IMG/VR virus record: IMGVR_UViG_3300020222_000057
Span: 1 to 43,004 of that record
Origin: a virus
Reading direction: 5' to 3' (one strand)
Length of the DNA: 43,004 bases
Position 1 is the first letter of the stretch. Each line of letters starts with the position of its first letter. The translations under genes and the position numbers were made by a program. This document shows, piece after piece, positions 1 to 43,004 of the stretch. Below the pieces are notes generated by a model. The model made no database searches, was not told where the DNA came from, and saw nothing but the letters and a program-made list of their open reading frames with translations.

Positions 1-426
1 GTTACTTCTTCCACTTGCACAGTTGGCGCTGCTGTTGCTAACGGCGTTCCTCCAAACAAAATTAGGAATGTATGGGGAGTAACTAAAGTATATGAGACAT
101 ATGTTGGCAGTAAAAAGTTTGAACCTGCTGATCCAATTTTCACAAAGATACGTGAACTTGGTGGAGAATATGGCGCTACAACTGGCCGTCCCCGTCAGTG
201 TAATTGGTTAAATACATCCTTGCTGCGTAAAGCAGCACGTATTAATGGAGTTAATAAAGTTGTATTTAATAAGGCTGATATTCTTAGAATGGTAGATAGT
301 TGGAAAGCATATGATTTAGATGGACGCTTAATTAATTTCCAAGATGAAGAGCTGATGAAGAACTGGATGCAAGAACTGTTACCAAATGTAGAATTATATT
401 GGAGTGACAGCCCAGAAAGAATCTAG
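1..426 (+). CDS. Adenylosuccinate synthetase-like protein (PurA or PurZ), C-terminal part
   Basis: The window opens inside this gene; frame 1 is open from base 1 to the TAG at 424-426 (141 residues). The stretch GEYGATTGRPRQCNW followed by INGV is the PurA signature around the aspartate-binding loop, and the C-terminus ends in WSDSPERI. PurA joins IMP and aspartate to make adenylosuccinate; phage PurZ homologs act on dGMP to make 2-aminoadenine precursors. The tail after INGV is only about 60 residues, much shorter than in E. coli PurA and closer to compact archaeal/PurZ forms. The N-terminal residue that separates PurA from PurZ lies outside the window, so the choice is open. Confidence 0.85.
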   Translation, partial: VTSSTCTVGAAVANGVPPNKIRNVWGVTKVYETYVGSKKFEPADPIFTKIRELGGEYGATTGRPRQCNWLNTSLLRKAARINGVNKVVFNKADILRMVDSWKAYDLDGRLINFQDEELMKNWMQELLPNVELYWSDSPERI

Positions 427-429
427 TAC

Positions 430-654
430 ATGAATGAACCTCAAATAGACATTGAATTAAAAACCGGTAAATATAATCGCGGAGAACAATATCCAGAATA
501 TGATTTTTCAGTAGCAGAAAAACATGGCGTCTATAATAAAGGTGGCGTTGTTGCTTGTACTAATAAACAGCTAAAAGAGCAAATAGATGATTTATTAAAT
601 AAGACACAAGACACACAAGTAACTTATATTTATTATGATGTAAAAGAAAAATAA
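430..654 (+). CDS. Hypothetical protein, 74 aa
   Basis: Starts 3 bases after the PurA/PurZ stop, so it is very likely in the same operon. Acidic/basic mixed protein with two glycine-turn segments (TGKYNRGEQYPEYDF, GVYNKGGVV) and a final beta-like VTYIYYDV. No family recognised. Its place suggests a nucleotide-metabolism or accessory role, but nothing in the sequence shows one. Confidence 0.7.
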   Translation: MNEPQIDIELKTGKYNRGEQYPEYDFSVAEKHGVYNKGGVVACTNKQLKEQIDDLLNKTQDTQVTYIYYDVKEK

Positions 655-740
655 AATGTAGTAGTTTACATCAGCCGAAACCTGTAGTAGAGTAGTGAAA
701 CGAACCCTGAGACAACAGGATAACCACAAAGGAGAAACAA

Positions 741-1031
741 ATGTCAAACCGTACATCCGCAACAACCCGTCGTTCTGCGAAGTCCAACACCGCCCGTCGT
801 AGCGCAAAGAAGGTCTTTGATGCAAAGACAGGCGTATATGAAAACAGCCACGAAGTATCTGGCTATGGTGTTCAAATCCGTCGCGGTGATACACGTCACG
901 GTGGCGAAAGCTTTGTCAAGATCTATGGTCGTGGCAGCGAAAGCGATACTGTTATGCTCTCTCTCCGCGAAGCACGTTCTCTTAAAGCGTTTCTAGAACG
1001 CGAACTAGATATTCTTGCACGCGCAGAATAA
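741..1031 (+). CDS. Basic hypothetical protein, 96 aa
   Basis: Start supported by a strong ribosome site (AAAGGAGAAACAA-ATG). The first about 25 residues are rich in Arg, Lys, Ser and Thr (TTRRSAKSNTARRSAKK), like a histone-tail or nucleic-acid binding segment. The rest reads as a small beta-alpha domain (GYGVQIRRGD, FVKIYGRG, then helix SLREARSLKAFLERELDIL). Codon use is less AT-rich than the flanking genes. Possible DNA/RNA-binding protein; family unknown. Confidence 0.75.
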   Translation: MSNRTSATTRRSAKSNTARRSAKKVFDAKTGVYENSHEVSGYGVQIRRGDTRHGGESFVKIYGRGSESDTVMLSLREARSLKAFLERELDILARAE

Positions 1032-1040
1032 TTGTAGCTG

Positions 1041-1087
1041 TTGACATACTTAACCCCACCGTGTGTAATAGCGGTGGGGTTTCTTAT
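1041..1087 (+). promoter_or_regulatory. Promoter with -10 in the loop of a terminator-like hairpin
   Basis: TTGACA (1041-1046), 17 bp, TGTAAT (1064-1069). The -10 lies in the 10-base loop between AACCCCACCG (1052-1061) and CGGTGGGGTT (1072-1081). The right arm is followed by a T-rich run, so transcripts arriving from upstream can form a terminator, while initiation here copies only the right arm. Drives the gene at 1098. Confidence 0.7.
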
Positions 1088-1097
1088 TGGAGATATT

Positions 1098-1526
1098 ATG
1101 AACGACAATAATTCTAATCTACTCAAAGCTTCTTTTCCAACTGTATTTCCAGAAAATTTCTATTTTGAATGTGGCGATGGATGGATTGATCTTATTAGCG
1201 AGATTGCTAGATTTATTTCTAATAAGACTTCAGAATGTTATGCTTCTCAAGTAAAAGAAAAATTTGGTACTCTTAGATTTTATATCGATTGCAAGAACGG
1301 TATTAGAGAAGAAGACTACGTTGAAATAGCTTCTTTTATTTCTGCTATTGAAAGACAAAGCGCACATATCTGCGAACGATGTGGAATAAAATTAGATGAC
1401 AGTAATCGCAATAAGATAAAAAGTTATTGGATACAAAATATTTGTGTTCAATGCAAGCAAAAAGAAGAGCTTGAACGTGAAGAAGCTCTTATAAAAAAAG
1501 CAATCAAATTAAGCAATGAGCATTGA
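1098..1526 (+). CDS. Conserved phage-type protein with KFGTLRFY motif and zinc-binding tail, 142 aa
   Basis: Start at 1098 follows GGAGATATT. The segments FECGDGWIDLI and VKEKFGTLRFY are the hallmark of a phage family I recognise only as hypothetical. A CERCG...CVQC pair near residues 92-120 can bind zinc. Sits just after the hairpin promoter and overlaps the next gene by 11 bases, so the following GDLV genes are probably co-transcribed. Function unknown. Confidence 0.8.
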   Translation: MNDNNSNLLKASFPTVFPENFYFECGDGWIDLISEIARFISNKTSECYASQVKEKFGTLRFYIDCKNGIREEDYVEIASFISAIERQSAHICERCGIKLDDSNRNKIKSYWIQNICVQCKQKEELEREEALIKKAIKLSNEH

Positions 1527-1782
1527 TGAACGGCTATTTCAAGCTGGAGATCTGGTAGAATATATTCCTGAAGCTTTTAACTCCTACAAAGATAAATATA
1601 TAGGGTCAGGATACGTTGAGTCAGTCGAATACAACTTCGCCATGGATAGCTATTTTTATACTGTAATCACTTTTAATACTATAAAACAATCAGCTAAAAA
1701 TTTTGCTGAATACCATTTGGGAGAGTATAAAAGATTATGGTCTGAACATGACGCTGCTGCTATATTAAGGAAAATATCATGA
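1516..1782 (+). CDS. GDLV-family SH3-like small protein, 88 aa
   Basis: First member of the large paralogous family in this window. AGDLVEY near residue 11 begins the first predicted strand, then GSGYVESVEYNF and YTVITF give the second and third. It lacks a strong ribosome site and overlaps the upstream gene by 11 bases and the next by 4 (ATGA), so translation is probably coupled. Function unknown; fold inferred from the GDLV plus alternating beta pattern. Confidence 0.75.
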   Translation: MSIDERLFQAGDLVEYIPEAFNSYKDKYIGSGYVESVEYNFAMDSYFYTVITFNTIKQSAKNFAEYHLGEYKRLWSEHDAAAILRKIS

Positions 1783-2012
1783 CCCACGATATTGGTGATC
1801 TTGTTGCTAGTTATACCGATGCAGCTCTGAAAAAAATAGAGGTTGGTTGGATAACAGAAATTGTTTATGAAAGCATATGGATAGCACATGTCGAACATAG
1901 TCAACCGGCTTATAGGATTCATTGGTGTACAGAAGAAGAACCTAATATTTTTTTACATAACGAAAACGATATTCTAGATATGAAAAATCTTTATGAAGAA
2001 TGGCATAGATAA
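1779..2012 (+). CDS. GDLV-family SH3-like small protein, 77 aa
   Basis: IGDLVASY at residues 4-11, then KKIEVGWITEIVYE and the core strand YRIHWCTEEE. This is the canonical family layout: entry motif, GW(I/V) strand, then Y-x-(V/I)-x-W. Start overlaps the previous stop as ATGA. Function unknown. Confidence 0.75.
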   Translation: MTHDIGDLVASYTDAALKKIEVGWITEIVYESIWIAHVEHSQPAYRIHWCTEEEPNIFLHNENDILDMKNLYEEWHR

Positions 2013-2256
2013 AAAAGATAAACACCAAATTGGTGATCTTGTAATGAAAAAACTTTCTACTAGAAAGCACACAAGATATATTTTAGGTGTTGTTAAAGAG
2101 CATCGTATAAAATACAATAATCGCAGTACAGCATATCCTTGGGGAATATATTGGGTAAATCAAGAAACCATAACACGCGATGGCAACACTTATCATACAG
2201 CCAGCGAAGTCACGCGATATAAAAATAACCTAAAAGAATATTTAGATAATTCATGA
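1993..2256 (+). CDS. GDLV-family SH3-like small protein, 87 aa
   Basis: IGDLVMKKL at residues 13-21, RYILGVVKEH as second strand, WGIYWVN in the Y-x-W position, then a polar helix (SEVTRYKNNLKEYL). Overlaps the preceding gene by 20 bases and the next by 4. The start at 1993 is the first ATG; a shorter form would remove the GDLV strand and is unlikely. Confidence 0.7.
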   Translation: MKNGIDKKDKHQIGDLVMKKLSTRKHTRYILGVVKEHRIKYNNRSTAYPWGIYWVNQETITRDGNTYHTASEVTRYKNNLKEYLDNS

Positions 2257-2690
2257 TAGACCACCACCTACCCACCACCCCACCACTACCTATCGGGGAG
2301 GTCGTGTTTATAAAATTAACTACATTTAAAAAAGATTTTATTAACACGGCATTAAAAACATATAAACATATGTCGTATAAAGACATAATGAAAATGTTTG
2401 GTGTTAGTGAAAAAGTAGCTAAGATAAAAAATAAAAATATATATTTTAATATTGACCCAAATATGATGGGTTATATTGTAAGCGAAAGAAAAAAGAAAGA
2501 AGATGAATACGGTAATATGCTTGGATACGAGGTTAAGTGGGAAACACTTAATAGCAAGCTTCCATTAAATACTGGTCAAACGTTTGCATATGAAAGTAGC
2601 TTATTGTCAATCTCGGATATAGTTATATTAGATATAGATAACTTATACGAGGAAATGACAGGTGAAAAAACCAAACGAAAGGCACAGTAA
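2253..2690 (+). CDS. Enlarged GDLV-family protein with inserted helical segment, 145 aa
   Basis: IGEVVFIKL replaces GDLV near residue 13. A helical insertion (residues about 27-50, MSYKDIMKMFGVSEKVAKI) looks like a short helix-turn-helix, and the later half restores the family pattern MMGYIVSER...YEVKWE. About twice the usual family length. A GDLV barrel with a DNA-binding insertion is one reading; only the pattern supports it. Confidence 0.65.
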   Translation: MIDHHLPTTPPLPIGEVVFIKLTTFKKDFINTALKTYKHMSYKDIMKMFGVSEKVAKIKNKNIYFNIDPNMMGYIVSERKKKEDEYGNMLGYEVKWETLNSKLPLNTGQTFAYESSLLSISDIVILDIDNLYEEMTGEKTKRKAQ

Positions 2691-2820
2691 AAACGAAACA
2701 CGTATAATAAATTTAGAAGACGATTCTAAAAAAGAAGATATAGATGTAACAGAATTAGCTTTATTGTCTGGTTTTGCTGGTATGGTTGTTATATGGGTGA
2801 TTACCTGTCTGTTTTGGTAA
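2662..2820 (+). CDS. Small membrane protein with GTG start, 52 aa
   Basis: GTG at 2662 after GAGGAAATGACAG, overlapping the previous gene by 29 bases. The N-terminal 33 residues are charged; residues about 35-52 (LSGFAGMVVIWVITCLFW) form one membrane segment reaching the C-terminus, a tail-anchored layout with the charged part probably cytoplasmic. No family recognised. Confidence 0.55.
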   Translation: MKKPNERHSKNETRIINLEDDSKKEDIDVTELALLSGFAGMVVIWVITCLFW

Positions 2821-3229
2821 AACATTTTTAGTGTCAGAATTTTGACTGTCAGATTTTTGACACCAAAAATATGGCGTCATTTTATTGGCGTCAAAAGATA
2901 CACGTTAAGTAACCGACGCCAGAATTTTGGCGTCAAAAAATTAGCTTAATAAATTCGCATATTTACGATGATGTATGTGAACGTATGGTCATGCCAACAT
3001 CCTAACGCGCCATATTTCCGGCGTCAACGCAACAACTTTAATGATTTCAAATGTTTACGAGGGGGTTGATTTTCTTTTCTGACTCGCGTACAATACCCTT
3101 GTGGAGTGTAGGTGCGCCAGCCGCCAACTTCATGCAATAACCGTGCCAATGTTATTATTTTTAGCGTGTTGACGGTGGGGGTAGGCTATGCAATAATGTC
3201 TGCATCTCTTGTTGAGGAAGGAAAAACAA
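2821..3229 (+). other. Non-coding region with dyad repeats (operator array or origin candidate)
   Basis: About 410 bases with no credible gene. Holds a set of dyads built on AGAATTTT: TCAGAATTTTGAC (2834-2846), TGTCAGATTTTTGACA (2847-2862), paired GGCGTCA copies (2873, 2887), the palindrome GACGCCAGAATTTTGGCGTC (2915-2934) and a lone GGCGTCA (3020). AACGTATGGTCATG at 2980-2993 recurs near 21.3-21.4 kb. Two promoters follow (3066, 3170). Confidence 0.6.
3066..3094 (+). promoter_or_regulatory. Sigma70-type promoter
   Basis: TTGATT (3066-3071), 17 bp, TACAAT (3089-3094), reading toward the zinc-knuckle gene. A second weaker candidate, TTGACG near 3170 with AATAAT near 3193, lies closer to the gene. 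Confidence 0.6.
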
Positions 3230-3817
3230 ATGGCTTGGATCAATGGGAAGCGTACTGTATACTGCCGTACCTGCTATGGTGTCGGTCACAATCGGCGCGG
3301 TTGCCCGCAGATTTCAGAGGCTACCAAGGCACGCTACAAGAGTGGAGATCTTGCGCGTAAGTGTTCCTACTGCTATACTGCTGGACACACGCGGCGCAAG
3401 TGCGAGAAGCTTACGCTTGACATGGCTAATGATGTGCGGCAGAATAGCGAGTATCGGCACAATCTCGCAGCGTTTATGATTTCTAATGGCATTGGTGTTG
3501 GTGCGCTTATCAAGCGTGCAGATGGTAGACAAGATGATATCTTTATGATTGATGATATTATATTTGACAGCATCACGCATCGTGATCCTAATAATGATGC
3601 TATCGTTGCTACCAATATTACTGATGCTAGCCAACATCAGCATAATTTTACTATGCCTTTGGATGCACCCTCTCCCAATAACGACTACTATGTTGATCAT
3701 TGGTACTCTTGCAAGGTTGTTTCCCCTGCCGACGAGGAAGCCGTGCGTGGCATGATTAGTGCAGAGTGGCTGACGGGAAAGAGTGGGCTTGACAAGCACT
3801 ACCAGAAGCGGCGATAA
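3230..3817 (+). CDS. Zinc-knuckle (CCHC) protein, 195 aa
   Basis: Start at 3230 chosen over an upstream alternative because GAGGAAGGAAAAACAA precedes it. Two CCHC knuckles of the C-x2-C-x4-H-x4-C type lie in the first 65 residues: CRTCYGVGHNRRGC and CSYCYTAGHTRRKC, both followed by basic residues, typical of single-stranded RNA/DNA binding. The C-terminal about 120 residues resemble nothing I know; FMIDDIIFDSITHRDPNND is probably a beta domain. Precedes the MoxR gene but has its own promoters. Confidence 0.75.
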   Translation: MAWINGKRTVYCRTCYGVGHNRRGCPQISEATKARYKSGDLARKCSYCYTAGHTRRKCEKLTLDMANDVRQNSEYRHNLAAFMISNGIGVGALIKRADGRQDDIFMIDDIIFDSITHRDPNNDAIVATNITDASQHQHNFTMPLDAPSPNNDYYVDHWYSCKVVSPADEEAVRGMISAEWLTGKSGLDKHYQKRR

Positions 3818-3864
3818 TAGCGCGGTCCCGGTTGCAGCGGGAAAAAGAAAAAAGAAATAAGTAG

Positions 3865-3894
3865 TTGCAAATGTAGATGAACCTGATGTAGAAT
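3865..3894 (+). promoter_or_regulatory. Promoter of the MoxR gene
   Basis: TTGCAA (3865-3870), 18 bp, TAGAAT (3889-3894). The leader that follows carries GCAGTTAACCCGCAGTAAA (3907-3925), nearly identical in the leader at 26330 and partly at 7259, and an AGAGG ribosome site. Confidence 0.75.
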
Positions 3895-3941
3895 ACTCCA
3901 ACCAACGCAGTTAACCCGCAGTAAATATAAGAGGTATACAC

Positions 3942-4991
3942 ATGGCTGTTGACTTTAAGACCTTCCTTAAGCTTGTTCCCCATGTTACCAACGTCAAGAA
4001 GCCTGTGCTTGTGCGCGGTCGTCACGGTATCGGCAAGAGCGAGACTGTCTATCAGTTTGCCGCTGCCGTTGGAAAGCGTGTAATCGAGCGTAGGGCATCA
4101 CAGCTCACAGAGGGCGACCTTATCGGCCTGCCTTCTATCGAGGGCAACAGCACCCGCTGGAACGCTCCTGATTGGATTAAGGCAGCTTGTGACGAGCCTG
4201 TGGTACTTTTTCTTGACGAGGTTGATCGTGCTACGCAGGAGGTTCGTCAGGGTATTTTCGAACTGACTGACTCCCGTAAGATTAATGGTTGGCACCTGCA
4301 TCCCGGTACGCTTATCTTTGCTGCTGTCAACGGTGGTGCGCATGGTGCACAGTATCAGGTTGGCGAGATGGACCCTGCCGAACTTGACCGTTGGACTGTT
4401 TTTGACCTTGAGCCTACCCCGGAGGATTGGCTTGACTTTGCCAAGGGCAAGGTGGATAATGCGATGTGGGATTTCATCAACCAGAACCGCACGCACCTTG
4501 AGCATAAGGGCGAGTATGAGCCTAACAAGGTTTATCCTTCCCGCCGTTCTTGGATGCGCTTGAATGAGTGCTTGCAGAGCGCAAATATGTATACTAACAT
4601 TCAGGACAATCTCTCTATGCTTTATGAGTTGACCTGTGCGTTTGTTGGCTTTGAAGCCGCTGTTGCCTTCCGTGACTTTGCCGAAAAGATTGACCGTCAG
4701 GTTACTGTTGAGGATATTCTTGACAAGGGGCAGCTTAATAAGGTAAAGTCTTGGACTATCAATGACCATACGGCCATGATTGACAAGATGATTGCTTCTG
4801 GTCGCCTCAAGCCTGACCTGACGCCGGAAATTGTCAAGAGCCTTGCTGATTATGCAAAGCTTGTTCCTAGCGAGGCGTTTATGAAGCTGTGGAGGGCTGT
4901 TGCCGCTGAGAACACCAAGAACACGGTGAAGCTGCATCCCATCGTTAAGGATCGTCTTGTGAAGGTGCTTGCACCTGACCAGAAGAAGTAA
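3942..4991 (+). CDS. MoxR-family AAA+ ATPase
   Basis: 349 residues. Walker A GRHGIGKS at 26-33, Walker B VVLFLDE at 87-93, then a sensor-like segment FAAVNGG. MoxR ATPases act as chaperones or remodelling motors and are usually paired with a VWA-domain protein, as here: the next gene has a VWA domain. The C-terminal about 60 residues (LADYAKLVPSEAFMKLWRAV, NTKNTVKLHPIVKDR) are repeated as the core of a separate gene at 17995. Ends with an embedded promoter. Confidence 0.9.
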   Translation: MAVDFKTFLKLVPHVTNVKKPVLVRGRHGIGKSETVYQFAAAVGKRVIERRASQLTEGDLIGLPSIEGNSTRWNAPDWIKAACDEPVVLFLDEVDRATQEVRQGIFELTDSRKINGWHLHPGTLIFAAVNGGAHGAQYQVGEMDPAELDRWTVFDLEPTPEDWLDFAKGKVDNAMWDFINQNRTHLEHKGEYEPNKVYPSRRSWMRLNECLQSANMYTNIQDNLSMLYELTCAFVGFEAAVAFRDFAEKIDRQVTVEDILDKGQLNKVKSWTINDHTAMIDKMIASGRLKPDLTPEIVKSLADYAKLVPSEAFMKLWRAVAAENTKNTVKLHPIVKDRLVKVLAPDQKK

Positions 4992-5038
4992 TATAATGCT
5001 TGGGAGGGGAGCAGCAATAAGGTTGTTCCCCTCCCTGC
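4969..5038 (+). promoter_or_regulatory. Promoter followed directly by a hairpin (short-RNA unit)
   Basis: TTGCAC (4969-4974), 17 bp, TATAAT (4992-4997) overlap the end of the MoxR gene. The predicted start, about 5004, falls on the hairpin GGGAGGGGA (5002-5010) / TCCCCTCCC (5027-5035). No U-run follows, so it may be a stable 5' hairpin or an inefficient terminator for upstream transcription. Confidence 0.55.
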
Positions 5039-5044
5039 TGTTGC

Positions 5045-5080
5045 TTGACACAACCCGTTGTTCTGTTGTATAATATGCCC
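5045..5080 (+). promoter_or_regulatory. Leaderless promoter of the VWA-metallopeptidase gene
   Basis: TTGACA (5045-5050), 18 bp, TATAAT (5069-5074), then 6 bases to ATG at 5081, which places the A of the start codon at +1. There is no ribosome site. Confidence 0.8.
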
Positions 5081-6262
5081 ATGACCAAGACCAACAACGT
5101 CCCCTTCGATCTCGATACCTACATTGTTTCCCTGCTCCAGAATGAGCCGTTCTTTGCGGGCATTTCACGTCATATTGATAAGCACCCCAATGACGCTATC
5201 CCTACTGCTGGTGTGCGTATTACTAGCAGCGGTCATTACGAGATGCTTTACAATCCTACCTTCTTCCAGAATCTTACGAATAAGGAGCGTGTAGCAGTTA
5301 TCAAGCATGAGTTTTATCATTTGATCTTTGGTCATGTGTCTGATAGACTCCCGTTTGACGAGGCTACCGGCAAGGGCAAGATGAACAAGCGTTGGAATAT
5401 TGCTACTGACCTTGCAATTAATTCCTTCCTTGCAGATGATTTGCCGTCTATGGCTTGTATCCCGGGCAAGGGACCGTTCAAGGATTTGCCTCTTGAAAAG
5501 AGCAGCGAGTGGTATTATGCTAATCTCCCAGAGAGTAAGGATGGTGATGGTGACGGCATGGGCGAACCTCTTGACGACCATAGCGGTTGGGGTGAGAACG
5601 CAGATAAGCTTGATCCTTCCATCAAGGAAATGGCAAAGCAGCGTCTTAAGGAAATGATGAAGGATGCTGCCGACCAAGCTGGTAAGAGCAGCAACGGTTG
5701 GGGTACTATGCCTCAGAGTGTTCGTCAAGAGATTTTGAATCGTATTAGTGCCAAGGTTGATTGGCGCAGCGTTTTGCGGTACTTTATCAAAACCTCTCAG
5801 CGGGCTGATAAGAACTCGACTGTTAAGAAGCTTAACAAGCGTTTTCCTTATATTCATGCTGGCAAGAAGGTGCAGCGTCATGCTAAGATTGCTATCTCAA
5901 TTGACCAGAGCGGTAGCGTTGGTGACGACATGCTTGAAATGTTCTTTGCAGAGTTGAACAATCTTTCTAAGATTGCTACATTCACGGTTATTCCTTTTGA
6001 TTGCGCTCTTGACGAGAAGCTGATTTATGAGTGGAAGAAGGGCAAGCACCGTAAGGCTGAACGTGTTATGCACGGTGGCACAAATTTTGATCCTCCCACA
6101 GATTATGTGAACAGACATAATTTTGACGGGCATATCATTCTCACCGATATGTATGCTCCTAAGCCGGGACCGTCAAGGTGTCAGCGTATGTGGCTCACTA
6201 GTGCCGACTGTGCGCGTAGCCCCTACTTCCAGACAAACGAGCGTGTAATCGCTATTGACTAA
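5081..6262 (+). CDS. VWA-domain metallopeptidase-like protein (MoxR partner)
   Basis: 393 residues from the ATG at 5081; an in-frame ATG at 5075 is less likely since it would precede the predicted transcription start. HEFYH at residues 76-80 fits the HExxH zinc-peptidase motif, and the C-terminal third has a VWA MIDAS motif, DQSGS near residue 280. This two-part layout (N-terminal peptidase-like domain, C-terminal VWA) is known next to MoxR ATPases in phages and bacteria. The pair probably forms an ATP-driven remodelling or processing complex; the substrate is unknown. Confidence 0.85.
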   Translation: MTKTNNVPFDLDTYIVSLLQNEPFFAGISRHIDKHPNDAIPTAGVRITSSGHYEMLYNPTFFQNLTNKERVAVIKHEFYHLIFGHVSDRLPFDEATGKGKMNKRWNIATDLAINSFLADDLPSMACIPGKGPFKDLPLEKSSEWYYANLPESKDGDGDGMGEPLDDHSGWGENADKLDPSIKEMAKQRLKEMMKDAADQAGKSSNGWGTMPQSVRQEILNRISAKVDWRSVLRYFIKTSQRADKNSTVKKLNKRFPYIHAGKKVQRHAKIAISIDQSGSVGDDMLEMFFAELNNLSKIATFTVIPFDCALDEKLIYEWKKGKHRKAERVMHGGTNFDPPTDYVNRHNFDGHIILTDMYAPKPGPSRCQRMWLTSADCARSPYFQTNERVIAID

Positions 6263-6270
6263 AATAACTG

Positions 6271-6313
6271 TTGACTCCCGGCAGAGAACCAGCGTATAAT
6301 CTCTGCCGGGAGT
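6271..6313 (+). promoter_or_regulatory. Promoter with -10 inside a 13-bp inverted repeat
   Basis: TTGACT (6271-6276), 18 bp, TATAAT (6295-6300). ACTCCCGGCAGAG (6274-6286) and CTCTGCCGGGAGT (6301-6313) are perfect inverted repeats; the 14-base loop holds the -10. Transcripts from here carry only the right arm; read-through transcripts carry the full hairpin. Confidence 0.8.
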
Positions 6314-6324
6314 TATCAAATCAT

Positions 6325-6579
6325 ATGACACCTACACAAAAAAAGTATACTGCTGCTCTTGGCAATCTTTACAAGTATCAAACTAATTGGTATGATTTCG
6401 GTCCTAATCCTAATCGTGTTCTTGTAATGGTTATGGGACTTGAAAAGAAATACAGCAGATGGTATTATAAGCTTATGCCTCTTGAGCAAAAACCCGACAT
6501 TAAACCTTGGATGTTACCAGAGTTTGAAGTATGTTGTGCTGATTTTATCTCTAGATCATATGAATGTGCTAATGAGTGA
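6325..6579 (+). CDS. TEKKY-family small protein, 84 aa
   Basis: Begins MTPTQKKYTAALGNLYKY, the signature of a second paralogous family here: M-T-P-[TA]-[EQ]-K-K-Y, then G-x-L. The middle has a beta strand (VLVMVMGLEKKY) and the end an aromatic-rich segment (FEVCCADFISRSYE). No ribosome site; the start lies about 18 bases downstream of the hairpin promoter. Function unknown. Confidence 0.75.
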   Translation: MTPTQKKYTAALGNLYKYQTNWYDFGPNPNRVLVMVMGLEKKYSRWYYKLMPLEQKPDIKPWMLPEFEVCCADFISRSYECANE

Positions 6580-6596
6580 GAATGTAAGTAAATCAA

Positions 6597-6860
6597 ATGA
6601 CTCCAACAGAAAAGAAATATTCCCTTGCTATTGGCGAGTTACTGCATTATAATTGGCAATATTGGTTGGATTGGGACAACGAATTAGTTAAGGCTGGAAT
6701 AGTTACAGTAATGGTTGCTGGCATTACTAAAAACGAACACAATGGTAGATACTTATATAATATGATGGTCATGGAAGAAACAAAAGTGCATTGGATAAAG
6801 CCAGAGTTTAAGATCCCATGTACCGATCTACAAAGGTATACTAAGCCATTGATTCCATAG
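6597..6860 (+). CDS. TEKKY-family small protein, 87 aa
   Basis: MTPTEKKYSLAIGELLHY start, then GIVTVMVAGITKNEHNGRY and FKIPCTDLQRY. Clearly paralogous to the preceding gene: same entry motif, central hydrophobic strand and late Cys-x-Asp-[FL] motif. 17 bases downstream of it, so tandem duplication is likely. Function unknown. Confidence 0.75.
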   Translation: MTPTEKKYSLAIGELLHYNWQYWLDWDNELVKAGIVTVMVAGITKNEHNGRYLYNMMVMEETKVHWIKPEFKIPCTDLQRYTKPLIP

Positions 6861-6877
6861 TTGACAGGAGCAAAACA

Positions 6878-7042
6878 ATGTGCAAACATGAGTATGAAGT
6901 ATTGGGAGAAGTTTTAGAAGTTCAGTTTGATGAAAACGATATTGCAGAAATGGTTGCAAAGCCTGTTTGGATGTGTTATCATTGTCAGGAAGTGACAAAT
7001 CTTCTTAACGAGGAAATCAACAATGTCGAACAAGCCTGCTGA
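6878..7042 (+). CDS. Small zinc-ribbon-like protein, 54 aa
   Basis: AGGAGCAAAACA before ATG. CKHEYE near the start and CYHCQE near residue 34 supply three Cys and two His in a zinc-ribbon-like spacing. Overlaps the next gene by 20 bases. Function unknown. Confidence 0.65.
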   Translation: MCKHEYEVLGEVLEVQFDENDIAEMVAKPVWMCYHCQEVTNLLNEEINNVEQAC

Positions 7043-7229
7043 TAACAATAACGATAGTTTTATTATTCACCCTGATGTTCAAGAGATTCTTAATGCTGTG
7101 CGCAAGTCTATTAATGAGTCTCGTGAAGCTGGTATCACCGGCCTTGCACAGATTGAAAAGACTGTCAAGGTTCACGGTGAAGTTACTAGGCGGACAGCAG
7201 ATCGCAAGAAGGTGCTTGACAAGAAGTAA
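7023..7229 (+). CDS. Hypothetical helical protein, 68 aa
   Basis: GAGGAAATCAACA precedes the ATG. Mostly helical and charged (VQEILNAVRKSINESREAG, then a basic tail TRRTADRKKVLDKK). The last codons encode the -35 of the next promoter. No family recognised. Confidence 0.7.
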   Translation: MSNKPADNNNDSFIIHPDVQEILNAVRKSINESREAGITGLAQIEKTVKVHGEVTRRTADRKKVLDKK

Positions 7230-7245
7230 GAAGCAAGTTTATAAT
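7216..7245 (+). promoter_or_regulatory. Promoter embedded in the end of the preceding gene
   Basis: TTGACA (7216-7221), 18 bp, TATAAT (7240-7245). Transcribes a long leader containing GGCAGTTAACC (7259-7269), similar to the leaders at 3907 and 26330, and ends in the GAAAGG ribosome site of the gene at 7317. Confidence 0.75.
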
Positions 7246-7316
7246 AGAAGCGTAGCAAGGCAGTTAACCTCTAACCCAACGTAGTAAAACCGCAGTACGA
7301 AAGGAACGTATATATT

Positions 7317-7562
7317 ATGTCCACTAACAATTCTGAGTCCATCCTGTCCGCTATTTCCTCCTATAATGTTGAGAACAAGCGTCCTTGCCCTGCCAAGTTC
7401 CTTAAGAACACCTTTGGTGATGTTGGAGAGGCTATCGAGTCGCTTAAGGCTTCTGGTGTGGTGATTGCCCGTCGAGGTCGTAATGGTGGCTTTACGGCTA
7501 CTGGCACCGTTCTTGAACAGCCTAGCGAGCAGGTCACTGATCCTGTTGCGTCTGTTGGCTGA
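7317..7562 (+). CDS. Small winged-helix-like protein, 81 aa
   Basis: Pattern helix (ESILSAISSYN), helix (CPAKFLKNTF), recognition-helix-like GDVGEAIESLKASGVV and a wing ARRGRNGGF. This matches the winged-helix layout of small regulators, but no residue-level family match is claimed. Acid/proline tail (EQPSEQVTDPVASVG). A DNA-binding regulator is possible. Confidence 0.65.
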   Translation: MSTNNSESILSAISSYNVENKRPCPAKFLKNTFGDVGEAIESLKASGVVIARRGRNGGFTATGTVLEQPSEQVTDPVASVG

Positions 7563-7656
7563 ACGTGGTATGCTGTAAGCAGGGAAGGCGAGGTTGCAAT
7601 TATGTGCAATCAAAGTATCCAAATGTGGATTCGCTCCTCGCCTTCCCTGTTGTTTT
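7546..7656 (+). ncRNA. Candidate small hairpin RNA with its own promoter
   Basis: TTGCGT (7546-7551), 17 bp, TATGCT (7569-7574) put the start near 7581, exactly on CAGGGAAGGCGAGG (7580-7593). This pairs perfectly over 14 bp with CCTCGCCTTCCCTG (7636-7649), followed by TTGTTTTC. An inner TTGCA/TGCAA dyad sits at 7594-7609. It could equally be only the terminator of the gene at 7317. Confidence 0.45.
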
Positions 7657-7676
7657 CTAATAAAGGATAATATACA

Positions 7677-7871
7677 ATGTCTCTCATTCGTTGTGCCGTC
7701 TGCCATAAAGCAGGTCTTGAAGATGATTTTGTTTTTGTACCTGTTGACGAGCAACATGAGCGGTTGATGTGTTTTTCGTGCGCTCCAGAAGATGCTATGC
7801 GTCAAACTTGGCCTGTTGACGACGAGGAGGAAACAGACTATAATAACGAGGCAGACGGTGACACAGACTGA
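7677..7871 (+). CDS. Small zinc-ribbon protein, 64 aa
   Basis: CAVC at residues 6-9 and CFSC at about 32-35 form a two-knuckle zinc ribbon. The C-terminal third is strongly acidic (DDEEETDYNNEADGDTD). AAAGGATAATATACA precedes the ATG. Overlaps the next gene by 14 bases. Function unknown. Confidence 0.75.
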   Translation: MSLIRCAVCHKAGLEDDFVFVPVDEQHERLMCFSCAPEDAMRQTWPVDDEEETDYNNEADGDTD

Positions 7872-8145
7872 AAAGAAATATTTTGCTAATGTAGGCAAGT
7901 TGTTCTATAATACCATCCGTAGAAGATTGGTGCTTGTAGAGCGCGTTTACCGTCCAGATTACGGTAATGCATTTAAATATGAGATAGTTTATTTAGACGA
8001 TACAGGCGTTAACGCATCTCTTCTACCAAAGAAAATTACAGCCATTGATTTTGTAAAAGAAATTGGCAAGCGATTTATTGAAGTGGAAAACGAACAGCAA
8101 CTAAAAAAAGTTATTGACGCTAATACAAGTAGTATTTTAAGATAG
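7858..8145 (+). CDS. TEKKY-family protein with GTG start, 95 aa
   Basis: GTG at 7858 gives MTQTEKKYFANVGKLFY, matching the family entry motif; a longer in-frame reading would add an unrelated N-terminus. Then RLVLVERVYR (strand) and a C-terminal helix with VIDANTSSIL. The last codons carry the promoter of the next gene. Function unknown. Confidence 0.7.
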   Translation: MTQTEKKYFANVGKLFYNTIRRRLVLVERVYRPDYGNAFKYEIVYLDDTGVNASLLPKKITAIDFVKEIGKRFIEVENEQQLKKVIDANTSSILR

Positions 8146-8149
8146 GGTC
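8114..8149 (+). promoter_or_regulatory. Leaderless promoter
   Basis: TTGACG (8114-8119), 18 bp, TAAGAT (8138-8143), 6 bases to ATG at 8150. Lies in the end of the preceding gene. Confidence 0.65.
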
Positions 8150-8755
8150 ATGGACAACTTTATCCCCCGTATTGAAAAGCTGATTGATCGCCCAGATCTA
8201 AACGATTTTGAAAAGACTTTTCTTTCTAGCATCAAGAACTATTTTGAAAAGAAGAATCTCTTGACTCCCGGCCAACTTTCAGCATTTGAGAAAATCGAAG
8301 CCAAGTATACCGACGAGGCTTTAGCTTTGCAGAAAGCTTGGTATGACTCTTGGGATGATAAGAAAAATGTTGCTTTCAAGAAGGTAGTGGATTATTATTC
8401 AAATTTTGGATATTACTTTACTAACATCATTGGCAAGGTTCGTGCCAATCCTGAGTATGTCCCTACTGAGCAAGAATACAAGAACATTGTTGAAAATAAA
8501 TATGCACAAAAGTTCTTGCAAAATTGTGATGCACCTGCTAAATTCCAAGTAGGAGATCTCGTACAGATTCGCGGTGGAAATGGTTGGTACACTGGCGAGG
8601 TTTGTATTGTCCTTGAGGACTGTGGTGTGAAATCATGGGCAAAGGGCGGAAGGGAATACATCCTTTCCGCTGTGAGTGATAGCAGGAATGTAAAATATCG
8701 TGAAGCAGATATAAAGATTGCCCGCGAGAAATCGGTTGCTAAAATCCAGAAGTAG
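8150..8755 (+). CDS. Helical protein with C-terminal GDLV-family domain, 201 aa
   Basis: Residues 1-125 are helical and charged (FEKTFLSSIKNYFEKKN and similar). From about residue 133 FQVGDLVQIRGGNGWYTGEV begins a GDLV-family barrel, ending GREYILSAVSD. It is the only member with a long N-terminal domain fused to the barrel, so it may show what the barrel is used for: a binding module on a helical scaffold. No family recognised for the N-terminal part. Confidence 0.75.
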   Translation: MDNFIPRIEKLIDRPDLNDFEKTFLSSIKNYFEKKNLLTPGQLSAFEKIEAKYTDEALALQKAWYDSWDDKKNVAFKKVVDYYSNFGYYFTNIIGKVRANPEYVPTEQEYKNIVENKYAQKFLQNCDAPAKFQVGDLVQIRGGNGWYTGEVCIVLEDCGVKSWAKGGREYILSAVSDSRNVKYREADIKIAREKSVAKIQK

Positions 8756-8764
8756 GTTTATAAT
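8736..8764 (+). promoter_or_regulatory. Promoter embedded in the end of the preceding gene
   Basis: TTGCTA (8736-8741), 17 bp, TATAAT (8759-8764). The leader ends with CACAGGAGAAACAA, a strong ribosome site for the gene at 8796. Confidence 0.75.
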
Positions 8765-8795
8765 CTTCCCACAACCCGTTGCACAGGAGAAACAA

Positions 8796-9101
8796 ATGTC
8801 TTTCATCAAGAATGTTACTGTTGAGGCTATGGCGACTCATCCCGGTTTTGTCAAGGTGCAGATGATTAATGATGATGGTAGTGTTGCGTGTGAAACGATG
8901 ATGAACCTGCAAAACAGCCAGAAGGTTGTCAAGGACTTTGAGAATAGCATTGATGTTGCCACAAAGCTTCACCGGCATCTGCAAAGCATTATTGTCCGTG
9001 ACTCCCTTGCTGGCAAGTTTGGACAGGATATGCAGGAGCGGGCAGAGAAGGGCGGATACGAGTATAACGCTCGTCTTGATAAGGAGCAGGCCAATGGTTG
9101 A
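8796..9101 (+). CDS. Hypothetical protein, 101 aa
   Basis: Strong AGGAG site 8 bases before the ATG fixes the start. N-terminal beta pair (VTVEAMATHPGFVKVQMIND) followed by helices (SQKVVKDFENSIDVATKLHRHL). No family recognised; overlaps the next gene by 8 bases. Confidence 0.75.
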   Translation: MSFIKNVTVEAMATHPGFVKVQMINDDGSVACETMMNLQNSQKVVKDFENSIDVATKLHRHLQSIIVRDSLAGKFGQDMQERAEKGGYEYNARLDKEQANG

Positions 9102-9261
9102 TACTATTGACAATATCTTTAATGATATTCGCAAGGAGAAGCAGTATACTCTTGACATTCAAACTATGGAAAGCTATTTTATTGCTTATGGCTTGGACAA
9201 GAATACGCTTGCTTTCAACCTGATGTTTCCCGCTCTTGTTGACCCCGGCTATGTCCAGTGA
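9094..9261 (+). CDS. Hypothetical protein, 55 aa
   Basis: Starts within the last codons of the preceding gene; GGAGCAGGCCA acts as ribosome site. Two short helices (IDNIFNDIRKEKQYTLD, MESYFIAYGLDKN) and a hydrophobic tail. Function unknown; operon partner of 8796. Confidence 0.65.
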   Translation: MVDTIDNIFNDIRKEKQYTLDIQTMESYFIAYGLDKNTLAFNLMFPALVDPGYVQ

Positions 9262-9442
9262 TAAGCTTGTAGAAGTGGGAGACATGGTTGTTGACGAAGG
9301 CAGGGTTCTTGTAGTTGTCAAGGAGCATGTTATGGCTGGATGTTGTTTGCTTGAGGATACTCTTGACGGCAAGCATTATTACATGGATAGGTATGTAGCC
9401 TATGCGCTCAAGCAAGAACAAAGTTCCTCAAAGCAGGATTGA
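9251..9442 (+). CDS. GDLV-family SH3-like small protein, 63 aa
   Basis: VEVGDMVVDEGRVLVVVKEHV gives the entry motif and second strand; the VEW strand is degenerate. First of five tandem members (9251-10225), each overlapping its neighbour or starting within a few bases. Function unknown. Confidence 0.7.
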   Translation: MSSDKLVEVGDMVVDEGRVLVVVKEHVMAGCCLLEDTLDGKHYYMDRYVAYALKQEQSSSKQD

Positions 9443-9611
9443 AATTGGCGACTTGATCGTATATACTCATCCAACAGGTTATGTGTACGATGTAGGCTTA
9501 GTGGTCAATATAGCTGAATATGGTGACGCATACGATGTAGAGTGGTATAAGAGTGAGCGTGGTCTTGGACGCTATGAAGAAAGTTTCCTATTAGAATATG
9601 TCCAAAAATGA
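9402..9611 (+). CDS. GDLV-family SH3-like small protein, 69 aa
   Basis: IEIGDLIVYTHP at residues 13-24, VGLVVNIAEYG, then the core strand YDVEWYKSERG. Overlaps the previous gene by 41 bases in another frame. A later in-frame start would lose the first strand. Function unknown. Confidence 0.75.
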   Translation: MRSSKNKVPQSRIEIGDLIVYTHPTGYVYDVGLVVNIAEYGDAYDVEWYKSERGLGRYEESFLLEYVQK

Positions 9612-9810
9612 GTATGGTATTCAAGTAGGCGACTTGCTATATGATAGCACCTTAGATAGAATTGGGTGGGTGCATAGCGTGAACGAGCGTATGTGTCACA
9701 ACCATTGGAGTGATGGTAACTATGGTTGGAATAGCTTTATGGTAACTGAATCTTACAAAGATGAAGCGTTCATGTTGGATAGAAAGATCTTGCGGGAAAG
9801 TAGGAAGTAG
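9598..9810 (+). CDS. GDLV-family SH3-like small protein, 70 aa
   Basis: IQVGDLLYDSTLDRIGWVHSV at the start. The usual VEW strand is replaced by a glycine/tryptophan-rich loop (NHWSDGNYGWNSFMV). Overlaps upstream by 14 bases. Its last codons hold the -35 of a promoter whose -10 includes the next start codon. Confidence 0.7.
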   Translation: MSKNEYGIQVGDLLYDSTLDRIGWVHSVNERMCHNHWSDGNYGWNSFMVTESYKDEAFMLDRKILRESRK

Positions 9811-9816
9811 GCTAGA

Positions 9817-10044
9817 ATGAGAGCGAAGATAGAAGCAGGAGATCTAGTTTACCATGAGTTTACTAATTCATATGGTTGGGTAATAGAAGTTGGCCGTCCA
9901 ACAATCGAACCAATCCATGCCGATACACAAGTTGAATGGACGAGCGGACAAAGGACTTGGAACTTCTATTCCTCTGTGTTAGAATGGAAACGGAAAGCAG
10001 ACAAAGAAAAAAAGAATCTTGACAGGGAAAAAGAAGTAGGATAG
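9817..10044 (+). CDS. GDLV-family SH3-like small protein, 75 aa
   Basis: IEAGDLVYHEFTNSYGWVIEV, then TQVEWTSGQRTWNF and a lysine-rich C-terminal helix (WKRKADKEKKNLDREKEVG). The ATG is part of a TAGAATG motif with TTGCGG 17 bp upstream, so a promoter -10 overlaps the start codon. Function unknown. Confidence 0.75.
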   Translation: MRAKIEAGDLVYHEFTNSYGWVIEVGRPTIEPIHADTQVEWTSGQRTWNFYSSVLEWKRKADKEKKNLDREKEVG

Positions 10045-10047
10045 AAT
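10019..10047 (+). promoter_or_regulatory. Promoter whose -10 overlaps a start codon
   Basis: TTGACA (10019-10024), 17 bp, TAGAAT (10042-10047); the ATG of the next gene is 10046-10048. A transcript begun here would start inside that gene, so the promoter more likely serves the tRNA region downstream. Confidence 0.55.
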
Positions 10048-10225
10048 GGGAATCGAGATCGGTGATCTTGTAGTATACAAGTCAGCGGTTGGTTGGGTGA
10101 TAGCGCCACATGAAAAACAAATTTGTTTCTGGTATGTTGAATGGTCACATGGTCATACCTATGCAGAGCATGAGAGCGGAATAAAAGAAAATAAACTAGC
10201 AGCACAGAAGTTGTTGAACAGGTAA
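10046..10225 (+). CDS. GDLV-family SH3-like small protein, 59 aa
   Basis: One of the shortest and cleanest members: IEIGDLVVYKSAVGWVIA, then CFWYVEWSHGHTY and a short C-terminal helix. It shows the minimal family unit: four predicted strands and a helix in under 60 residues. Function unknown. Confidence 0.75.
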   Translation: MGIEIGDLVVYKSAVGWVIAPHEKQICFWYVEWSHGHTYAEHESGIKENKLAAQKLLNR

Positions 10226-10257
10226 AGTAGATGTGGTAAGATAGAGGCAGAGAGAAA

Positions 10258-10346
10258 GCGCGTGGGTGCAAGTGCATAGGAGAGACTTATAATCTCTTTA
10301 GCCCTAGATTGGGGTTCTTGGCTTGGAGCGTTACCAAGCACGCGCA
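10258..10346 (+). tRNA. tRNA-like gene, anticodon UAU, long variable arm, degenerate T loop
   Basis: GCGCGTG (10258) pairs with CACGCGC (10339-10345), followed by A. Anticodon stem AGAGA/TCTCT with loop CTTATAA gives UAU. A variable arm with loop TAGATTG follows. The T arm CTTGG/CCAAG has loop AGCGTTA, lacking TTC, so this copy may be inactive. Paralog of the next tRNA. Confidence 0.5.
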
Positions 10347-10398
10347 TGGAAGTAGATGCTGACAGCAGCAAACCGGTTTTGGTAAGATAAGCGAATAA

Positions 10399-10486
10399 GC
10401 ACTTGAGGGGTGGTTTCCCCACAACCGACTTATAATCGGTCGCACTAGATTGGTGCTTGGCTAGGGTTCAATTCCCTACAGGTGCA
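10399..10486 (+). tRNA. tRNA with UAU anticodon and long (type II) variable arm
   Basis: Acceptor GCACTTG/CAGGTGC, D stem GGGG/CCCC, anticodon stem ACCGA/TCGGT with loop CTTATAA (anticodon UAU, codon AUA), variable arm GCAC-TAGATTG-GTGC, T arm TAGGG-TTCAATT-CCCTA, discriminator A. UAU tRNAs are normally isoleucine type I; the long arm is a Leu/Ser/Tyr feature. The charged amino acid is therefore uncertain. Confidence 0.7.
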
Positions 10487-10488
10487 TT

Positions 10489-10959
10489 ATGAAGAAATGT
10501 AAGAAGTGTGATACAATAAAAGAAGATGATGCTTTCTGTATGAGCAAGGGAAAGCTATACTCTACTTGCAAAAAATGTAAGAACGCTTACAAAAAGAAAT
10601 GGTATGGAGAAGGTGGGCAACAGTGGGAATTAACTTATAAAGTTTTTAGTAGAGTATCTAGAACACAACATTATCTTTTGTCAAAAGCAAAAGAGAGAGC
10701 AAAGAAAAAAAACATTCCGTTTGACATAACAGCAGATGATTTTATAGTTCCTGAGCGTTGTCCGATCTTGGGAACAAAATTGAAATCAGGTGATAGAAAA
10801 GTTTGCAATACTTCACCAACAATTGATAGAATCAGACCAGAGTTAGGATATGTAAAAGGCAATATACAGGTTGTTTCTTATAGAGCGAATACATTAAAAA
10901 GCAACGCAACGATAGAAGAACTTTTAAAAGTGGTTGAACATCTAGTGAAGATGAGGTAG
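10489..10959 (+). CDS. HNH-type phage endonuclease-like protein, 156 aa
   Basis: N-terminal zinc ribbon CKKC...CKKC (residues 4-31), basic middle (KERAKKKN), then CPILG and the conserved block PTIDRIRPELGYVKGNIQ...SYRANTLKSNAT. This block is common in free-standing phage HNH proteins and probably supplies the nuclease fold. It begins 2 bases after a tRNA and ends just before the intron-split tRNA-Leu. Likely a selfish homing nuclease acting at tRNA loci. Confidence 0.65.
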   Translation: MKKCKKCDTIKEDDAFCMSKGKLYSTCKKCKNAYKKKWYGEGGQQWELTYKVFSRVSRTQHYLLSKAKERAKKKNIPFDITADDFIVPERCPILGTKLKSGDRKVCNTSPTIDRIRPELGYVKGNIQVVSYRANTLKSNATIEELLKVVEHLVKMR

Positions 10960-10962
10960 AAT
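10934..10962 (+). promoter_or_regulatory. Promoter of the split tRNA-Leu
   Basis: TTGAAC (10934-10939), 17 bp, TAGAAT (10957-10962), inside the end of the HNH gene. Predicted start about 10969, 13 bases before the tRNA. Confidence 0.7.
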
Positions 10963-10981
10963 AGAGAGGTAGCAGAAAGAA

Positions 10982-11274
10982 GGGTAAGTGCTGGAATCGG
11001 TATACAGAGCAGACTTGATGAAATAATTTGAGCGTCTAGTGAGAAATTGCTAGAATGTAAGGTGTCAAATTCGGTGAAGCCTTAACTGGTAATACCGAGC
11101 CAAGCTAGGAGAAATCCTAGAAGGTGTAGAGACTAGACGGCACCTACCTGACCGTGTAATGACGAAGGTAAAGGTATAGTCCAGACCACAAACGCGCAAG
11201 CGGTAGCGAAAGCTATAGTGGTAAGAAAATCTGCCGGTCGAAAGACCATGTGGGTTCAAGTCCCACCTTACCCA
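10982..11274 (+). tRNA. tRNA-Leu(UAA) interrupted by a group I intron
   Basis: 5' exon 10982-11016 and 3' exon 11226-11274. Joined, they give an 84-nt leucine tRNA: acceptor GGGTAAG/CTTACCC, D arm CTG/CAG, anticodon stem GCAGA/TCTGC with loop CTTAAAA (anticodon UAA), long variable arm GGTC-GAAA-GACC, T arm GTGGG-TTCAAGT-CCCAC, discriminator A, CCA not encoded. The unspliced loop would look like a UGA anticodon, a likely mis-call by software. Confidence 0.92.
11017..11225 (+). other. Group I intron (IC3-like, 209 nt) in the anticodon loop
   Basis: Inserted between U34 and A35. All core helices can be drawn: P1 (exon AGACTT with GAGCGTCT), P2 TCTAG/CTAGA, P3 GGTGTC/GGCACC, P4 TCGGT/ACCGA, P5 GCC/GGT, P6 GCC/GGT with P6a CTAGG/CCTAG, P7 GACTA/TAGTC, P8 TACCT/AGGTA, P9 CCAC/GTGG with two inner hairpins. 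It ends in G (11225) and the 5' exon ends in U, as group I splicing requires. No ORF inside; HNH genes flank the tRNA. Confidence 0.92.
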
Positions 11275-11333
11275 TAGTTTTACAGGCGATTGGTTTTATG
11301 GTATACTAATTATAGTAGTAAGGAGAGTATACC

Positions 11334-11954
11334 ATGTCACTAAAACATATAAGCATAAAGCAGTTGACAGAAGCAGTAAAGCAGAGTTATAGTGCGGCAG
11401 AAGCAGCAAGGAAATTAGGCTTGACTGACACTGGAAACACAGCTACGAGATTGAAAAAGAAGGTGCTTGACAACAATATTGATACGTCACATTGGACAGG
11501 GCAGTTGTGGTCTAAAGGCAAAACAGCTTTAGATGATAGCAGACTCAGAAAAGAAAAGCCAGTAGAAGATATCTTTACAGAGGATAGTAACGCTTCTCCT
11601 CACTATGTAAGAACGCTGATAAAGAAAAAGAATCTTCTTGCCTATGGATGCGTGATATGTAATAATGACGGAACTTGGCTAGGTAAGCCAGTTAATCTTG
11701 AGTTAGATCATATCAACGGGAATAGAAAAGATAATAGGTTAGAAAATCTTAGATGGTTATGTCCTATGTGCCACAGTCAAACAGAAACATTCTGTGGAAA
11801 GAATATTAACAGTGGAGTCAAGAAGGTTCCAGACGAAGAAATATTAAGCCTGATACAAAAAGGTTTGAACAATCGGCAGATACTTATTAAAATAGGGTTA
11901 ACGCCAAAAGCAGGAAATTACAAAAGAGTAAACAAGTTAAGAGGTTTGTTGTAG
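11334..11954 (+). CDS. Free-standing HNH homing endonuclease, 206 aa
   Basis: N-terminal helix-turn-helix (SYSAAEAARKLGLTDTG), central HNH nuclease with C-V-I-C (near 108), LELDHINGNRKDNRLENL (near 122-139) and CPMCH, then a second C-terminal helix-turn-helix (NNRQILIKIGL). Begins 60 bases after the split tRNA-Leu, AAGGAGAGTATACC before ATG. Enzymes of this type cut intron-less or variant alleles; it could mobilise the neighbouring intron or itself. Separate gene, not intron-encoded. Confidence 0.85.
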   Translation: MSLKHISIKQLTEAVKQSYSAAEAARKLGLTDTGNTATRLKKKVLDNNIDTSHWTGQLWSKGKTALDDSRLRKEKPVEDIFTEDSNASPHYVRTLIKKKNLLAYGCVICNNDGTWLGKPVNLELDHINGNRKDNRLENLRWLCPMCHSQTETFCGKNINSGVKKVPDEEILSLIQKGLNNRQILIKIGLTPKAGNYKRVNKLRGLL

Positions 11955-11965
11955 AATAGTTGCAA

Positions 11966-12036
11966 GGGCTTGTAGCTGGAAGGTCAAGCAGGAGACTTTT
12001 AATCTCTCGATCTCGGTTCAATTCCGAGCAGGCCCA
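11966..12036 (+). tRNA. tRNA-Lys(UUU)
   Basis: Acceptor GGGCTTG/CAGGCCC, D stem GCT/AGC, anticodon stem GGAGA/TCTCT with loop CTTTTAA, T arm CTCGG-TTCAATT-CCGAG, discriminator A. Short 4-base variable loop. TAGAAT lies upstream at 11953. CCA not encoded. Confidence 0.88.
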
Positions 12037-12044
12037 TGTAGTAT

Positions 12045-12116
12045 TGACAGATCGCATAATGGCAATGCAACGAGCTGTTAACTCGTCCTATGTAGGTTCG
12101 ACTCCTACTCTGTCAG
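12045..12116 (+). tRNA. tRNA-Asn(GUU)
   Basis: Acceptor TGACAGA/TCTGTCA, D stem GCAT/ATGC, anticodon stem ACGAG/CTCGT with loop CTGTTAA, T arm GTAGG-TTCGACT-CCTAC, discriminator G. Its D arm is identical to that of the tRNA-like element at 13405. CCA not encoded. Confidence 0.9.
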
Positions 12117-12131
12117 CTAGAAGTGAAATAT

Positions 12132-12290
12132 ATGAAGAAATACATTGTCGAGCCGGGAACAATGTTGTATGATGCGTATACCGGAAAGATTGGTTGGGTT
12201 GTTGGCAAACGTAAATGTTATGCAGATAATGATGCGCCAATGTCACCAATGTTTAGAGATTGGGATGTAGAATCATCAGTATTATCTTGA
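12132..12290 (+). CDS. GDLV-family-like small protein, 52 aa
   Basis: VEPGTMLYDAYTGKIGWVVGK keeps the family layout (G-x-[LM]-[VL], then GW-V-V). The rest is shortened and acidic, and the family VEW strand reads as DVESS. Short, perhaps decaying copy opening the second GDLV cluster after the tRNAs. Confidence 0.55.
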   Translation: MKKYIVEPGTMLYDAYTGKIGWVVGKRKCYADNDAPMSPMFRDWDVESSVLS

Positions 12291-12315
12291 CTTACAAAAC
12301 GACAAGTAATAAGAT

Positions 12316-12522
12316 ATGACATATGATATCGGCACGATGGTTCTCTCCCACCCATATTACGTTGGCAATCACCCTACAGTTCCCGGTTGGATTATTACTT
12401 GCTTTACTGATTTCTATATTGTAGAATGGGCAGATCCAAGCTTGCCTACGAGTCTTGTGATTCCTAAAGATATGGCACATATCCATCAGCTTTGGCTTGA
12501 CCTACAAAATGCCAATAGTTAA
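12316..12522 (+). CDS. GDLV-family SH3-like small protein, 68 aa
   Basis: YDIGTMVLSHPYYVGNHPT, PGWIITCFTDFYIVEWADPSL. The VEWAD strand is canonical; GTMV replaces GDLV. The end overlaps the next gene by 14 bases. Function unknown. Confidence 0.75.
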   Translation: MTYDIGTMVLSHPYYVGNHPTVPGWIITCFTDFYIVEWADPSLPTSLVIPKDMAHIHQLWLDLQNANS

Positions 12523-12706
12523 ATCTCCAGAGATCGGTGAATTGATTGCCTCAACAGAGGGTGTCCTTGGTTATGTTATTGATTGCAACGAAGGAACTTT
12601 TCATGTAGAATGGGCAGAGAACAACAAGACCTATTGGTATTACAATAGCATGGTCTTGCTTTTTAGAGAGAACCTGCTACACTATTATGCAAAACTGTAT
12701 AGGTGA
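12509..12706 (+). CDS. GDLV-family SH3-like small protein, 65 aa
   Basis: ATG at 12509 preferred to an in-frame TTG at 12497. IGELIASTEGVLGYVIDCNEG, then FHVEWAENNKTYWYY. Overlaps both neighbours (14 and 20 bases). Function unknown. Confidence 0.75.
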   Translation: MPIVKSPEIGELIASTEGVLGYVIDCNEGTFHVEWAENNKTYWYYNSMVLLFRENLLHYYAKLYR

Positions 12707-12899
12707 TTTATATATTGTCACCAAGCCGATAAAAAGTAAATGGACACCAGAACTTGACCTATTGCCAGATGATGTGCTAGTATTTGTTAAGAAAACAAAG
12801 TGGGACAACGAATATCTTTTCTTTTATGTTCCACGCTTGAATCAGGAATGTCCATATCATAAGATGTATATTGACGACTGTATGAAAAAGGTTGGCTGA
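12687..12899 (+). CDS. Divergent GDLV-family small protein, 70 aa
   Basis: IGDLYIVTKPIKSKW near the start fits the entry strand, but the middle (LLPDDVLVFVKKTKWDNE) departs from the family. Cysteines at residues 4, 54 and 64 could bind metal. Overlaps its neighbours by 20 and 1 bases. Function unknown. Confidence 0.65.
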   Translation: MQNCIGDLYIVTKPIKSKWTPELDLLPDDVLVFVKKTKWDNEYLFFYVPRLNQECPYHKMYIDDCMKKVG

Positions 12900-13126
12900 T
12901 GCAAACCTGCCCTGTGAGATACTGCAAGATGCCTATCGAGATTGGTGATCTAGTCTATGATGGGGATTATGATTGTCTTGGCATGGTTGTTGAATATGTG
13001 CCCAATCACGGCTACCATTGGATTGTCGAGTGGAAGAATGGAAAAAGAAATTGGGTTGATGATGGGACTGTGCTACAATGGAAGCGCGACCTTGAGAGAT
13101 ACAAGGTGGTAATGAATGTTCGATGA
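12899..13126 (+). CDS. GDLV-family SH3-like small protein, 75 aa
   Basis: IEIGDLVYDGDYDCLGMVVEY then WIVEWKNGKRNWVDDGTVL, one of the best examples of the full family pattern. Start taken at the ATG overlapping the upstream TGA; an internal ATG at 12929 would give MPIEIGDLV, the form most paralogs have, and is also possible. Confidence 0.75.
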   Translation: MQTCPVRYCKMPIEIGDLVYDGDYDCLGMVVEYVPNHGYHWIVEWKNGKRNWVDDGTVLQWKRDLERYKVVMNVR

Positions 13127-13307
13127 ATGGGAACTGTACGAACAAACAGATAAGATTTATGGTACAGCTTCACAAAAAGGTGATATAGTGTTGTTCATGT
13201 ATCGGATAAATGAATTCAATACATGGCGCGTTTACAATCCAATCAGGGATGTGCAGTTTATTGTTGGCGGTATGCAACACGATTCTAAGAGTTTCAAAAA
13301 GTTATAA
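13116..13307 (+). CDS. Divergent GDLV-family small protein, 63 aa
   Basis: KGDIVLFMYRINEFNTWRV carries a GDIV entry strand about 20 residues in; the VEW strand is missing (VQFIVGGMQ instead). Overlaps the previous gene by 11 bases. TAGAAT follows its stop, leading to tRNA-Glu. Confidence 0.6.
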   Translation: MFDEWELYEQTDKIYGTASQKGDIVLFMYRINEFNTWRVYNPIRDVQFIVGGMQHDSKSFKKL

Positions 13308-13329
13308 GTTGTGGTAGAATAGATTTATC

Positions 13330-13401
13330 GGCCCTATCGTCTAGCGGTTAGGACTCGGCCCTTTCAAGGCCGCTACACCAGTTCGAATCTGGTTAGGGTC
13401 A
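13330..13401 (+). tRNA. tRNA-Glu(UUC)
   Basis: Acceptor GGCCCTA/TAGGGTC, anticodon stem CGGCC/GGCCG with loop CTTTCAA, T arm ACCAG-TTCGAAT-CTGGT, discriminator A. Preceded by TAGAAT at 13316. CCA not encoded. Confidence 0.92.
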
Positions 13402-13404
13402 TAC

Positions 13405-13474
13405 GCAGGAGTAGCATAATGGCAATGCAATGGGGCACCGTTTTATGTTGGTTCAAGTCCAACCTCCTGCACCA
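13405..13474 (+). pseudogene. tRNA-like element with defective anticodon arm
   Basis: Acceptor GCAGGAG/CTCCTGC with encoded CCA, D arm identical to tRNA-Asn (12045) and a good T arm GTTGG-TTCAAGT-CCAAC. The 17 bases where the anticodon arm should be (ATGGGGCACCGTTTTAT) pair only through G-U wobbles, give no U33 and leave no variable loop. It is either a broken tRNA or a tRNA mimic. Confidence 0.55.
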
Positions 13475-13479
13475 GTAAT

Positions 13480-13533
13480 ATGAATTTACAAGTTGGCGAT
13501 CTGGTGCGTAATATTGAAAGAGAAGCAGAATAA
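13480..13533 (+). pseudogene. GDLV-family fragment, 17 codons
   Basis: ATGAATTTACAAGTTGGCG encodes MNLQVGDLVRNIEREAE then TAA. This is the entry strand of the family cut short by a stop. No continuation is seen in other frames. A remnant of a lost paralog. Confidence 0.5.
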
Positions 13534-13575
13534 GCTTTCAGAATTTGCAAAACATTTTATATTTGTGTCTTGACT

Positions 13576-13830
13576 ATGCGAAAAGACTTCCTCTATAATC
13601 ATGCAGATCTTGTTGCCTGCCCCGTGCTCGTGGAATCAAATAGTTATGTGCCTGTGCTTGGCATGGTTGTTGATAGGATATATGAGTCTGTTTTGAATTG
13701 TAATATGTATAAAATTGAGTGGGCAGATGGTAAGATTGAATGGTATGCTGGTTCACAGGTAGAGAAATATGCCGCTTGCTATCGCACGCAGGTTGATTTG
13801 ATGTATAATAAATCCAAGGAGAACACATAA
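13576..13830 (+). CDS. GDLV-family SH3-like small protein, 84 aa
   Basis: NHADLVACPVLVESNSYVPV and LGMVVDRIYE, then CNMYKIEWADGKIEWYAG, the family core strand. The first G of GDLV is replaced by A. ATG at 13576 chosen; a TTG two codons earlier is possible. Its stop shares a base with the next ATG (TAATG). Confidence 0.75.
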   Translation: MRKDFLYNHADLVACPVLVESNSYVPVLGMVVDRIYESVLNCNMYKIEWADGKIEWYAGSQVEKYAACYRTQVDLMYNKSKENT

Positions 13831-14171
13831 TGTCCCAACGTCAAACTTTTGAAGATTGCTTTGCGAGCCTGTATGATAACGATGGTAATTTTATCTCTCT
13901 GGCAAAGCTTGCCAAGATTGTAGAGAAGGCACAGAAGGCAGAGAAGAATGGTGAATGGAAGAAGCTTGCTATTGATTATTGGTACAATGAGGACGACGGC
14001 ACCGATCATCCTGCCATTGTTGGCGAGCGTGAGGAGACAGAGAAGGAAATGAAGGCGCGACTCAAGGAAGAAAAGCTTGACGCGCAGCAGGAGGAACTGT
14101 ATGCTAAGGAGCAAGAGGAAGCAGAGCGCAAGACCTACGAACGGCTCAAGAAGAAGTACGAAGGAAAGTAA
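13830..14171 (+). CDS. Coiled-coil hypothetical protein, 113 aa
   Basis: AAGGAGAACACATA before ATG. Residues 60-113 are almost entirely Glu, Lys, Arg, Ala and Gln with heptad-like spacing (REETEKEMKARLKEEKL), a clear coiled coil. The N-terminal part (SLAKLAKIVEKAQKAEKNGE) is also helical. No family recognised; may oligomerise. Confidence 0.75.
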   Translation: MSQRQTFEDCFASLYDNDGNFISLAKLAKIVEKAQKAEKNGEWKKLAIDYWYNEDDGTDHPAIVGEREETEKEMKARLKEEKLDAQQEELYAKEQEEAERKTYERLKKKYEGK

Positions 14172-14178
14172 TAGACCC

Positions 14179-14376
14179 ATGAAAGTCTATCGTGTATCAT
14201 CCCGCTACGATGATGGAACAAAGCCACAATATTTTCGTAGGCGGGATGGTGCAGAGCGTTTCATGCGTGAGATCTACCATGAAACGCTGCTGTTGAGAAA
14301 ACAGAATCAAAAAGATTTTCCATACGATGATTTTATTTCTCATATACTTATTGAAGAAGTTGATGTAGAATGGTGA
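14179..14376 (+). CDS. Hypothetical protein, 65 aa
   Basis: MKVYRVSSRYDDGTKPQYF, then a helix AERFMREIYHETLLL and a final strand ILIEEVDVEW. ATG only 4 bases after a TAATAG run; no ribosome site. Small alpha-beta protein, function unknown. Confidence 0.7.
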   Translation: MKVYRVSSRYDDGTKPQYFRRRDGAERFMREIYHETLLLRKQNQKDFPYDDFISHILIEEVDVEW

Positions 14377-14382
14377 AATAAT

Positions 14383-14462
14383 GCGCTGGTAGCCGAGGCG
14401 ATCTTCTAAATCGCTATCCGTAATTGGAGCTGAAAATGCACGTTCGATCCGTGTCCAGCGCA
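14383..14462 (+). tRNA. tRNA with UCU anticodon, reduced D arm and long variable arm
   Basis: Acceptor GCGCTGG/CCAGCGC, anticodon stem GCGAT/ATCGC with loop CTTCTAA (UCU, codon AGA, nominally Arg), variable arm TCC-GTAATT-GGA, T arm GCACG-TTCGATC-CGTGT, discriminator A. Only about 6 bases are left for a D arm. Either a shortened tRNA-Arg or part of the odd long-armed set with 10258 and 10399. Confidence 0.7.
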
Positions 14463-14490
14463 AATTGACTAACACAAAGGATAACATATA

Positions 14491-14856
14491 ATGGCTACCA
14501 AGAAGAATAAGCACATCAGCGACATGTCTACTAATGATCTTAAGAGCCTTCTAAAGAAGGCTCCTCTGGTTATCTCTGAGCAGAAGGTTGGCAAGGACAA
14601 GAAGAAGATTAGTGTTAATGTCCTAGATGAAAAGACTATGAAGGAATCTTTCAAGATTTCCCAGAAGGATTACGATAAGTTCTATAAGCTTGGAATGAAG
14701 TATGCAAGGGAATATAACAAGATGGTTCTTGACACGCGCAAAGGGCTTAGTTTAAACTTAGATCAATCGTTTGGTTGGACCGATGGATTCGTTGAAGGTG
14801 CCCTCCAAACGCTCTATAAGGGCATGGAGAAGCGGGAGTGGGGTAGGTGGTATTGA
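14491..14856 (+). CDS. Basic hypothetical protein, 121 aa
   Basis: AAAGGATAACATATA before ATG. Lysine-rich N-terminal half (KKAPLVISEQKVGKDKKKI), then helices (KDYDKFYKLGMKYAREYNKMV) and an aromatic end. A TTGACT-16-TATAATG promoter-like set overlaps the start codon. No family recognised; possibly nucleic-acid binding. Confidence 0.7.
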   Translation: MATKKNKHISDMSTNDLKSLLKKAPLVISEQKVGKDKKKISVNVLDEKTMKESFKISQKDYDKFYKLGMKYAREYNKMVLDTRKGLSLNLDQSFGWTDGFVEGALQTLYKGMEKREWGRWY

Positions 14857-14873
14857 ATCGTAGAGAGCATAAG

Positions 14874-15023
14874 ATGATAACTGATAAATATGTTGACGAC
14901 ACAAACGAGATAAGATATTCTATTGATTGGGCAGATGGTATGTCTGAGAGAAATTACAATACAAGAGAAGTGGCAGGTTATTTAGAAAATTTAATCAATG
15001 AGCAACGATCCTTACACAAATAA
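14874..15023 (+). CDS. Short protein carrying the second half of the GDLV pattern, 49 aa
   Basis: IRYSIDWADGMSERNYNTREV matches the Y-x-V-[ED]-W-[AS]-D-G strand and following helix, but the GDLV strand is absent. Probably a 5'-truncated paralog; an in-frame TTG at 14853 does not restore the motif. Overlaps the next gene by 26 bases. Confidence 0.45.
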   Translation: MITDKYVDDTNEIRYSIDWADGMSERNYNTREVAGYLENLINEQRSLHK

Positions 15024-15183
15024 ATGTGACTCCTGTGGATGGGATGTGGCACGCAATATGCACGCTGTTGCTCATGTAGGATTTCGCTTCTATTGTAATC
15101 GCTGCCATGATAAGATTGTGAAGGAAGCAAGGAAAGCTTTCAAAGAAAAGCAACAGAAGCTTCTTGAACAGCAGACTAGTTAG
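14998..15183 (+). CDS. Small zinc-ribbon protein, 61 aa
   Basis: CDSCG at residues 10-14 and CNRCH at about 33-37, then a long charged helix (VKEARKAFKEKQQKLLEQQ). Zinc ribbon plus helix, probably nucleic-acid or protein binding. Followed at once by a promoter-like TTGAAC-17-TATAAT and tRNA-Thr. Confidence 0.75.
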   Translation: MSNDPYTNKCDSCGWDVARNMHAVAHVGFRFYCNRCHDKIVKEARKAFKEKQQKLLEQQTS

Positions 15184-15192
15184 CGATATAAT

Positions 15193-15263
15193 GCACCTAT
15201 CGTATAGCGGTAGTACGCCAAGCTTGTACCTTGGAAGCGGGGGATCGTACCCCTCTGGGTGCT
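15193..15263 (+). tRNA. tRNA-Thr(UGU)
   Basis: Acceptor GCACCTA/TGGGTGC, D stem GTA/TAC, anticodon stem CCAAG/CTTGG with loop CTTGTAC, T arm GGGGG/CCCTC with loop ATCGTAC (A replaces the usual T54), discriminator T. TATAAT (15187-15192) abuts the 5' end, too close to be its own promoter. Confidence 0.82.
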
Positions 15264-15270
15264 AAAACAT

Positions 15271-15465
15271 ATGGAATACGATATTGGTCATATTCTTCAT
15301 TGTGGTGATAGTCTTGGTTGGATAGTTGACAAATGCGAAGATGATGGTACAATAGTTTATAAGGTTGATTGGTCGGATGGATGGGATTATGAAGAATGTT
15401 GGTATGAACAAAAGAAAATAGATGATTTTACCGAACATCTTTACAATCTGTGCAAGGCAGTATAG
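15271..15465 (+). CDS. GDLV-family SH3-like small protein, 64 aa
   Basis: YDIGHILHCGDSLGWIVDK and IVYKVDWSDGWDYEEC give both family strands; GHIL replaces GDLV. Starts 7 bases after tRNA-Thr; no ribosome site. Function unknown. Confidence 0.75.
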   Translation: MEYDIGHILHCGDSLGWIVDKCEDDGTIVYKVDWSDGWDYEECWYEQKKIDDFTEHLYNLCKAV

Positions 15466-15476
15466 AATAAAGATAT

Positions 15477-15561
15477 GGCGGGTTGGTGAAATTGATAAAC
15501 ACACGGGTTTCAAACACCCGCGCCGAAAGGTTTGAGGGTTTGAGTCCCTCACCCGCTACCA
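15477..15561 (+). tRNA. tRNA-Leu(CAA), CCA encoded
   Basis: Acceptor GGCGGGT/ACCCGCT, anticodon stem CGGGT/ACCCG with loop TTCAAAC (CAA), variable arm GCC-GAAA-GGT, T arm GAGGG-TTTGAGT-CCCTC, discriminator A and encoded CCA. Unlike tRNA-Leu(UAA) it has no intron. Confidence 0.88.
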
Positions 15562-15577
15562 AGTTTTTAAATTATAC

Positions 15578-15662
15578 GGGTAGGTACTCAAGTAGACAAC
15601 GAGAGTTCACTGTAAATGAACCGCGCTTATGCGCTACGGTGGTGCAAATCCATCCCTACCCA
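15578..15662 (+). tRNA. tRNA-Tyr(GUA)
   Basis: Acceptor GGGTAGG/CCTACCC, D stem CTC/GAG, anticodon stem GTTCA/TGAAC with loop CTGTAAA (GUA), bacterial-type long variable arm GCGC-TTAT-GCGC, T arm GGTGG-TGCAAAT-CCATC, discriminator A. Confidence 0.88.
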
Positions 15663-15668
15663 CTCTTT

Positions 15669-15938
15669 ATGAATAGACCTGCTAAAGATTATTCAAATTA
15701 CGAAGAAGTCTTTGCAGAGTATGGACACCTAATTGGTAGCTTGATAGAATTTACAAATCAGTTATCAAAGCAAAAGGCAATAGGTATAATTACTGGTATA
15801 ACAATTGCACATAGAAGTTATTGTTGTTTCGAAATTGACTTCTATTCTCCAGAAGGTTATAATGTCGCGGGACACAAGATAACTCCTTCAGTATCAGAAC
15901 TGGTAAACAACAAAAAAGCTTTCCGTATACTTTCATAA
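15669..15938 (+). CDS. Divergent GDLV-family-like protein, 89 aa
   Basis: ATG at 15669 lies just after tRNA-Tyr; upstream in-frame codons belong to the tRNAs. YGHLIGSLIEFTNQLSKQKA and IGIITGITIAH resemble the entry and second strands, CCFEIDFYSPEG the third. Weak member; function unknown. Confidence 0.6.
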   Translation: MNRPAKDYSNYEEVFAEYGHLIGSLIEFTNQLSKQKAIGIITGITIAHRSYCCFEIDFYSPEGYNVAGHKITPSVSELVNNKKAFRILS

Positions 15939-16006
15939 TGGCAACCATCAGTGATTTCATGTATACTGGTGTCGTGGTATATATCATCTATAGGATATTT
16001 GTATGA
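15938..16006 (+). CDS. Possible membrane micropeptide, 22 aa
   Basis: ATG shares a base with the upstream stop (TAATG) and its TGA overlaps the next ATG (ATGA), the coupling seen for real genes here. MATISDFMYTGVVVYIIYRI is almost one membrane helix. Length alone makes it uncertain. Confidence 0.4.
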   Translation: MATISDFMYTGVVVYIIYRIFV

Positions 16007-16263
16007 AAGTAGTTGCAGGAGATCTTGTGCTATTTCCTACAGATGATAAGAATAATTTCAAAGAACAGTATGGCATGGTTCTTGAAGTTATGGAAAACTA
16101 TTTTAGTGAGCCGCACGATGAAGAAGATGGTCTTGACGAGGGAGAGGCTTATCGTGTAGAATGGATGTTGCCAGACGGTGATATGGAATATAGCATCGAG
16201 GATTATCGAGAGATCAAGGCATTTCGCCTAGCGTTCCTAAAGAAACATCCAGAACATTTATGA
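16003..16263 (+). CDS. GDLV-family SH3-like small protein, 86 aa
   Basis: VVAGDLVLFPTDDK, YGMVLEVMENYF, then YRVEWMLPDGDMEYSI after an acidic loop (EEDGLDEGEA). Full pattern with a longer third loop. GCAGGAGATC lies inside the gene, so no ribosome site is seen before ATG. Overlaps the next gene by 4 bases. Confidence 0.8.
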   Translation: MKVVAGDLVLFPTDDKNNFKEQYGMVLEVMENYFSEPHDEEDGLDEGEAYRVEWMLPDGDMEYSIEDYREIKAFRLAFLKKHPEHL

Positions 16264-16541
16264 CACCAGCAGAAAAAAAGTATATGAAGATGCTTGGGGA
16301 TATGGTAGAATATGATTATCAATGTTGGGATAGCGCAACGGTCAAGTTTGCATATAAGCCGGTGATTATCATTCCTACCAGAATGGAAAAGATTGCAGGT
16401 TGGTGGTTTTTCTATTGTCAATTGATTGGCAAGCATGATGATTTTTATCATCGTGATGGTATGGTGCGGATTGCTTGCAACGATTTAGTTAAAAACTGTC
16501 GTCAGCCTTCTTGCAATAACATTCAACCTGTTGTAGAATAA
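16260..16541 (+). CDS. TEKKY-family protein, 93 aa
   Basis: MTPAEKKYMKMLGDMVEY start, then KPVIIIPTRMEKIAGWWFF and IACNDLVKNC, matching the order of motifs at 6325 and 6597. The end codons (NNIQPVVE) include the promoter of the next gene. Function unknown. Confidence 0.75.
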   Translation: MTPAEKKYMKMLGDMVEYDYQCWDSATVKFAYKPVIIIPTRMEKIAGWWFFYCQLIGKHDDFYHRDGMVRIACNDLVKNCRQPSCNNIQPVVE

Positions 16542-16545
16542 GCCC
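16511..16545 (+). promoter_or_regulatory. Leaderless promoter
   Basis: TTGCAA (16511-16516), 17 bp, TAGAAT (16534-16539), AAGCCC, then ATG at 16546. The whole promoter is coding sequence of the upstream gene. Confidence 0.8.
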
Positions 16546-16890
16546 ATGAAAATCATTAACTGTAGCGAATGTGATGTGCAGTTTGACCAGCACTCCCGCG
16601 AGAAGCGCAAGGTTGGCGGTATCTCTACCCATTGTGTTGACTGTAGCGAGGAGACTGTGGTAAAGTATGCTGGCGTTGCCGCAGGAGAGGGAAAAGCTGC
16701 TAACGTATCCATTCTTAAGTTTAATAGCGAGCGTGACAGGAGTAATTACCTTTCATTTTGGCAGGCTAATACTGGATTGCACAAAGGAAAATCGTGTCAC
16801 CTATCACGCGGTCTTAAGAGTACGCCAGACATTAAGTTTGAGACACGCGCTACTTTTGTTGCAAATCCAAATCACAAGGGCAAAGCTTGA
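16546..16890 (+). CDS. Zinc-ribbon-like protein, 114 aa
   Basis: CSEC at residues 6-9 and CVDC at about 30-33 form a zinc ribbon; the rest (SILKFNSERDRSNYLSFWQA) is mixed alpha-beta with a basic end. Leaderless mRNA predicted. The last residues NHKGKA are repeated at the end of the next gene. Confidence 0.75.
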   Translation: MKIINCSECDVQFDQHSREKRKVGGISTHCVDCSEETVVKYAGVAAGEGKAANVSILKFNSERDRSNYLSFWQANTGLHKGKSCHLSRGLKSTPDIKFETRATFVANPNHKGKA

Positions 16891-17093
16891 ATACAAAGCA
16901 ATCCATTAGATATTGTATTAAGTATCTTGAGGATAATCCAGAGAAAGAGTTTTATTTTCTTGAAGGTAGTTGCGTAGGAGAAGAAATCGTAGTAGTATAT
17001 AGGAACAAAGATTGTAGCGGAAAAAGTTATTATGAATATCGGGTAGCTACTTTGAAAGAGATAGGTTGGAAAAACCACAAGGGTAAGGCATGA
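16887..17093 (+). CDS. Hypothetical protein with TTG start, 68 aa
   Basis: TTG overlaps the upstream TGA (TTGA). MNTKQSIRYCIKYLEDNP, then FYFLEGSCVGEEIVVVYR and YYEYRVATLKEIGW: helix followed by three strands. Shares the C-terminal NHKGKA with the gene before it. Function unknown. Confidence 0.6.
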   Translation: MNTKQSIRYCIKYLEDNPEKEFYFLEGSCVGEEIVVVYRNKDCSGKSYYEYRVATLKEIGWKNHKGKA

Positions 17094-17146
17094 AAATCAC
17101 ACAGCGGGATAACAAGATGTATAACGAAGAATCTTCAAAAGGTTAA
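17090..17146 (+). CDS. Possible micropeptide, 18 aa
   Basis: ATGA overlap with the upstream stop, MKITQRDNKMYNEESSKG then TAA, 3 bases before the next ATG. Spacing fits the local pattern, but there is no independent support. Confidence 0.3.
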   Translation: MKITQRDNKMYNEESSKG

Positions 17147-17149
17147 ACC

Positions 17150-17530
17150 ATGACTCCTACAGAGAAAAAGTATTCCCAACATATCGGCAAGCTTTACCTT
17201 ACTAGGAACCGGCGCTATAATACCGAAAAGGAAAAGTTTGAGAATCATCACAGCTTGATTATGATTTATGGTATCCGTCGCCGCGGGTTTAACGAAAAGA
17301 CGGGATACTTTGTTTACAATGTGAATACCATTACTTCTGTTGACGTTGAGTGGAAGAAGGATTATAGTGTGCGCTGTACCGATATCCATCGTGGTTCAAG
17401 CGCAAGCAGTTATTGGTATGCAACGCACGCAAGCAGTTATTGGTATGCAACGCAGTATATCCCGTTGACAGACGAGAACAAGCATCTTATTGATACCATC
17501 GTTGAGTGTGAAGAAAAGCCAAGCTTTTAA
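17150..17530 (+). CDS. TEKKY-family protein with duplicated aromatic repeat, 126 aa
   Basis: MTPTEKKYSQHIGKLYLTRN, central HSLIMIYGIRRRG and VRCTDIHRG match the family. A perfect 27-bp tandem repeat (17401-17427, 17428-17454) encodes ASSYWYATH twice, then the sequence continues in frame. A recent slippage duplication in a surface loop is likely. Function unknown. Confidence 0.75.
   Translation: MTPTEKKYSQHIGKLYLTRNRRYNTEKEKFENHHSLIMIYGIRRRGFNEKTGYFVYNVNTITSVDVEWKKDYSVRCTDIHRGSSASSYWYATHASSYWYATQYIPLTDENKHLIDTIVECEEKPSF
17401..17454 (+). repeat. Perfect 27-bp tandem duplication
   Basis: Two identical copies, 17401-17427 and 17428-17454, in frame inside the gene at 17150 and encoding nine residues each. 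Confidence 0.95.
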
Positions 17531-17531
17531 T

Positions 17532-17774
17532 ATGCCACAACACTACACTCAAAAAGAGCTTGACAAGTATCAGAATAGTGTGGGACAATTGCTTATCAGC
17601 AGGGATAAAGTAGATGGTAACCTGCTAGTTTTTATCCATGAAGTTGATTTGCATACTAGAGTTTTACCTGTTTACAGGGCGCAATATATATGCGATGATG
17701 ATGGTCTGAACGGGCAGATAAGATGGTTAGCTTGTAGAGTGGTACATCAAAATTATAAGGCATATCGTGGATGA
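17532..17774 (+). CDS. Divergent TEKKY-family protein, 80 aa
   Basis: YTQKELDKYQNSVGQLLISRD keeps the K-Y-x4-G-x-L core; LLVFIHEVDLHTRVL is the central strand and ACRVVHQNYK replaces the CTDL motif. Directly follows the previous family member. Function unknown. Confidence 0.65.
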   Translation: MPQHYTQKELDKYQNSVGQLLISRDKVDGNLLVFIHEVDLHTRVLPVYRAQYICDDDGLNGQIRWLACRVVHQNYKAYRG

Positions 17775-17994
17775 ACTTGTCCAGAAATATGTAGGAAGCA
17801 TCTTTAGAAAGATAAGCGGTCTTGGTTCTAACGCGAATACTATTGCATTTGTGACAGAAGTATTGGGAGATGAATATGAAAGATCTTTTATCCAATATGA
17901 ACTTTATTCTGATTCTCCGCTAATTTGTTACGCTGGACAAAAGAGTACGCTTCCGCTAGAATCATTTGACGACCGATACAGGAGAATTAATTAA
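17767..17994 (+). CDS. Divergent TEKKY-family protein with GTG start, 75 aa
   Basis: GTG start gives MDELVQKYVGSIFRKISGLG, keeping K-Y-x-G. Then TIAFVTEVLGDEYERSF and a short C-terminal helix. Overlaps the previous gene by 8 bases and ends directly before the next ATG. Function unknown. Confidence 0.6.
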   Translation: MDELVQKYVGSIFRKISGLGSNANTIAFVTEVLGDEYERSFIQYELYSDSPLICYAGQKSTLPLESFDDRYRRIN

Positions 17995-18402
17995 ATGGAC
18001 TACAGCAACGAGATCAGCAATCTGTTTGACAATGGCAAGTTTGATGGTATCATTGGTTATGACGATGATCAGGCTTATGAATTTTATAAGCAGATCCACG
18101 CGAGCGAGCGGTTGCTTCCAGAGATCGAATGGGATAAGATTAAGAACATGGTAGAGTATGCCAAGACACTTAATGATGTTAACTTCATGCGTCTTTGGAA
18201 GCTGATTAGCGCGGGCAATACAAAGAATACTGTACGTTTCCATAGTTTGGTGCGGGATCGGATTGTCTCTGCTATTATGAACCGTGAGGCGCATAAGGAG
18301 TGTGACTTTGCTGTTGCTCCCGGCAGCAACGCTGCCAAGCTGCGCGACGAGCAAATGAAGCAGAGAGTTGAGGCGGGCAGGAATCAGCAGATTAATGGAT
18401 AA
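17995..18402 (+). CDS. Stand-alone paralog of the MoxR C-terminal domain, 135 aa
   Basis: MVEYAKTLNDVNFMRLWKLI and NTKNTVRFHSLVRDRIVSAI align residue by residue with the last about 60 residues of the MoxR protein at 3942 (LADYAKLVPSEAFMKLWRAV, NTKNTVKLHPIVKDR). There is no ATPase domain. It may compete for, or bridge to, the VWA partner. The N-terminal part (NEISNLFDNGKFDG) and tail are unique. Confidence 0.75.
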   Translation: MDYSNEISNLFDNGKFDGIIGYDDDQAYEFYKQIHASERLLPEIEWDKIKNMVEYAKTLNDVNFMRLWKLISAGNTKNTVRFHSLVRDRIVSAIMNREAHKECDFAVAPGSNAAKLRDEQMKQRVEAGRNQQING

Positions 18403-18558
18403 GATAAGGCGTGGCATAGAATCTGTCCAAGATGCCGTAGGGTTGTTGTTAGACACCACAATCCAGATGCACCGCAACTATGGGATATGCTAGTGTTTCT
18501 TTTCTTTGCAGGCATCATAATAAAAGCTTGCGAACTAGTTGGTTGTAGTATAAAATAG
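18403..18558 (+). pseudogene. Remnant of a zinc-ribbon membrane protein
   Basis: In the frame right after the TAA at 18400-18402: RICPRCRR...LVFLFFAGIIIKACELVGCSIK, matching the C-terminal two thirds of the gene at 19732 (VCPHCTR...LLVIGGILKACEWMGCSVR). No start codon precedes the CPRC motif; only a late ATG (MLVFLFF) remains. The end carries a promoter, which may be why it is kept. Confidence 0.5.
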
Positions 18559-18562
18559 CGCC
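18528..18562 (+). promoter_or_regulatory. Leaderless promoter
   Basis: TTGCGA (18528-18533), 17 bp, TAAAAT (18551-18556), 6 bases to ATG at 18563. A sister copy (TTGCGA-17-TAAGAT) ends the paralogous gene at 19732. Confidence 0.7.
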
Positions 18563-18763
18563 ATGCCAAGCAAAAAGAACAAGATACAGGTAGGCGATCT
18601 TTGGCAGTATAAGGGTAATGCTACAATCTATATCATTGTTGAGATTATCAAGCATCCGTTCTTTAATGATAGCGTCACCTTGAAGAGTATTGATTGTATG
18701 GATGGTGGCAGCTATAATATAGATATTACATATCTCAGCTTAGATTATAGAAAGCTTGCATAG
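18563..18763 (+). CDS. GDLV-family (GDLW) small protein, 66 aa
   Basis: IQVGDLWQYKGNATIYIIVEI, then VTLKSIDCMDGGSYNIDI. This GDLW branch, shared with the next gene, replaces the GW-V strand by a longer hydrophobic strand. Function unknown. Confidence 0.7.
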   Translation: MPSKKNKIQVGDLWQYKGNATIYIIVEIIKHPFFNDSVTLKSIDCMDGGSYNIDITYLSLDYRKLA

Positions 18764-18764
18764 G

Positions 18765-18956
18765 ATGAAGAAGCTTGCTAAACTTGATGTGGCAGAGATC
18801 GGAGACTTGTGGCGTTGGGAACAAACCGGCGATCTATACATGATTGTAGATGCGAGCAACATGGAAGTTTGTGCTGTTCCCTTGCATCTTCCCGGTGATA
18901 GATATACAAAGTTGCGTAGAGCAGAGTTCTATACGAGGTTCAAAAAGGTAAGTTAA
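18765..18956 (+). CDS. GDLV-family (GDLW) small protein, 63 aa
   Basis: AEIGDLWRWEQTGDLYMIVDA, then VCAVPLHLPGDRYTKL. Closest to the preceding gene. Ends in KKVS encoded by AAGGTAAGTTAA, the same end as the next gene. Function unknown. Confidence 0.7.
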   Translation: MKKLAKLDVAEIGDLWRWEQTGDLYMIVDASNMEVCAVPLHLPGDRYTKLRRAEFYTRFKKVS

Positions 18957-18957
18957 T

Positions 18958-19131
18958 GTGGACACCAATCCTACATACGAAGTTGCGGATCTCCTAAAAG
19001 AAAAAGACTTTGAAGTTTATTATCTAGTTGTATCAGTAGGGATTGATGTGTTAGTATGGGACTCAAGGCAGAACAGAACTTATCCCTTGCCAGCAAATGT
19101 CTTGAGCAATTACTTAGATAAGGTAAGTTAA
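18958..19131 (+). CDS. Divergent GDLV-like small protein with GTG start, 57 aa
   Basis: GTG at 18958 just after the upstream stop. YEVADLLKEKDFEVYYLVVS resembles a shifted entry strand, and VLVWDSRQNRTYPL the W strand. Ends with DKVS and the same AAGGTAAGTTAA tail as its neighbour. No ATG is available for this frame. Confidence 0.5.
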   Translation: MDTNPTYEVADLLKEKDFEVYYLVVSVGIDVLVWDSRQNRTYPLPANVLSNYLDKVS

Positions 19132-19171
19132 CGCGCAGGAGAAACAAAAATAATATGACCTAGTTACTGAT

Positions 19172-19354
19172 ATGAGCAAGGGTGATGTGCTTGTGTCAGG
19201 CGTTGTTGTAGACGTTGGAGTGCCAGAGAACAACAAGATAGATTATATTATCCAGTTCCCACAGGATGCCGATCCAGATACATCTATGCCTCTTTATGCC
19301 TTGACACGGGATGAGTATATAGCCTATTATAAGCGTGAACCAGCTATCCCCTAA
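19172..19354 (+). CDS. GDLV-like small protein, 60 aa
   Basis: MSKGDVLVSGVVVDVGVPEN, then YIIQFPQDADPDTSMPLY. GDVLV entry strand and G-V-V-V-D strand are kept. A GGAGAAAC ribosome-like site lies about 30 bases upstream, too far to be optimal. Function unknown. Confidence 0.6.
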   Translation: MSKGDVLVSGVVVDVGVPENNKIDYIIQFPQDADPDTSMPLYALTRDEYIAYYKREPAIP

Positions 19355-19534
19355 GCTTTATAATGTCTTTCAGACGCTAAGTATATAACCGTACATAAGT
19401 ATAATTACCTGTTGTAAGCTTAAGTATAAATAAAAAAAGTTTGGTAATTGGGGGTATTAAGCCCCTTTATCCAAATTCATCAATGATTTCAAGGACTTAC
19501 ACGATGCCCCTTTACAAGATCGGCCAAATGCGGT

Positions 19535-19735
19535 ATGATACAGATAGGTGATATAGTAGCTATAGCCAGCTATGATAGGGATATATTAGGGGTAATAACA
19601 GCCCAGTATGCCCGTGATAGTTGGCAGGTATCTTGGCTAGGTGGGGAGATATGCTACTACAGGACAGATGAAATATATTGGTTGAAAGAGCATTGGAACC
19701 TGTTGACAAGCCTTGGGTTACAGGCTAAGATATGA
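19535..19735 (+). CDS. GDLV-family SH3-like small protein, 66 aa
   Basis: IQIGDIVAIASYDRDILGVIT, then WQVSWLGGEICYYRTDEIYW: full pattern with VSW for VEW. TTACAA-16-TATGAT overlaps the start codon. Function unknown. Confidence 0.75.
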   Translation: MIQIGDIVAIASYDRDILGVITAQYARDSWQVSWLGGEICYYRTDEIYWLKEHWNLLTSLGLQAKI

Positions 19736-19911
19736 TATGCGAACAATGCAGGATGGAGATACCAACAGGTGCAAGAGTCTGTCCACATTGCACAAGAGAT
19801 ATAACATATACTAATGTCCGTGACTTTGATGGATTGGATATGATATTCTGGCTATTAGTTATCGGCGGTATATTAAAGGCTTGCGAATGGATGGGATGTA
19901 GTGTAAGATAG
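19732..19911 (+). CDS. Zinc-ribbon membrane protein, 59 aa
   Basis: CEQC at residues 3-6 and CPHC at 17-20 form a zinc ribbon; residues about 38-52 (MIFWLLVIGGILKAC) form one membrane segment. ATGA overlap with the upstream gene. Cytoplasmic ribbon with a C-terminal anchor is the likely topology. Paralog of the decayed copy at 18403. Confidence 0.7.
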   Translation: MICEQCRMEIPTGARVCPHCTRDITYTNVRDFDGLDMIFWLLVIGGILKACEWMGCSVR

Positions 19912-19912
19912 A

Positions 19913-20221
19913 TTATCCAGCATATCTATCTTGCTTAGAAATATTCTCTTTAGCCCATAAAGGTTGGAGATTGTTTAAACTCCAACACTTAATAAAGTTA
20001 TCATCATCAATGCTATTGAACGGCAACCAAGATTGAGGTATGATATGGACAATGTGCCATTCACCGTGGTTATCCCATGTCATACCTTCTTTGAACTTGC
20101 TTTCAAGATGTTTGCAGGGGCGGCATATACTTTGCTAACCATCCTTTTTAGAATTGTCTTTGTTGAAATCAGAAAGCAGTTTTTGTTGTTGACATACGCG
20201 GCAAGGTTTAGTAGTATCCAT
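19913..20221 (-). pseudogene. HNH endonuclease pseudogene
   Basis: The only minus-strand gene seen. Reading down from 20221: MDTTKPCRVCQQQKLLSDFN...KKDG, an in-frame amber (20137-20135), then QSICRPC...GMTWDNHGEWHI, VHIIPQSWLP and CWSLNNLQPLWAKEN to TAA at 19913. This is the zinc-ribbon HNH family, but the usual D of the DH pair is V, the linker after CRPC is short and the frame is stopped. Broken homing nuclease. Confidence 0.75.
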
Positions 20222-20273
20222 ATGTAGTAAGTAGTTGGTTGTATAAGAATAGACCAAAGAAAAGGAGATAAAA

Positions 20274-20366
20274 ATGGGTCATCCGTCCAAGAATCGTCCC
20301 CGTAAGGGTCGTCGTAAGATTGGTAGTAAGAAGCGCAAGAACATGAGCAAGAACCGCAAGAAGTAA
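20274..20366 (+). CDS. Very basic 30-residue peptide
   Basis: AAAGGAGATAAAA gives a near-perfect ribosome site. Of 30 residues, 17 are Arg or Lys (MGHPSKNRPRKGRRKIGSKK and KNMSKNRKK). Looks like a nucleic-acid-binding peptide or ribosomal-protein-like tail. The strong ribosome site argues that it is made. Confidence 0.7.
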   Translation: MGHPSKNRPRKGRRKIGSKKRKNMSKNRKK

Positions 20367-20368
20367 AT

Positions 20369-20587
20369 ATGTCTACTAGACTTAGCAAGGGAGACATAGT
20401 TATAATACGCTCCAGCAGGGATCCAGTATTAGCAAAAGTATTTGATTTGCCAGATCCTATCTATGCTATAGTGCTTCAATGCAGATATAATAAAGATGTT
20501 TACTTGCTAAGTCCAGTTAATAATCCTTATGTATCCTCTACCTATTGGGTAGAGGGGAAGCACCTAGAGCAAGTAGAGGAAGCTTGA
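20369..20587 (+). CDS. GDLV-family-like small protein, 72 aa
   Basis: LSKGDIVIIRSSRDPVLAKVF, AIVLQCRYNKDVYLLSP and STYWVEGKHLEQVEEA: entry strand, two middle strands and a helix. Starts 2 bases after the basic peptide, so probably co-expressed. Function unknown. Confidence 0.65.
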   Translation: MSTRLSKGDIVIIRSSRDPVLAKVFDLPDPIYAIVLQCRYNKDVYLLSPVNNPYVSSTYWVEGKHLEQVEEA

Positions 20588-20840
20588 CAGGTGGTGGGCG
20601 AAAGGTATAAGATTGTAAATGACCACCCAGTAGCCCCCCACCCCCTTGATGAAAAAAAATAAAAAAGTCAAGCCCTATTAATGATATTAAATAGGAAGCT
20701 AGCCGCCTGCCTATATATATAAAGCCATATATAGGCAGGCGTGGGGGCTGGCACTTTACCCTGCCTAGTACCTTCTAGTAGACTAGGGGGGTAGGGGGTG
20801 CGCGACACATATATGTGCGCGTATATAAGGAGAGATACCT
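20588..20840 (+). other. Intergenic region with strong hairpins
   Basis: No gene. Contains an A-rich stretch between CTTGA and TCAAG, a 14-bp perfect hairpin GCCTGCCTATATAT / ATATATAGGCAGGC (20707-20742) and the palindrome CACATATATGTG (20806-20817) just before the AAGGAG ribosome site of the next gene. A promoter is likely but not clear. Confidence 0.55.
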
Positions 20841-21266
20841 ATGTTTTATTTGTTTCGCCAGAACAACAGCTATGGCAAGTTTCTCAAGCCTGCCCGTGAA
20901 GTTTTTATTGAGGCAGATGATGTAATAGGGGCATTGACACGGGCAGAGGGGATTGAGGGAATTTACTTTAAAGGTTCCTCAGATATGGATTGCCCTTGTT
21001 GTGGACCCCGCTGGAGTCGTCATTCTTTGGAATATTCTCGTGAGGAATATGATGAATATCGTTTGAATTGCAGAGACTATATGGTATGGTTGTCGCCAAA
21101 GATTCCATACATGGCAATCTATTATGCCGATGGTAGTGTTGAGACTGTCCAGAATGACGGCAAGAGTGTGGAGGCACCTATCCCAGATATGGCAACGTGC
21201 GAGGCAACAGAGTGCCCAACACCCATGGAAGGTGAAAAAGATTCTAATGTTGTGGACGATACATGA
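20841..21266 (+). CDS. Conserved phage-type hypothetical protein, 141 aa
   Basis: FYLFRQNNSYGKF, EVFIEADD, GIYFKGSSDMDCPCCGPRW and EEYDEYR are the landmarks of a family seen in many phages, none with known function. DCPCCGPRW can bind a metal. The last 30 residues are acidic and low-complexity, probably a phage-specific tail. GGAGAGATACCT before ATG. Confidence 0.8.
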   Translation: MFYLFRQNNSYGKFLKPAREVFIEADDVIGALTRAEGIEGIYFKGSSDMDCPCCGPRWSRHSLEYSREEYDEYRLNCRDYMVWLSPKIPYMAIYYADGSVETVQNDGKSVEAPIPDMATCEATECPTPMEGEKDSNVVDDT

Positions 21267-21559
21267 CACTACATTATGTGACCATACGTTGCCATATGCC
21301 CACAGCGGCAACCGAATAGCTTAACCACAGATCCCATGTGGGTCAATGTAGTGAAACATATTGCCATATATCGTTGCCTACATATGTTAACGTATGGTCA
21401 TGTATGGTCACGGGTAAAAGAGAAACCCACCATTAGATCACAATCCAGCCGCCATGTCAAGGGCAAAAAAAAGATTTTCCTACGCTTGCAAACAAGGGCA
21501 AGGCATGAGAGAATGGTGGGGCGCCGATCACAAAAAAGAAAAAGCAACGGATCCCCCGC
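21267..21559 (+). other. Intergenic region with long inverted repeats
   Basis: CACTACATT (21267-21275) pairs with AATGTAGTG (21345-21353). TGACCATACGTT (21279-21290) is inverted to AACGTATGGTCA (21389-21400), with a partial repeat TGTATGGTCAC (21401-21411). AACGTATGGTCATG also occurs at 2980. Protein-binding sites, attachment or origin function are possible. Confidence 0.55.
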
Positions 21560-21594
21560 TTGCATATAGAACGGCGCTAAGGTATAATATCCCC
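21560..21594 (+). promoter_or_regulatory. Leaderless promoter
   Basis: TTGCAT (21560-21565), 17 bp, TATAAT (21583-21588), ATCCCC, ATG at 21595. Confidence 0.8.
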
Positions 21595-22254
21595 ATGACC
21601 AACAACGGCATGAACCTCAAGTGGACGTTTGGCAATAGCAAGCTTGTCAAGACCTCCGGTGAATCCCTTAAGATTGTCGGTTATGGGATCTCCGCTGATA
21701 CTGATATGAACGGCGTCAATAGCTGTCCCGGTGCTAGCGCGTGCCGTGGTGTCTGCTATGCCAAACAAGGGACATATCTCTTTAAGAATGTTCGGGAGGC
21801 ACGTCTTTTTAATCTTCAGGCTTCCTTTCAGGCTAACTTCCGTGATATGCTTATCTCGGATCTGACGGAGATCTCGCGCAAGTATAACTGTGTGCGGATC
21901 CACGATAGCGGGGATTTCCACACCCAGTCTTACCTTGACGCATGGAAGCTTGCGGCAGATCGTTTCGCCTCTTGCACGTTCTATGCCTACACCAAAAGCT
22001 TGCACCTTGACCTTCACTCTAACCTTCCTGCTAACTTTAAGCTTGTGCAATCCCTTGGCGGGAAGTATGATGATCGAGTGAACCTTTCCATGCCTCACTC
22101 CCGTATCTTTTCGGACCATGATGCTCGTATTGCAGCGGGATACGTTGACGGCAACGTGGACGATCTGCCCGCTATCAATGGTGAAGTTAAGATCGGTCTA
22201 GTGTATCATGGCGTCAAGAAATTGACAGATGCACAATCGAAGTTTTTTAGCTGA
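21595..22254 (+). CDS. GP88-family phage protein, 219 aa
   Basis: CPGASACRGVCYAKQG (residues about 43-58) with N-S upstream and VRIHDSGDFHTQSY downstream are the landmarks of the phage Gene product 88 family. Four cysteines in a tight cluster suggest a metal or Fe-S site; the later HDSGDF segment is conserved in the family. Biochemical role not established. Earlier ATGs in frame exist (21454) but the promoter fixes 21595. Confidence 0.8.
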   Translation: MTNNGMNLKWTFGNSKLVKTSGESLKIVGYGISADTDMNGVNSCPGASACRGVCYAKQGTYLFKNVREARLFNLQASFQANFRDMLISDLTEISRKYNCVRIHDSGDFHTQSYLDAWKLAADRFASCTFYAYTKSLHLDLHSNLPANFKLVQSLGGKYDDRVNLSMPHSRIFSDHDARIAAGYVDGNVDDLPAINGEVKIGLVYHGVKKLTDAQSKFFS

Positions 22255-22260
22255 TACATA

Positions 22261-22300
22261 TTGACAGGGGTTTCCCCCCGTGCTAGAATAGGCGGGGGGA
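22261..22300 (+). promoter_or_regulatory. Promoter with -10 inside an inverted repeat
   Basis: TTGACA (22261-22266), 17 bp, TGC-TAGAAT (22284-22289). TCCCCCCG (22273-22280) and CGGGGGGA (22293-22300) flank the -10. Confidence 0.75.
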
Positions 22301-22334
22301 GTGTAGGGTGGCAGCCGCCAGCCTAGCCGCCCGT

Positions 22335-22363
22335 ATCATATCATAAAGCTAGCAGGCTGTCAA
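22335..22363 (-). promoter_or_regulatory. Minus-strand promoter of an intergenic module
   Basis: On the minus strand: TTGACA (22363-22358), 17 bp, TGA-TATGAT (22340-22335), reading toward the facing + promoter at 22261. Confidence 0.65.
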
Positions 22364-22388
22364 GAGAAAAGAAAAAAGAAATAAAGGC

Positions 22389-22423
22389 TTGCAAGTAGAT
22401 CCCTCCCACCCTATAATAAGCAT
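22389..22423 (+). promoter_or_regulatory. Leaderless promoter
   Basis: TTGCAA (22389-22394), 17 bp, TATAAT (22412-22417), 6 bases, ATG at 22424. Confidence 0.8.
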
Positions 22424-22627
22424 ATGACCGACAACGAAAAGCTTAACGAGTACCGCTGCACGCGCAATAGCATTTACAAAAAGGGTTCGCTTGGATTTCT
22501 TGACATGAGTGCTAGGGAGGGATATTATATCCTCGCATTTAACAGGGATGGTGCGTTGCGTCAAATGATGTTGCGGTATCCTAACGAGGTCGATTTTACT
22601 TGCGACCTTTGGCGTGAGGGAGTATAA
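22424..22627 (+). CDS. Hypothetical protein, 67 aa
   Basis: MTDNEKLNEYRCTRNSIYKK, then YYILAFNRDGALRQMM: helix and strand with basic residues. Leaderless mRNA predicted. Its stop lies 1 base before the next ATG. Function unknown. Confidence 0.7.
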   Translation: MTDNEKLNEYRCTRNSIYKKGSLGFLDMSAREGYYILAFNRDGALRQMMLRYPNEVDFTCDLWREGV

Positions 22628-22628
22628 T

Positions 22629-22799
22629 ATGGGAAAGACCTATAAGGATAAGCGCGAGCATGATGTGTCACGGGATCTGTATCAGCTCATGTTGATTAAC
22701 GGCGCAACCAAGGCAGGCGTGCATAAGGATATCAAGCGGGAAAAGAATCGGAAGGGATCCCGTGATTGGAAGCTTGACCGTGACAATGGTGAATGGTAG
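22629..22799 (+). CDS. Basic hypothetical protein, 56 aa
   Basis: GAGGGAG just upstream supports ATG at 22629. Charged throughout (YKDKREHDVSRDLY, KDIKREKNRKGSRDWKLDRD). Its last codons (KLDRDNGEW) form the -35 and spacer of the next promoter. Function unknown. Confidence 0.7.
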   Translation: MGKTYKDKREHDVSRDLYQLMLINGATKAGVHKDIKREKNRKGSRDWKLDRDNGEW

Positions 22800-22802
22800 A
22801 AT
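22774..22802 (+). promoter_or_regulatory. Promoter embedded in a gene end
   Basis: TTGACC (22774-22779), 17 bp, TAGAAT (22797-22802), the -10 overlapping the TAG stop. The leader ends with GAAAGGAAACAAAAAGT before ATG at 22831. Confidence 0.75.
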
Positions 22803-22830
22803 AACCCAACAACGAAAGGAAACAAAAAGT

Positions 22831-23094
22831 ATGAACGCTCCTCTTTATGTCGGTCACTTCTACAAGCTTGACAATACGCTTCGCACGATCACGTTTCGCT
22901 TTGCAAAGGATCTCTTTCCTGCTAGCGTAGAAGCATTGAAGCCGTGGATGGCAAAGCGCGCTCGTCCCCAGCGTGAGAACATTCCCGTTGACGAGACACA
23001 CGCGCTTGTGGTAGAATATCTGGACGATGGCAGGGAGCAATACCGCCACGTTAATCTCAGCAACGGTTTTTATAAGAGGGTTGACAATGGATAA
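22831..23094 (+). CDS. Hypothetical protein, 87 aa
   Basis: GAAAGGAAAC ribosome site. MNAPLYVGHFYKLDNTLRTI and ALVVEYLDDGREQYRHVNLS read as beta strands around a helix. Overlaps the next gene by 8 bases. Function unknown. Confidence 0.75.
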   Translation: MNAPLYVGHFYKLDNTLRTITFRFAKDLFPASVEALKPWMAKRARPQRENIPVDETHALVVEYLDDGREQYRHVNLSNGFYKRVDNG

Positions 23095-23209
23095 GTTCGT
23101 TGTTAAAATGGATCAGGTAAACGATGCGGTACTGATGGGAGTGGTATCCATCATAGTAGTTGGCGCGGTCTTTGCATTATATTCTTATGGCATGGGGGTC
23201 TTACACTAA
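23087..23209 (+). CDS. Small membrane protein, 40 aa
   Basis: Residues about 14-34 (VLMGVVSIIVVGAVFALYSY) form one membrane helix after a charged N-terminus. Starts in the preceding gene. Function unknown. Confidence 0.6.
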   Translation: MDKFVVKMDQVNDAVLMGVVSIIVVGAVFALYSYGMGVLH

Positions 23210-23297
23210 AAAAAATAAATAACCTTCCACCCACCCACCCCCTCGCTCAACTTTTTTTCTTTCCTTATATACACACGCGATATATAATAGGTCCACC

Positions 23298-23549
23298 ATG
23301 CCTCGCAAGATCCAGCACGTTGACGGAAGCGATACTCACACGGTTTATGGTCACGCGATCACTAAGAACTTTTGGGAGTATTATATCCTTGACAACGAGA
23401 AGGGCAGCGATTATAGGTTTGCTCTTGTCATGGGATACGAGACAGAGATGGGGGATGTAAGCATGAGTGAGATCAAGCCTTACATTGTCACCTATACGGA
23501 AAATCTGCGGAATGTTGCACCTCCCGAGGGTTATCGTTGGGTGGATTAG
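23298..23549 (+). CDS. Hypothetical protein, 83 aa
   Basis: TATAAT (23283-23288) is 9 bases from the ATG, so the mRNA leader is only 2-3 bases. FWEYYILDNEKGSDYRFALV and KPYIVTYTENLRNV give a beta-rich fold. Function unknown. Confidence 0.7.
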   Translation: MPRKIQHVDGSDTHTVYGHAITKNFWEYYILDNEKGSDYRFALVMGYETEMGDVSMSEIKPYIVTYTENLRNVAPPEGYRWVD

Positions 23550-23700
23550 AAGTCAAGTAAAAAAACGTGGTCCCTTGCTGTAGCCCGTCCCTACAGCATC
23601 CTACCACTAGAGTCAACAGGGAAAGCAAGGGATACCTGTTGGCACGTTGTTTGCTAGCCGCCCGAAAAGGGCGGCTGGAATGTCAAGGGTTGCAAAGATA
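23550..23700 (+). other. Intergenic hairpins
   Basis: Nested inverted repeats: TCCCTTGCT/AGCAAGGGA enclosing GCTGTAG-CCCGTCC-CTACAGC, then AGCCGCCC-GAAA-GGGCGGCT (around 23656). Minus strand offers TTGACT-17-TAGGGA in the first repeat. Related to the modules between 22.3 and 28.1 kb but less regular. Confidence 0.5.
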
Positions 23701-23727
23701 ATAAGTATCTGCTAGTATCTACCCACC

Positions 23728-23946
23728 ATGTCCCTCTCAGAACATCTATATGTCCCGTGTGACGAATGTGGTCACGCATACCACCCCTGTATGTTGGATT
23801 TACACCCATACGTCCGCACATATGCACACATCCCCTCACATATGGGGTTGGTCTGTGACGAGATGATATGCAACGAGTGTGCCAAGGAGCGGGAATACTG
23901 GCGCACGCAATATGGGCTTGACGCGGAAGGGAACCCCGGTATATAA
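23728..23946 (+). CDS. Small zinc-ribbon protein, 72 aa
   Basis: CDECGHAYHPC (residues 11-21) and CDEMICNEC (about 49-57) supply a two-knuckle zinc site with extra His. TTGCAA-17-TAGTAT places the start 2-3 bases before ATG. The last codons hold the next promoter. Function unknown. Confidence 0.75.
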   Translation: MSLSEHLYVPCDECGHAYHPCMLDLHPYVRTYAHIPSHMGLVCDEMICNECAKEREYWRTQYGLDAEGNPGI

Positions 23947-23954
23947 TGGCGGGC
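23918..23954 (+). promoter_or_regulatory. Leaderless promoter
   Basis: TTGACG (23918-23923), 18 bp, TATAAT (23942-23947), 7 bases, ATG at 23955. Confidence 0.75.
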
Positions 23955-24116
23955 ATGAACAAGAACGCTAAGGCTATCCGCGCTGCTCAGGTTACGCTTG
24001 ACAAGGAATATGCCAAGCTTGACAGGGCATATCTGAAAACTATCAAGCTTGTTGAAAAGATTATTGACGAAGAAATAAAGAAGGCAAAGCTTGCAAAGGT
24101 GAAGGGGAAGCGGTAG
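23955..24116 (+). CDS. Helical basic peptide, 53 aa
   Basis: NAKAIRAAQVTLDKEYAKLD, then KTIKLVEKIIDEEIKKAKLA: one long amphipathic helix with a lysine-rich end, probably coiled coil. Leaderless. The last codons carry TTGCAA-17-TAGAAT for the next gene. Confidence 0.65.
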   Translation: MNKNAKAIRAAQVTLDKEYAKLDRAYLKTIKLVEKIIDEEIKKAKLAKVKGKR

Positions 24117-24119
24117 AAT
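24091..24119 (+). promoter_or_regulatory. Promoter embedded in a gene end
   Basis: TTGCAA (24091-24096), 17 bp, TAGAAT (24114-24119), overlapping the TAG stop. Leader with AAAGGAAAAAAC before ATG at 24148. Confidence 0.75.
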
Positions 24120-24147
24120 CATCGGGCAGGACAACAAAGGAAAAAAC

Positions 24148-24381
24148 ATGGATACTCAGACCAACGTTCCCGCGAAGCCTGTTAATCCCTACCGTATCTC
24201 TTTCAAGACCTATTGTGCAGAAAACGGCATCGAGGGTGAGGATCAAAAGTATTCTTTCCTTGAGGCTTGCGTGTGTGACGGGATTGTGCCTGCCTTGTGT
24301 AAGGAAGGGTGCGAGGTTGAGCCTGACGGGCGGTGCGAGCATGGTTGCCCTTCCGTTCTGCTTGCCCTTGGCATGATTTAA
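24148..24381 (+). CDS. Conserved phage-type cysteine motif protein, 77 aa
   Basis: CKEGCEVEPDGRCEHGCPSVL near residues 51-71 is a motif I know from many small phage proteins without assigned role; four Cys and one His may bind zinc. The first half has a conserved-looking helix (SFKTYCAENG, KYSFLEACVCDG). Confidence 0.75.
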   Translation: MDTQTNVPAKPVNPYRISFKTYCAENGIEGEDQKYSFLEACVCDGIVPALCKEGCEVEPDGRCEHGCPSVLLALGMI

Positions 24382-24385
24382 AAAC

Positions 24386-24425
24386 TTGACTCCCGTGCCC
24401 GTTCGGGATATAATAAACGGGTGCG
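24386..24425 (+). promoter_or_regulatory. Promoter with -10 inside an inverted repeat
   Basis: TTGACT (24386-24391), 17 bp, TATAAT (24409-24414). CGTGCCCGTT (24394-24403) pairs with AACGGGTGCG (24416-24425), two G-U pairs included; the -10 is in the loop. Confidence 0.75.
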
Positions 24426-24437
24426 TCAAGGGGTTGA

Positions 24438-24496
24438 CAGCCGCCGCAAACGCGGCGGCTTGCCTATATTATATCATGGGCAAAAAAAGAAATCAA
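24438..24496 (-). promoter_or_regulatory. Intergenic module: GC hairpin plus minus-strand promoter
   Basis: Hairpin AGCCGCCGC/GCGGCGGCT (24438-24460). Minus strand TTGATT (24496-24491), 17 bp, extended TGA-TATAAT (24473-24468) reads into the hairpin and toward the + promoter at 24386. Confidence 0.7.
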
Positions 24497-24522
24497 CTAA
24501 TAAAAAAAAAATAAATAGGTAG

Positions 24523-24558
24523 TTGACCCTGCCCACCACCTCGTCTATAATAAGCGCC
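24523..24558 (+). promoter_or_regulatory. Leaderless promoter
   Basis: TTGACC (24523-24528), 17 bp, TATAAT (24546-24551), 7 bases, ATG at 24559. Confidence 0.8.
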
Positions 24559-24798
24559 ATGAACAACAACGACAGCGGTTATCAGGGTTGGAAGAACTAT
24601 CAGACGTGGAACGTGGCGCTGTATATTCAGAACACGGAACATCTTTATTTTCTTGCCAAGGGGTGTAAGTCTTACACGCACTTCCTTGCCCGTGCAGGGA
24701 TTGTCAAGGGTCAGACGACCGCTGATCGTGTCTCTTGGCATGATCCTCGCATCAGCAAGAAAGAGGTTTCTGAAATGATTAGGGAGCTTGACAGCTAG
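24559..24798 (+). CDS. Conserved phage-type YxGWxNYQTWNVAL protein, 79 aa
   Basis: YQGWKNYQTWNVALYIQN near the start, then a helix and VSWHDPRISKKEVSEMI. The first block is diagnostic of a small phage family of unknown function that I have seen as a DUF. Leaderless. Its last codons (LDS) begin the promoter for 24858. Confidence 0.8.
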   Translation: MNNNDSGYQGWKNYQTWNVALYIQNTEHLYFLAKGCKSYTHFLARAGIVKGQTTADRVSWHDPRISKKEVSEMIRELDS

Positions 24799-24817
24799 AG
24801 CAGAGGGGATGTATAAT
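24788..24817 (+). promoter_or_regulatory. Promoter embedded in a gene end
   Basis: TTGACA (24788-24793), 18 bp, TATAAT (24812-24817). Leader of about 34 bases with GGACGAAAGAAAAAACA before ATG at 24858. Confidence 0.75.
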
Positions 24818-24857
24818 AGGCGGGCAGGGCAAACAACGCAGGACGAAAGAAAAAACA

Positions 24858-25121
24858 ATGTCCATCGAAAAGCTGGCAGACGGTTCCCTGATGATCACTG
24901 GCGGTTCCATCGAGATATATCGGTTGATTGCAATCGGCAAGGCGTTGAAGCTTGACGCTCACGGTCGAAAGATTGGGATGCGGTTTTCTAATCGGGTGAA
25001 CGCTGCACAGGTTGCCCGTGATACGCTGGCAGCTAATGGTATTCCTCCCTCTCGCAAGCTTGATCGTTTGGTTCAGCAATATGAAAAGTTTTTGCGTGAC
25101 GCTGGAATCTTTCAGAGTTAG
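24858..25121 (+). CDS. Hypothetical protein, 87 aa
   Basis: GSLMITGGSIEIYRLIAIGK, then MRFSNRVNAAQVARDTLAAN and a C-terminal helix (LDRLVQQYEKFLRDAG). Small mixed domain; basic. No family recognised. Confidence 0.7.
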   Translation: MSIEKLADGSLMITGGSIEIYRLIAIGKALKLDAHGRKIGMRFSNRVNAAQVARDTLAANGIPPSRKLDRLVQQYEKFLRDAGIFQS

Positions 25122-25162
25122 TTGACACCTTGCCGGTGCCCATGCTAGAATAAGGTGGGCAC
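25122..25162 (+). promoter_or_regulatory. Promoter with -10 inside an inverted repeat
   Basis: TTGACA (25122-25127), 18 bp, TGC-TAGAAT (25146-25151). GTGCCCA (25136-25142) and TGGGCAC (25156-25162) flank the -10. Confidence 0.75.
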
Positions 25163-25179
25163 TTGGCATACGGGTTGCA

Positions 25180-25237
25180 CCAGCCCCCGCGCCTTCGGCG
25201 CGGCTGGCATTATATCACAGGGGAAAGAATAAAGCAA
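25180..25237 (-). promoter_or_regulatory. Intergenic module: GC hairpin plus minus-strand promoter
   Basis: CCAGCC...GGCTGG hairpin with a TTCG loop (25180-25207). Minus strand TTGCTT (25237-25232), 17 bp, extended TGA-TATAAT (25214-25209). Nearly identical to the copy at 25933-25990. Confidence 0.75.
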
Positions 25238-25272
25238 CAATAAAAAAAATAAATAAATCGTCACCACCCCCC

Positions 25273-25307
25273 TTGTGCCCATGCTCCACCCCATATATAA
25301 TAAGCCC
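25273..25307 (+). promoter_or_regulatory. Leaderless promoter
   Basis: TTGTGC (25273-25278), 17 bp, TATAAT (25296-25301), AAGCCC, ATG at 25308. Confidence 0.75.
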
Positions 25308-25478
25308 ATGCCCACCAAGCCCAAGCGAATCAAGATTGTACTCCGCTCCTATGTTTGCACCGGTTGCTTGACCCCCTGCCAGACTTCTGATAAGATGCGG
25401 ACAAAGTGCCCCAAGTGTACGGGAGATTGGAATAAAGTTAAGGTTGAAGGCTTGCAAGCAAACACCCTCATGTGGTAA
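25308..25478 (+). CDS. Small zinc-ribbon protein, 56 aa
   Basis: CTGCLTPC (residues 17-24) and CPKC (34-37) form a zinc ribbon in a basic protein (MPTKPKRIKIVLRS). Leaderless. Last codons hold the next -35. Function unknown. Confidence 0.75.
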   Translation: MPTKPKRIKIVLRSYVCTGCLTPCQTSDKMRTKCPKCTGDWNKVKVEGLQANTLMW

Positions 25479-25488
25479 AATAATCGCC
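25452..25488 (+). promoter_or_regulatory. Leaderless promoter
   Basis: TTGCAA (25452-25457), 18 bp, TAAAAT (25476-25481), 7 bases, ATG at 25489. Confidence 0.65.
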
Positions 25489-25722
25489 ATGCCCATGACC
25501 ACCAACGAAATCGCAGAGGCAGTCCAGAAGCACGCGGTTGTCAACTATGAGGTGAGCGGTTGGGATTGGATTGTCGAGTGTTGGGATCTTGAGTCAATCG
25601 AAAAGGAACTAATCCGTTCCAAAATTACCACGGTTAATGAAGCTATTGAAAGCTTTGGCAGGTCCGCTCGCCTTTGGGATGATCATCGACGCGTTCCTGT
25701 ACGCGGCACAGAGATTTTTTAG
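25489..25722 (+). CDS. Hypothetical protein, 77 aa
   Basis: Start at 25489 (MPMTTNEIAEAVQKHAVVNY); an ATG two codons later is also possible. SGWDWIVECWDLESIEKELI is tryptophan-rich; helical overall. Function unknown. Confidence 0.7.
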   Translation: MPMTTNEIAEAVQKHAVVNYEVSGWDWIVECWDLESIEKELIRSKITTVNEAIESFGRSARLWDDHRRVPVRGTEIF

Positions 25723-25758
25723 TTGACCCACGCAGGAAAGAAAAGGTATAATAAGCAC
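25723..25758 (+). promoter_or_regulatory. Leaderless promoter
   Basis: TTGACC (25723-25728), 18 bp, TATAAT (25747-25752), 6 bases, ATG at 25759. Confidence 0.8.
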
Positions 25759-25905
25759 ATGACCACTCCAGTTCTCGGACAGACGATTGTTGGTTTCAGC
25801 GGTGACGATTTCATTTTCCTTGCAATGAATGATGATGACGTATTTGTTCGTTGCCCTGTCACTTTGAAGGTTGACAGTTATCCCCGTTCGTTCTTTGGGC
25901 TGTAG
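25759..25905 (+). CDS. Hypothetical protein, 48 aa
   Basis: LGQTIVGFSGDDFIFLAMND and VFVRCPVTLKVDS: four short strands, a small barrel-like pattern possibly far-related to the GDLV family. Leaderless. Confidence 0.65.
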   Translation: MTTPVLGQTIVGFSGDDFIFLAMNDDDVFVRCPVTLKVDSYPRSFFGL

Positions 25906-25932
25906 CCTGTAGCCGTTGGCATGGGGATTGCA

Positions 25933-25990
25933 CCAGCCCCCGCGCCTTCGGCGCGGCTGGCATTATATCATAATAAAAAAATAAAAGCAA
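25933..25990 (-). promoter_or_regulatory. Intergenic module: GC hairpin plus minus-strand promoter
   Basis: Same CCAGCC-(CCGCGCC TTCG GGCGCG)-GGCTGG hairpin as at 25180, then minus-strand TTGCTT (25990-25985), 17 bp, extended TGA-TATAAT (25967-25962). Here no clear + strand promoter partner is seen. Confidence 0.7.
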
Positions 25991-26089
25991 ATAAAAAAAA
26001 CTAATAGTTCCACCCACGCACGGGGTAAACCCGTGCATGTTAGTAGATCCAGCAACGGAAAGCAAGAGAATAAAAAAGTATGGGGGTAG

Positions 26090-26125
26090 TTGACCCCCGC
26101 AGCATTTCCGGCGTATAATAGGCGC
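26090..26125 (+). promoter_or_regulatory. Leaderless promoter
   Basis: TTGACC (26090-26095), 18 bp, TATAAT (26114-26119), 6 bases, ATG at 26126. Confidence 0.8.
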
Positions 26126-26308
26126 ATGAACATGAACCCCTGCATCGACGGTCACCAGTCTCAGGCATACTGGAAGTATGACGCCCGTGGCATCCCGCTT
26201 GCTAAGATCTGCAAGGTGTGCGCCGCGTGGAAGCTTGCAAAGTACAGGCCAGAGGTTCTCAGCAACGGCAACTATCACGCAGACGAGCGTATTGACAGCG
26301 ACTACTGA
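26126..26308 (+). CDS. Small Cys/His protein, 60 aa
   Basis: C6, H10 and CKVC at about 30-33 could form one zinc site; YWKYDARGIPLAKICKVCAA is the core. Leaderless. The last codons (IDSDY) carry the -35 for the next promoter. Confidence 0.7.
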   Translation: MNMNPCIDGHQSQAYWKYDARGIPLAKICKVCAAWKLAKYRPEVLSNGNYHADERIDSDY

Positions 26309-26360
26309 TCTCCTGTAGAATATTCCCCGGCAGTTAACCCGCAGCAAACGAGAAAAAACA
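26292..26360 (+). promoter_or_regulatory. Promoter and conserved leader
   Basis: TTGACA (26292-26297), 18 bp, TAGAAT (26316-26321), then GCAGTTAACCCGCAGCAAA (26330-26348), matching the MoxR leader at 3907-3925, and ACGAGAAAAAACA before ATG at 26361. Confidence 0.75.
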
Positions 26361-26663
26361 ATGATCATCTTCCGTCGCCTGATCCGTTCCAAGGGTACCA
26401 CCGCTGCCAAGCTTGTTGGAGGGCACCGTTATGCAACGAACGTCAAGGCATTGATCGCACACGCAAAGCAGACGCGGCACGTTTATGCCTTCATCGACGA
26501 GAAGGGCAGGGAGGGAACGATCCGTTCCGGGGTTCTCATGCGGACTGTTGACTCCCATGTGCGGAACATTGTCACTGTCGGTGACGCGATCCAGCGTCCC
26601 CTGCCGTTTGAGGTTGACACGACCCCAGAGGTTGTGATCGAGAACGGTGTGATCGTAGCCTAG
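26361..26663 (+). CDS. Basic hypothetical protein, 100 aa
   Basis: FRRLIRSKGTTAAKLVGGHR, VYAFIDEKGREGTIRSG and a beta-rich C-terminus (TPEVVIENGVIVA). Shares its leader type with the MoxR gene. No family recognised. Confidence 0.7.
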   Translation: MIIFRRLIRSKGTTAAKLVGGHRYATNVKALIAHAKQTRHVYAFIDEKGREGTIRSGVLMRTVDSHVRNIVTVGDAIQRPLPFEVDTTPEVVIENGVIVA

Positions 26664-26704
26664 TTGACAGCCTGCCGGTCCCTGTGCTAGAATATGGCAG
26701 GGAC
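26664..26704 (+). promoter_or_regulatory. Promoter with -10 inside an inverted repeat
   Basis: TTGACA (26664-26669), 18 bp, TGC-TAGAAT (26688-26693). GTCCCTG (26678-26684) and CAGGGAC (26698-26704) flank the -10. Confidence 0.75.
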
Positions 26705-26720
26705 TTGGCATGGGTGTTGC

Positions 26721-26776
26721 AGCCGCCCTTCGGGCGTCGGCTGGCATATTATATCAGGTCGGAAAGAATAAATCAA
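26721..26776 (-). promoter_or_regulatory. Intergenic module: GC hairpin plus minus-strand promoter
   Basis: AGCCGCCC-TTCGGGCG-TCGGCT hairpin (26721-26742), then minus-strand TTGATT (26776-26771), 17 bp, extended TGA-TATAAT (26753-26748). Confidence 0.7.
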
Positions 26777-26801
26777 CTAATAAAAAAAAATAAATGCCAC
26801 C

Positions 26802-26837
26802 TTGACCCTACCTCCCATCCCGGTCTATAATATGGGC
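26802..26837 (+). promoter_or_regulatory. Leaderless promoter
   Basis: TTGACC (26802-26807), 18 bp, TATAAT (26826-26831), 6 bases, ATG at 26838. Confidence 0.8.
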
Positions 26838-26999
26838 ATGAACCAGATCGAGTTTGACTTCACGAAAAGCTTTCGCTACTGCCCGGTTTGTAAAACCTCT
26901 TATCAGTCCGTGTTGACTGAAGCTTTTACTAGGTGTGGAGTGTGCGACGAAAACAGGCGGAAAGAATATCTCGCCAACCTCTTGCGTCAGGTTACTTGA
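26838..26999 (+). CDS. Small zinc-ribbon protein, 53 aa
   Basis: CPVC (residues 15-18) and CGVC (33-36), then a basic helix (NRRKEYLANLLRQV). Classic ribbon-helix layout. Leaderless; the end encodes the next -35. Confidence 0.75.
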   Translation: MNQIEFDFTKSFRYCPVCKTSYQSVLTEAFTRCGVCDENRRKEYLANLLRQVT

Positions 27000-27016
27000 A
27001 CGGTTATAATAACGCC
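26982..27016 (+). promoter_or_regulatory. Leaderless promoter
   Basis: TTGCGT (26982-26987), 17 bp, TATAAT (27005-27010), 6 bases, ATG at 27017. Confidence 0.8.
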
Positions 27017-27343
27017 ATGACCACGATCAAGCGAACGGTTTACTTTGTTGCAGCGGGTAGCAAGTTTGTTGGCGAAAAGAGCCACCTTGTTGACTTTGAC
27101 AACGCTATCCCATATGATACCGAGGATGGTGCAGATCGTAGCTTGCGCCGGATGTTGCGGGATTATGAAAAGGTCAAGGAAAATCTTAAGAACACCCTTG
27201 AACGTGGGTATGTGTGGGATTATACCTACAATACTGATCCCGCTGGCGTTGCACATATCAAGCGCATGAAGGATTATCTGCAAGATAGCAATCCTGAAAA
27301 TATCAGGATTGTCAAGGGAGAAATGGTTGTTGACTTAGAGTAA
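27017..27343 (+). CDS. Hypothetical protein, 108 aa
   Basis: KRTVYFVAAGSKFVGEKSHL strands, then a long charged helix (SLRRMLRDYEKVKENLKNTL) and a final strand (IRIVKGEMVVDLE). Leaderless. The last codons (VVDLE) encode the -35 of the next promoter. No family recognised. Confidence 0.75.
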   Translation: MTTIKRTVYFVAAGSKFVGEKSHLVDFDNAIPYDTEDGADRSLRRMLRDYEKVKENLKNTLERGYVWDYTYNTDPAGVAHIKRMKDYLQDSNPENIRIVKGEMVVDLE

Positions 27344-27364
27344 GGGAACGGATATAATAACCCC
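27330..27364 (+). promoter_or_regulatory. Leaderless promoter
   Basis: TTGACT (27330-27335), 17 bp, TATAAT (27353-27358), AACCCC, ATG at 27365. Confidence 0.8.
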
Positions 27365-27526
27365 ATGAACGACGAAACCTGCAAGTGCTTTGAGTGCAAC
27401 AAGGAAATCCCCAGCAACATGGCGCACGTTGTCACCCGTCCCTCGCGCTACAACGGCAAGGTGATCACCTATGAAATGTGCGACGAATGTTGGTACTTTG
27501 AAGGCACCAACAACGACGAAGAATAA
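27365..27526 (+). CDS. Small zinc-ribbon protein, 53 aa
   Basis: CKCFEC (residues 6-11) and CDEC (about 39-42) around VTRPSRYNGKVITY; acidic end (GTNNDEE). Leaderless. Similar size and design to the ribbon gene at 27673; function unknown. Confidence 0.75.
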   Translation: MNDETCKCFECNKEIPSNMAHVVTRPSRYNGKVITYEMCDECWYFEGTNNDEE

Positions 27527-27529
27527 AGT

Positions 27530-27613
27530 TTGACAGGTGCGGGACTAGTTGATATACTAGCCCCCGCGCCGAAGGCGCGGCTGGTATTCTACCATAGCTG
27601 GAAATAAAAGCAA
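27530..27613. promoter_or_regulatory. Intergenic module with facing promoters and GC hairpin
   Basis: + strand: TTGACA (27530-27535), 17 bp, TATACT (27553-27558) with CTAG copies around it. Hairpin GCGCC-GAAG-GGCGC region 27561-27584. Minus strand: TTGCTT (27613-27608), 16 bp, TAGAAT (27591-27586). Confidence 0.65.
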
Positions 27614-27637
27614 GAGAATAAAAAAATAGTTAGCCTC

Positions 27638-27672
27638 TTCCAATCCTCTTTTAGATCGTCTATAATACCGCC
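27638..27672 (+). promoter_or_regulatory. Leaderless promoter
   Basis: TTCCAA (27638-27643), 17 bp, TATAAT (27661-27666), 6 bases, ATG at 27673. Confidence 0.7.
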
Positions 27673-27843
27673 ATGACCAACGAGAACAGCAGGAAGTGCG
27701 ACGAGTGCAGCATCAAGCTTCATGGCGAGTGCATCGTTGACGGTGCGTTGCTCCTCTGCTATGACTGCGCGGAGCATCTGGAATACGAGCGCGAGGCAGA
27801 CGAGGGAATGGATCGGGACGAGACTGACGGGGGTATCTATTGA
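27673..27843 (+). CDS. Small zinc-ribbon protein, 56 aa
   Basis: CDEC (residues 9-12) and CYDC (29-32) around KLHGECIVDGALL; very acidic tail (EREADEGMDRDETDGG). Leaderless. Function unknown. Confidence 0.75.
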   Translation: MTNENSRKCDECSIKLHGECIVDGALLLCYDCAEHLEYEREADEGMDRDETDGGIY

Positions 27844-28139
27844 GATTGCCCATCCGTTTCGTTTGTCCAATCTAAAGCGCGTGGGGTAGCACACCCAGCG
27901 CCCATAGTCAAAGGGGGTTGGGGGGTTGGCTAGCAAAAAAAGAAAAAGCCTCCCACCCCCTTGACGAATAAGCAGAACTAGGCTAAACTAGCCGCCTCGC
28001 TTCGCTCGGGGAGGCTGGCATACCTATTATATCAGAGGCAGGGAATAAAGCAAGAAGATAAAAAAGATATTCCTCCAGTTGCCTTCCCCCTCCTTCTCTG
28101 TTACGCTGGGCAGGAACATAAAGAAAGTTTGAGGACAAC
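27844..28139. other. Intergenic region with the last promoter-hairpin module
   Basis: No gene. + strand TTGACG (27961-27966), 17 bp, TAAACT (27984-27989) with GGCTA/TAGCC around it. GC hairpin 27990-28018. Minus strand TTGCTT (28053-28048), 16 bp, extended TGA-TATAAT (28031-28026). A weak TTGCCT-17-TACGCT (from 28079) precedes the next gene. Confidence 0.6.
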
Positions 28140-28535
28140 ATGAACAAGGAAGAGATTCATTACATGAAGCTGGAGAATAAGATTGAGCAGGTTGCACTAA
28201 TCATGCACAGGCTAAACAATATGTGGAGCTTCACAGGCAAACAATTATCTTATGCCTGTGATAACTATATGCGTCCACAAGCTATGGCAACAGTTGAGGA
28301 GCGTGTGGATATGTTGCTGCAAGCTTATGCTGCCCTGACAAAGAGCGTCACGTTCTACACAGGTCAAGGTTATATCCTTCCAGCTTTCTGGGATGAAACC
28401 TTTGGCAAGCTTGGGCAGGATGTTATTTATTCTTTGCCTGAACTGATGCATCCTAAAAAAGAAAAGGCGTTCAATAAAAATTTGCAAAGGGCCTTCTCCC
28501 ATGCTTGGGGGGAGTCCCCCCTCCCCCCCGTATAG
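28140..28535 (+). CDS. Hypothetical helical protein, 131 aa
   Basis: TTGAGGACAAC ribosome site before ATG. Helical throughout (NKIEQVALIMHRLNNMW, VEERVDMLLQAYAALTKSV), basic tail and final PLPPV. No family recognised; last gene before the AT-rich block. Confidence 0.75.
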   Translation: MNKEEIHYMKLENKIEQVALIMHRLNNMWSFTGKQLSYACDNYMRPQAMATVEERVDMLLQAYAALTKSVTFYTGQGYILPAFWDETFGKLGQDVIYSLPELMHPKKEKAFNKNLQRAFSHAWGESPLPPV

Positions 28536-28571
28536 GCGTGCGGGCAACCGATATTTAAAGTCCTAGCGCAC

Positions 28572-28600
28572 TTGACAAGTGGCAAAAAAGGGGCTATGGT
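28572..28600 (+). promoter_or_regulatory. Sigma70-type promoter
   Basis: TTGACA (28572-28577), 17 bp, TATGGT (28595-28600), reading into the AT-rich GDLV block. About 200 bases of untranslated, AT-rich leader follow, with no other clear feature. Confidence 0.65.
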
Positions 28601-28801
28601 CTTTTATCTACACGGGGCAAAAAATGACATTTTCGTGAGTTTGTATCACCCACCTACCTATACAAAAAAACAAACGCATTATAAAATGTACCTGTAGAAA
28701 AAAATCCCCGGAAAAATTTTATGGAAAATTTTAAAAAGTTTGGCATTATACAAATTTAATTCCAAAATTTGTTAAAGATAATTTAGCTAAAAGTTCTAAA
28801 C

Positions 28802-29089
28802 ATGAAAACGCGAAATACTTCACAAAAAAAAGCTAAACGTTACGCCTATAATATAGGCGATCTCGTAGCTTGCTATGAAAACTCCGATACTTATAAAGTA
28901 TTAGTTGGCTGGATTAATGAACGCTGGAAGCGAGATGATAGAATATTTTATAAAGTTACTTGGAGCGATTTTGAAGAACGTCAAGATATAATAAACACTC
29001 CTATAAAGCAAGAACATCTAGACATGTGTTATAATTTACTTCAAAAAGCATTAGAGTTAGATGTTTGGGAAGGTAAAAAAATAATTTAA
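28802..29089 (+). CDS. GDLV-family SH3-like small protein, 95 aa
   Basis: YNIGDLVACYENSDTYKVL, VGWINERWKRDDRIFYKVTW: full family pattern after a basic N-terminus (TRNTSQKKAKRY). First of the second GDLV block, which is clearly more AT-rich than the 9-20 kb block. Function unknown. Confidence 0.78.
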   Translation: MKTRNTSQKKAKRYAYNIGDLVACYENSDTYKVLVGWINERWKRDDRIFYKVTWSDFEERQDIINTPIKQEHLDMCYNLLQKALELDVWEGKKII

Positions 29090-29096
29090 AACAACC

Positions 29097-29375
29097 ATGG
29101 GTAAACCAAAGTATAATATAGGTGATTTGGTTGGCACATGGTTGGCTTGTAAAGACCGTAAACATGAGTGTGTTTTGTTGGGTTGGATAACAAAAATAGA
29201 AGAAATCGCACTTGATGAACGTGATGCTTATATGGGAGTTTGGTGGTATACTATTGAATGGGCAGACAATGTAATCGAAGATCAACTATCTGAAGATACG
29301 GTTTCTGTTGTTGTAAAAGCATATCGTAACGCCAAGCGCTATAATCGATGGATACGAAAAAATGGTTTACACTGA
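29097..29375 (+). CDS. GDLV-family SH3-like small protein, 92 aa
   Basis: YNIGDLVGTWLACKDRKHEC, LLGWITKIEEIA and WYTIEWADNVIEDQL: full pattern with a longer mid loop. Overlaps the nuclease gene by 14 bases, so the two are translated together. Confidence 0.8.
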   Translation: MGKPKYNIGDLVGTWLACKDRKHECVLLGWITKIEEIALDERDAYMGVWWYTIEWADNVIEDQLSEDTVSVVVKAYRNAKRYNRWIRKNGLH

Positions 29376-30066
29376 AGATGATTTAAGAAAAAAATGTGCT
29401 GATCTGCTGAACGGGTCACCCCTACCTGTCACAAGCAAGTCAGATAGACGCTTTGGTGCAACTATTGAGAGCTATTTTGGTATCAAGCCAAATAATAAAA
29501 GCAGCAGCGATTTGGAAGCTCTTGATATGGATATAAAAACAAAAGTAAATAAGTCTTGCGATTTAACACTTTTTTCATCTCGACCACATTATTTGCGTAC
29601 AGATAGAAGCGGTTTTCTTTCTGTTTATGGAAACGAAAGCGATGAAGGGCGTAGTTTTTATTATGATGTTTCTTCTAGTGTAAATAAAAAAGGTCTTCAA
29701 TTGATTGTTAAAGAAGATGCTGAAGATATAGAGATGTGTGTTTATGACACAATACGTCATATCAACCGTGCATCAATGCATTTTGGACATATCAAACATT
29801 GTGCAAAAATAAAAATGAAAAATATTCTTGTCGCCTGTGGCGATAAATCGATTGTTGATCGTAAGGAATATCTGCAAATAAACAGCATATCTATTTATAG
29901 TAATTTAAAAATAAGCAATGATATAATTAAAGATCTGTTATTAAATAATAAAATGATATATAGCTTTCGTGAAGGATCAAAAAAAGATCATGGATGCGCA
30001 TTTCGTTTGACAGATCTTGAAAATTTGAAATTGTTGTATAACAACCTAGAAATTATTGAACGTTAA
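29362..30066 (+). CDS. MvaI/BcnI-family restriction-endonuclease-like protein, 234 aa
   Basis: RRFGATIESYFGIKPNNKSS, SDLEALDMDIKTKV and LTLFSSRP follow the order of conserved blocks in the MvaI/BcnI nuclease family (E, then D-x-K at the PD-(D/E)xK site, then S/TLF). MvaI and BcnI are monomeric nicking/cutting enzymes related to MutH. No methyltransferase gene is nearby, so it is unlikely to act as a classic restriction system. Flanked on both sides by GDLV genes, all AT-rich. Role could be host-DNA attack or repair nicking. Confidence 0.65.
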   Translation: MVYTEDDLRKKCADLLNGSPLPVTSKSDRRFGATIESYFGIKPNNKSSSDLEALDMDIKTKVNKSCDLTLFSSRPHYLRTDRSGFLSVYGNESDEGRSFYYDVSSSVNKKGLQLIVKEDAEDIEMCVYDTIRHINRASMHFGHIKHCAKIKMKNILVACGDKSIVDRKEYLQINSISIYSNLKISNDIIKDLLLNNKMIYSFREGSKKDHGCAFRLTDLENLKLLYNNLEIIER

Positions 30067-30278
30067 TGAATGGCGATTTTCCTATTGGCACACTTGTACT
30101 TATCAGTGGTTCAAAACCAGATGAATTAGGCATTATCGTTGGTCATCATCATGTCCGCGTATGGCCTAGCGAAGAAACAACGATAAATAAATATAAAGTC
30201 ATTTATAAGATAAATATCATTAGCAGGAATACTTACAAGTATTGTTATTCCTACGAAATGGTAATCTTAAGTGACTGA
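30066..30278 (+). CDS. GDLV-family-like small protein, 70 aa
   Basis: FPIGTLVLISGSKPDELGII, then YKVIYKINII and a C-terminal YEMVIL strand. GTLV replaces GDLV. TAATG overlap with the nuclease gene. Function unknown. Confidence 0.65.
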   Translation: MNGDFPIGTLVLISGSKPDELGIIVGHHHVRVWPSEETTINKYKVIYKINIISRNTYKYCYSYEMVILSD

Positions 30279-30474
30279 CAAATACTTTAAATACAATATA
30301 GGAGATCTGGTGTATTTCCGTATGGATAATGCATATTTTGGTCTTTGTATTATTAAAGGTTTTGGAAAAAATTATTTTAAAGATGGTCAATATCAAGTAG
30401 TTGATTGTATAACAGGAGAAGTCTATATCGCGTTTGAATACGAATTATTTCCTCCCGAAGAGTTTCCGTTATAA
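30271..30474 (+). CDS. GDLV-family SH3-like small protein, GTG start, 67 aa
   Basis: YNIGDLVYFRMDNAYFGLCI, then YQVVDCITGEVYIAF and FEYELFPPEEF. GTG at 30271 overlaps the upstream gene by 8 bases; the next ATG in frame would remove the motif. Function unknown. Confidence 0.7.
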   Translation: MTDKYFKYNIGDLVYFRMDNAYFGLCIIKGFGKNYFKDGQYQVVDCITGEVYIAFEYELFPPEEFPL

Positions 30475-30488
30475 AACTATTTATATTA

Positions 30489-30719
30489 ATGAGTCGTAAT
30501 TTAAACGAATATGTATATCCTTATAAAAAAATTTGCATTGGAAGTTTGGTTGAAGTATTAATCATCAAACGTAAAATAGATATAGCTATTATCATTGATA
30601 GAAATGTTGGAGCTAAGGAAAAAGATCATTGGTACATAGTACGAAGCATATTTACTGATAAAGAATATGCCGCTTATCCAAGCGAATTAAAAGTTCTTAG
30701 TGGCGAAGTAGAAGACTAA
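30489..30719 (+). CDS. GDLV-family-like small protein, 76 aa
   Basis: ICIGSLVEVLIIKRKIDIAI, then HWYIVRSIFTDKEYAAYPSE. GSLVEV entry strand; ends with the LKVL motif common at barrel C-termini. Function unknown. Confidence 0.65.
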   Translation: MSRNLNEYVYPYKKICIGSLVEVLIIKRKIDIAIIIDRNVGAKEKDHWYIVRSIFTDKEYAAYPSELKVLSGEVED

Positions 30720-30726
30720 TTATTGT

Positions 30727-31254
30727 ATGAACAATAATAAAGAATTTAACAATTACGTAGAGCAAATTAAATTAGAATTTCCAAATTTTGAAGTAATACC
30801 AAAAGATGAATCTTTCCTCATGAAACTGGCTTATTATGGCCTTCTAATGAAATTTTGGAATCCTACTTTCATGACAACATATATAACAGTGCTTTTTGGC
30901 AAGGTTTATATGCCAAGAAACTTTATTGGTATACCGGTCATGGTTGATGTGCTACGTCACGAATTAGTGCATTTACGAGATGCAAAAAAATTTCCATTCT
31001 TATTTGAATTAACATATGTGTTATTCCCATTACCAATAGTATTTACCATGAGAGCATATTGGGAATTTCGTGGCTATTGCGAGAGTATCCGCGCTATAAG
31101 CGAACGATACGGCTATGTATCTGAAAACAATATAGATTTTTTTGTGGAACAATTCACTGGTCCGAGCTATTTATGGATGTGTCCATTTCCTAAATTTGTC
31201 AAAAATAAATTTATTAAATTTACTATTGACAACAACATAAAGGTAAGTAAATAA
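30727..31254 (+). CDS. HExxH metallopeptidase-like membrane-associated protein, 175 aa
   Basis: VDVLRHELVHLRDAKKFPF holds HELVH, a zinc-peptidase motif (residues about 78-82), followed by a hydrophobic stretch (YVLFPLPIVFTMRAYWEF) and an EFRGYCE segment that may give the third ligand. No signal peptide. Family resembles small phage HExxH proteins; target unknown. Confidence 0.65.
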   Translation: MNNNKEFNNYVEQIKLEFPNFEVIPKDESFLMKLAYYGLLMKFWNPTFMTTYITVLFGKVYMPRNFIGIPVMVDVLRHELVHLRDAKKFPFLFELTYVLFPLPIVFTMRAYWEFRGYCESIRAISERYGYVSENNIDFFVEQFTGPSYLWMCPFPKFVKNKFIKFTIDNNIKVSK

Positions 31255-31255
31255 A

Positions 31256-31453
31256 TTGCAAAAAATTAATAAAATATATTTGCGTACTTTAATTAAAGAA
31301 ATGTTGGATAATTCTTTAGATACACACGATATAGAAATATTAGATCTTCCAACCGATAGGCATTATGTTGGTGATCACAAAAATTTTACATTCAAAAGTA
31401 AACTAAATACCTTAATAAATACAAAAAATAAAAAGCGAAAGAAACTTATCTAG
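31256..31453 (+). CDS. Small protein with MKITK-like N-terminus, TTG start, 65 aa
   Basis: LQKINKIYLRTLIKEMLDNS matches the MKITKxYLRQLIRExL opening of the next two genes. The rest is polar and basic (KNKKRKKLI end). TTG start right after the upstream stop. Likely carries the same targeting segment, see 31514. Confidence 0.6.
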   Translation: MQKINKIYLRTLIKEMLDNSLDTHDIEILDLPTDRHYVGDHKNFTFKSKLNTLINTKNKKRKKLI

Positions 31454-31513
31454 AAAAGATATTATAAAAGACCTAGAAACTTTAATTTCTTCGCTAAATT
31501 AAAGGATAAAAAT

Positions 31514-31849
31514 ATGAAAATTACAAAAGATTATCTTCGTCAATTGATTCGTGAAAACTTAGAGCAAACAAATTCAGAAGAAGCCGCCCCTGCTATTCCT
31601 GATTTTCGTAAAGCAAAAGTGTTGGCTGTTAAATTAGTGAAAATGTTAGACAATGAAGAAGCACAATTACTAAAAACTTTACTTTCTTCTGGACAGCCTG
31701 ACTATTTAGTGTTGGCTGTTAAATTAGTGAAAATGTTAGACAATCAAGAAGCACAATTACTAAAAACTTTACTTTCTTCTGGACAGCCTGACTATTTACG
31801 GTCATTTGTAAATGCCATGTCTGTTGCAATGGCAGGTAAAAAACAATGA
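31514..31849 (+). CDS. MKITK-type protein with 30-residue tandem duplication, 111 aa
   Basis: AAAGGATAAAA before ATG. MKITKDYLRQLIRENLEQ opens the protein; this amphipathic opener is common in marine T4-like phage proteins and may be a virion or prohead targeting segment. Residues 36-65 and 66-95 are near-identical copies (VLAVKLVKMLDNEEAQLLKT). Overlaps the next gene by 4 bases. Confidence 0.7.
   Translation: MKITKDYLRQLIRENLEQTNSEEAAPAIPDFRKAKVLAVKLVKMLDNEEAQLLKTLLSSGQPDYLVLAVKLVKMLDNQEAQLLKTLLSSGQPDYLRSFVNAMSVAMAGKKQ
31619..31798 (+). repeat. 90-bp tandem duplication
   Basis: 31619-31708 and 31709-31798 differ at a single base seen (G to C, Glu to Gln codon). In frame within the gene at 31514. 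Near-identity at silent sites means a recent event. Confidence 0.95.
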
Positions 31850-32073
31850 AAATTACAAAATCTTACATAAAGCAATTAATTCGTGAATCTCTAAACGAAA
31901 TAGAGCGTCAAGATCCACGGGAAGACCCCGCAGGCGTTTATGGTGTTGACCCAACAGGGGAGAAGGATAAAGAAGTTAAACAATTAGAAATGTCTAATGA
32001 TAATTTATTAGAAATGGTAGAACGAGTTATAGCAGATTTACAAAGAGTTGCATCTGCATTAGCCAAAAAATAA
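31846..32073 (+). CDS. MKITK-type small protein, 75 aa
   Basis: MKITKSYIKQLIRESLNEIE, a proline/glycine linker (DPREDPAGVYGVDPTGEK) and a C-terminal coiled coil (LEMVERVIADLQRVASALAK). Linker plus coiled coil suggests a small structural protein. Followed by a terminator. Confidence 0.7.
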   Translation: MKITKSYIKQLIRESLNEIERQDPREDPAGVYGVDPTGEKDKEVKQLEMSNDNLLEMVERVIADLQRVASALAKK

Positions 32074-32079
32074 ATCCTA

Positions 32080-32140
32080 CCCATCCTGCCTCTAGCCCTC
32101 GCTTTTGAGCGCCAAGCACACTTGGATGGGTTTTTTATTT
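32080..32140 (+). terminator. Rho-independent terminator with long loop
   Basis: CCCATCC (32080-32086) pairs with GGATGGG (32124-32130), followed by TTTTTTATTTT. The 37-base loop contains its own small stem. Closes the MKITK operon. Confidence 0.75.
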
Positions 32141-32160
32141 TCTAAAACTAATTATATATT

Positions 32161-32361
32161 ATGTTGCTAAGACCTTGTTACGTCAAATTAGGTGATTTTG
32201 TGTGTACAAAAAAGGGCACACCGATATATGGTTATGTAACTTGGATAGACGAAAATAGTGAAACAGGTGAATATTATGTAGAGGTTCAACACGACGATGT
32301 AGCTGATCCCGTTTACTTTTATGACGTTGAGTTAACTGTCATGAGAATGGAATATGAATAA
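32161..32361 (+). CDS. GDLV-family SH3-like small protein, 66 aa
   Basis: VKLGDFVCTKKGTPIYGYVTW, then GEYYVEVQHDDVADPVYF. GDFV variant with VEV instead of VEW. Overlaps the next gene by 8 bases. Function unknown. Confidence 0.72.
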   Translation: MLLRPCYVKLGDFVCTKKGTPIYGYVTWIDENSETGEYYVEVQHDDVADPVYFYDVELTVMRMEYE

Positions 32362-32584
32362 TGATCCAATACTAACACACAATATTGGTGATTTAGTCAT
32401 GAGTACGGACAAAAATAATAATAAAATATTAGGATATATTATAAGCTACTTTAATGGTAATTTAGGAACTTATTATGAAGTAGAGTGGTTGCACGGGGAA
32501 GGATATATGTATTATGGATATGGCGAAATAATACGTATGAAAGGTGAATTATTAAGATTTAAAGAGGAAAAAAGTATTGATTAA
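32354..32584 (+). CDS. GDLV-family SH3-like small protein, 76 aa
   Basis: HNIGDLVMSTDKNNNKILGYI, then YYEVEWLHGEGYMYYG and a charged helix. Full pattern. Overlaps both neighbours by 8 bases. Confidence 0.78.
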   Translation: MNNDPILTHNIGDLVMSTDKNNNKILGYIISYFNGNLGTYYEVEWLHGEGYMYYGYGEIIRMKGELLRFKEEKSID

Positions 32585-32813
32585 GCATGAATTGGGCGAT
32601 TTATTACTAGCCTATACTGCCGCTGGACAATACCTTTTAGGAATGGTATCTTCCACAGATGAATCACAAATAGACACATATCATAATTTATACCAAATTA
32701 CTTGGTTAAGCGGTGGTAATAGTGAATTTGTTGGTGCGCAATATACATATACCACTATTTCCGGTATGAAGAACAATTTAACAGATTTTTTATATAACTA
32801 TGACAAAATATAA
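32577..32813 (+). CDS. GDLV-family SH3-like small protein, TTG start, 78 aa
   Basis: KHELGDLLLAYTAAGQYLLG, then YHNLYQITWLSGGNSEF. TTG at 32577 within the upstream gene; otherwise no start precedes the motif. Last GDLV member in the window. Function unknown. Confidence 0.72.
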   Translation: MIKHELGDLLLAYTAAGQYLLGMVSSTDESQIDTYHNLYQITWLSGGNSEFVGAQYTYTTISGMKNNLTDFLYNYDKI

Positions 32814-32958
32814 CTTCATAGATTTGTTGACTACGCTTTTTTATTCATGGATAGCTTTATTTTTAGTAAGTTTATCTTTTTATATTGCTTTTACATATCC
32901 CTCCACTAAACCCGAGCCACGTTTTAAAAATACTCTACAACGTGATATAAGCCCATAG
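32800..32958 (+). CDS. Small membrane protein upstream of lysis gene, 52 aa
   Basis: Residues about 14-32 (FYSWIALFLVSLSFYIAF) form one membrane helix, then a basic/proline tail. Starts 14 bases inside the upstream gene and ends 3 bases before the transglycosylase-like gene. Could be a holin or spanin component; position is the only support. Confidence 0.55.
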   Translation: MTKYNFIDLLTTLFYSWIALFLVSLSFYIAFTYPSTKPEPRFKNTLQRDISP

Positions 32959-32961
32959 ATT

Positions 32962-33600
32962 ATGCGAAAATTATTACTTTCATTGGTAGTATTGATGTTT
33001 ACCGGCGTAACTCCTGCGCCTATTATGAAGCCATTAGCTTGGGAGCAACCAAACAAACCCGGGCGGCAAAAATGGAGTGAACATACATTCCAGTATATAT
33101 ATCGTAATTTCGATAAACTCGATAAGGCTATAGATATAAATTACTTTTGTCCCAATTATCATAACATGAACCGTGACGAACGTGTTAACGCTTGGGGACA
33201 GCTCGTAGCGTCCATAGCGTGGTTTGAGAGCGGTTGGAACCCCCGTGCCCGTATGCCGGAACCCCGTTTGGGGTTTGACCCTGTAACGGGCGATACGGTG
33301 ATTGCAGAGGGGTTGCTACAATTAGGTTATAGCGATTCGATGTGGCGCGAATATTGTCGATTTGATTGGATGGGGGACCGTGCCCTTGATGCAGATGATT
33401 TGCAACGTACCATGATTAATCCGCGTACACATCTTGAGTGCGGTGTAGGCATCTTGGCAAGTCAAGTAGAACGGTATGGGCGTATAGTAATAGATACCGG
33501 TGCCTATTGGGCGGTTATCAAATTAAATCACCGTAATCAGCGGATAGATGGCATACGGCGTATGGTTATGAGACTGCCAATGTGTTTGGATGAGGAGTAA
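32962..33600 (+). CDS. Lytic transglycosylase-like exported protein, 212 aa
   Basis: Signal peptide MRKLLLSLVVLMFTGVTPA. Then ASIAWFESGWNPRARM, whose E fits the catalytic Glu of the SLT fold (W-x-E-S-x-[WF]-x-P), and EGLLQLGYSD in the usual G-L-x-Q position. GC-richer than its neighbours. Probably cleaves peptidoglycan from the periplasm, for lysis or entry. Terminator follows at once. Confidence 0.72.
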   Translation: MRKLLLSLVVLMFTGVTPAPIMKPLAWEQPNKPGRQKWSEHTFQYIYRNFDKLDKAIDINYFCPNYHNMNRDERVNAWGQLVASIAWFESGWNPRARMPEPRLGFDPVTGDTVIAEGLLQLGYSDSMWREYCRFDWMGDRALDADDLQRTMINPRTHLECGVGILASQVERYGRIVIDTGAYWAVIKLNHRNQRIDGIRRMVMRLPMCLDEE

Positions 33601-33609
33601 GATAATTTT

Positions 33610-33636
33610 AGCGCGGCGTTGCCGCGCTTTTTATTT
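33610..33636 (+). terminator. Rho-independent terminator
   Basis: AGCGCGGC-GTT-GCCGCGCT followed by TTTTATTT. Its T-run reaches the -35 region of the next promoter. Confidence 0.85.
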
Positions 33637-33652
33637 GTGCCAGCCGCCGTGT

Positions 33653-33664
33653 TAGAATAGACAT
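33653..33664 (+). promoter_or_regulatory. Likely leaderless promoter (-10 part)
   Basis: TAGAAT (33653-33658), then AGACAT and ATG at 33665, the 6-base gap of the leaderless set. The -35 region overlaps the terminator T-run and is weak. Confidence 0.5.
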
Positions 33665-33985
33665 ATGGATAATATAAAAATTGCAATAGTTGGAGCGATG
33701 TTAATAAGCAATGGAATATTTGCGTGTTTTTTATCTAGAGCTATTAGTGCAGGTTCTATGCCTTGGTGGTCGTCGTATTTAACTAGCTTTATAAGCGCTT
33801 CTATATTTGCTTATCAATTACGTAGTAAGCTAATGCCTTTAACACTTATGTCTGTATTTCAGACTTTCTTTTTTCATGCTGCTTGGTATGCAACAGCATT
33901 TTTTATTTTAGGTAATGAATTAAAAGGTATAAAAATAATAGGTTTGTTATTTGCTTTTGCAGGTATGATTATGATGTCACTATAA
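33665..33985 (+). CDS. Four-helix membrane protein, 106 aa
   Basis: Four hydrophobic segments: residues 5-25, 35-53, 60-82 and 88-106 (last: IIGLLFAFAGMIMMSL). The pattern resembles half of a drug/metabolite-transporter-type (EamA/SMR) fold. In a phage beside a lysis gene a holin role is also possible. No catalytic motif. Confidence 0.65.
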   Translation: MDNIKIAIVGAMLISNGIFACFLSRAISAGSMPWWSSYLTSFISASIFAYQLRSKLMPLTLMSVFQTFFFHAAWYATAFFILGNELKGIKIIGLLFAFAGMIMMSL

Positions 33986-33997
33986 AGGAGAAATACA

Positions 33998-34234
33998 ATG
34001 AATGGCTTAACACAAGCACAAGTAGAAAATGCAAAAAATCTTGCATGTGAAAAATGTAATGGTAATTTGATGAAGCAAGTATTTGTAATTAAAGTAATCT
34101 CTGGCTTAGTTACTGGTGATTCCAAGGACACACTAGTGCCGGTGCCTGTTTTTGCTTGTAATAATTGCAATCATGTCAATGGCTTGTTTGCTAAAGATTT
34201 AAAGCTTGGTGACGTTCCACACGTACAAGTCTAA
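33998..34234 (+). CDS. Zinc-ribbon phage protein, 78 aa
   Basis: AAGGAGAAATACA ribosome site. CEKCNG (residues 17-22) and CNNCNH (54-59) sit on both sides of a strand-rich middle (VFIKVISGL, VPVPVFA). The layout C-x2-C ... P-V-F-x-C-x2-C is common in marine T4-like phages, function unknown. Confidence 0.75.
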   Translation: MNGLTQAQVENAKNLACEKCNGNLMKQVFVIKVISGLVTGDSKDTLVPVPVFACNNCNHVNGLFAKDLKLGDVPHVQV

Positions 34235-34255
34235 TTACTATACATCTTGACGGTG

Positions 34256-34275
34256 AGGAAAGGTGCATGTATGAT
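34256..34275 (+). promoter_or_regulatory. Promoter of the HNH gene
   Basis: TTGACG about 34247-34252, 17 bp, TATGAT about 34270-34275. A start near 34282 excludes the upstream ATG and supports the ATG at 34303. Confidence 0.55.
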
Positions 34276-34302
34276 GAGAAAACTTCCAACGAGGTTTACA
34301 AC

Positions 34303-34824
34303 ATGAAAGTTCTCACCTTAGCTTCTAACTATGAGCCACTTGGAGTAGTCTCATGGGAACGAGCTATAACACTTATTTTTTCTAATAAAGTCACTACTTT
34401 AGAAGAATATGATAGCATTATACGCTCACCGTCAGTTACAATGAAAATTCCTGCCGTTATTGTTTTTAAAAACGGCAAGAATGGTAAACAAAAAAATTCA
34501 GTAAGATTTTCAAGAAAAAATGTTTGGATACGAGATGAAGGTAAGTGCCAATATTGTAGCAAATTTGTTTCTATTAATACATTTACGATTGATCACGTTG
34601 TTCCAAAAACTTCTGGCGGTAGAACAGTTTGGGATAATGTTGTAGCCTGTTGTTATACATGTAACCAGAAAAAAGGCGATAAGCATCTAAAAGATTCAGG
34701 TATGAAACTATTTAAGATGCCAAAGAAGCCAAATAAACTTCCTTATTTACAAGAAATAACTGACGGACAATATGATTTAGAGAAAAATATTCCTGTATCT
34801 TGGAAGTTTTATTTAGAAAGATAA
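34303..34824 (+). CDS. HNH endonuclease, 173 aa
   Basis: MKVLTLASNYEPLGVVSWER is a common N-terminal domain of this HNH family; then CQYC, FTIDHVVPKTSGGRTVWDNV and CCYTCNQKKGD give the complete zinc-HNH site. Start at 34303 preferred (ACGAGGTTTACAAC before it and promoter position). Present in phages and cyanobacteria as free-standing genes, probably a homing or packaging-linked nuclease. Confidence 0.85.
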   Translation: MKVLTLASNYEPLGVVSWERAITLIFSNKVTTLEEYDSIIRSPSVTMKIPAVIVFKNGKNGKQKNSVRFSRKNVWIRDEGKCQYCSKFVSINTFTIDHVVPKTSGGRTVWDNVVACCYTCNQKKGDKHLKDSGMKLFKMPKKPNKLPYLQEITDGQYDLEKNIPVSWKFYLER

Positions 34825-34827
34825 ATA

Positions 34828-35436
34828 ATGTATTTAACAGCAATCGATACGGAAACAACTGGTCTTGATTTAAAAAGGCATCAAATAATTCAACTTGGCG
34901 TTATTAGATATAAATTAGAAGATTGTGGTAATTTAAAAATGCTTGAAAAGTATCAATACAATATAAAACCAAGTAATATTAAAGCAGCTTCACCAGAAGC
35001 ACTTAAGATTAATGGTTATAATGAACAAGCGTGGCGTGATGCAATTCCATTTATAGACTGCTTTCCATTATTAAACGATATTTTTACTAGATCAGAAGCA
35101 TTAATTGGTCAAAACCTTATTTTTGATTTACGCTTTATAGCTAAAGAATATTGGCGATATGGTTTAATAATGCCAAAGATTCCTAAGTATATTGATACAA
35201 AATATATGGGGCAACAATTAGTAAATGAAGGCAAAATTAAATCTTGCTCTATGGATAACATGTGCAAACACTTTAGCATCAAGTATAGTGGCAGAGCGCA
35301 CACTGCCTTGACTGACTGCGAGAGAACGGTTACAGTGTGGGAACGCCTGATGAAGCATGTGGAAACCAGATATTTTACCTTTGAGGAGCCTTATGATGCA
35401 TTCAAGAAAAATACAAATGCCAGAAAAGTTATCTAG
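34828..35436 (+). CDS. DEDDh 3'-5' exonuclease (DnaQ-like), 202 aa
   Basis: AIDTETTGLDL (motif I, residues 4-14), NLIFDLRFIAKE (motif II) and HTALTDCE (motif III, H-x4-D) complete the DEDDh site. Acts on DNA or RNA 3' ends; such phage genes serve proofreading, repair or tRNA/RNA trimming. No polymerase domain. Overlaps the next gene by 44 bases. Confidence 0.88.
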   Translation: MYLTAIDTETTGLDLKRHQIIQLGVIRYKLEDCGNLKMLEKYQYNIKPSNIKAASPEALKINGYNEQAWRDAIPFIDCFPLLNDIFTRSEALIGQNLIFDLRFIAKEYWRYGLIMPKIPKYIDTKYMGQQLVNEGKIKSCSMDNMCKHFSIKYSGRAHTALTDCERTVTVWERLMKHVETRYFTFEEPYDAFKKNTNARKVI

Positions 35437-35593
35437 CAAAGATATATCAAGTATAGTATATGTGTTTAAAACTATGTCGAGTGCAGCAAGACATGATTTT
35501 CTTTCTTCTCTTATTATTCAACATCCAGAACATTATAGAAAAATTAGCAAGGCTTTAGGCAAAGAATATAAGAGTTCTATTGGTTTAGCATAA
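35393..35593 (+). CDS. Hypothetical helical protein, 66 aa
   Basis: GAGGAGCCTT before ATG at 35393 sets the start. SSKDISSIVYVFKTMSSAAR and HDFLSSLIIQHPEHYRKISK: three helices. Function unknown; translated with the exonuclease. Confidence 0.65.
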   Translation: MMHSRKIQMPEKLSSKDISSIVYVFKTMSSAARHDFLSSLIIQHPEHYRKISKALGKEYKSSIGLA

Positions 35594-35639
35594 TACTATG
35601 TAATATAAGGGCGTTTGGTATGCCCTTGAGGGAAAGTAG

Positions 35640-35807
35640 ATGTCTGTTCCGGCATATATTATAAATGACAAAAAACAAGAACGCAGACAAGAAATACAAT
35701 TAGAAATCCCCGACTATTCAAAACAATATTACGAATATACAGAAAAACTTCAAAAAAAAGAACAAGAATCTAAAAAAGAAACCGTAATACATATTCAAAT
35801 ATACTAA
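35640..35807 (+). CDS. Hypothetical charged protein, 55 aa
   Basis: GAGGGAAAGTAG before ATG. MSVPAYIINDKKQERRQEIQ then a charged helix and short strand. Function unknown. A terminator follows. Confidence 0.65.
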   Translation: MSVPAYIINDKKQERRQEIQLEIPDYSKQYYEYTEKLQKKEQESKKETVIHIQIY

Positions 35808-35833
35808 TTATTTAAGAATTTTAAAGCTTTAAG

Positions 35834-35868
35834 AACTACTTATGACATGGTGCATAAGTAGTTTTTTT
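35834..35868 (+). terminator. Rho-independent terminator
   Basis: AACTACTTATG/CATAAGTAGTT hairpin followed by TTTTTTATTT. Separates the exonuclease operon from the virion-protein operon starting 8 bases later. Confidence 0.85.
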
Positions 35869-35875
35869 ATTTCCA

Positions 35876-36958
35876 ATGAGCGAACTATTACTAGAAAAAA
35901 TTAGTCACGATGAACTTTTGAAACAACTTCAAGAGTTCTATAATTATGCAAAAAAAAGACTTAAATTAGATCGTGATCCCCAAATATTTTTAAAAAGAGA
36001 TAATGTTAATTCAGAAGATTTCTTAGGAAAAACAGGATATTATGATCCTGAAGAAGAAAAAGTTGTTCTTTATATAGTCGATAGACACGCAAAAGATATT
36101 GTTAGATCTTTATCACATGAATTAATACATCACACACAAAAACTTAGAGGTATTACCGATAATGTAAATTTAAACAATATTGGTATCGATCCATCATATG
36201 CTTTACACAATAAAGATTTAAGAACGATGGAGAAACAAGCATTTTTATGGGGCGACATGATATTTCGTGATTGGACCGATAAACAAAAAAAGAAAAGGAA
36301 AAATACTATGGCTGAACAAAAAATAGCTAAAAAAGATTATGATCGTGATGGCAAAAAAGAAAGTCCTTCTGCTGAATATCGCGGGTCAGTCGATGCTGCC
36401 ATTAAAGCTTCTAATGATAAGAAGAAAAAAAATAAAACAATAAAAAAGGAAAACGATATGAAAATTAAGATGACTAATGAAGAAGAAGTTGTAGAAGCTA
36501 AAGATGACGAAACAGAAGAAATAGTAGGATTAGGTAGCGAATTACCACCACGTAATCTTGCAGATTTACCACCTGACGTAACAGGTGAAGAGGAAGAAGA
36601 CGCTGGCGGCGGTGAGGATGAGAAGTTAGGCGGTGGATTACCACTAGGCCGCGTAGAAGATAAATTTAATGATATGGATGCTGAACAGCAAGCTAGATTT
36701 CTTACATTTTTAGCTAAGAAGGCTAAAGATAAAAAAGCTGCGGCTAGAGAACTAGACCGCCAACTACGCGCAGAAAAAGAAACAGAACGTAGAGCAAGCT
36801 TTGCAAGCCTACCCGGCGCCAAGCCCCCAATGGAAGAATCAAAGCAAAATCCATATCCTGTATTATTCGAACAACGTGAACGCTTATTAAAAGAAGCATT
36901 TCAAACACGTGAAGAGCGTGTTTATAACGAATTAATCAAACGCTTCATTAAAAAATAA
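35876..36958 (+). CDS. HExxH metalloprotease domain fused to charged scaffold-like region, 360 aa
   Basis: Residues 1-140: metallopeptidase-like, SLSHELIHHTQKLRGI with HELIHH and a following W-G-D segment. Residues 145-200: KKDYDRDGKKESPSAEYRGS, then lysine-rich DAAIKASNDKKKKNKT, a segment seen in T4-like marine phage prohead proteins. Residues 205-360: very acidic, then charged helices. MSELLLEKISHDELLKQLQE opens it like the MKITK type. Possibly a prohead core protein with a self-processing protease. Methionines at KKRKNTM and NDMKIK could be internal starts. Confidence 0.7.
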   Translation: MSELLLEKISHDELLKQLQEFYNYAKKRLKLDRDPQIFLKRDNVNSEDFLGKTGYYDPEEEKVVLYIVDRHAKDIVRSLSHELIHHTQKLRGITDNVNLNNIGIDPSYALHNKDLRTMEKQAFLWGDMIFRDWTDKQKKKRKNTMAEQKIAKKDYDRDGKKESPSAEYRGSVDAAIKASNDKKKKNKTIKKENDMKIKMTNEEEVVEAKDDETEEIVGLGSELPPRNLADLPPDVTGEEEEDAGGGEDEKLGGGLPLGRVEDKFNDMDAEQQARFLTFLAKKAKDKKAAARELDRQLRAEKETERRASFASLPGAKPPMEESKQNPYPVLFEQRERLLKEAFQTREERVYNELIKRFIKK

Positions 36959-37215
36959 TGGCTAGAAGTTTTATAATTTCTTATGATTCTACAAGAACAG
37001 AAGAAACTGTTCTTGTTACTACTTCTTTTGCTGTAACCGTTCCAAGTGGTTCTGTATCATTGCTTGCTACGGTTACAGTAGATGGAGCAGCATATTTTGC
37101 TACAGTTCCTTCTGGATCTGGAGAGATTACTAGATATTATCCAATAATTGAACAGCAAAACACCTGTATTAGTTTAAAAAATACATTTGTTCCTTATATA
37201 TTAACAATTGGTTAA
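36958..37215 (+). CDS. Beta-rich hypothetical protein, 85 aa
   Basis: TAATG overlap with the upstream gene. VTTSFAVTVPSGSVSLLATV and AAYFATVPSGSGEI are beta repeats with PSGS turns, like a small virion decoration or tail-spike-like module. No family recognised. Confidence 0.65.
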   Translation: MARSFIISYDSTRTEETVLVTTSFAVTVPSGSVSLLATVTVDGAAYFATVPSGSGEITRYYPIIEQQNTCISLKNTFVPYILTIG

Positions 37216-37225
37216 AACACTTAAT

Positions 37226-38731
37226 ATGGATAATTTATTATTAGAAAAAACAATTAGTCATTTATATGAAAACGGTAGAATGACTATTGGTAAATTAAAA
37301 GAACGTATTAAACTATCGTCATTATTTACTTTAAATGAAAGTAAAATAACCGATGGTAAAGAAATACTTTTATCTTATAGTGTAAATGAAAATAAACTTT
37401 TAATCGCTAATAATAAATCTGACATTAAACAGGGTTGCAAATCAATAAAAGAATTTATTAAAACATTAGAAGAAAATAAAGATTCCTGTTTCAATTCATT
37501 AAATGGTTTAGAACATAATATTAATCGGATGAATACAGAAGACCAAAAAGATATTTTTGGTGATAATAATAAGATATATTATAAAGTAAAAGTATTGTTT
37601 TTTCCAAATGATGGCTATGATTATAATACAAATTATATTATGCCATTAGATGAAGGTCATTGTCAATATGATGAAAAAGGAAAAAAAATATTATCTGAAA
37701 TAACTATTAAATTAAATAAATTTAATTCTCACATAAGCGAATGGCAAAAACGCAGCAGATCAGAAAAATATATGAATGAGTCTGCCGCTTATGAAAAGTT
37801 GTTAGAATTACATAATAAAGAATATGTAAATATAGCTAATAGCAATATTAATAATTGTTTAAATAATGTTAATTCTTATATTAATAACGATAACTTCAAA
37901 TTACATGATGAATCCAGCATTAATGATTATATGCTTTCAAGAACATATATGTTACTAAATAATATGCTTGATTCTTCTAAAACTTCTCCTTATGACTCTA
38001 TTGCAAAAATGAATATAGCAAAGAAAGTTTTAGGAGTCAATGGTATTAGTTATTATGATTTAGGCAATGTTTTGAACCCTGATCAATTGTCTTATGTTAA
38101 AGACAATATATTAAATCATGACAGTAAAAAAGAATTTTTAAATACTGCTATTAAACCTCTAGAAGATACTTTAATTGAATATTCTGTTAATGTTTTAAAA
38201 AGCAGCAAATCAATATTACTATTAGAAAATTCTTTAAATTATAAAAGTTATTCTAAGTTATTAGAAAATAGTTTAAAATTTATTGAATCTAGTCGTAATT
38301 TAAAAACATTAAAAAATGAATTATTAAACTTGCGTTTTATAGATAAACAAATGTCTAAAAAGAAAAAACCATTTTATTATGATGGCAAAAAATGTATTTT
38401 AGATAATAATTATAAACCCATCAGAGAATTATTAAAGTTATTAAGTCCATTAACAGATAATACAGATAAACAAATAATAACAGAAAATATTTTAAATGAT
38501 ATAATTATAGAAGATATAAAAAAGCGTGGCAATAAACATTGTTTGATTTCTATTAAATCTCGTAGAAATTTAGGTTGTTATAGCAGCGAAGAGGGAGCTA
38601 AAGAGCGAGAAAGACAAGTAAATTATTTTAAACATAGAAAGAAAAAATCAACCAAAAAAGAATCTAGTAGCGTAGGTGGCGGTGGTATGGAATTCGGAGC
38701 AGTGCAAAAAATAGAACCGGAGCAACAATAA
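37226..38731 (+). CDS. Large asparagine-rich hypothetical virion-region protein, 501 aa
   Basis: ATG at 37226 taken; a TTG at 37208 is possible. MDNLLLEKTISHLYENGRMT resembles the MKITK opener. Rich in Asn, Lys, Ile and helices (LNKFNSHISEWQKRS, IKPLEDTLIEYSVNVLKSSK), with a basic C-terminus (KHRKKKSTKKESSS) and a glycine run. No catalytic motif. Position between probable head proteins suggests a structural or internal protein. Confidence 0.65.
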   Translation: MDNLLLEKTISHLYENGRMTIGKLKERIKLSSLFTLNESKITDGKEILLSYSVNENKLLIANNKSDIKQGCKSIKEFIKTLEENKDSCFNSLNGLEHNINRMNTEDQKDIFGDNNKIYYKVKVLFFPNDGYDYNTNYIMPLDEGHCQYDEKGKKILSEITIKLNKFNSHISEWQKRSRSEKYMNESAAYEKLLELHNKEYVNIANSNINNCLNNVNSYINNDNFKLHDESSINDYMLSRTYMLLNNMLDSSKTSPYDSIAKMNIAKKVLGVNGISYYDLGNVLNPDQLSYVKDNILNHDSKKEFLNTAIKPLEDTLIEYSVNVLKSSKSILLLENSLNYKSYSKLLENSLKFIESSRNLKTLKNELLNLRFIDKQMSKKKKPFYYDGKKCILDNNYKPIRELLKLLSPLTDNTDKQIITENILNDIIIEDIKKRGNKHCLISIKSRRNLGCYSSEEGAKERERQVNYFKHRKKKSTKKESSSVGGGGMEFGAVQKIEPEQQ

Positions 38732-39573
38732 TGGAACAATTTGATGAATTAAGAAGTTATATTCGTAACGTATTATTAAAAATACGCGACAACCAAAAAA
38801 AAGTTCTAAAGGCAGATTTAAAAGAAGAACGCGCATTGCGTAGATTGGTACGCAAAATGCTTGTTGAAATTAAAGAAACATCACCGCACGAATTAACTGG
38901 TATTAACGTACTGGAAAAATTGCTTGGCAACATCATGCCAGTTATTGAAACTGGATATAAGAGTTTAACTACTGATCCATCACAACGTGAATCATATGGT
39001 GCCCATATTTTGAGAGCAGTACAAAATCTTCTTTCGATACCATCCATGTATTTTGATCTTGATAGTAAGGGCGACATGAAAACTGATGGCGAGGCAGTTG
39101 AAGAGCGGCCTACAGATATACAAAAAGAAGAAGTAAAAATTAAAATGAGCAAGAAGGACAAAGAAGAGCAAGAAAAGTTCATAGATATTAATAAAGATAG
39201 TAAAGAAACAGAAGAAGAAACACCAGATCCTAGCGATCCAATGAGTGCTTTCCAAGATATTGAAGGTGAAGATCACACTGGTAGATCATTTGCATTAGAA
39301 ACATTTAAAAAAGTGCAAAAACAAGTTCTTGAATCTTACTCAACATTATCAAATCCAAAAGATAGAGAAGTATTTGAAGAATATCTAATTACAAATATTA
39401 AGTTGTATCTAAGACGTTTCGAAGAAGAACTTTCTGATAAACCCCCGGTTCCAACAACTCCATCATATGAAGCTGCTGTTTCAAAGATAGATTCACAAAC
39501 AGCTGGTGGAGCGACAGCAGCTGGTGGATTATCGGGAGTTGAAGAACCAGAACAATCAACAGTAGGAGCATAG
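38731..39573 (+). CDS. Probable virion/head-assembly protein, 280 aa
   Basis: N-terminal helices (LRSYIRNVLLKIRDNQKKVL, LRRLVRKMLVEIKE) match the amphipathic openers of this region. The middle is highly charged (IDINKDSKETEEETPDPSDP), the C-terminus low-complexity (QTAGGATAAGGLSG). TAATG overlap with 37226. No named family. Confidence 0.65.
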   Translation: MEQFDELRSYIRNVLLKIRDNQKKVLKADLKEERALRRLVRKMLVEIKETSPHELTGINVLEKLLGNIMPVIETGYKSLTTDPSQRESYGAHILRAVQNLLSIPSMYFDLDSKGDMKTDGEAVEERPTDIQKEEVKIKMSKKDKEEQEKFIDINKDSKETEEETPDPSDPMSAFQDIEGEDHTGRSFALETFKKVQKQVLESYSTLSNPKDREVFEEYLITNIKLYLRRFEEELSDKPPVPTTPSYEAAVSKIDSQTAGGATAAGGLSGVEEPEQSTVGA

Positions 39574-39630
39574 TCAGTTACGATACGTTAGAAGACAAAT
39601 GTTGTTAAATTAGATAAAAAGGAATTTATT

Positions 39631-39873
39631 ATGAATCCAGCTAAACGTAAAAAGTTGTATAGATTAGAATTACAAAAAAAACAATCACAATTAGTAGATA
39701 TAGTAGAAGAAAAAGTAGTACAAAAAGAAGAAGTAAAACCAATAACAGAAGTATTATCTGAAACTGCACCTGTTGTTGCTAGTACTTTAGAAATTGGATT
39801 GAAGTTACCAGAAACAGAAGTATTGGAAGCTAGAAAAGATAAGAAAAAGAAACTATCTTCACAAGATTCATAA
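39631..39873 (+). CDS. Small charged protein, 80 aa
   Basis: AAAGGAATTTATT before ATG. MNPAKRKKLYRLELQKKQSQ, then valine/glutamate-rich coil (VDIVEEKVVQKEEVKPITEV) and basic end. I recall similar openers in T4-like phage head genes but assign no function. Confidence 0.65.
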   Translation: MNPAKRKKLYRLELQKKQSQLVDIVEEKVVQKEEVKPITEVLSETAPVVASTLEIGLKLPETEVLEARKDKKKKLSSQDS

Positions 39874-39893
39874 ATGTGTTATAGTGGTCTATT

Positions 39894-40187
39894 ATGACCA
39901 ATAAAACATATAAACAAATAGGTGAAGAAATCGGTAAGTTGGTAGAAGAAAAAAATGCTGCATATGGTAGTTCGTTTGCAGAATGTCATAAAATCCTGAG
40001 CGTCCTGTATCCAGAAGGCATTAAGCCGGAACAATACACAGACGCTCTTGCTATTATAAGAGTAATAGATAAATTATTTAGAATAGCTAATAATAAAGAT
40101 GCATTTGTCGAATCGCCTTGGAATGATATAGCAGGTTATGCAATTTTAGGAGTAGCTAATCATGATAGCAAGCGAGATAAGAGCTAA
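39894..40187 (+). CDS. DUF1599/MazG-like small protein, 97 aa
   Basis: EEIGKLVEEKNAAYGSSFAE, GIKPEQYTDALAIIRVIDKL and SPWNDIAGYAILGV are the landmarks of a phage DUF1599-like family, possibly an all-alpha NTP-pyrophosphatase relative. TATAGT is 8 bases upstream of ATG. Overlaps the next gene by 26 bases. Confidence 0.72.
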   Translation: MTNKTYKQIGEEIGKLVEEKNAAYGSSFAECHKILSVLYPEGIKPEQYTDALAIIRVIDKLFRIANNKDAFVESPWNDIAGYAILGVANHDSKRDKS

Positions 40188-40596
40188 TATAAAAAATACT
40201 AAAAATAGAACTTGTAAAGATTATTCTATTCTTAATGTTTTAAGATCACAAAAAAAAAGTAATGAATATTTTGAGACTATGTTAGCTAATATAGATTTAG
40301 AAGATATAATAGCATTAAAATTAGAATTAGCTTATAGATCTGTAGGAGTAGCATTATACGGTGCGCCACTTTGGAGAAATCTAAATCATATTATAAAAGA
40401 AGCATTATTAAAATATGTTGTTTCAATTAGTAAATCTAAAGGTGAAGCTGCTAGGTATGTTGGTGTAGATAGTATAAAGTTTTTATTTTTATTAAAAAAA
40501 TACAATATAGATTATTTCTTTCTTAAAGGAAAAATAAACAATGCTGATAACAGAAACACAATTAAAGAAAATATATCCGAAAGTAAAACAGGATAA
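40162..40596 (+). CDS. Helical protein with C-terminal helix-turn-helix, 144 aa
   Basis: KNTKNRTCKDYSILNVLRSQ, helical middle, then SKGEAARYVGVDSIKFLFLLK, a helix-turn-helix-like end. Overlaps the endolysin gene by 56 bases, a conspicuously long overlap. DNA-binding is probable, target unknown. Confidence 0.65.
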   Translation: MIASEIRANIKNTKNRTCKDYSILNVLRSQKKSNEYFETMLANIDLEDIIALKLELAYRSVGVALYGAPLWRNLNHIIKEALLKYVVSISKSKGEAARYVGVDSIKFLFLLKKYNIDYFFLKGKINNADNRNTIKENISESKTG

Positions 40597-41113
40597 ATTA
40601 CAGTTATATGTTAAAGCTTTTAATAATGTTTTTCCTGCCTATGGTATCAATACCGCTAGAAGGATTGCTGCATTTCTTGGACAAGTTGGCGTTGAAAGCG
40701 GACAACTCAGATACGACAAAGAATTAGCATCTAAATGGAATAAAAAAAATGTAAATGATATTAATGAACCAATAGGTAGTTTATATGAAGGAAGAAAAAA
40801 TTTAGGTAATAAATTAGCTGGTGATGGTCCAAAGTTTATTGGTCGAGGTATATTACAACTAACTGGTAGAGCTAATTATGAAAACATGTCTAAAACTCTT
40901 GGAATAGATCTTATAAATAATCCAGAGTTAGCATGCGATCCAGAAGTTAGCACCAAGATAGCTTGTGAATATTTTAAAAAACGTGGCTTATTGGAACTGG
41001 CAGATGAATGGAATTTAGATGAAATAACTCGTAGAGTAAATGGTAATGCTAAATTACATCACGATATAAGAGTAAAGTATAGCGAAGAAGCATTAAAAAC
41101 TTTAAATAAATAG
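40541..41113 (+). CDS. GH19 chitinase-like endolysin, 190 aa
   Basis: Typical phage GH19 lysozyme: FLGQVGVESGQLRY with the catalytic Glu near residue 52, SLYEGRKNLGN with the second Glu, then GDGPKFIGRGILQLTGRANY and EITRRVNG. No signal peptide, so release needs a holin. AAAGGAAAAATAAACA before ATG. Cleaves peptidoglycan glycan chains at lysis. Confidence 0.92.
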   Translation: MLITETQLKKIYPKVKQDKLQLYVKAFNNVFPAYGINTARRIAAFLGQVGVESGQLRYDKELASKWNKKNVNDINEPIGSLYEGRKNLGNKLAGDGPKFIGRGILQLTGRANYENMSKTLGIDLINNPELACDPEVSTKIACEYFKKRGLLELADEWNLDEITRRVNGNAKLHHDIRVKYSEEALKTLNK

Positions 41114-41408
41114 TTTAATATTAGGTAGTAGGCTTAACAGTAGTCAACTTTAATGAGTGAAACAAAATCCTATGTATTCTAATTGTAAGTCCGTTAACAG
41201 CGGGAGAATAAGCGAAAGCGCCGTTCACAGCACTATAAGTAACCCCGAAGTTAATTATGGTGATCAGGCTAACCTCAATACAATATTTATTAGAGAAGTT
41301 GCATAGGTTGGGGAATAGGAAAACAAAGTGTAGTCCTGAAAGACTACGAAGTATATTTTAAATCTTTGGTTCTTTGGTGTAATAACACGCCTATTATTAA
41401 ATGTTCTT
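41114..41408 (+). ncRNA. Non-coding region, candidate structured RNA
   Basis: 295 bases with no gene in a dense operon. Seen: CCTATGTA (41169-41176) pairing with TGCATAGG (41300-41307), a GCG-AAA-GCG type stem near 41212-41221 and GTAGTC-CTGAA-GACTAC (41330-41346). It matches no RNA family I can name; tmRNA, RNase P and group I core motifs were looked for and not found. Confidence 0.35.
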
Positions 41409-41684
41409 ATGGCAAAAAAAACTAAAATATCACATTGGAATTATAGGGTTTTTAAAAATAGTAATTATGCTGGTGAAGACCAGTATGGTATTATAGAAGT
41501 ATATTATGATAATAAAGGTAAACCATCCGGTTATACTGATTATCATGTACCTTGGGGAGAAAATATTAAAGATTTAAAATGGGAATTATCGTCCATGTTG
41601 AAAGCATGCAGAGAGCCAATATTAACTGAAGAAGATTTCTTAAAAAAGAGAAAAAAGAATGTCAAATCAAAAATGGAAAAATGA
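41409..41684 (+). CDS. Hypothetical protein, 91 aa
   Basis: HWNYRVFKNSNYAGEDQYGI, then YYDNKGKPSGYTDYHVPWGE and a helix (LKWELSSMLKACREP). The W-N-Y-R-V opener with a later tryptophan helix is common in small phage proteins of unknown role. Overlaps the next gene by 26 bases. Confidence 0.72.
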   Translation: MAKKTKISHWNYRVFKNSNYAGEDQYGIIEVYYDNKGKPSGYTDYHVPWGENIKDLKWELSSMLKACREPILTEEDFLKKRKKNVKSKMEK

Positions 41685-41892
41685 AAAATCTTTTTCTTCT
41701 TTTGAAGAAGCGCTTCAATATAAAACTCTCTTGCTTAACTCGCCAGAAGGTGCTACATTAGAAGTTAAAATTAAATGTTACGAAGAATCTTGCTATATTG
41801 TAAGAACAAGAACTCATCCTGAACTAGAACATATTATACAACAATTAGATGAACAAATAGCTTTAAGTAAAAACAAAAATAAGAAAGGGTAA
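41659..41892 (+). CDS. Hypothetical protein, 77 aa
   Basis: SNQKWKNEKSFSSFEEALQY, then LEVKIKCYEESCYIVRTRTH and a C-terminal helix. Small alpha-beta. AAAAAAGAGAAAAAAGA ahead of ATG. Function unknown. Confidence 0.7.
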   Translation: MSNQKWKNEKSFSSFEEALQYKTLLLNSPEGATLEVKIKCYEESCYIVRTRTHPELEHIIQQLDEQIALSKNKNKKG

Positions 41893-41895
41893 AAT

Positions 41896-42513
41896 ATGAG
41901 ATTTATTAAACGTCTGGAAGAAGTTGCTAAAGAGGAAACAAAAAAACGCAAAACGCACGATAGAGAAGAGCGCGATCTAGACGTTGAAGCAGACGATAAT
42001 CATATTTACTTTTATACTGATGTTACAAAAGAGAGTGTATTAAATCTTAATAAAAATATTTCAAAAATAGAAGCTGATATGTTGCATGCCGCTAATGTTT
42101 TACGTATAGACACACCAGAAATATTTATGCATATTAATAGCCCCGGTGGAAGTTTATTTGACGGTTTAGCATCGGTTGACTATGTAAGACGTTGCAAGGC
42201 TCCTATACATTCTGTTATAGAAGGTACCGCTGCATCAGCAGCAACACTTATTTCTGTTATGGCTCATAAACGCTCAATTAATAAACATTCTTATATGTTG
42301 ATCCATCAACTATCTTCTGGTTTAATAGGAAAATATGAAGAATTAGTAGATGACATGGAAAATAATAAAGCGCTGATGAAAGCAATTAAGCAAATTTATC
42401 TGGAACGAACAAAGATTCCAGAAAACCTGTTGAAAGATATTCTTAAAAAAGATATCTATTTTGATGCAAAGCAGTGCTTGAAGTACGGATTAGTAGACCA
42501 AATTCTAGAATAA
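41896..42513 (+). CDS. ClpP-like serine protease, 205 aa
   Basis: INSPGGSLFDGLASVD (substrate loop), EGTAASAATLISVM (nucleophile Ser in A-A-S), HSYMLIHQLSSG (catalytic His) and DIYFDAKQCLKYGLVDQI (catalytic Asp) complete the ClpP triad. A charged N-terminal extension of about 40 residues replaces the usual propeptide. No ClpX/ClpA here. Could process virion proteins as a prohead protease or tap host ClpX. Confidence 0.9.
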   Translation: MRFIKRLEEVAKEETKKRKTHDREERDLDVEADDNHIYFYTDVTKESVLNLNKNISKIEADMLHAANVLRIDTPEIFMHINSPGGSLFDGLASVDYVRRCKAPIHSVIEGTAASAATLISVMAHKRSINKHSYMLIHQLSSGLIGKYEELVDDMENNKALMKAIKQIYLERTKIPENLLKDILKKDIYFDAKQCLKYGLVDQILE

Positions 42514-42524
42514 AGGAAAATAAT

Positions 42525-42797
42525 ATGAAGACACTCGTAATGACAGCAGTAGCAGCAGCTATGTTTGTAGGTTGCACCAGCAAGACCTCCGCACCAGCAG
42601 CAGGTACAACTACTACAACCACTCCAGTAGTAGAAGTATCAGCACCAGCAGTAACAACTCAAACGTCCCCTACTGTAGCCGCTCCAGTTGCCCCACAAAC
42701 AGCTGTAGTGGCCCCATCCGTAGATGGAAGCATCTCTGCCGCATCAGCGACAGGTAGCGCTTCTGGCGGCTCTACAGCCACTGTAGAAAAGAAGTAG
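42525..42797 (+). CDS. Thr/Pro/Ala-rich lipoprotein, 90 aa
   Basis: AAAGGAAAATAAT before ATG at 42525 sets the start. MKTLVMTAVAAAMFVGCTSK is a lipoprotein signal with lipobox F-V-G-C at residue 17. The mature part is low-complexity Thr, Pro, Ala and Val (APAAGTTTTTTPVVEVSAPA), unfolded-looking. Phage lipoproteins may block superinfection or act as o-spanins; nothing specific is visible. Confidence 0.75.
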   Translation: MKTLVMTAVAAAMFVGCTSKTSAPAAGTTTTTTPVVEVSAPAVTTQTSPTVAAPVAPQTAVVAPSVDGSISAASATGSASGGSTATVEKK

Positions 42798-42816
42798 TTA
42801 GCACAATCCCGCAGGT

Positions 42817-42875
42817 GACGGCATGGGGAGTTCGTTTTTTAATGAACAAATAGATGTCGTCTTTTATTTTTTAAT
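42817..42875 (+). terminator. Rho-independent terminator
   Basis: GACGGCAT (42817-42824) pairs with ATGTCGTC (42854-42861), with an inner GTTC/GAAC stem, followed by TTTTATTTTTT. Confidence 0.8.
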
Positions 42876-42897
42876 ACTATTTATTGTAATTAAATAA

Positions 42898-42976
42898 GGG
42901 GGATGGGACTGCTTGGGGTGGTCGCCTGCCTTGCACGCAGGAATTTTTCAGTTCGGTTCAAATCCGAAATCCTCCA
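42898..42976 (+). tRNA. tRNA-Ala(UGC)
   Basis: Acceptor GGGGGAT/ATCCTCC, anticodon stem CCTGC/GCAGG with loop CTTGCAC, a longer than usual variable loop (about 10 bases), T arm TTCGG-TTCAAAT-CCGAA, discriminator A. Separated from the main tRNA cluster by 27 kb. CCA not encoded. Confidence 0.82.
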
Positions 42977-43004
42977 CTTATAATTAATGTAGCAACGTTA
43001 ATTT

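Follow-up and report, generated by a model that had tools for sequence, protein, structure and literature searches.

The trnL(UAA) intron of cyanobacteria and plastids is a group I intron that lies between U34 and A35 of tRNA-Leu(UAA), and trnL(UAA) introns of Alphaproteobacteria and other bacteria, mostly 200–250 nt long, occupy the same site with the same fold. In phages, group I introns of protein genes (such as T4 td) are associated with HNH or other endonucleases, and all phage introns known to Hausner et al. in 2014 (PMC3984707) lay in protein-coding genes despite the many tRNA genes of phages. One route by which a phage intron can move is illustrated by the F-CphI/psbA intron of cyanophage S-PM2: a separately encoded enzyme cleaves the gene that lacks the intron, the donor is protected by its intron, and intron and enzyme gene are copied alike (PMC6083498). 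HNH endonucleases of the PHROG 10822 type, in turn, reside in phage tRNA arrays and adjoin tRNA-Leu in several sequenced phages, although the intron is absent from those arrays.

Here, we describe a viral locus that brings these elements together. The window, by which we mean the whole 43,004-nt stretch of IMG/VR viral DNA that was analyzed, carries a tRNA-Leu(UAA) gene with an IC3-like intron at U34|A35, a gene for an HNH endonuclease (P0002) downstream and an endonuclease-VII-like gene (P0001) upstream (Table 1). Collaborative homing of a self-splicing intron is in our judgment the best explanation of this arrangement, with a probability of roughly 0.7. The intron has the insertion site, core fold and GAG guide of the cyanobacterial/plastid trnL intron and can be aligned with it over the whole length; it differs in being phage-borne, in its size (209 nt versus 221–312 nt in the cyanobacterial loci compared), in its separate lineage in trees and in its flanking endonuclease genes. 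From the other bacterial trnL introns it is set apart by clade and by its nuclease neighbors. As in the F-CphI/psbA case, a free-standing endonuclease gene sits beside an intron-bearing phage gene and intronless copies exist in relatives, but in the window the interrupted gene encodes a tRNA, the main nuclease is of the HNH rather than the endonuclease VII type, and cleavage is putative. The interrupted gene likewise distinguishes it from the phage introns of protein genes. Genes for a head maturation protease and a DNA polymerase exonuclease subunit mark the contig as a tailed-phage genome or part of one, and blastn of window positions 1–8000 against sequenced phages gave no match, so that stretch has no close sequenced relative.

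Table 1. Features of the intron-bearing tRNA-Leu(UAA) locus and its neighbors (window coordinates).
Feature	Position	Strand	Basis or remark
tRNA-Ile(tat), left array anchor common with relative G005	10399..10486	+	upstream of P0001
P0001, 156 aa, endonuclease-VII/HNH-like, stops 22 nt 5' of tRNA	10489..10959	+	PHROG 3322 endonuclease 2e-34; PHROG 1035 endonuclease VII 1.4e-24
tRNA-Leu(UAA) 5' exon, 3' end C32-U33-U34	10982..11016	+	ARAGORN with introns; spliced form an 84-nt tRNA
Group I intron, IC3-like, 209 nt, between U34 and A35, last base G11225	11017..11225	+	RF00028 50.0 bits; covariation
Internal guide GAG, pairs with exon CUU (11014-11016), U.G at 5' splice site (P1)	11030..11032	+	sequence, conservation
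P2	11035-11039 with 11050-11054	+	73.7% of cells paired; two-sided changes in 4/5 pairs
P3	11061-11066 with 11139-11144	+	100% of cells paired; two-sided changes in 4/6 pairs
P4	11071-11075/11094-11098	+	window fold and alignment
P5	11079-11081/11088-11090	+	window fold and alignment
P6	11099-11101/11123-11125	+	window fold and alignment
P6a	11105-11110/11115-11120	+	window fold and alignment
P7, guanosine-binding helix, pseudoknotted with P3	11131-11135 with 11177-11181	+	100% of cells paired
P8	11145-11149 with 11166-11170	+	window fold and alignment
P9	11185-11189/11218-11222	+	window fold and alignment
P9a	11193-11195/11200-11202	+	window fold and alignment
P9b	11204-11207/11212-11215	+	window fold and alignment
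tRNA-Leu(UAA) 3' exon, first bases A35-A36, long variable arm	11226..11274	+	ARAGORN, spliced tRNA call
P0002, 206 aa, HNH endonuclease, begins 59 nt 3' of tRNA	11334..11954	+	Pfam HNH_3 6.7e-8; PHROG 10822 8.9e-48; C-C-H-N-C-C-H motif
tRNA-Lys(ttt), right array anchor common with relative G005	11966..12036	+	downstream of P0002

The structure of the tRNA gene itself is clear. With its intron option on, ARAGORN calls a tRNA-Leu(taa) with a 209-nt intron ('gactt-Intron-aaaat'); the spliced sequence is recognized as an 84-nt tRNA-Leu(taa), and the unspliced DNA of the locus yields no tRNA call. A first-pass annotation made from the sequence had placed the gene at exactly these coordinates, with U34 and A35 split by 209 nt, an intron ending in G and a UAA anticodon that exists only after splicing, and on all of these points it was right. 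The position, between U34 and A35 of tRNA-Leu(UAA), is that of the trnL(UAA) (IC3 tRNA) family. At the splice sites, U11016 can pair with G11030 and the intron ends in G11225, features conserved in 38 relatives, a count to be read in light of the fact that the parser used for the relatives itself demanded the exon U and the terminal G. Within the guide, G11030 and G11032 are invariant and A11031 is nearly so across the 38 introns.

The window intron is a real group I intron. The Rfam group I model RF00028 matches at 11007–11206 with 50.0 bits, exactly the curated cut-off of the family (E 6.8e-12 in a 441-base search, 1.5e-13 in a genome search). The default whole-window Rfam scan did not list the intron and default ARAGORN did not call the gene; absence from routine annotation is therefore no evidence in either direction. 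The whole RNA (295 nt) folds 5.35 sd below its dinucleotide shuffles, and each named helix from P2 to P9b can pair in the window, in line with the first-pass annotation, a U.G pair being possible in P1. Together, these helices form the P4–P6 and P3–P8 domains with the P3/P7 pseudoknot. To assess the structure, we aligned 38 tRNA-Leu(UAA) introns of phage, alphaproteobacterial, acidobacterial and cyanobacterial origin, which share dozens of invariant columns. Standard pairs fill 91.4% of the pair cells, compared with 26–46% when the partner is slid by 1–3 columns; the alignment contains the window, from which the structure was taken, and this favors the unslid percentage while hardly affecting the two-sided changes. 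Such compensatory changes are found in 29 of 50 helix pairs and in 322 cells (shuffled mean 104), the covariation score is 0.444 (0.152 when shuffled and at most 0.094 when slid), and P3, P6, P7 and P9b are paired in 38/38 sequences. The intron is very probably functional. The precursor would fold into the P3–P9 core, and GTP attack at U34, guided by the GAG/CUU pairing, would free the intron and create the UAA anticodon.

How widespread are such introns? A 19-base core motif is present in at least 120 contigs of IMG/VR and in 118 or more bacterial contigs. For these other loci, ARAGORN boundaries were often misframed (for example, 'tRNA-Tyr ata', or L007 as Leu) and were replaced by those of a rule-based parser that looked for the acceptor, anticodon and T stems and accepted only 5' exons ending in U and introns ending in G. 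An intron at U34|A35 of tRNA-Leu(UAA) was parsed in at least 61 viral loci, and among the matches listed it is present in 65 of 118 bacterial contigs, mostly Alphaproteobacteria. Carriers include the 735-kb huge phage LR756501 (205-nt intron) and the cultured Agrobacterium phage Atu_ph07 (278-nt intron). These two introns, like that of the 595-kb phage LR756511, have no Rfam match at E 0.01, which may explain why they were overlooked; the word "intron" is absent from the Atu_ph07 paper and from the main text of the huge-phage paper. At the level of loci, RF00028 misses the compact phage tRNA introns of L122, L123 and L271 even at E 0.01. We found no report of phage tRNA group I introns in the open-access literature, including after 2014; judged on that literature, widespread phage tRNA introns appear to be unreported. 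Since default tRNA and Rfam searches overlook these genes, phage tRNA counts leave out split tRNAs.

The same type of intron is found at U34|35 of viral tRNAs Lys(UUU), Arg(UCU), Thr(UGU), Ala(UGC) and Ser(UGA), with the caveat that parser boundaries in non-Leu rows may be one position off. The guide reads only C32-U33-U34, a triplet common to all viral non-Leu host tRNAs but one, which would account for the occupancy of these other U34 tRNAs and suggests that the intron spread between tRNA genes via the common CUU exon end. The loci with an intron after U34 in viral Lys, Ala, Arg, Thr or Ser tRNAs are L032, L035, L038, L039, L057, L063, L078, L111 and L114. Class-I-like UAA tRNAs of 73–74 nt with a short variable arm hold the same intron at L010, L048, L074, L085, L092, L095, L098 and L109, and similarly short, intronless tRNA-Leu genes (UAG, CAA, UAA) are present in Citrobacter phage Maleficent (L286).

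The first-pass annotation had also taken the intron to be mobile. It probably is, but the true evidence of mobility lies in the two endonuclease genes on either side, and both had been missed. P0002 has the full set of zinc cysteines and catalytic H-N-H residues, and all seven (C106, C109, H126, N138, C143, C146 and H147) are invariant in 13 homologues. Close relatives of P0002 were absent from an IMG/VR search; more distant ones are present in the fetched loci and in sequenced phages. P0001 is less well defined: it has no Pfam match and no counterpart in the other loci examined, and despite its PHROG profile matches it lacks the DHDH string of the endonuclease VII/DHHRN pattern and a clear catalytic histidine motif. 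Sequence searches of the PDB gave no useful relative of either protein. The adjacency of a free-standing endonuclease gene and the intron-bearing gene is recurrent. Within 1 kb of viral intron-bearing tRNA-Leu genes, the density of HNH-type ORFs is 0.19/kb, compared with 0.079/kb near other tRNAs and 0.005/kb elsewhere in the same loci, and an HNH motif is found nearby in only 1 of 65 bacterial intron loci. Relatives of P0002 are encoded in 31 fetched loci, 29 of them with a parsed intron tRNA, and in 26 of these 29 the relative lies within 300 nt of that tRNA or inside the intron; for most of the loci counted, the presence of an intron was the reason for retrieval, and the set includes several near-copies (8 clusters at 60% identity). 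The positions vary: 3' on the same strand, as in the window; 5' and ending a few nucleotides before the tRNA; 3' on the opposite strand; and within the intron itself. At three loci, an HNH gene of the P0002 type lies within the intron: L271, in LR756511, where the gene is in the P6 region of a 700-nt intron, and L174 and L226, in Bacilli MAGs with tRNA-Leu(UAA) introns of 687 and 677 nt. Thus, in some phages and Bacilli the intron has the organization of a classical mobile intron.

As a control, we considered 10 phage loci chosen by P0002 homology alone. Eight lie beside tRNA genes, five of these being nearest tRNA-Leu, and none of the 10 has an intron. The P0002 family is primarily an inhabitant of tRNA arrays that leans to tRNA-Leu and secondarily an intron partner, so the linkage described above may primarily involve tRNA genes, with the intron coming second.

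Relatives of the window phage, found through the head protease, provide an empty site. One relative, G005, has a head protease 72% identical to that of the window and a tRNA array that reads Ile-Leu(UAA)-Lys, where the window reads Ile-P0001-Leu/intron-P0002-Lys. The Leu gene of G005 is intronless, and the spacers of its array, 52 and 17 nt long, leave no room for either nuclease gene. Across the insertion point, both Leu genes read CAGACTTAAAATCTG, but their acceptor and T arms differ; they hold the same array position and are not close alleles. Because the exons differ outside the D and anticodon arms, the window and G005 may not be a simple pair of alleles. Two further observations concern these relatives. 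The window tRNA-Ile(tat) has an unusually long body of 88 nt, and an 85-nt counterpart opens the G005 array (L268 3738–3822). Another relative, G008, has a different group I intron at L270 (50947–51248, minus strand; RF00028 58.6 bits).

Comparisons between phages carrying the intron point in the same direction as the empty site. The introns of L009 and L109 are 98% identical, the exons 60% and most other shared DNA about 67–74%, and the tRNAs differ in kind: an ordinary 83-nt tRNA-Leu in one case, a 73-nt tRNA whose variable arm is short in the other. Whole-locus blastn shows that these phages are related, so the claim is one of excess intron identity only. For L044 and L109, the introns are 97.5% identical, the exons 58% and the only other shared stretch 72%. 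Such an excess would be expected after homing in which only short flanks were co-converted.

How, then, might the intron have come to be where it is? We propose that the P0002-family HNH enzyme would target tRNA-Leu genes that lack the intron in co-infecting phages, cutting them near the anticodon arm, while in its own genome the intron would split and so protect that site, and that repair from the intron-bearing genome would copy the intron and the adjacent nuclease genes together. The empty site, the recurrent adjacency and the excess intron identity are all consistent with such collaborative homing. An intron that is common in phages, absent from the array position of a relative and beside or carrying an endonuclease would provide a concrete mechanism for the movement of anticodon-loop introns between genomes and between tRNAs. 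Additionally, a single nuclease family is seen here in both free-standing and intron-encoded form at the same insertion site, as expected if mobile introns are made through invasion by a neighboring nuclease gene.

The alternative that survives best, which we nevertheless regard as rather unlikely, is that a splicing trnL intron was inherited vertically with its phage tRNA and that the HNH neighbors are self-homing endonucleases of tRNA arrays that do not move the intron. The presence of P0002-family enzymes in intronless arrays agrees with vertical inheritance, as does the distribution of HNH ORFs, which are detectable within 1 kb in 22 of the 61 listed viral intron loci and missing from the other 39. 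What weighs against it is the same evidence that favors collaborative homing, i.e. the empty site in G005, the introns of L009/L109 and L044/L109 that are far more alike than their exons and surrounding DNA, and the three introns that enclose the nuclease.

The relationship of the window intron to those of cyanobacteria is a separate question, for which we have three trees that rest on ~200 columns and do not include plastid sequences. In the first of two Leu-only trees, 54 viral introns group together (SH-aLRT 92), as do the cyanobacterial introns (100) and 48 introns of other bacteria (86), and the viral, bacterial and cyanobacterial labels require 4 changes compared with ~40 for shuffles. 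This tree places the window intron weakly as sister to the cyanobacteria (SH-aLRT 80, long branches), and the dereplicated version leaves it unplaced, loosely near them on a long branch. In the all-isotype tree, which is the best sampled, it falls in a viral clade of 31 rows (94) and there in a set made up of phage introns only (97% SH-aLRT). In all three, the window intron lies outside the cyanobacterial clade, which in the two Leu-only trees has 100% SH-aLRT and a long stem; the highest identity of the window intron is to phage introns (74–76%). An AU test rejects neither the window with cyanobacteria (p 0.21) nor all phage introns as one clade (p 0.095). We are moderately sure that the window intron belongs with the phage introns.

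These trees bear on the remaining claims of the first-pass annotation, which had seen in the window a small, phage-borne, mobile link for the ancient intron of cyanobacteria and chloroplasts. The intron is compact, lies on a phage contig and is probably mobile, but the specific cyanobacterial/plastid link is unsupported, since the cyanobacterial introns form a clade without it; the insertion site is indeed that of the cyanobacterial and plastid intron, but it is no cyanobacterial property, being shared by the 65 bacterial loci noted above. A larger scenario, in which the anticodon-loop intron has long been maintained and carried by phages, its mobility there sustained by an HNH enzyme that targets tRNA-Leu, and in which bacterial and perhaps cyanobacterial (hence plastid) trnL genes were seeded from phages before the nuclease was lost and the intron fixed, is speculative and in our view unlikely. 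The opposite direction, recent capture of tRNA-Leu and intron from a cyanobacterial host, which would mean that the phage directly carries the cyanobacterial intron, is very unlikely: the shared insertion site and the weak sister placement in one tree speak for it, but the separate long-stemmed cyanobacterial clade, the closer identity to phage introns and the phage-only set of the all-isotype tree speak against it, and no cyanophage relative was found for the phage as a whole. A direct cyanobacterial origin is unsupported in the three trees.

Might the intron instead be kept because it benefits the phage, hiding the precursor from host anticodon nucleases or using splicing to switch the supply of tRNA-Leu(UAA)? 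UUA accounts for 205 of the 578 Leu codons in the phage, more than any other, and the intron sits exactly in the anticodon loop, but the mature tRNA would be as exposed as any other and the evidence for mobility accounts for persistence without such a benefit, making this a highly improbable explanation. Finally, that the intron is decayed and non-splicing, leaving a dead tRNA, is scarcely credible, for although the Rfam score stands only at the cut-off, other compact phage introns score even lower, indicating that a low score reflects the model, and the window intron retains all core helices with compensatory changes, P7, the terminal G and the guide, between exons that form a full tRNA.

Several other features of the window deserve mention. 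A tRNA at 13405–13471 is seen by Rfam (50.2 bits) and missed by ARAGORN. A third HNH endonuclease (HNH_5) is encoded at 34267–34824, directly before the DNA polymerase exonuclease gene, and an ORF at 29362–30066 matches the MvaI/BcnI restriction endonuclease family (Pfam PF15515, 2.9e-20). At 3942–6262, a MoxR-like AAA ATPase gene adjoins a DUF2201 VWA/metallopeptidase-like gene.
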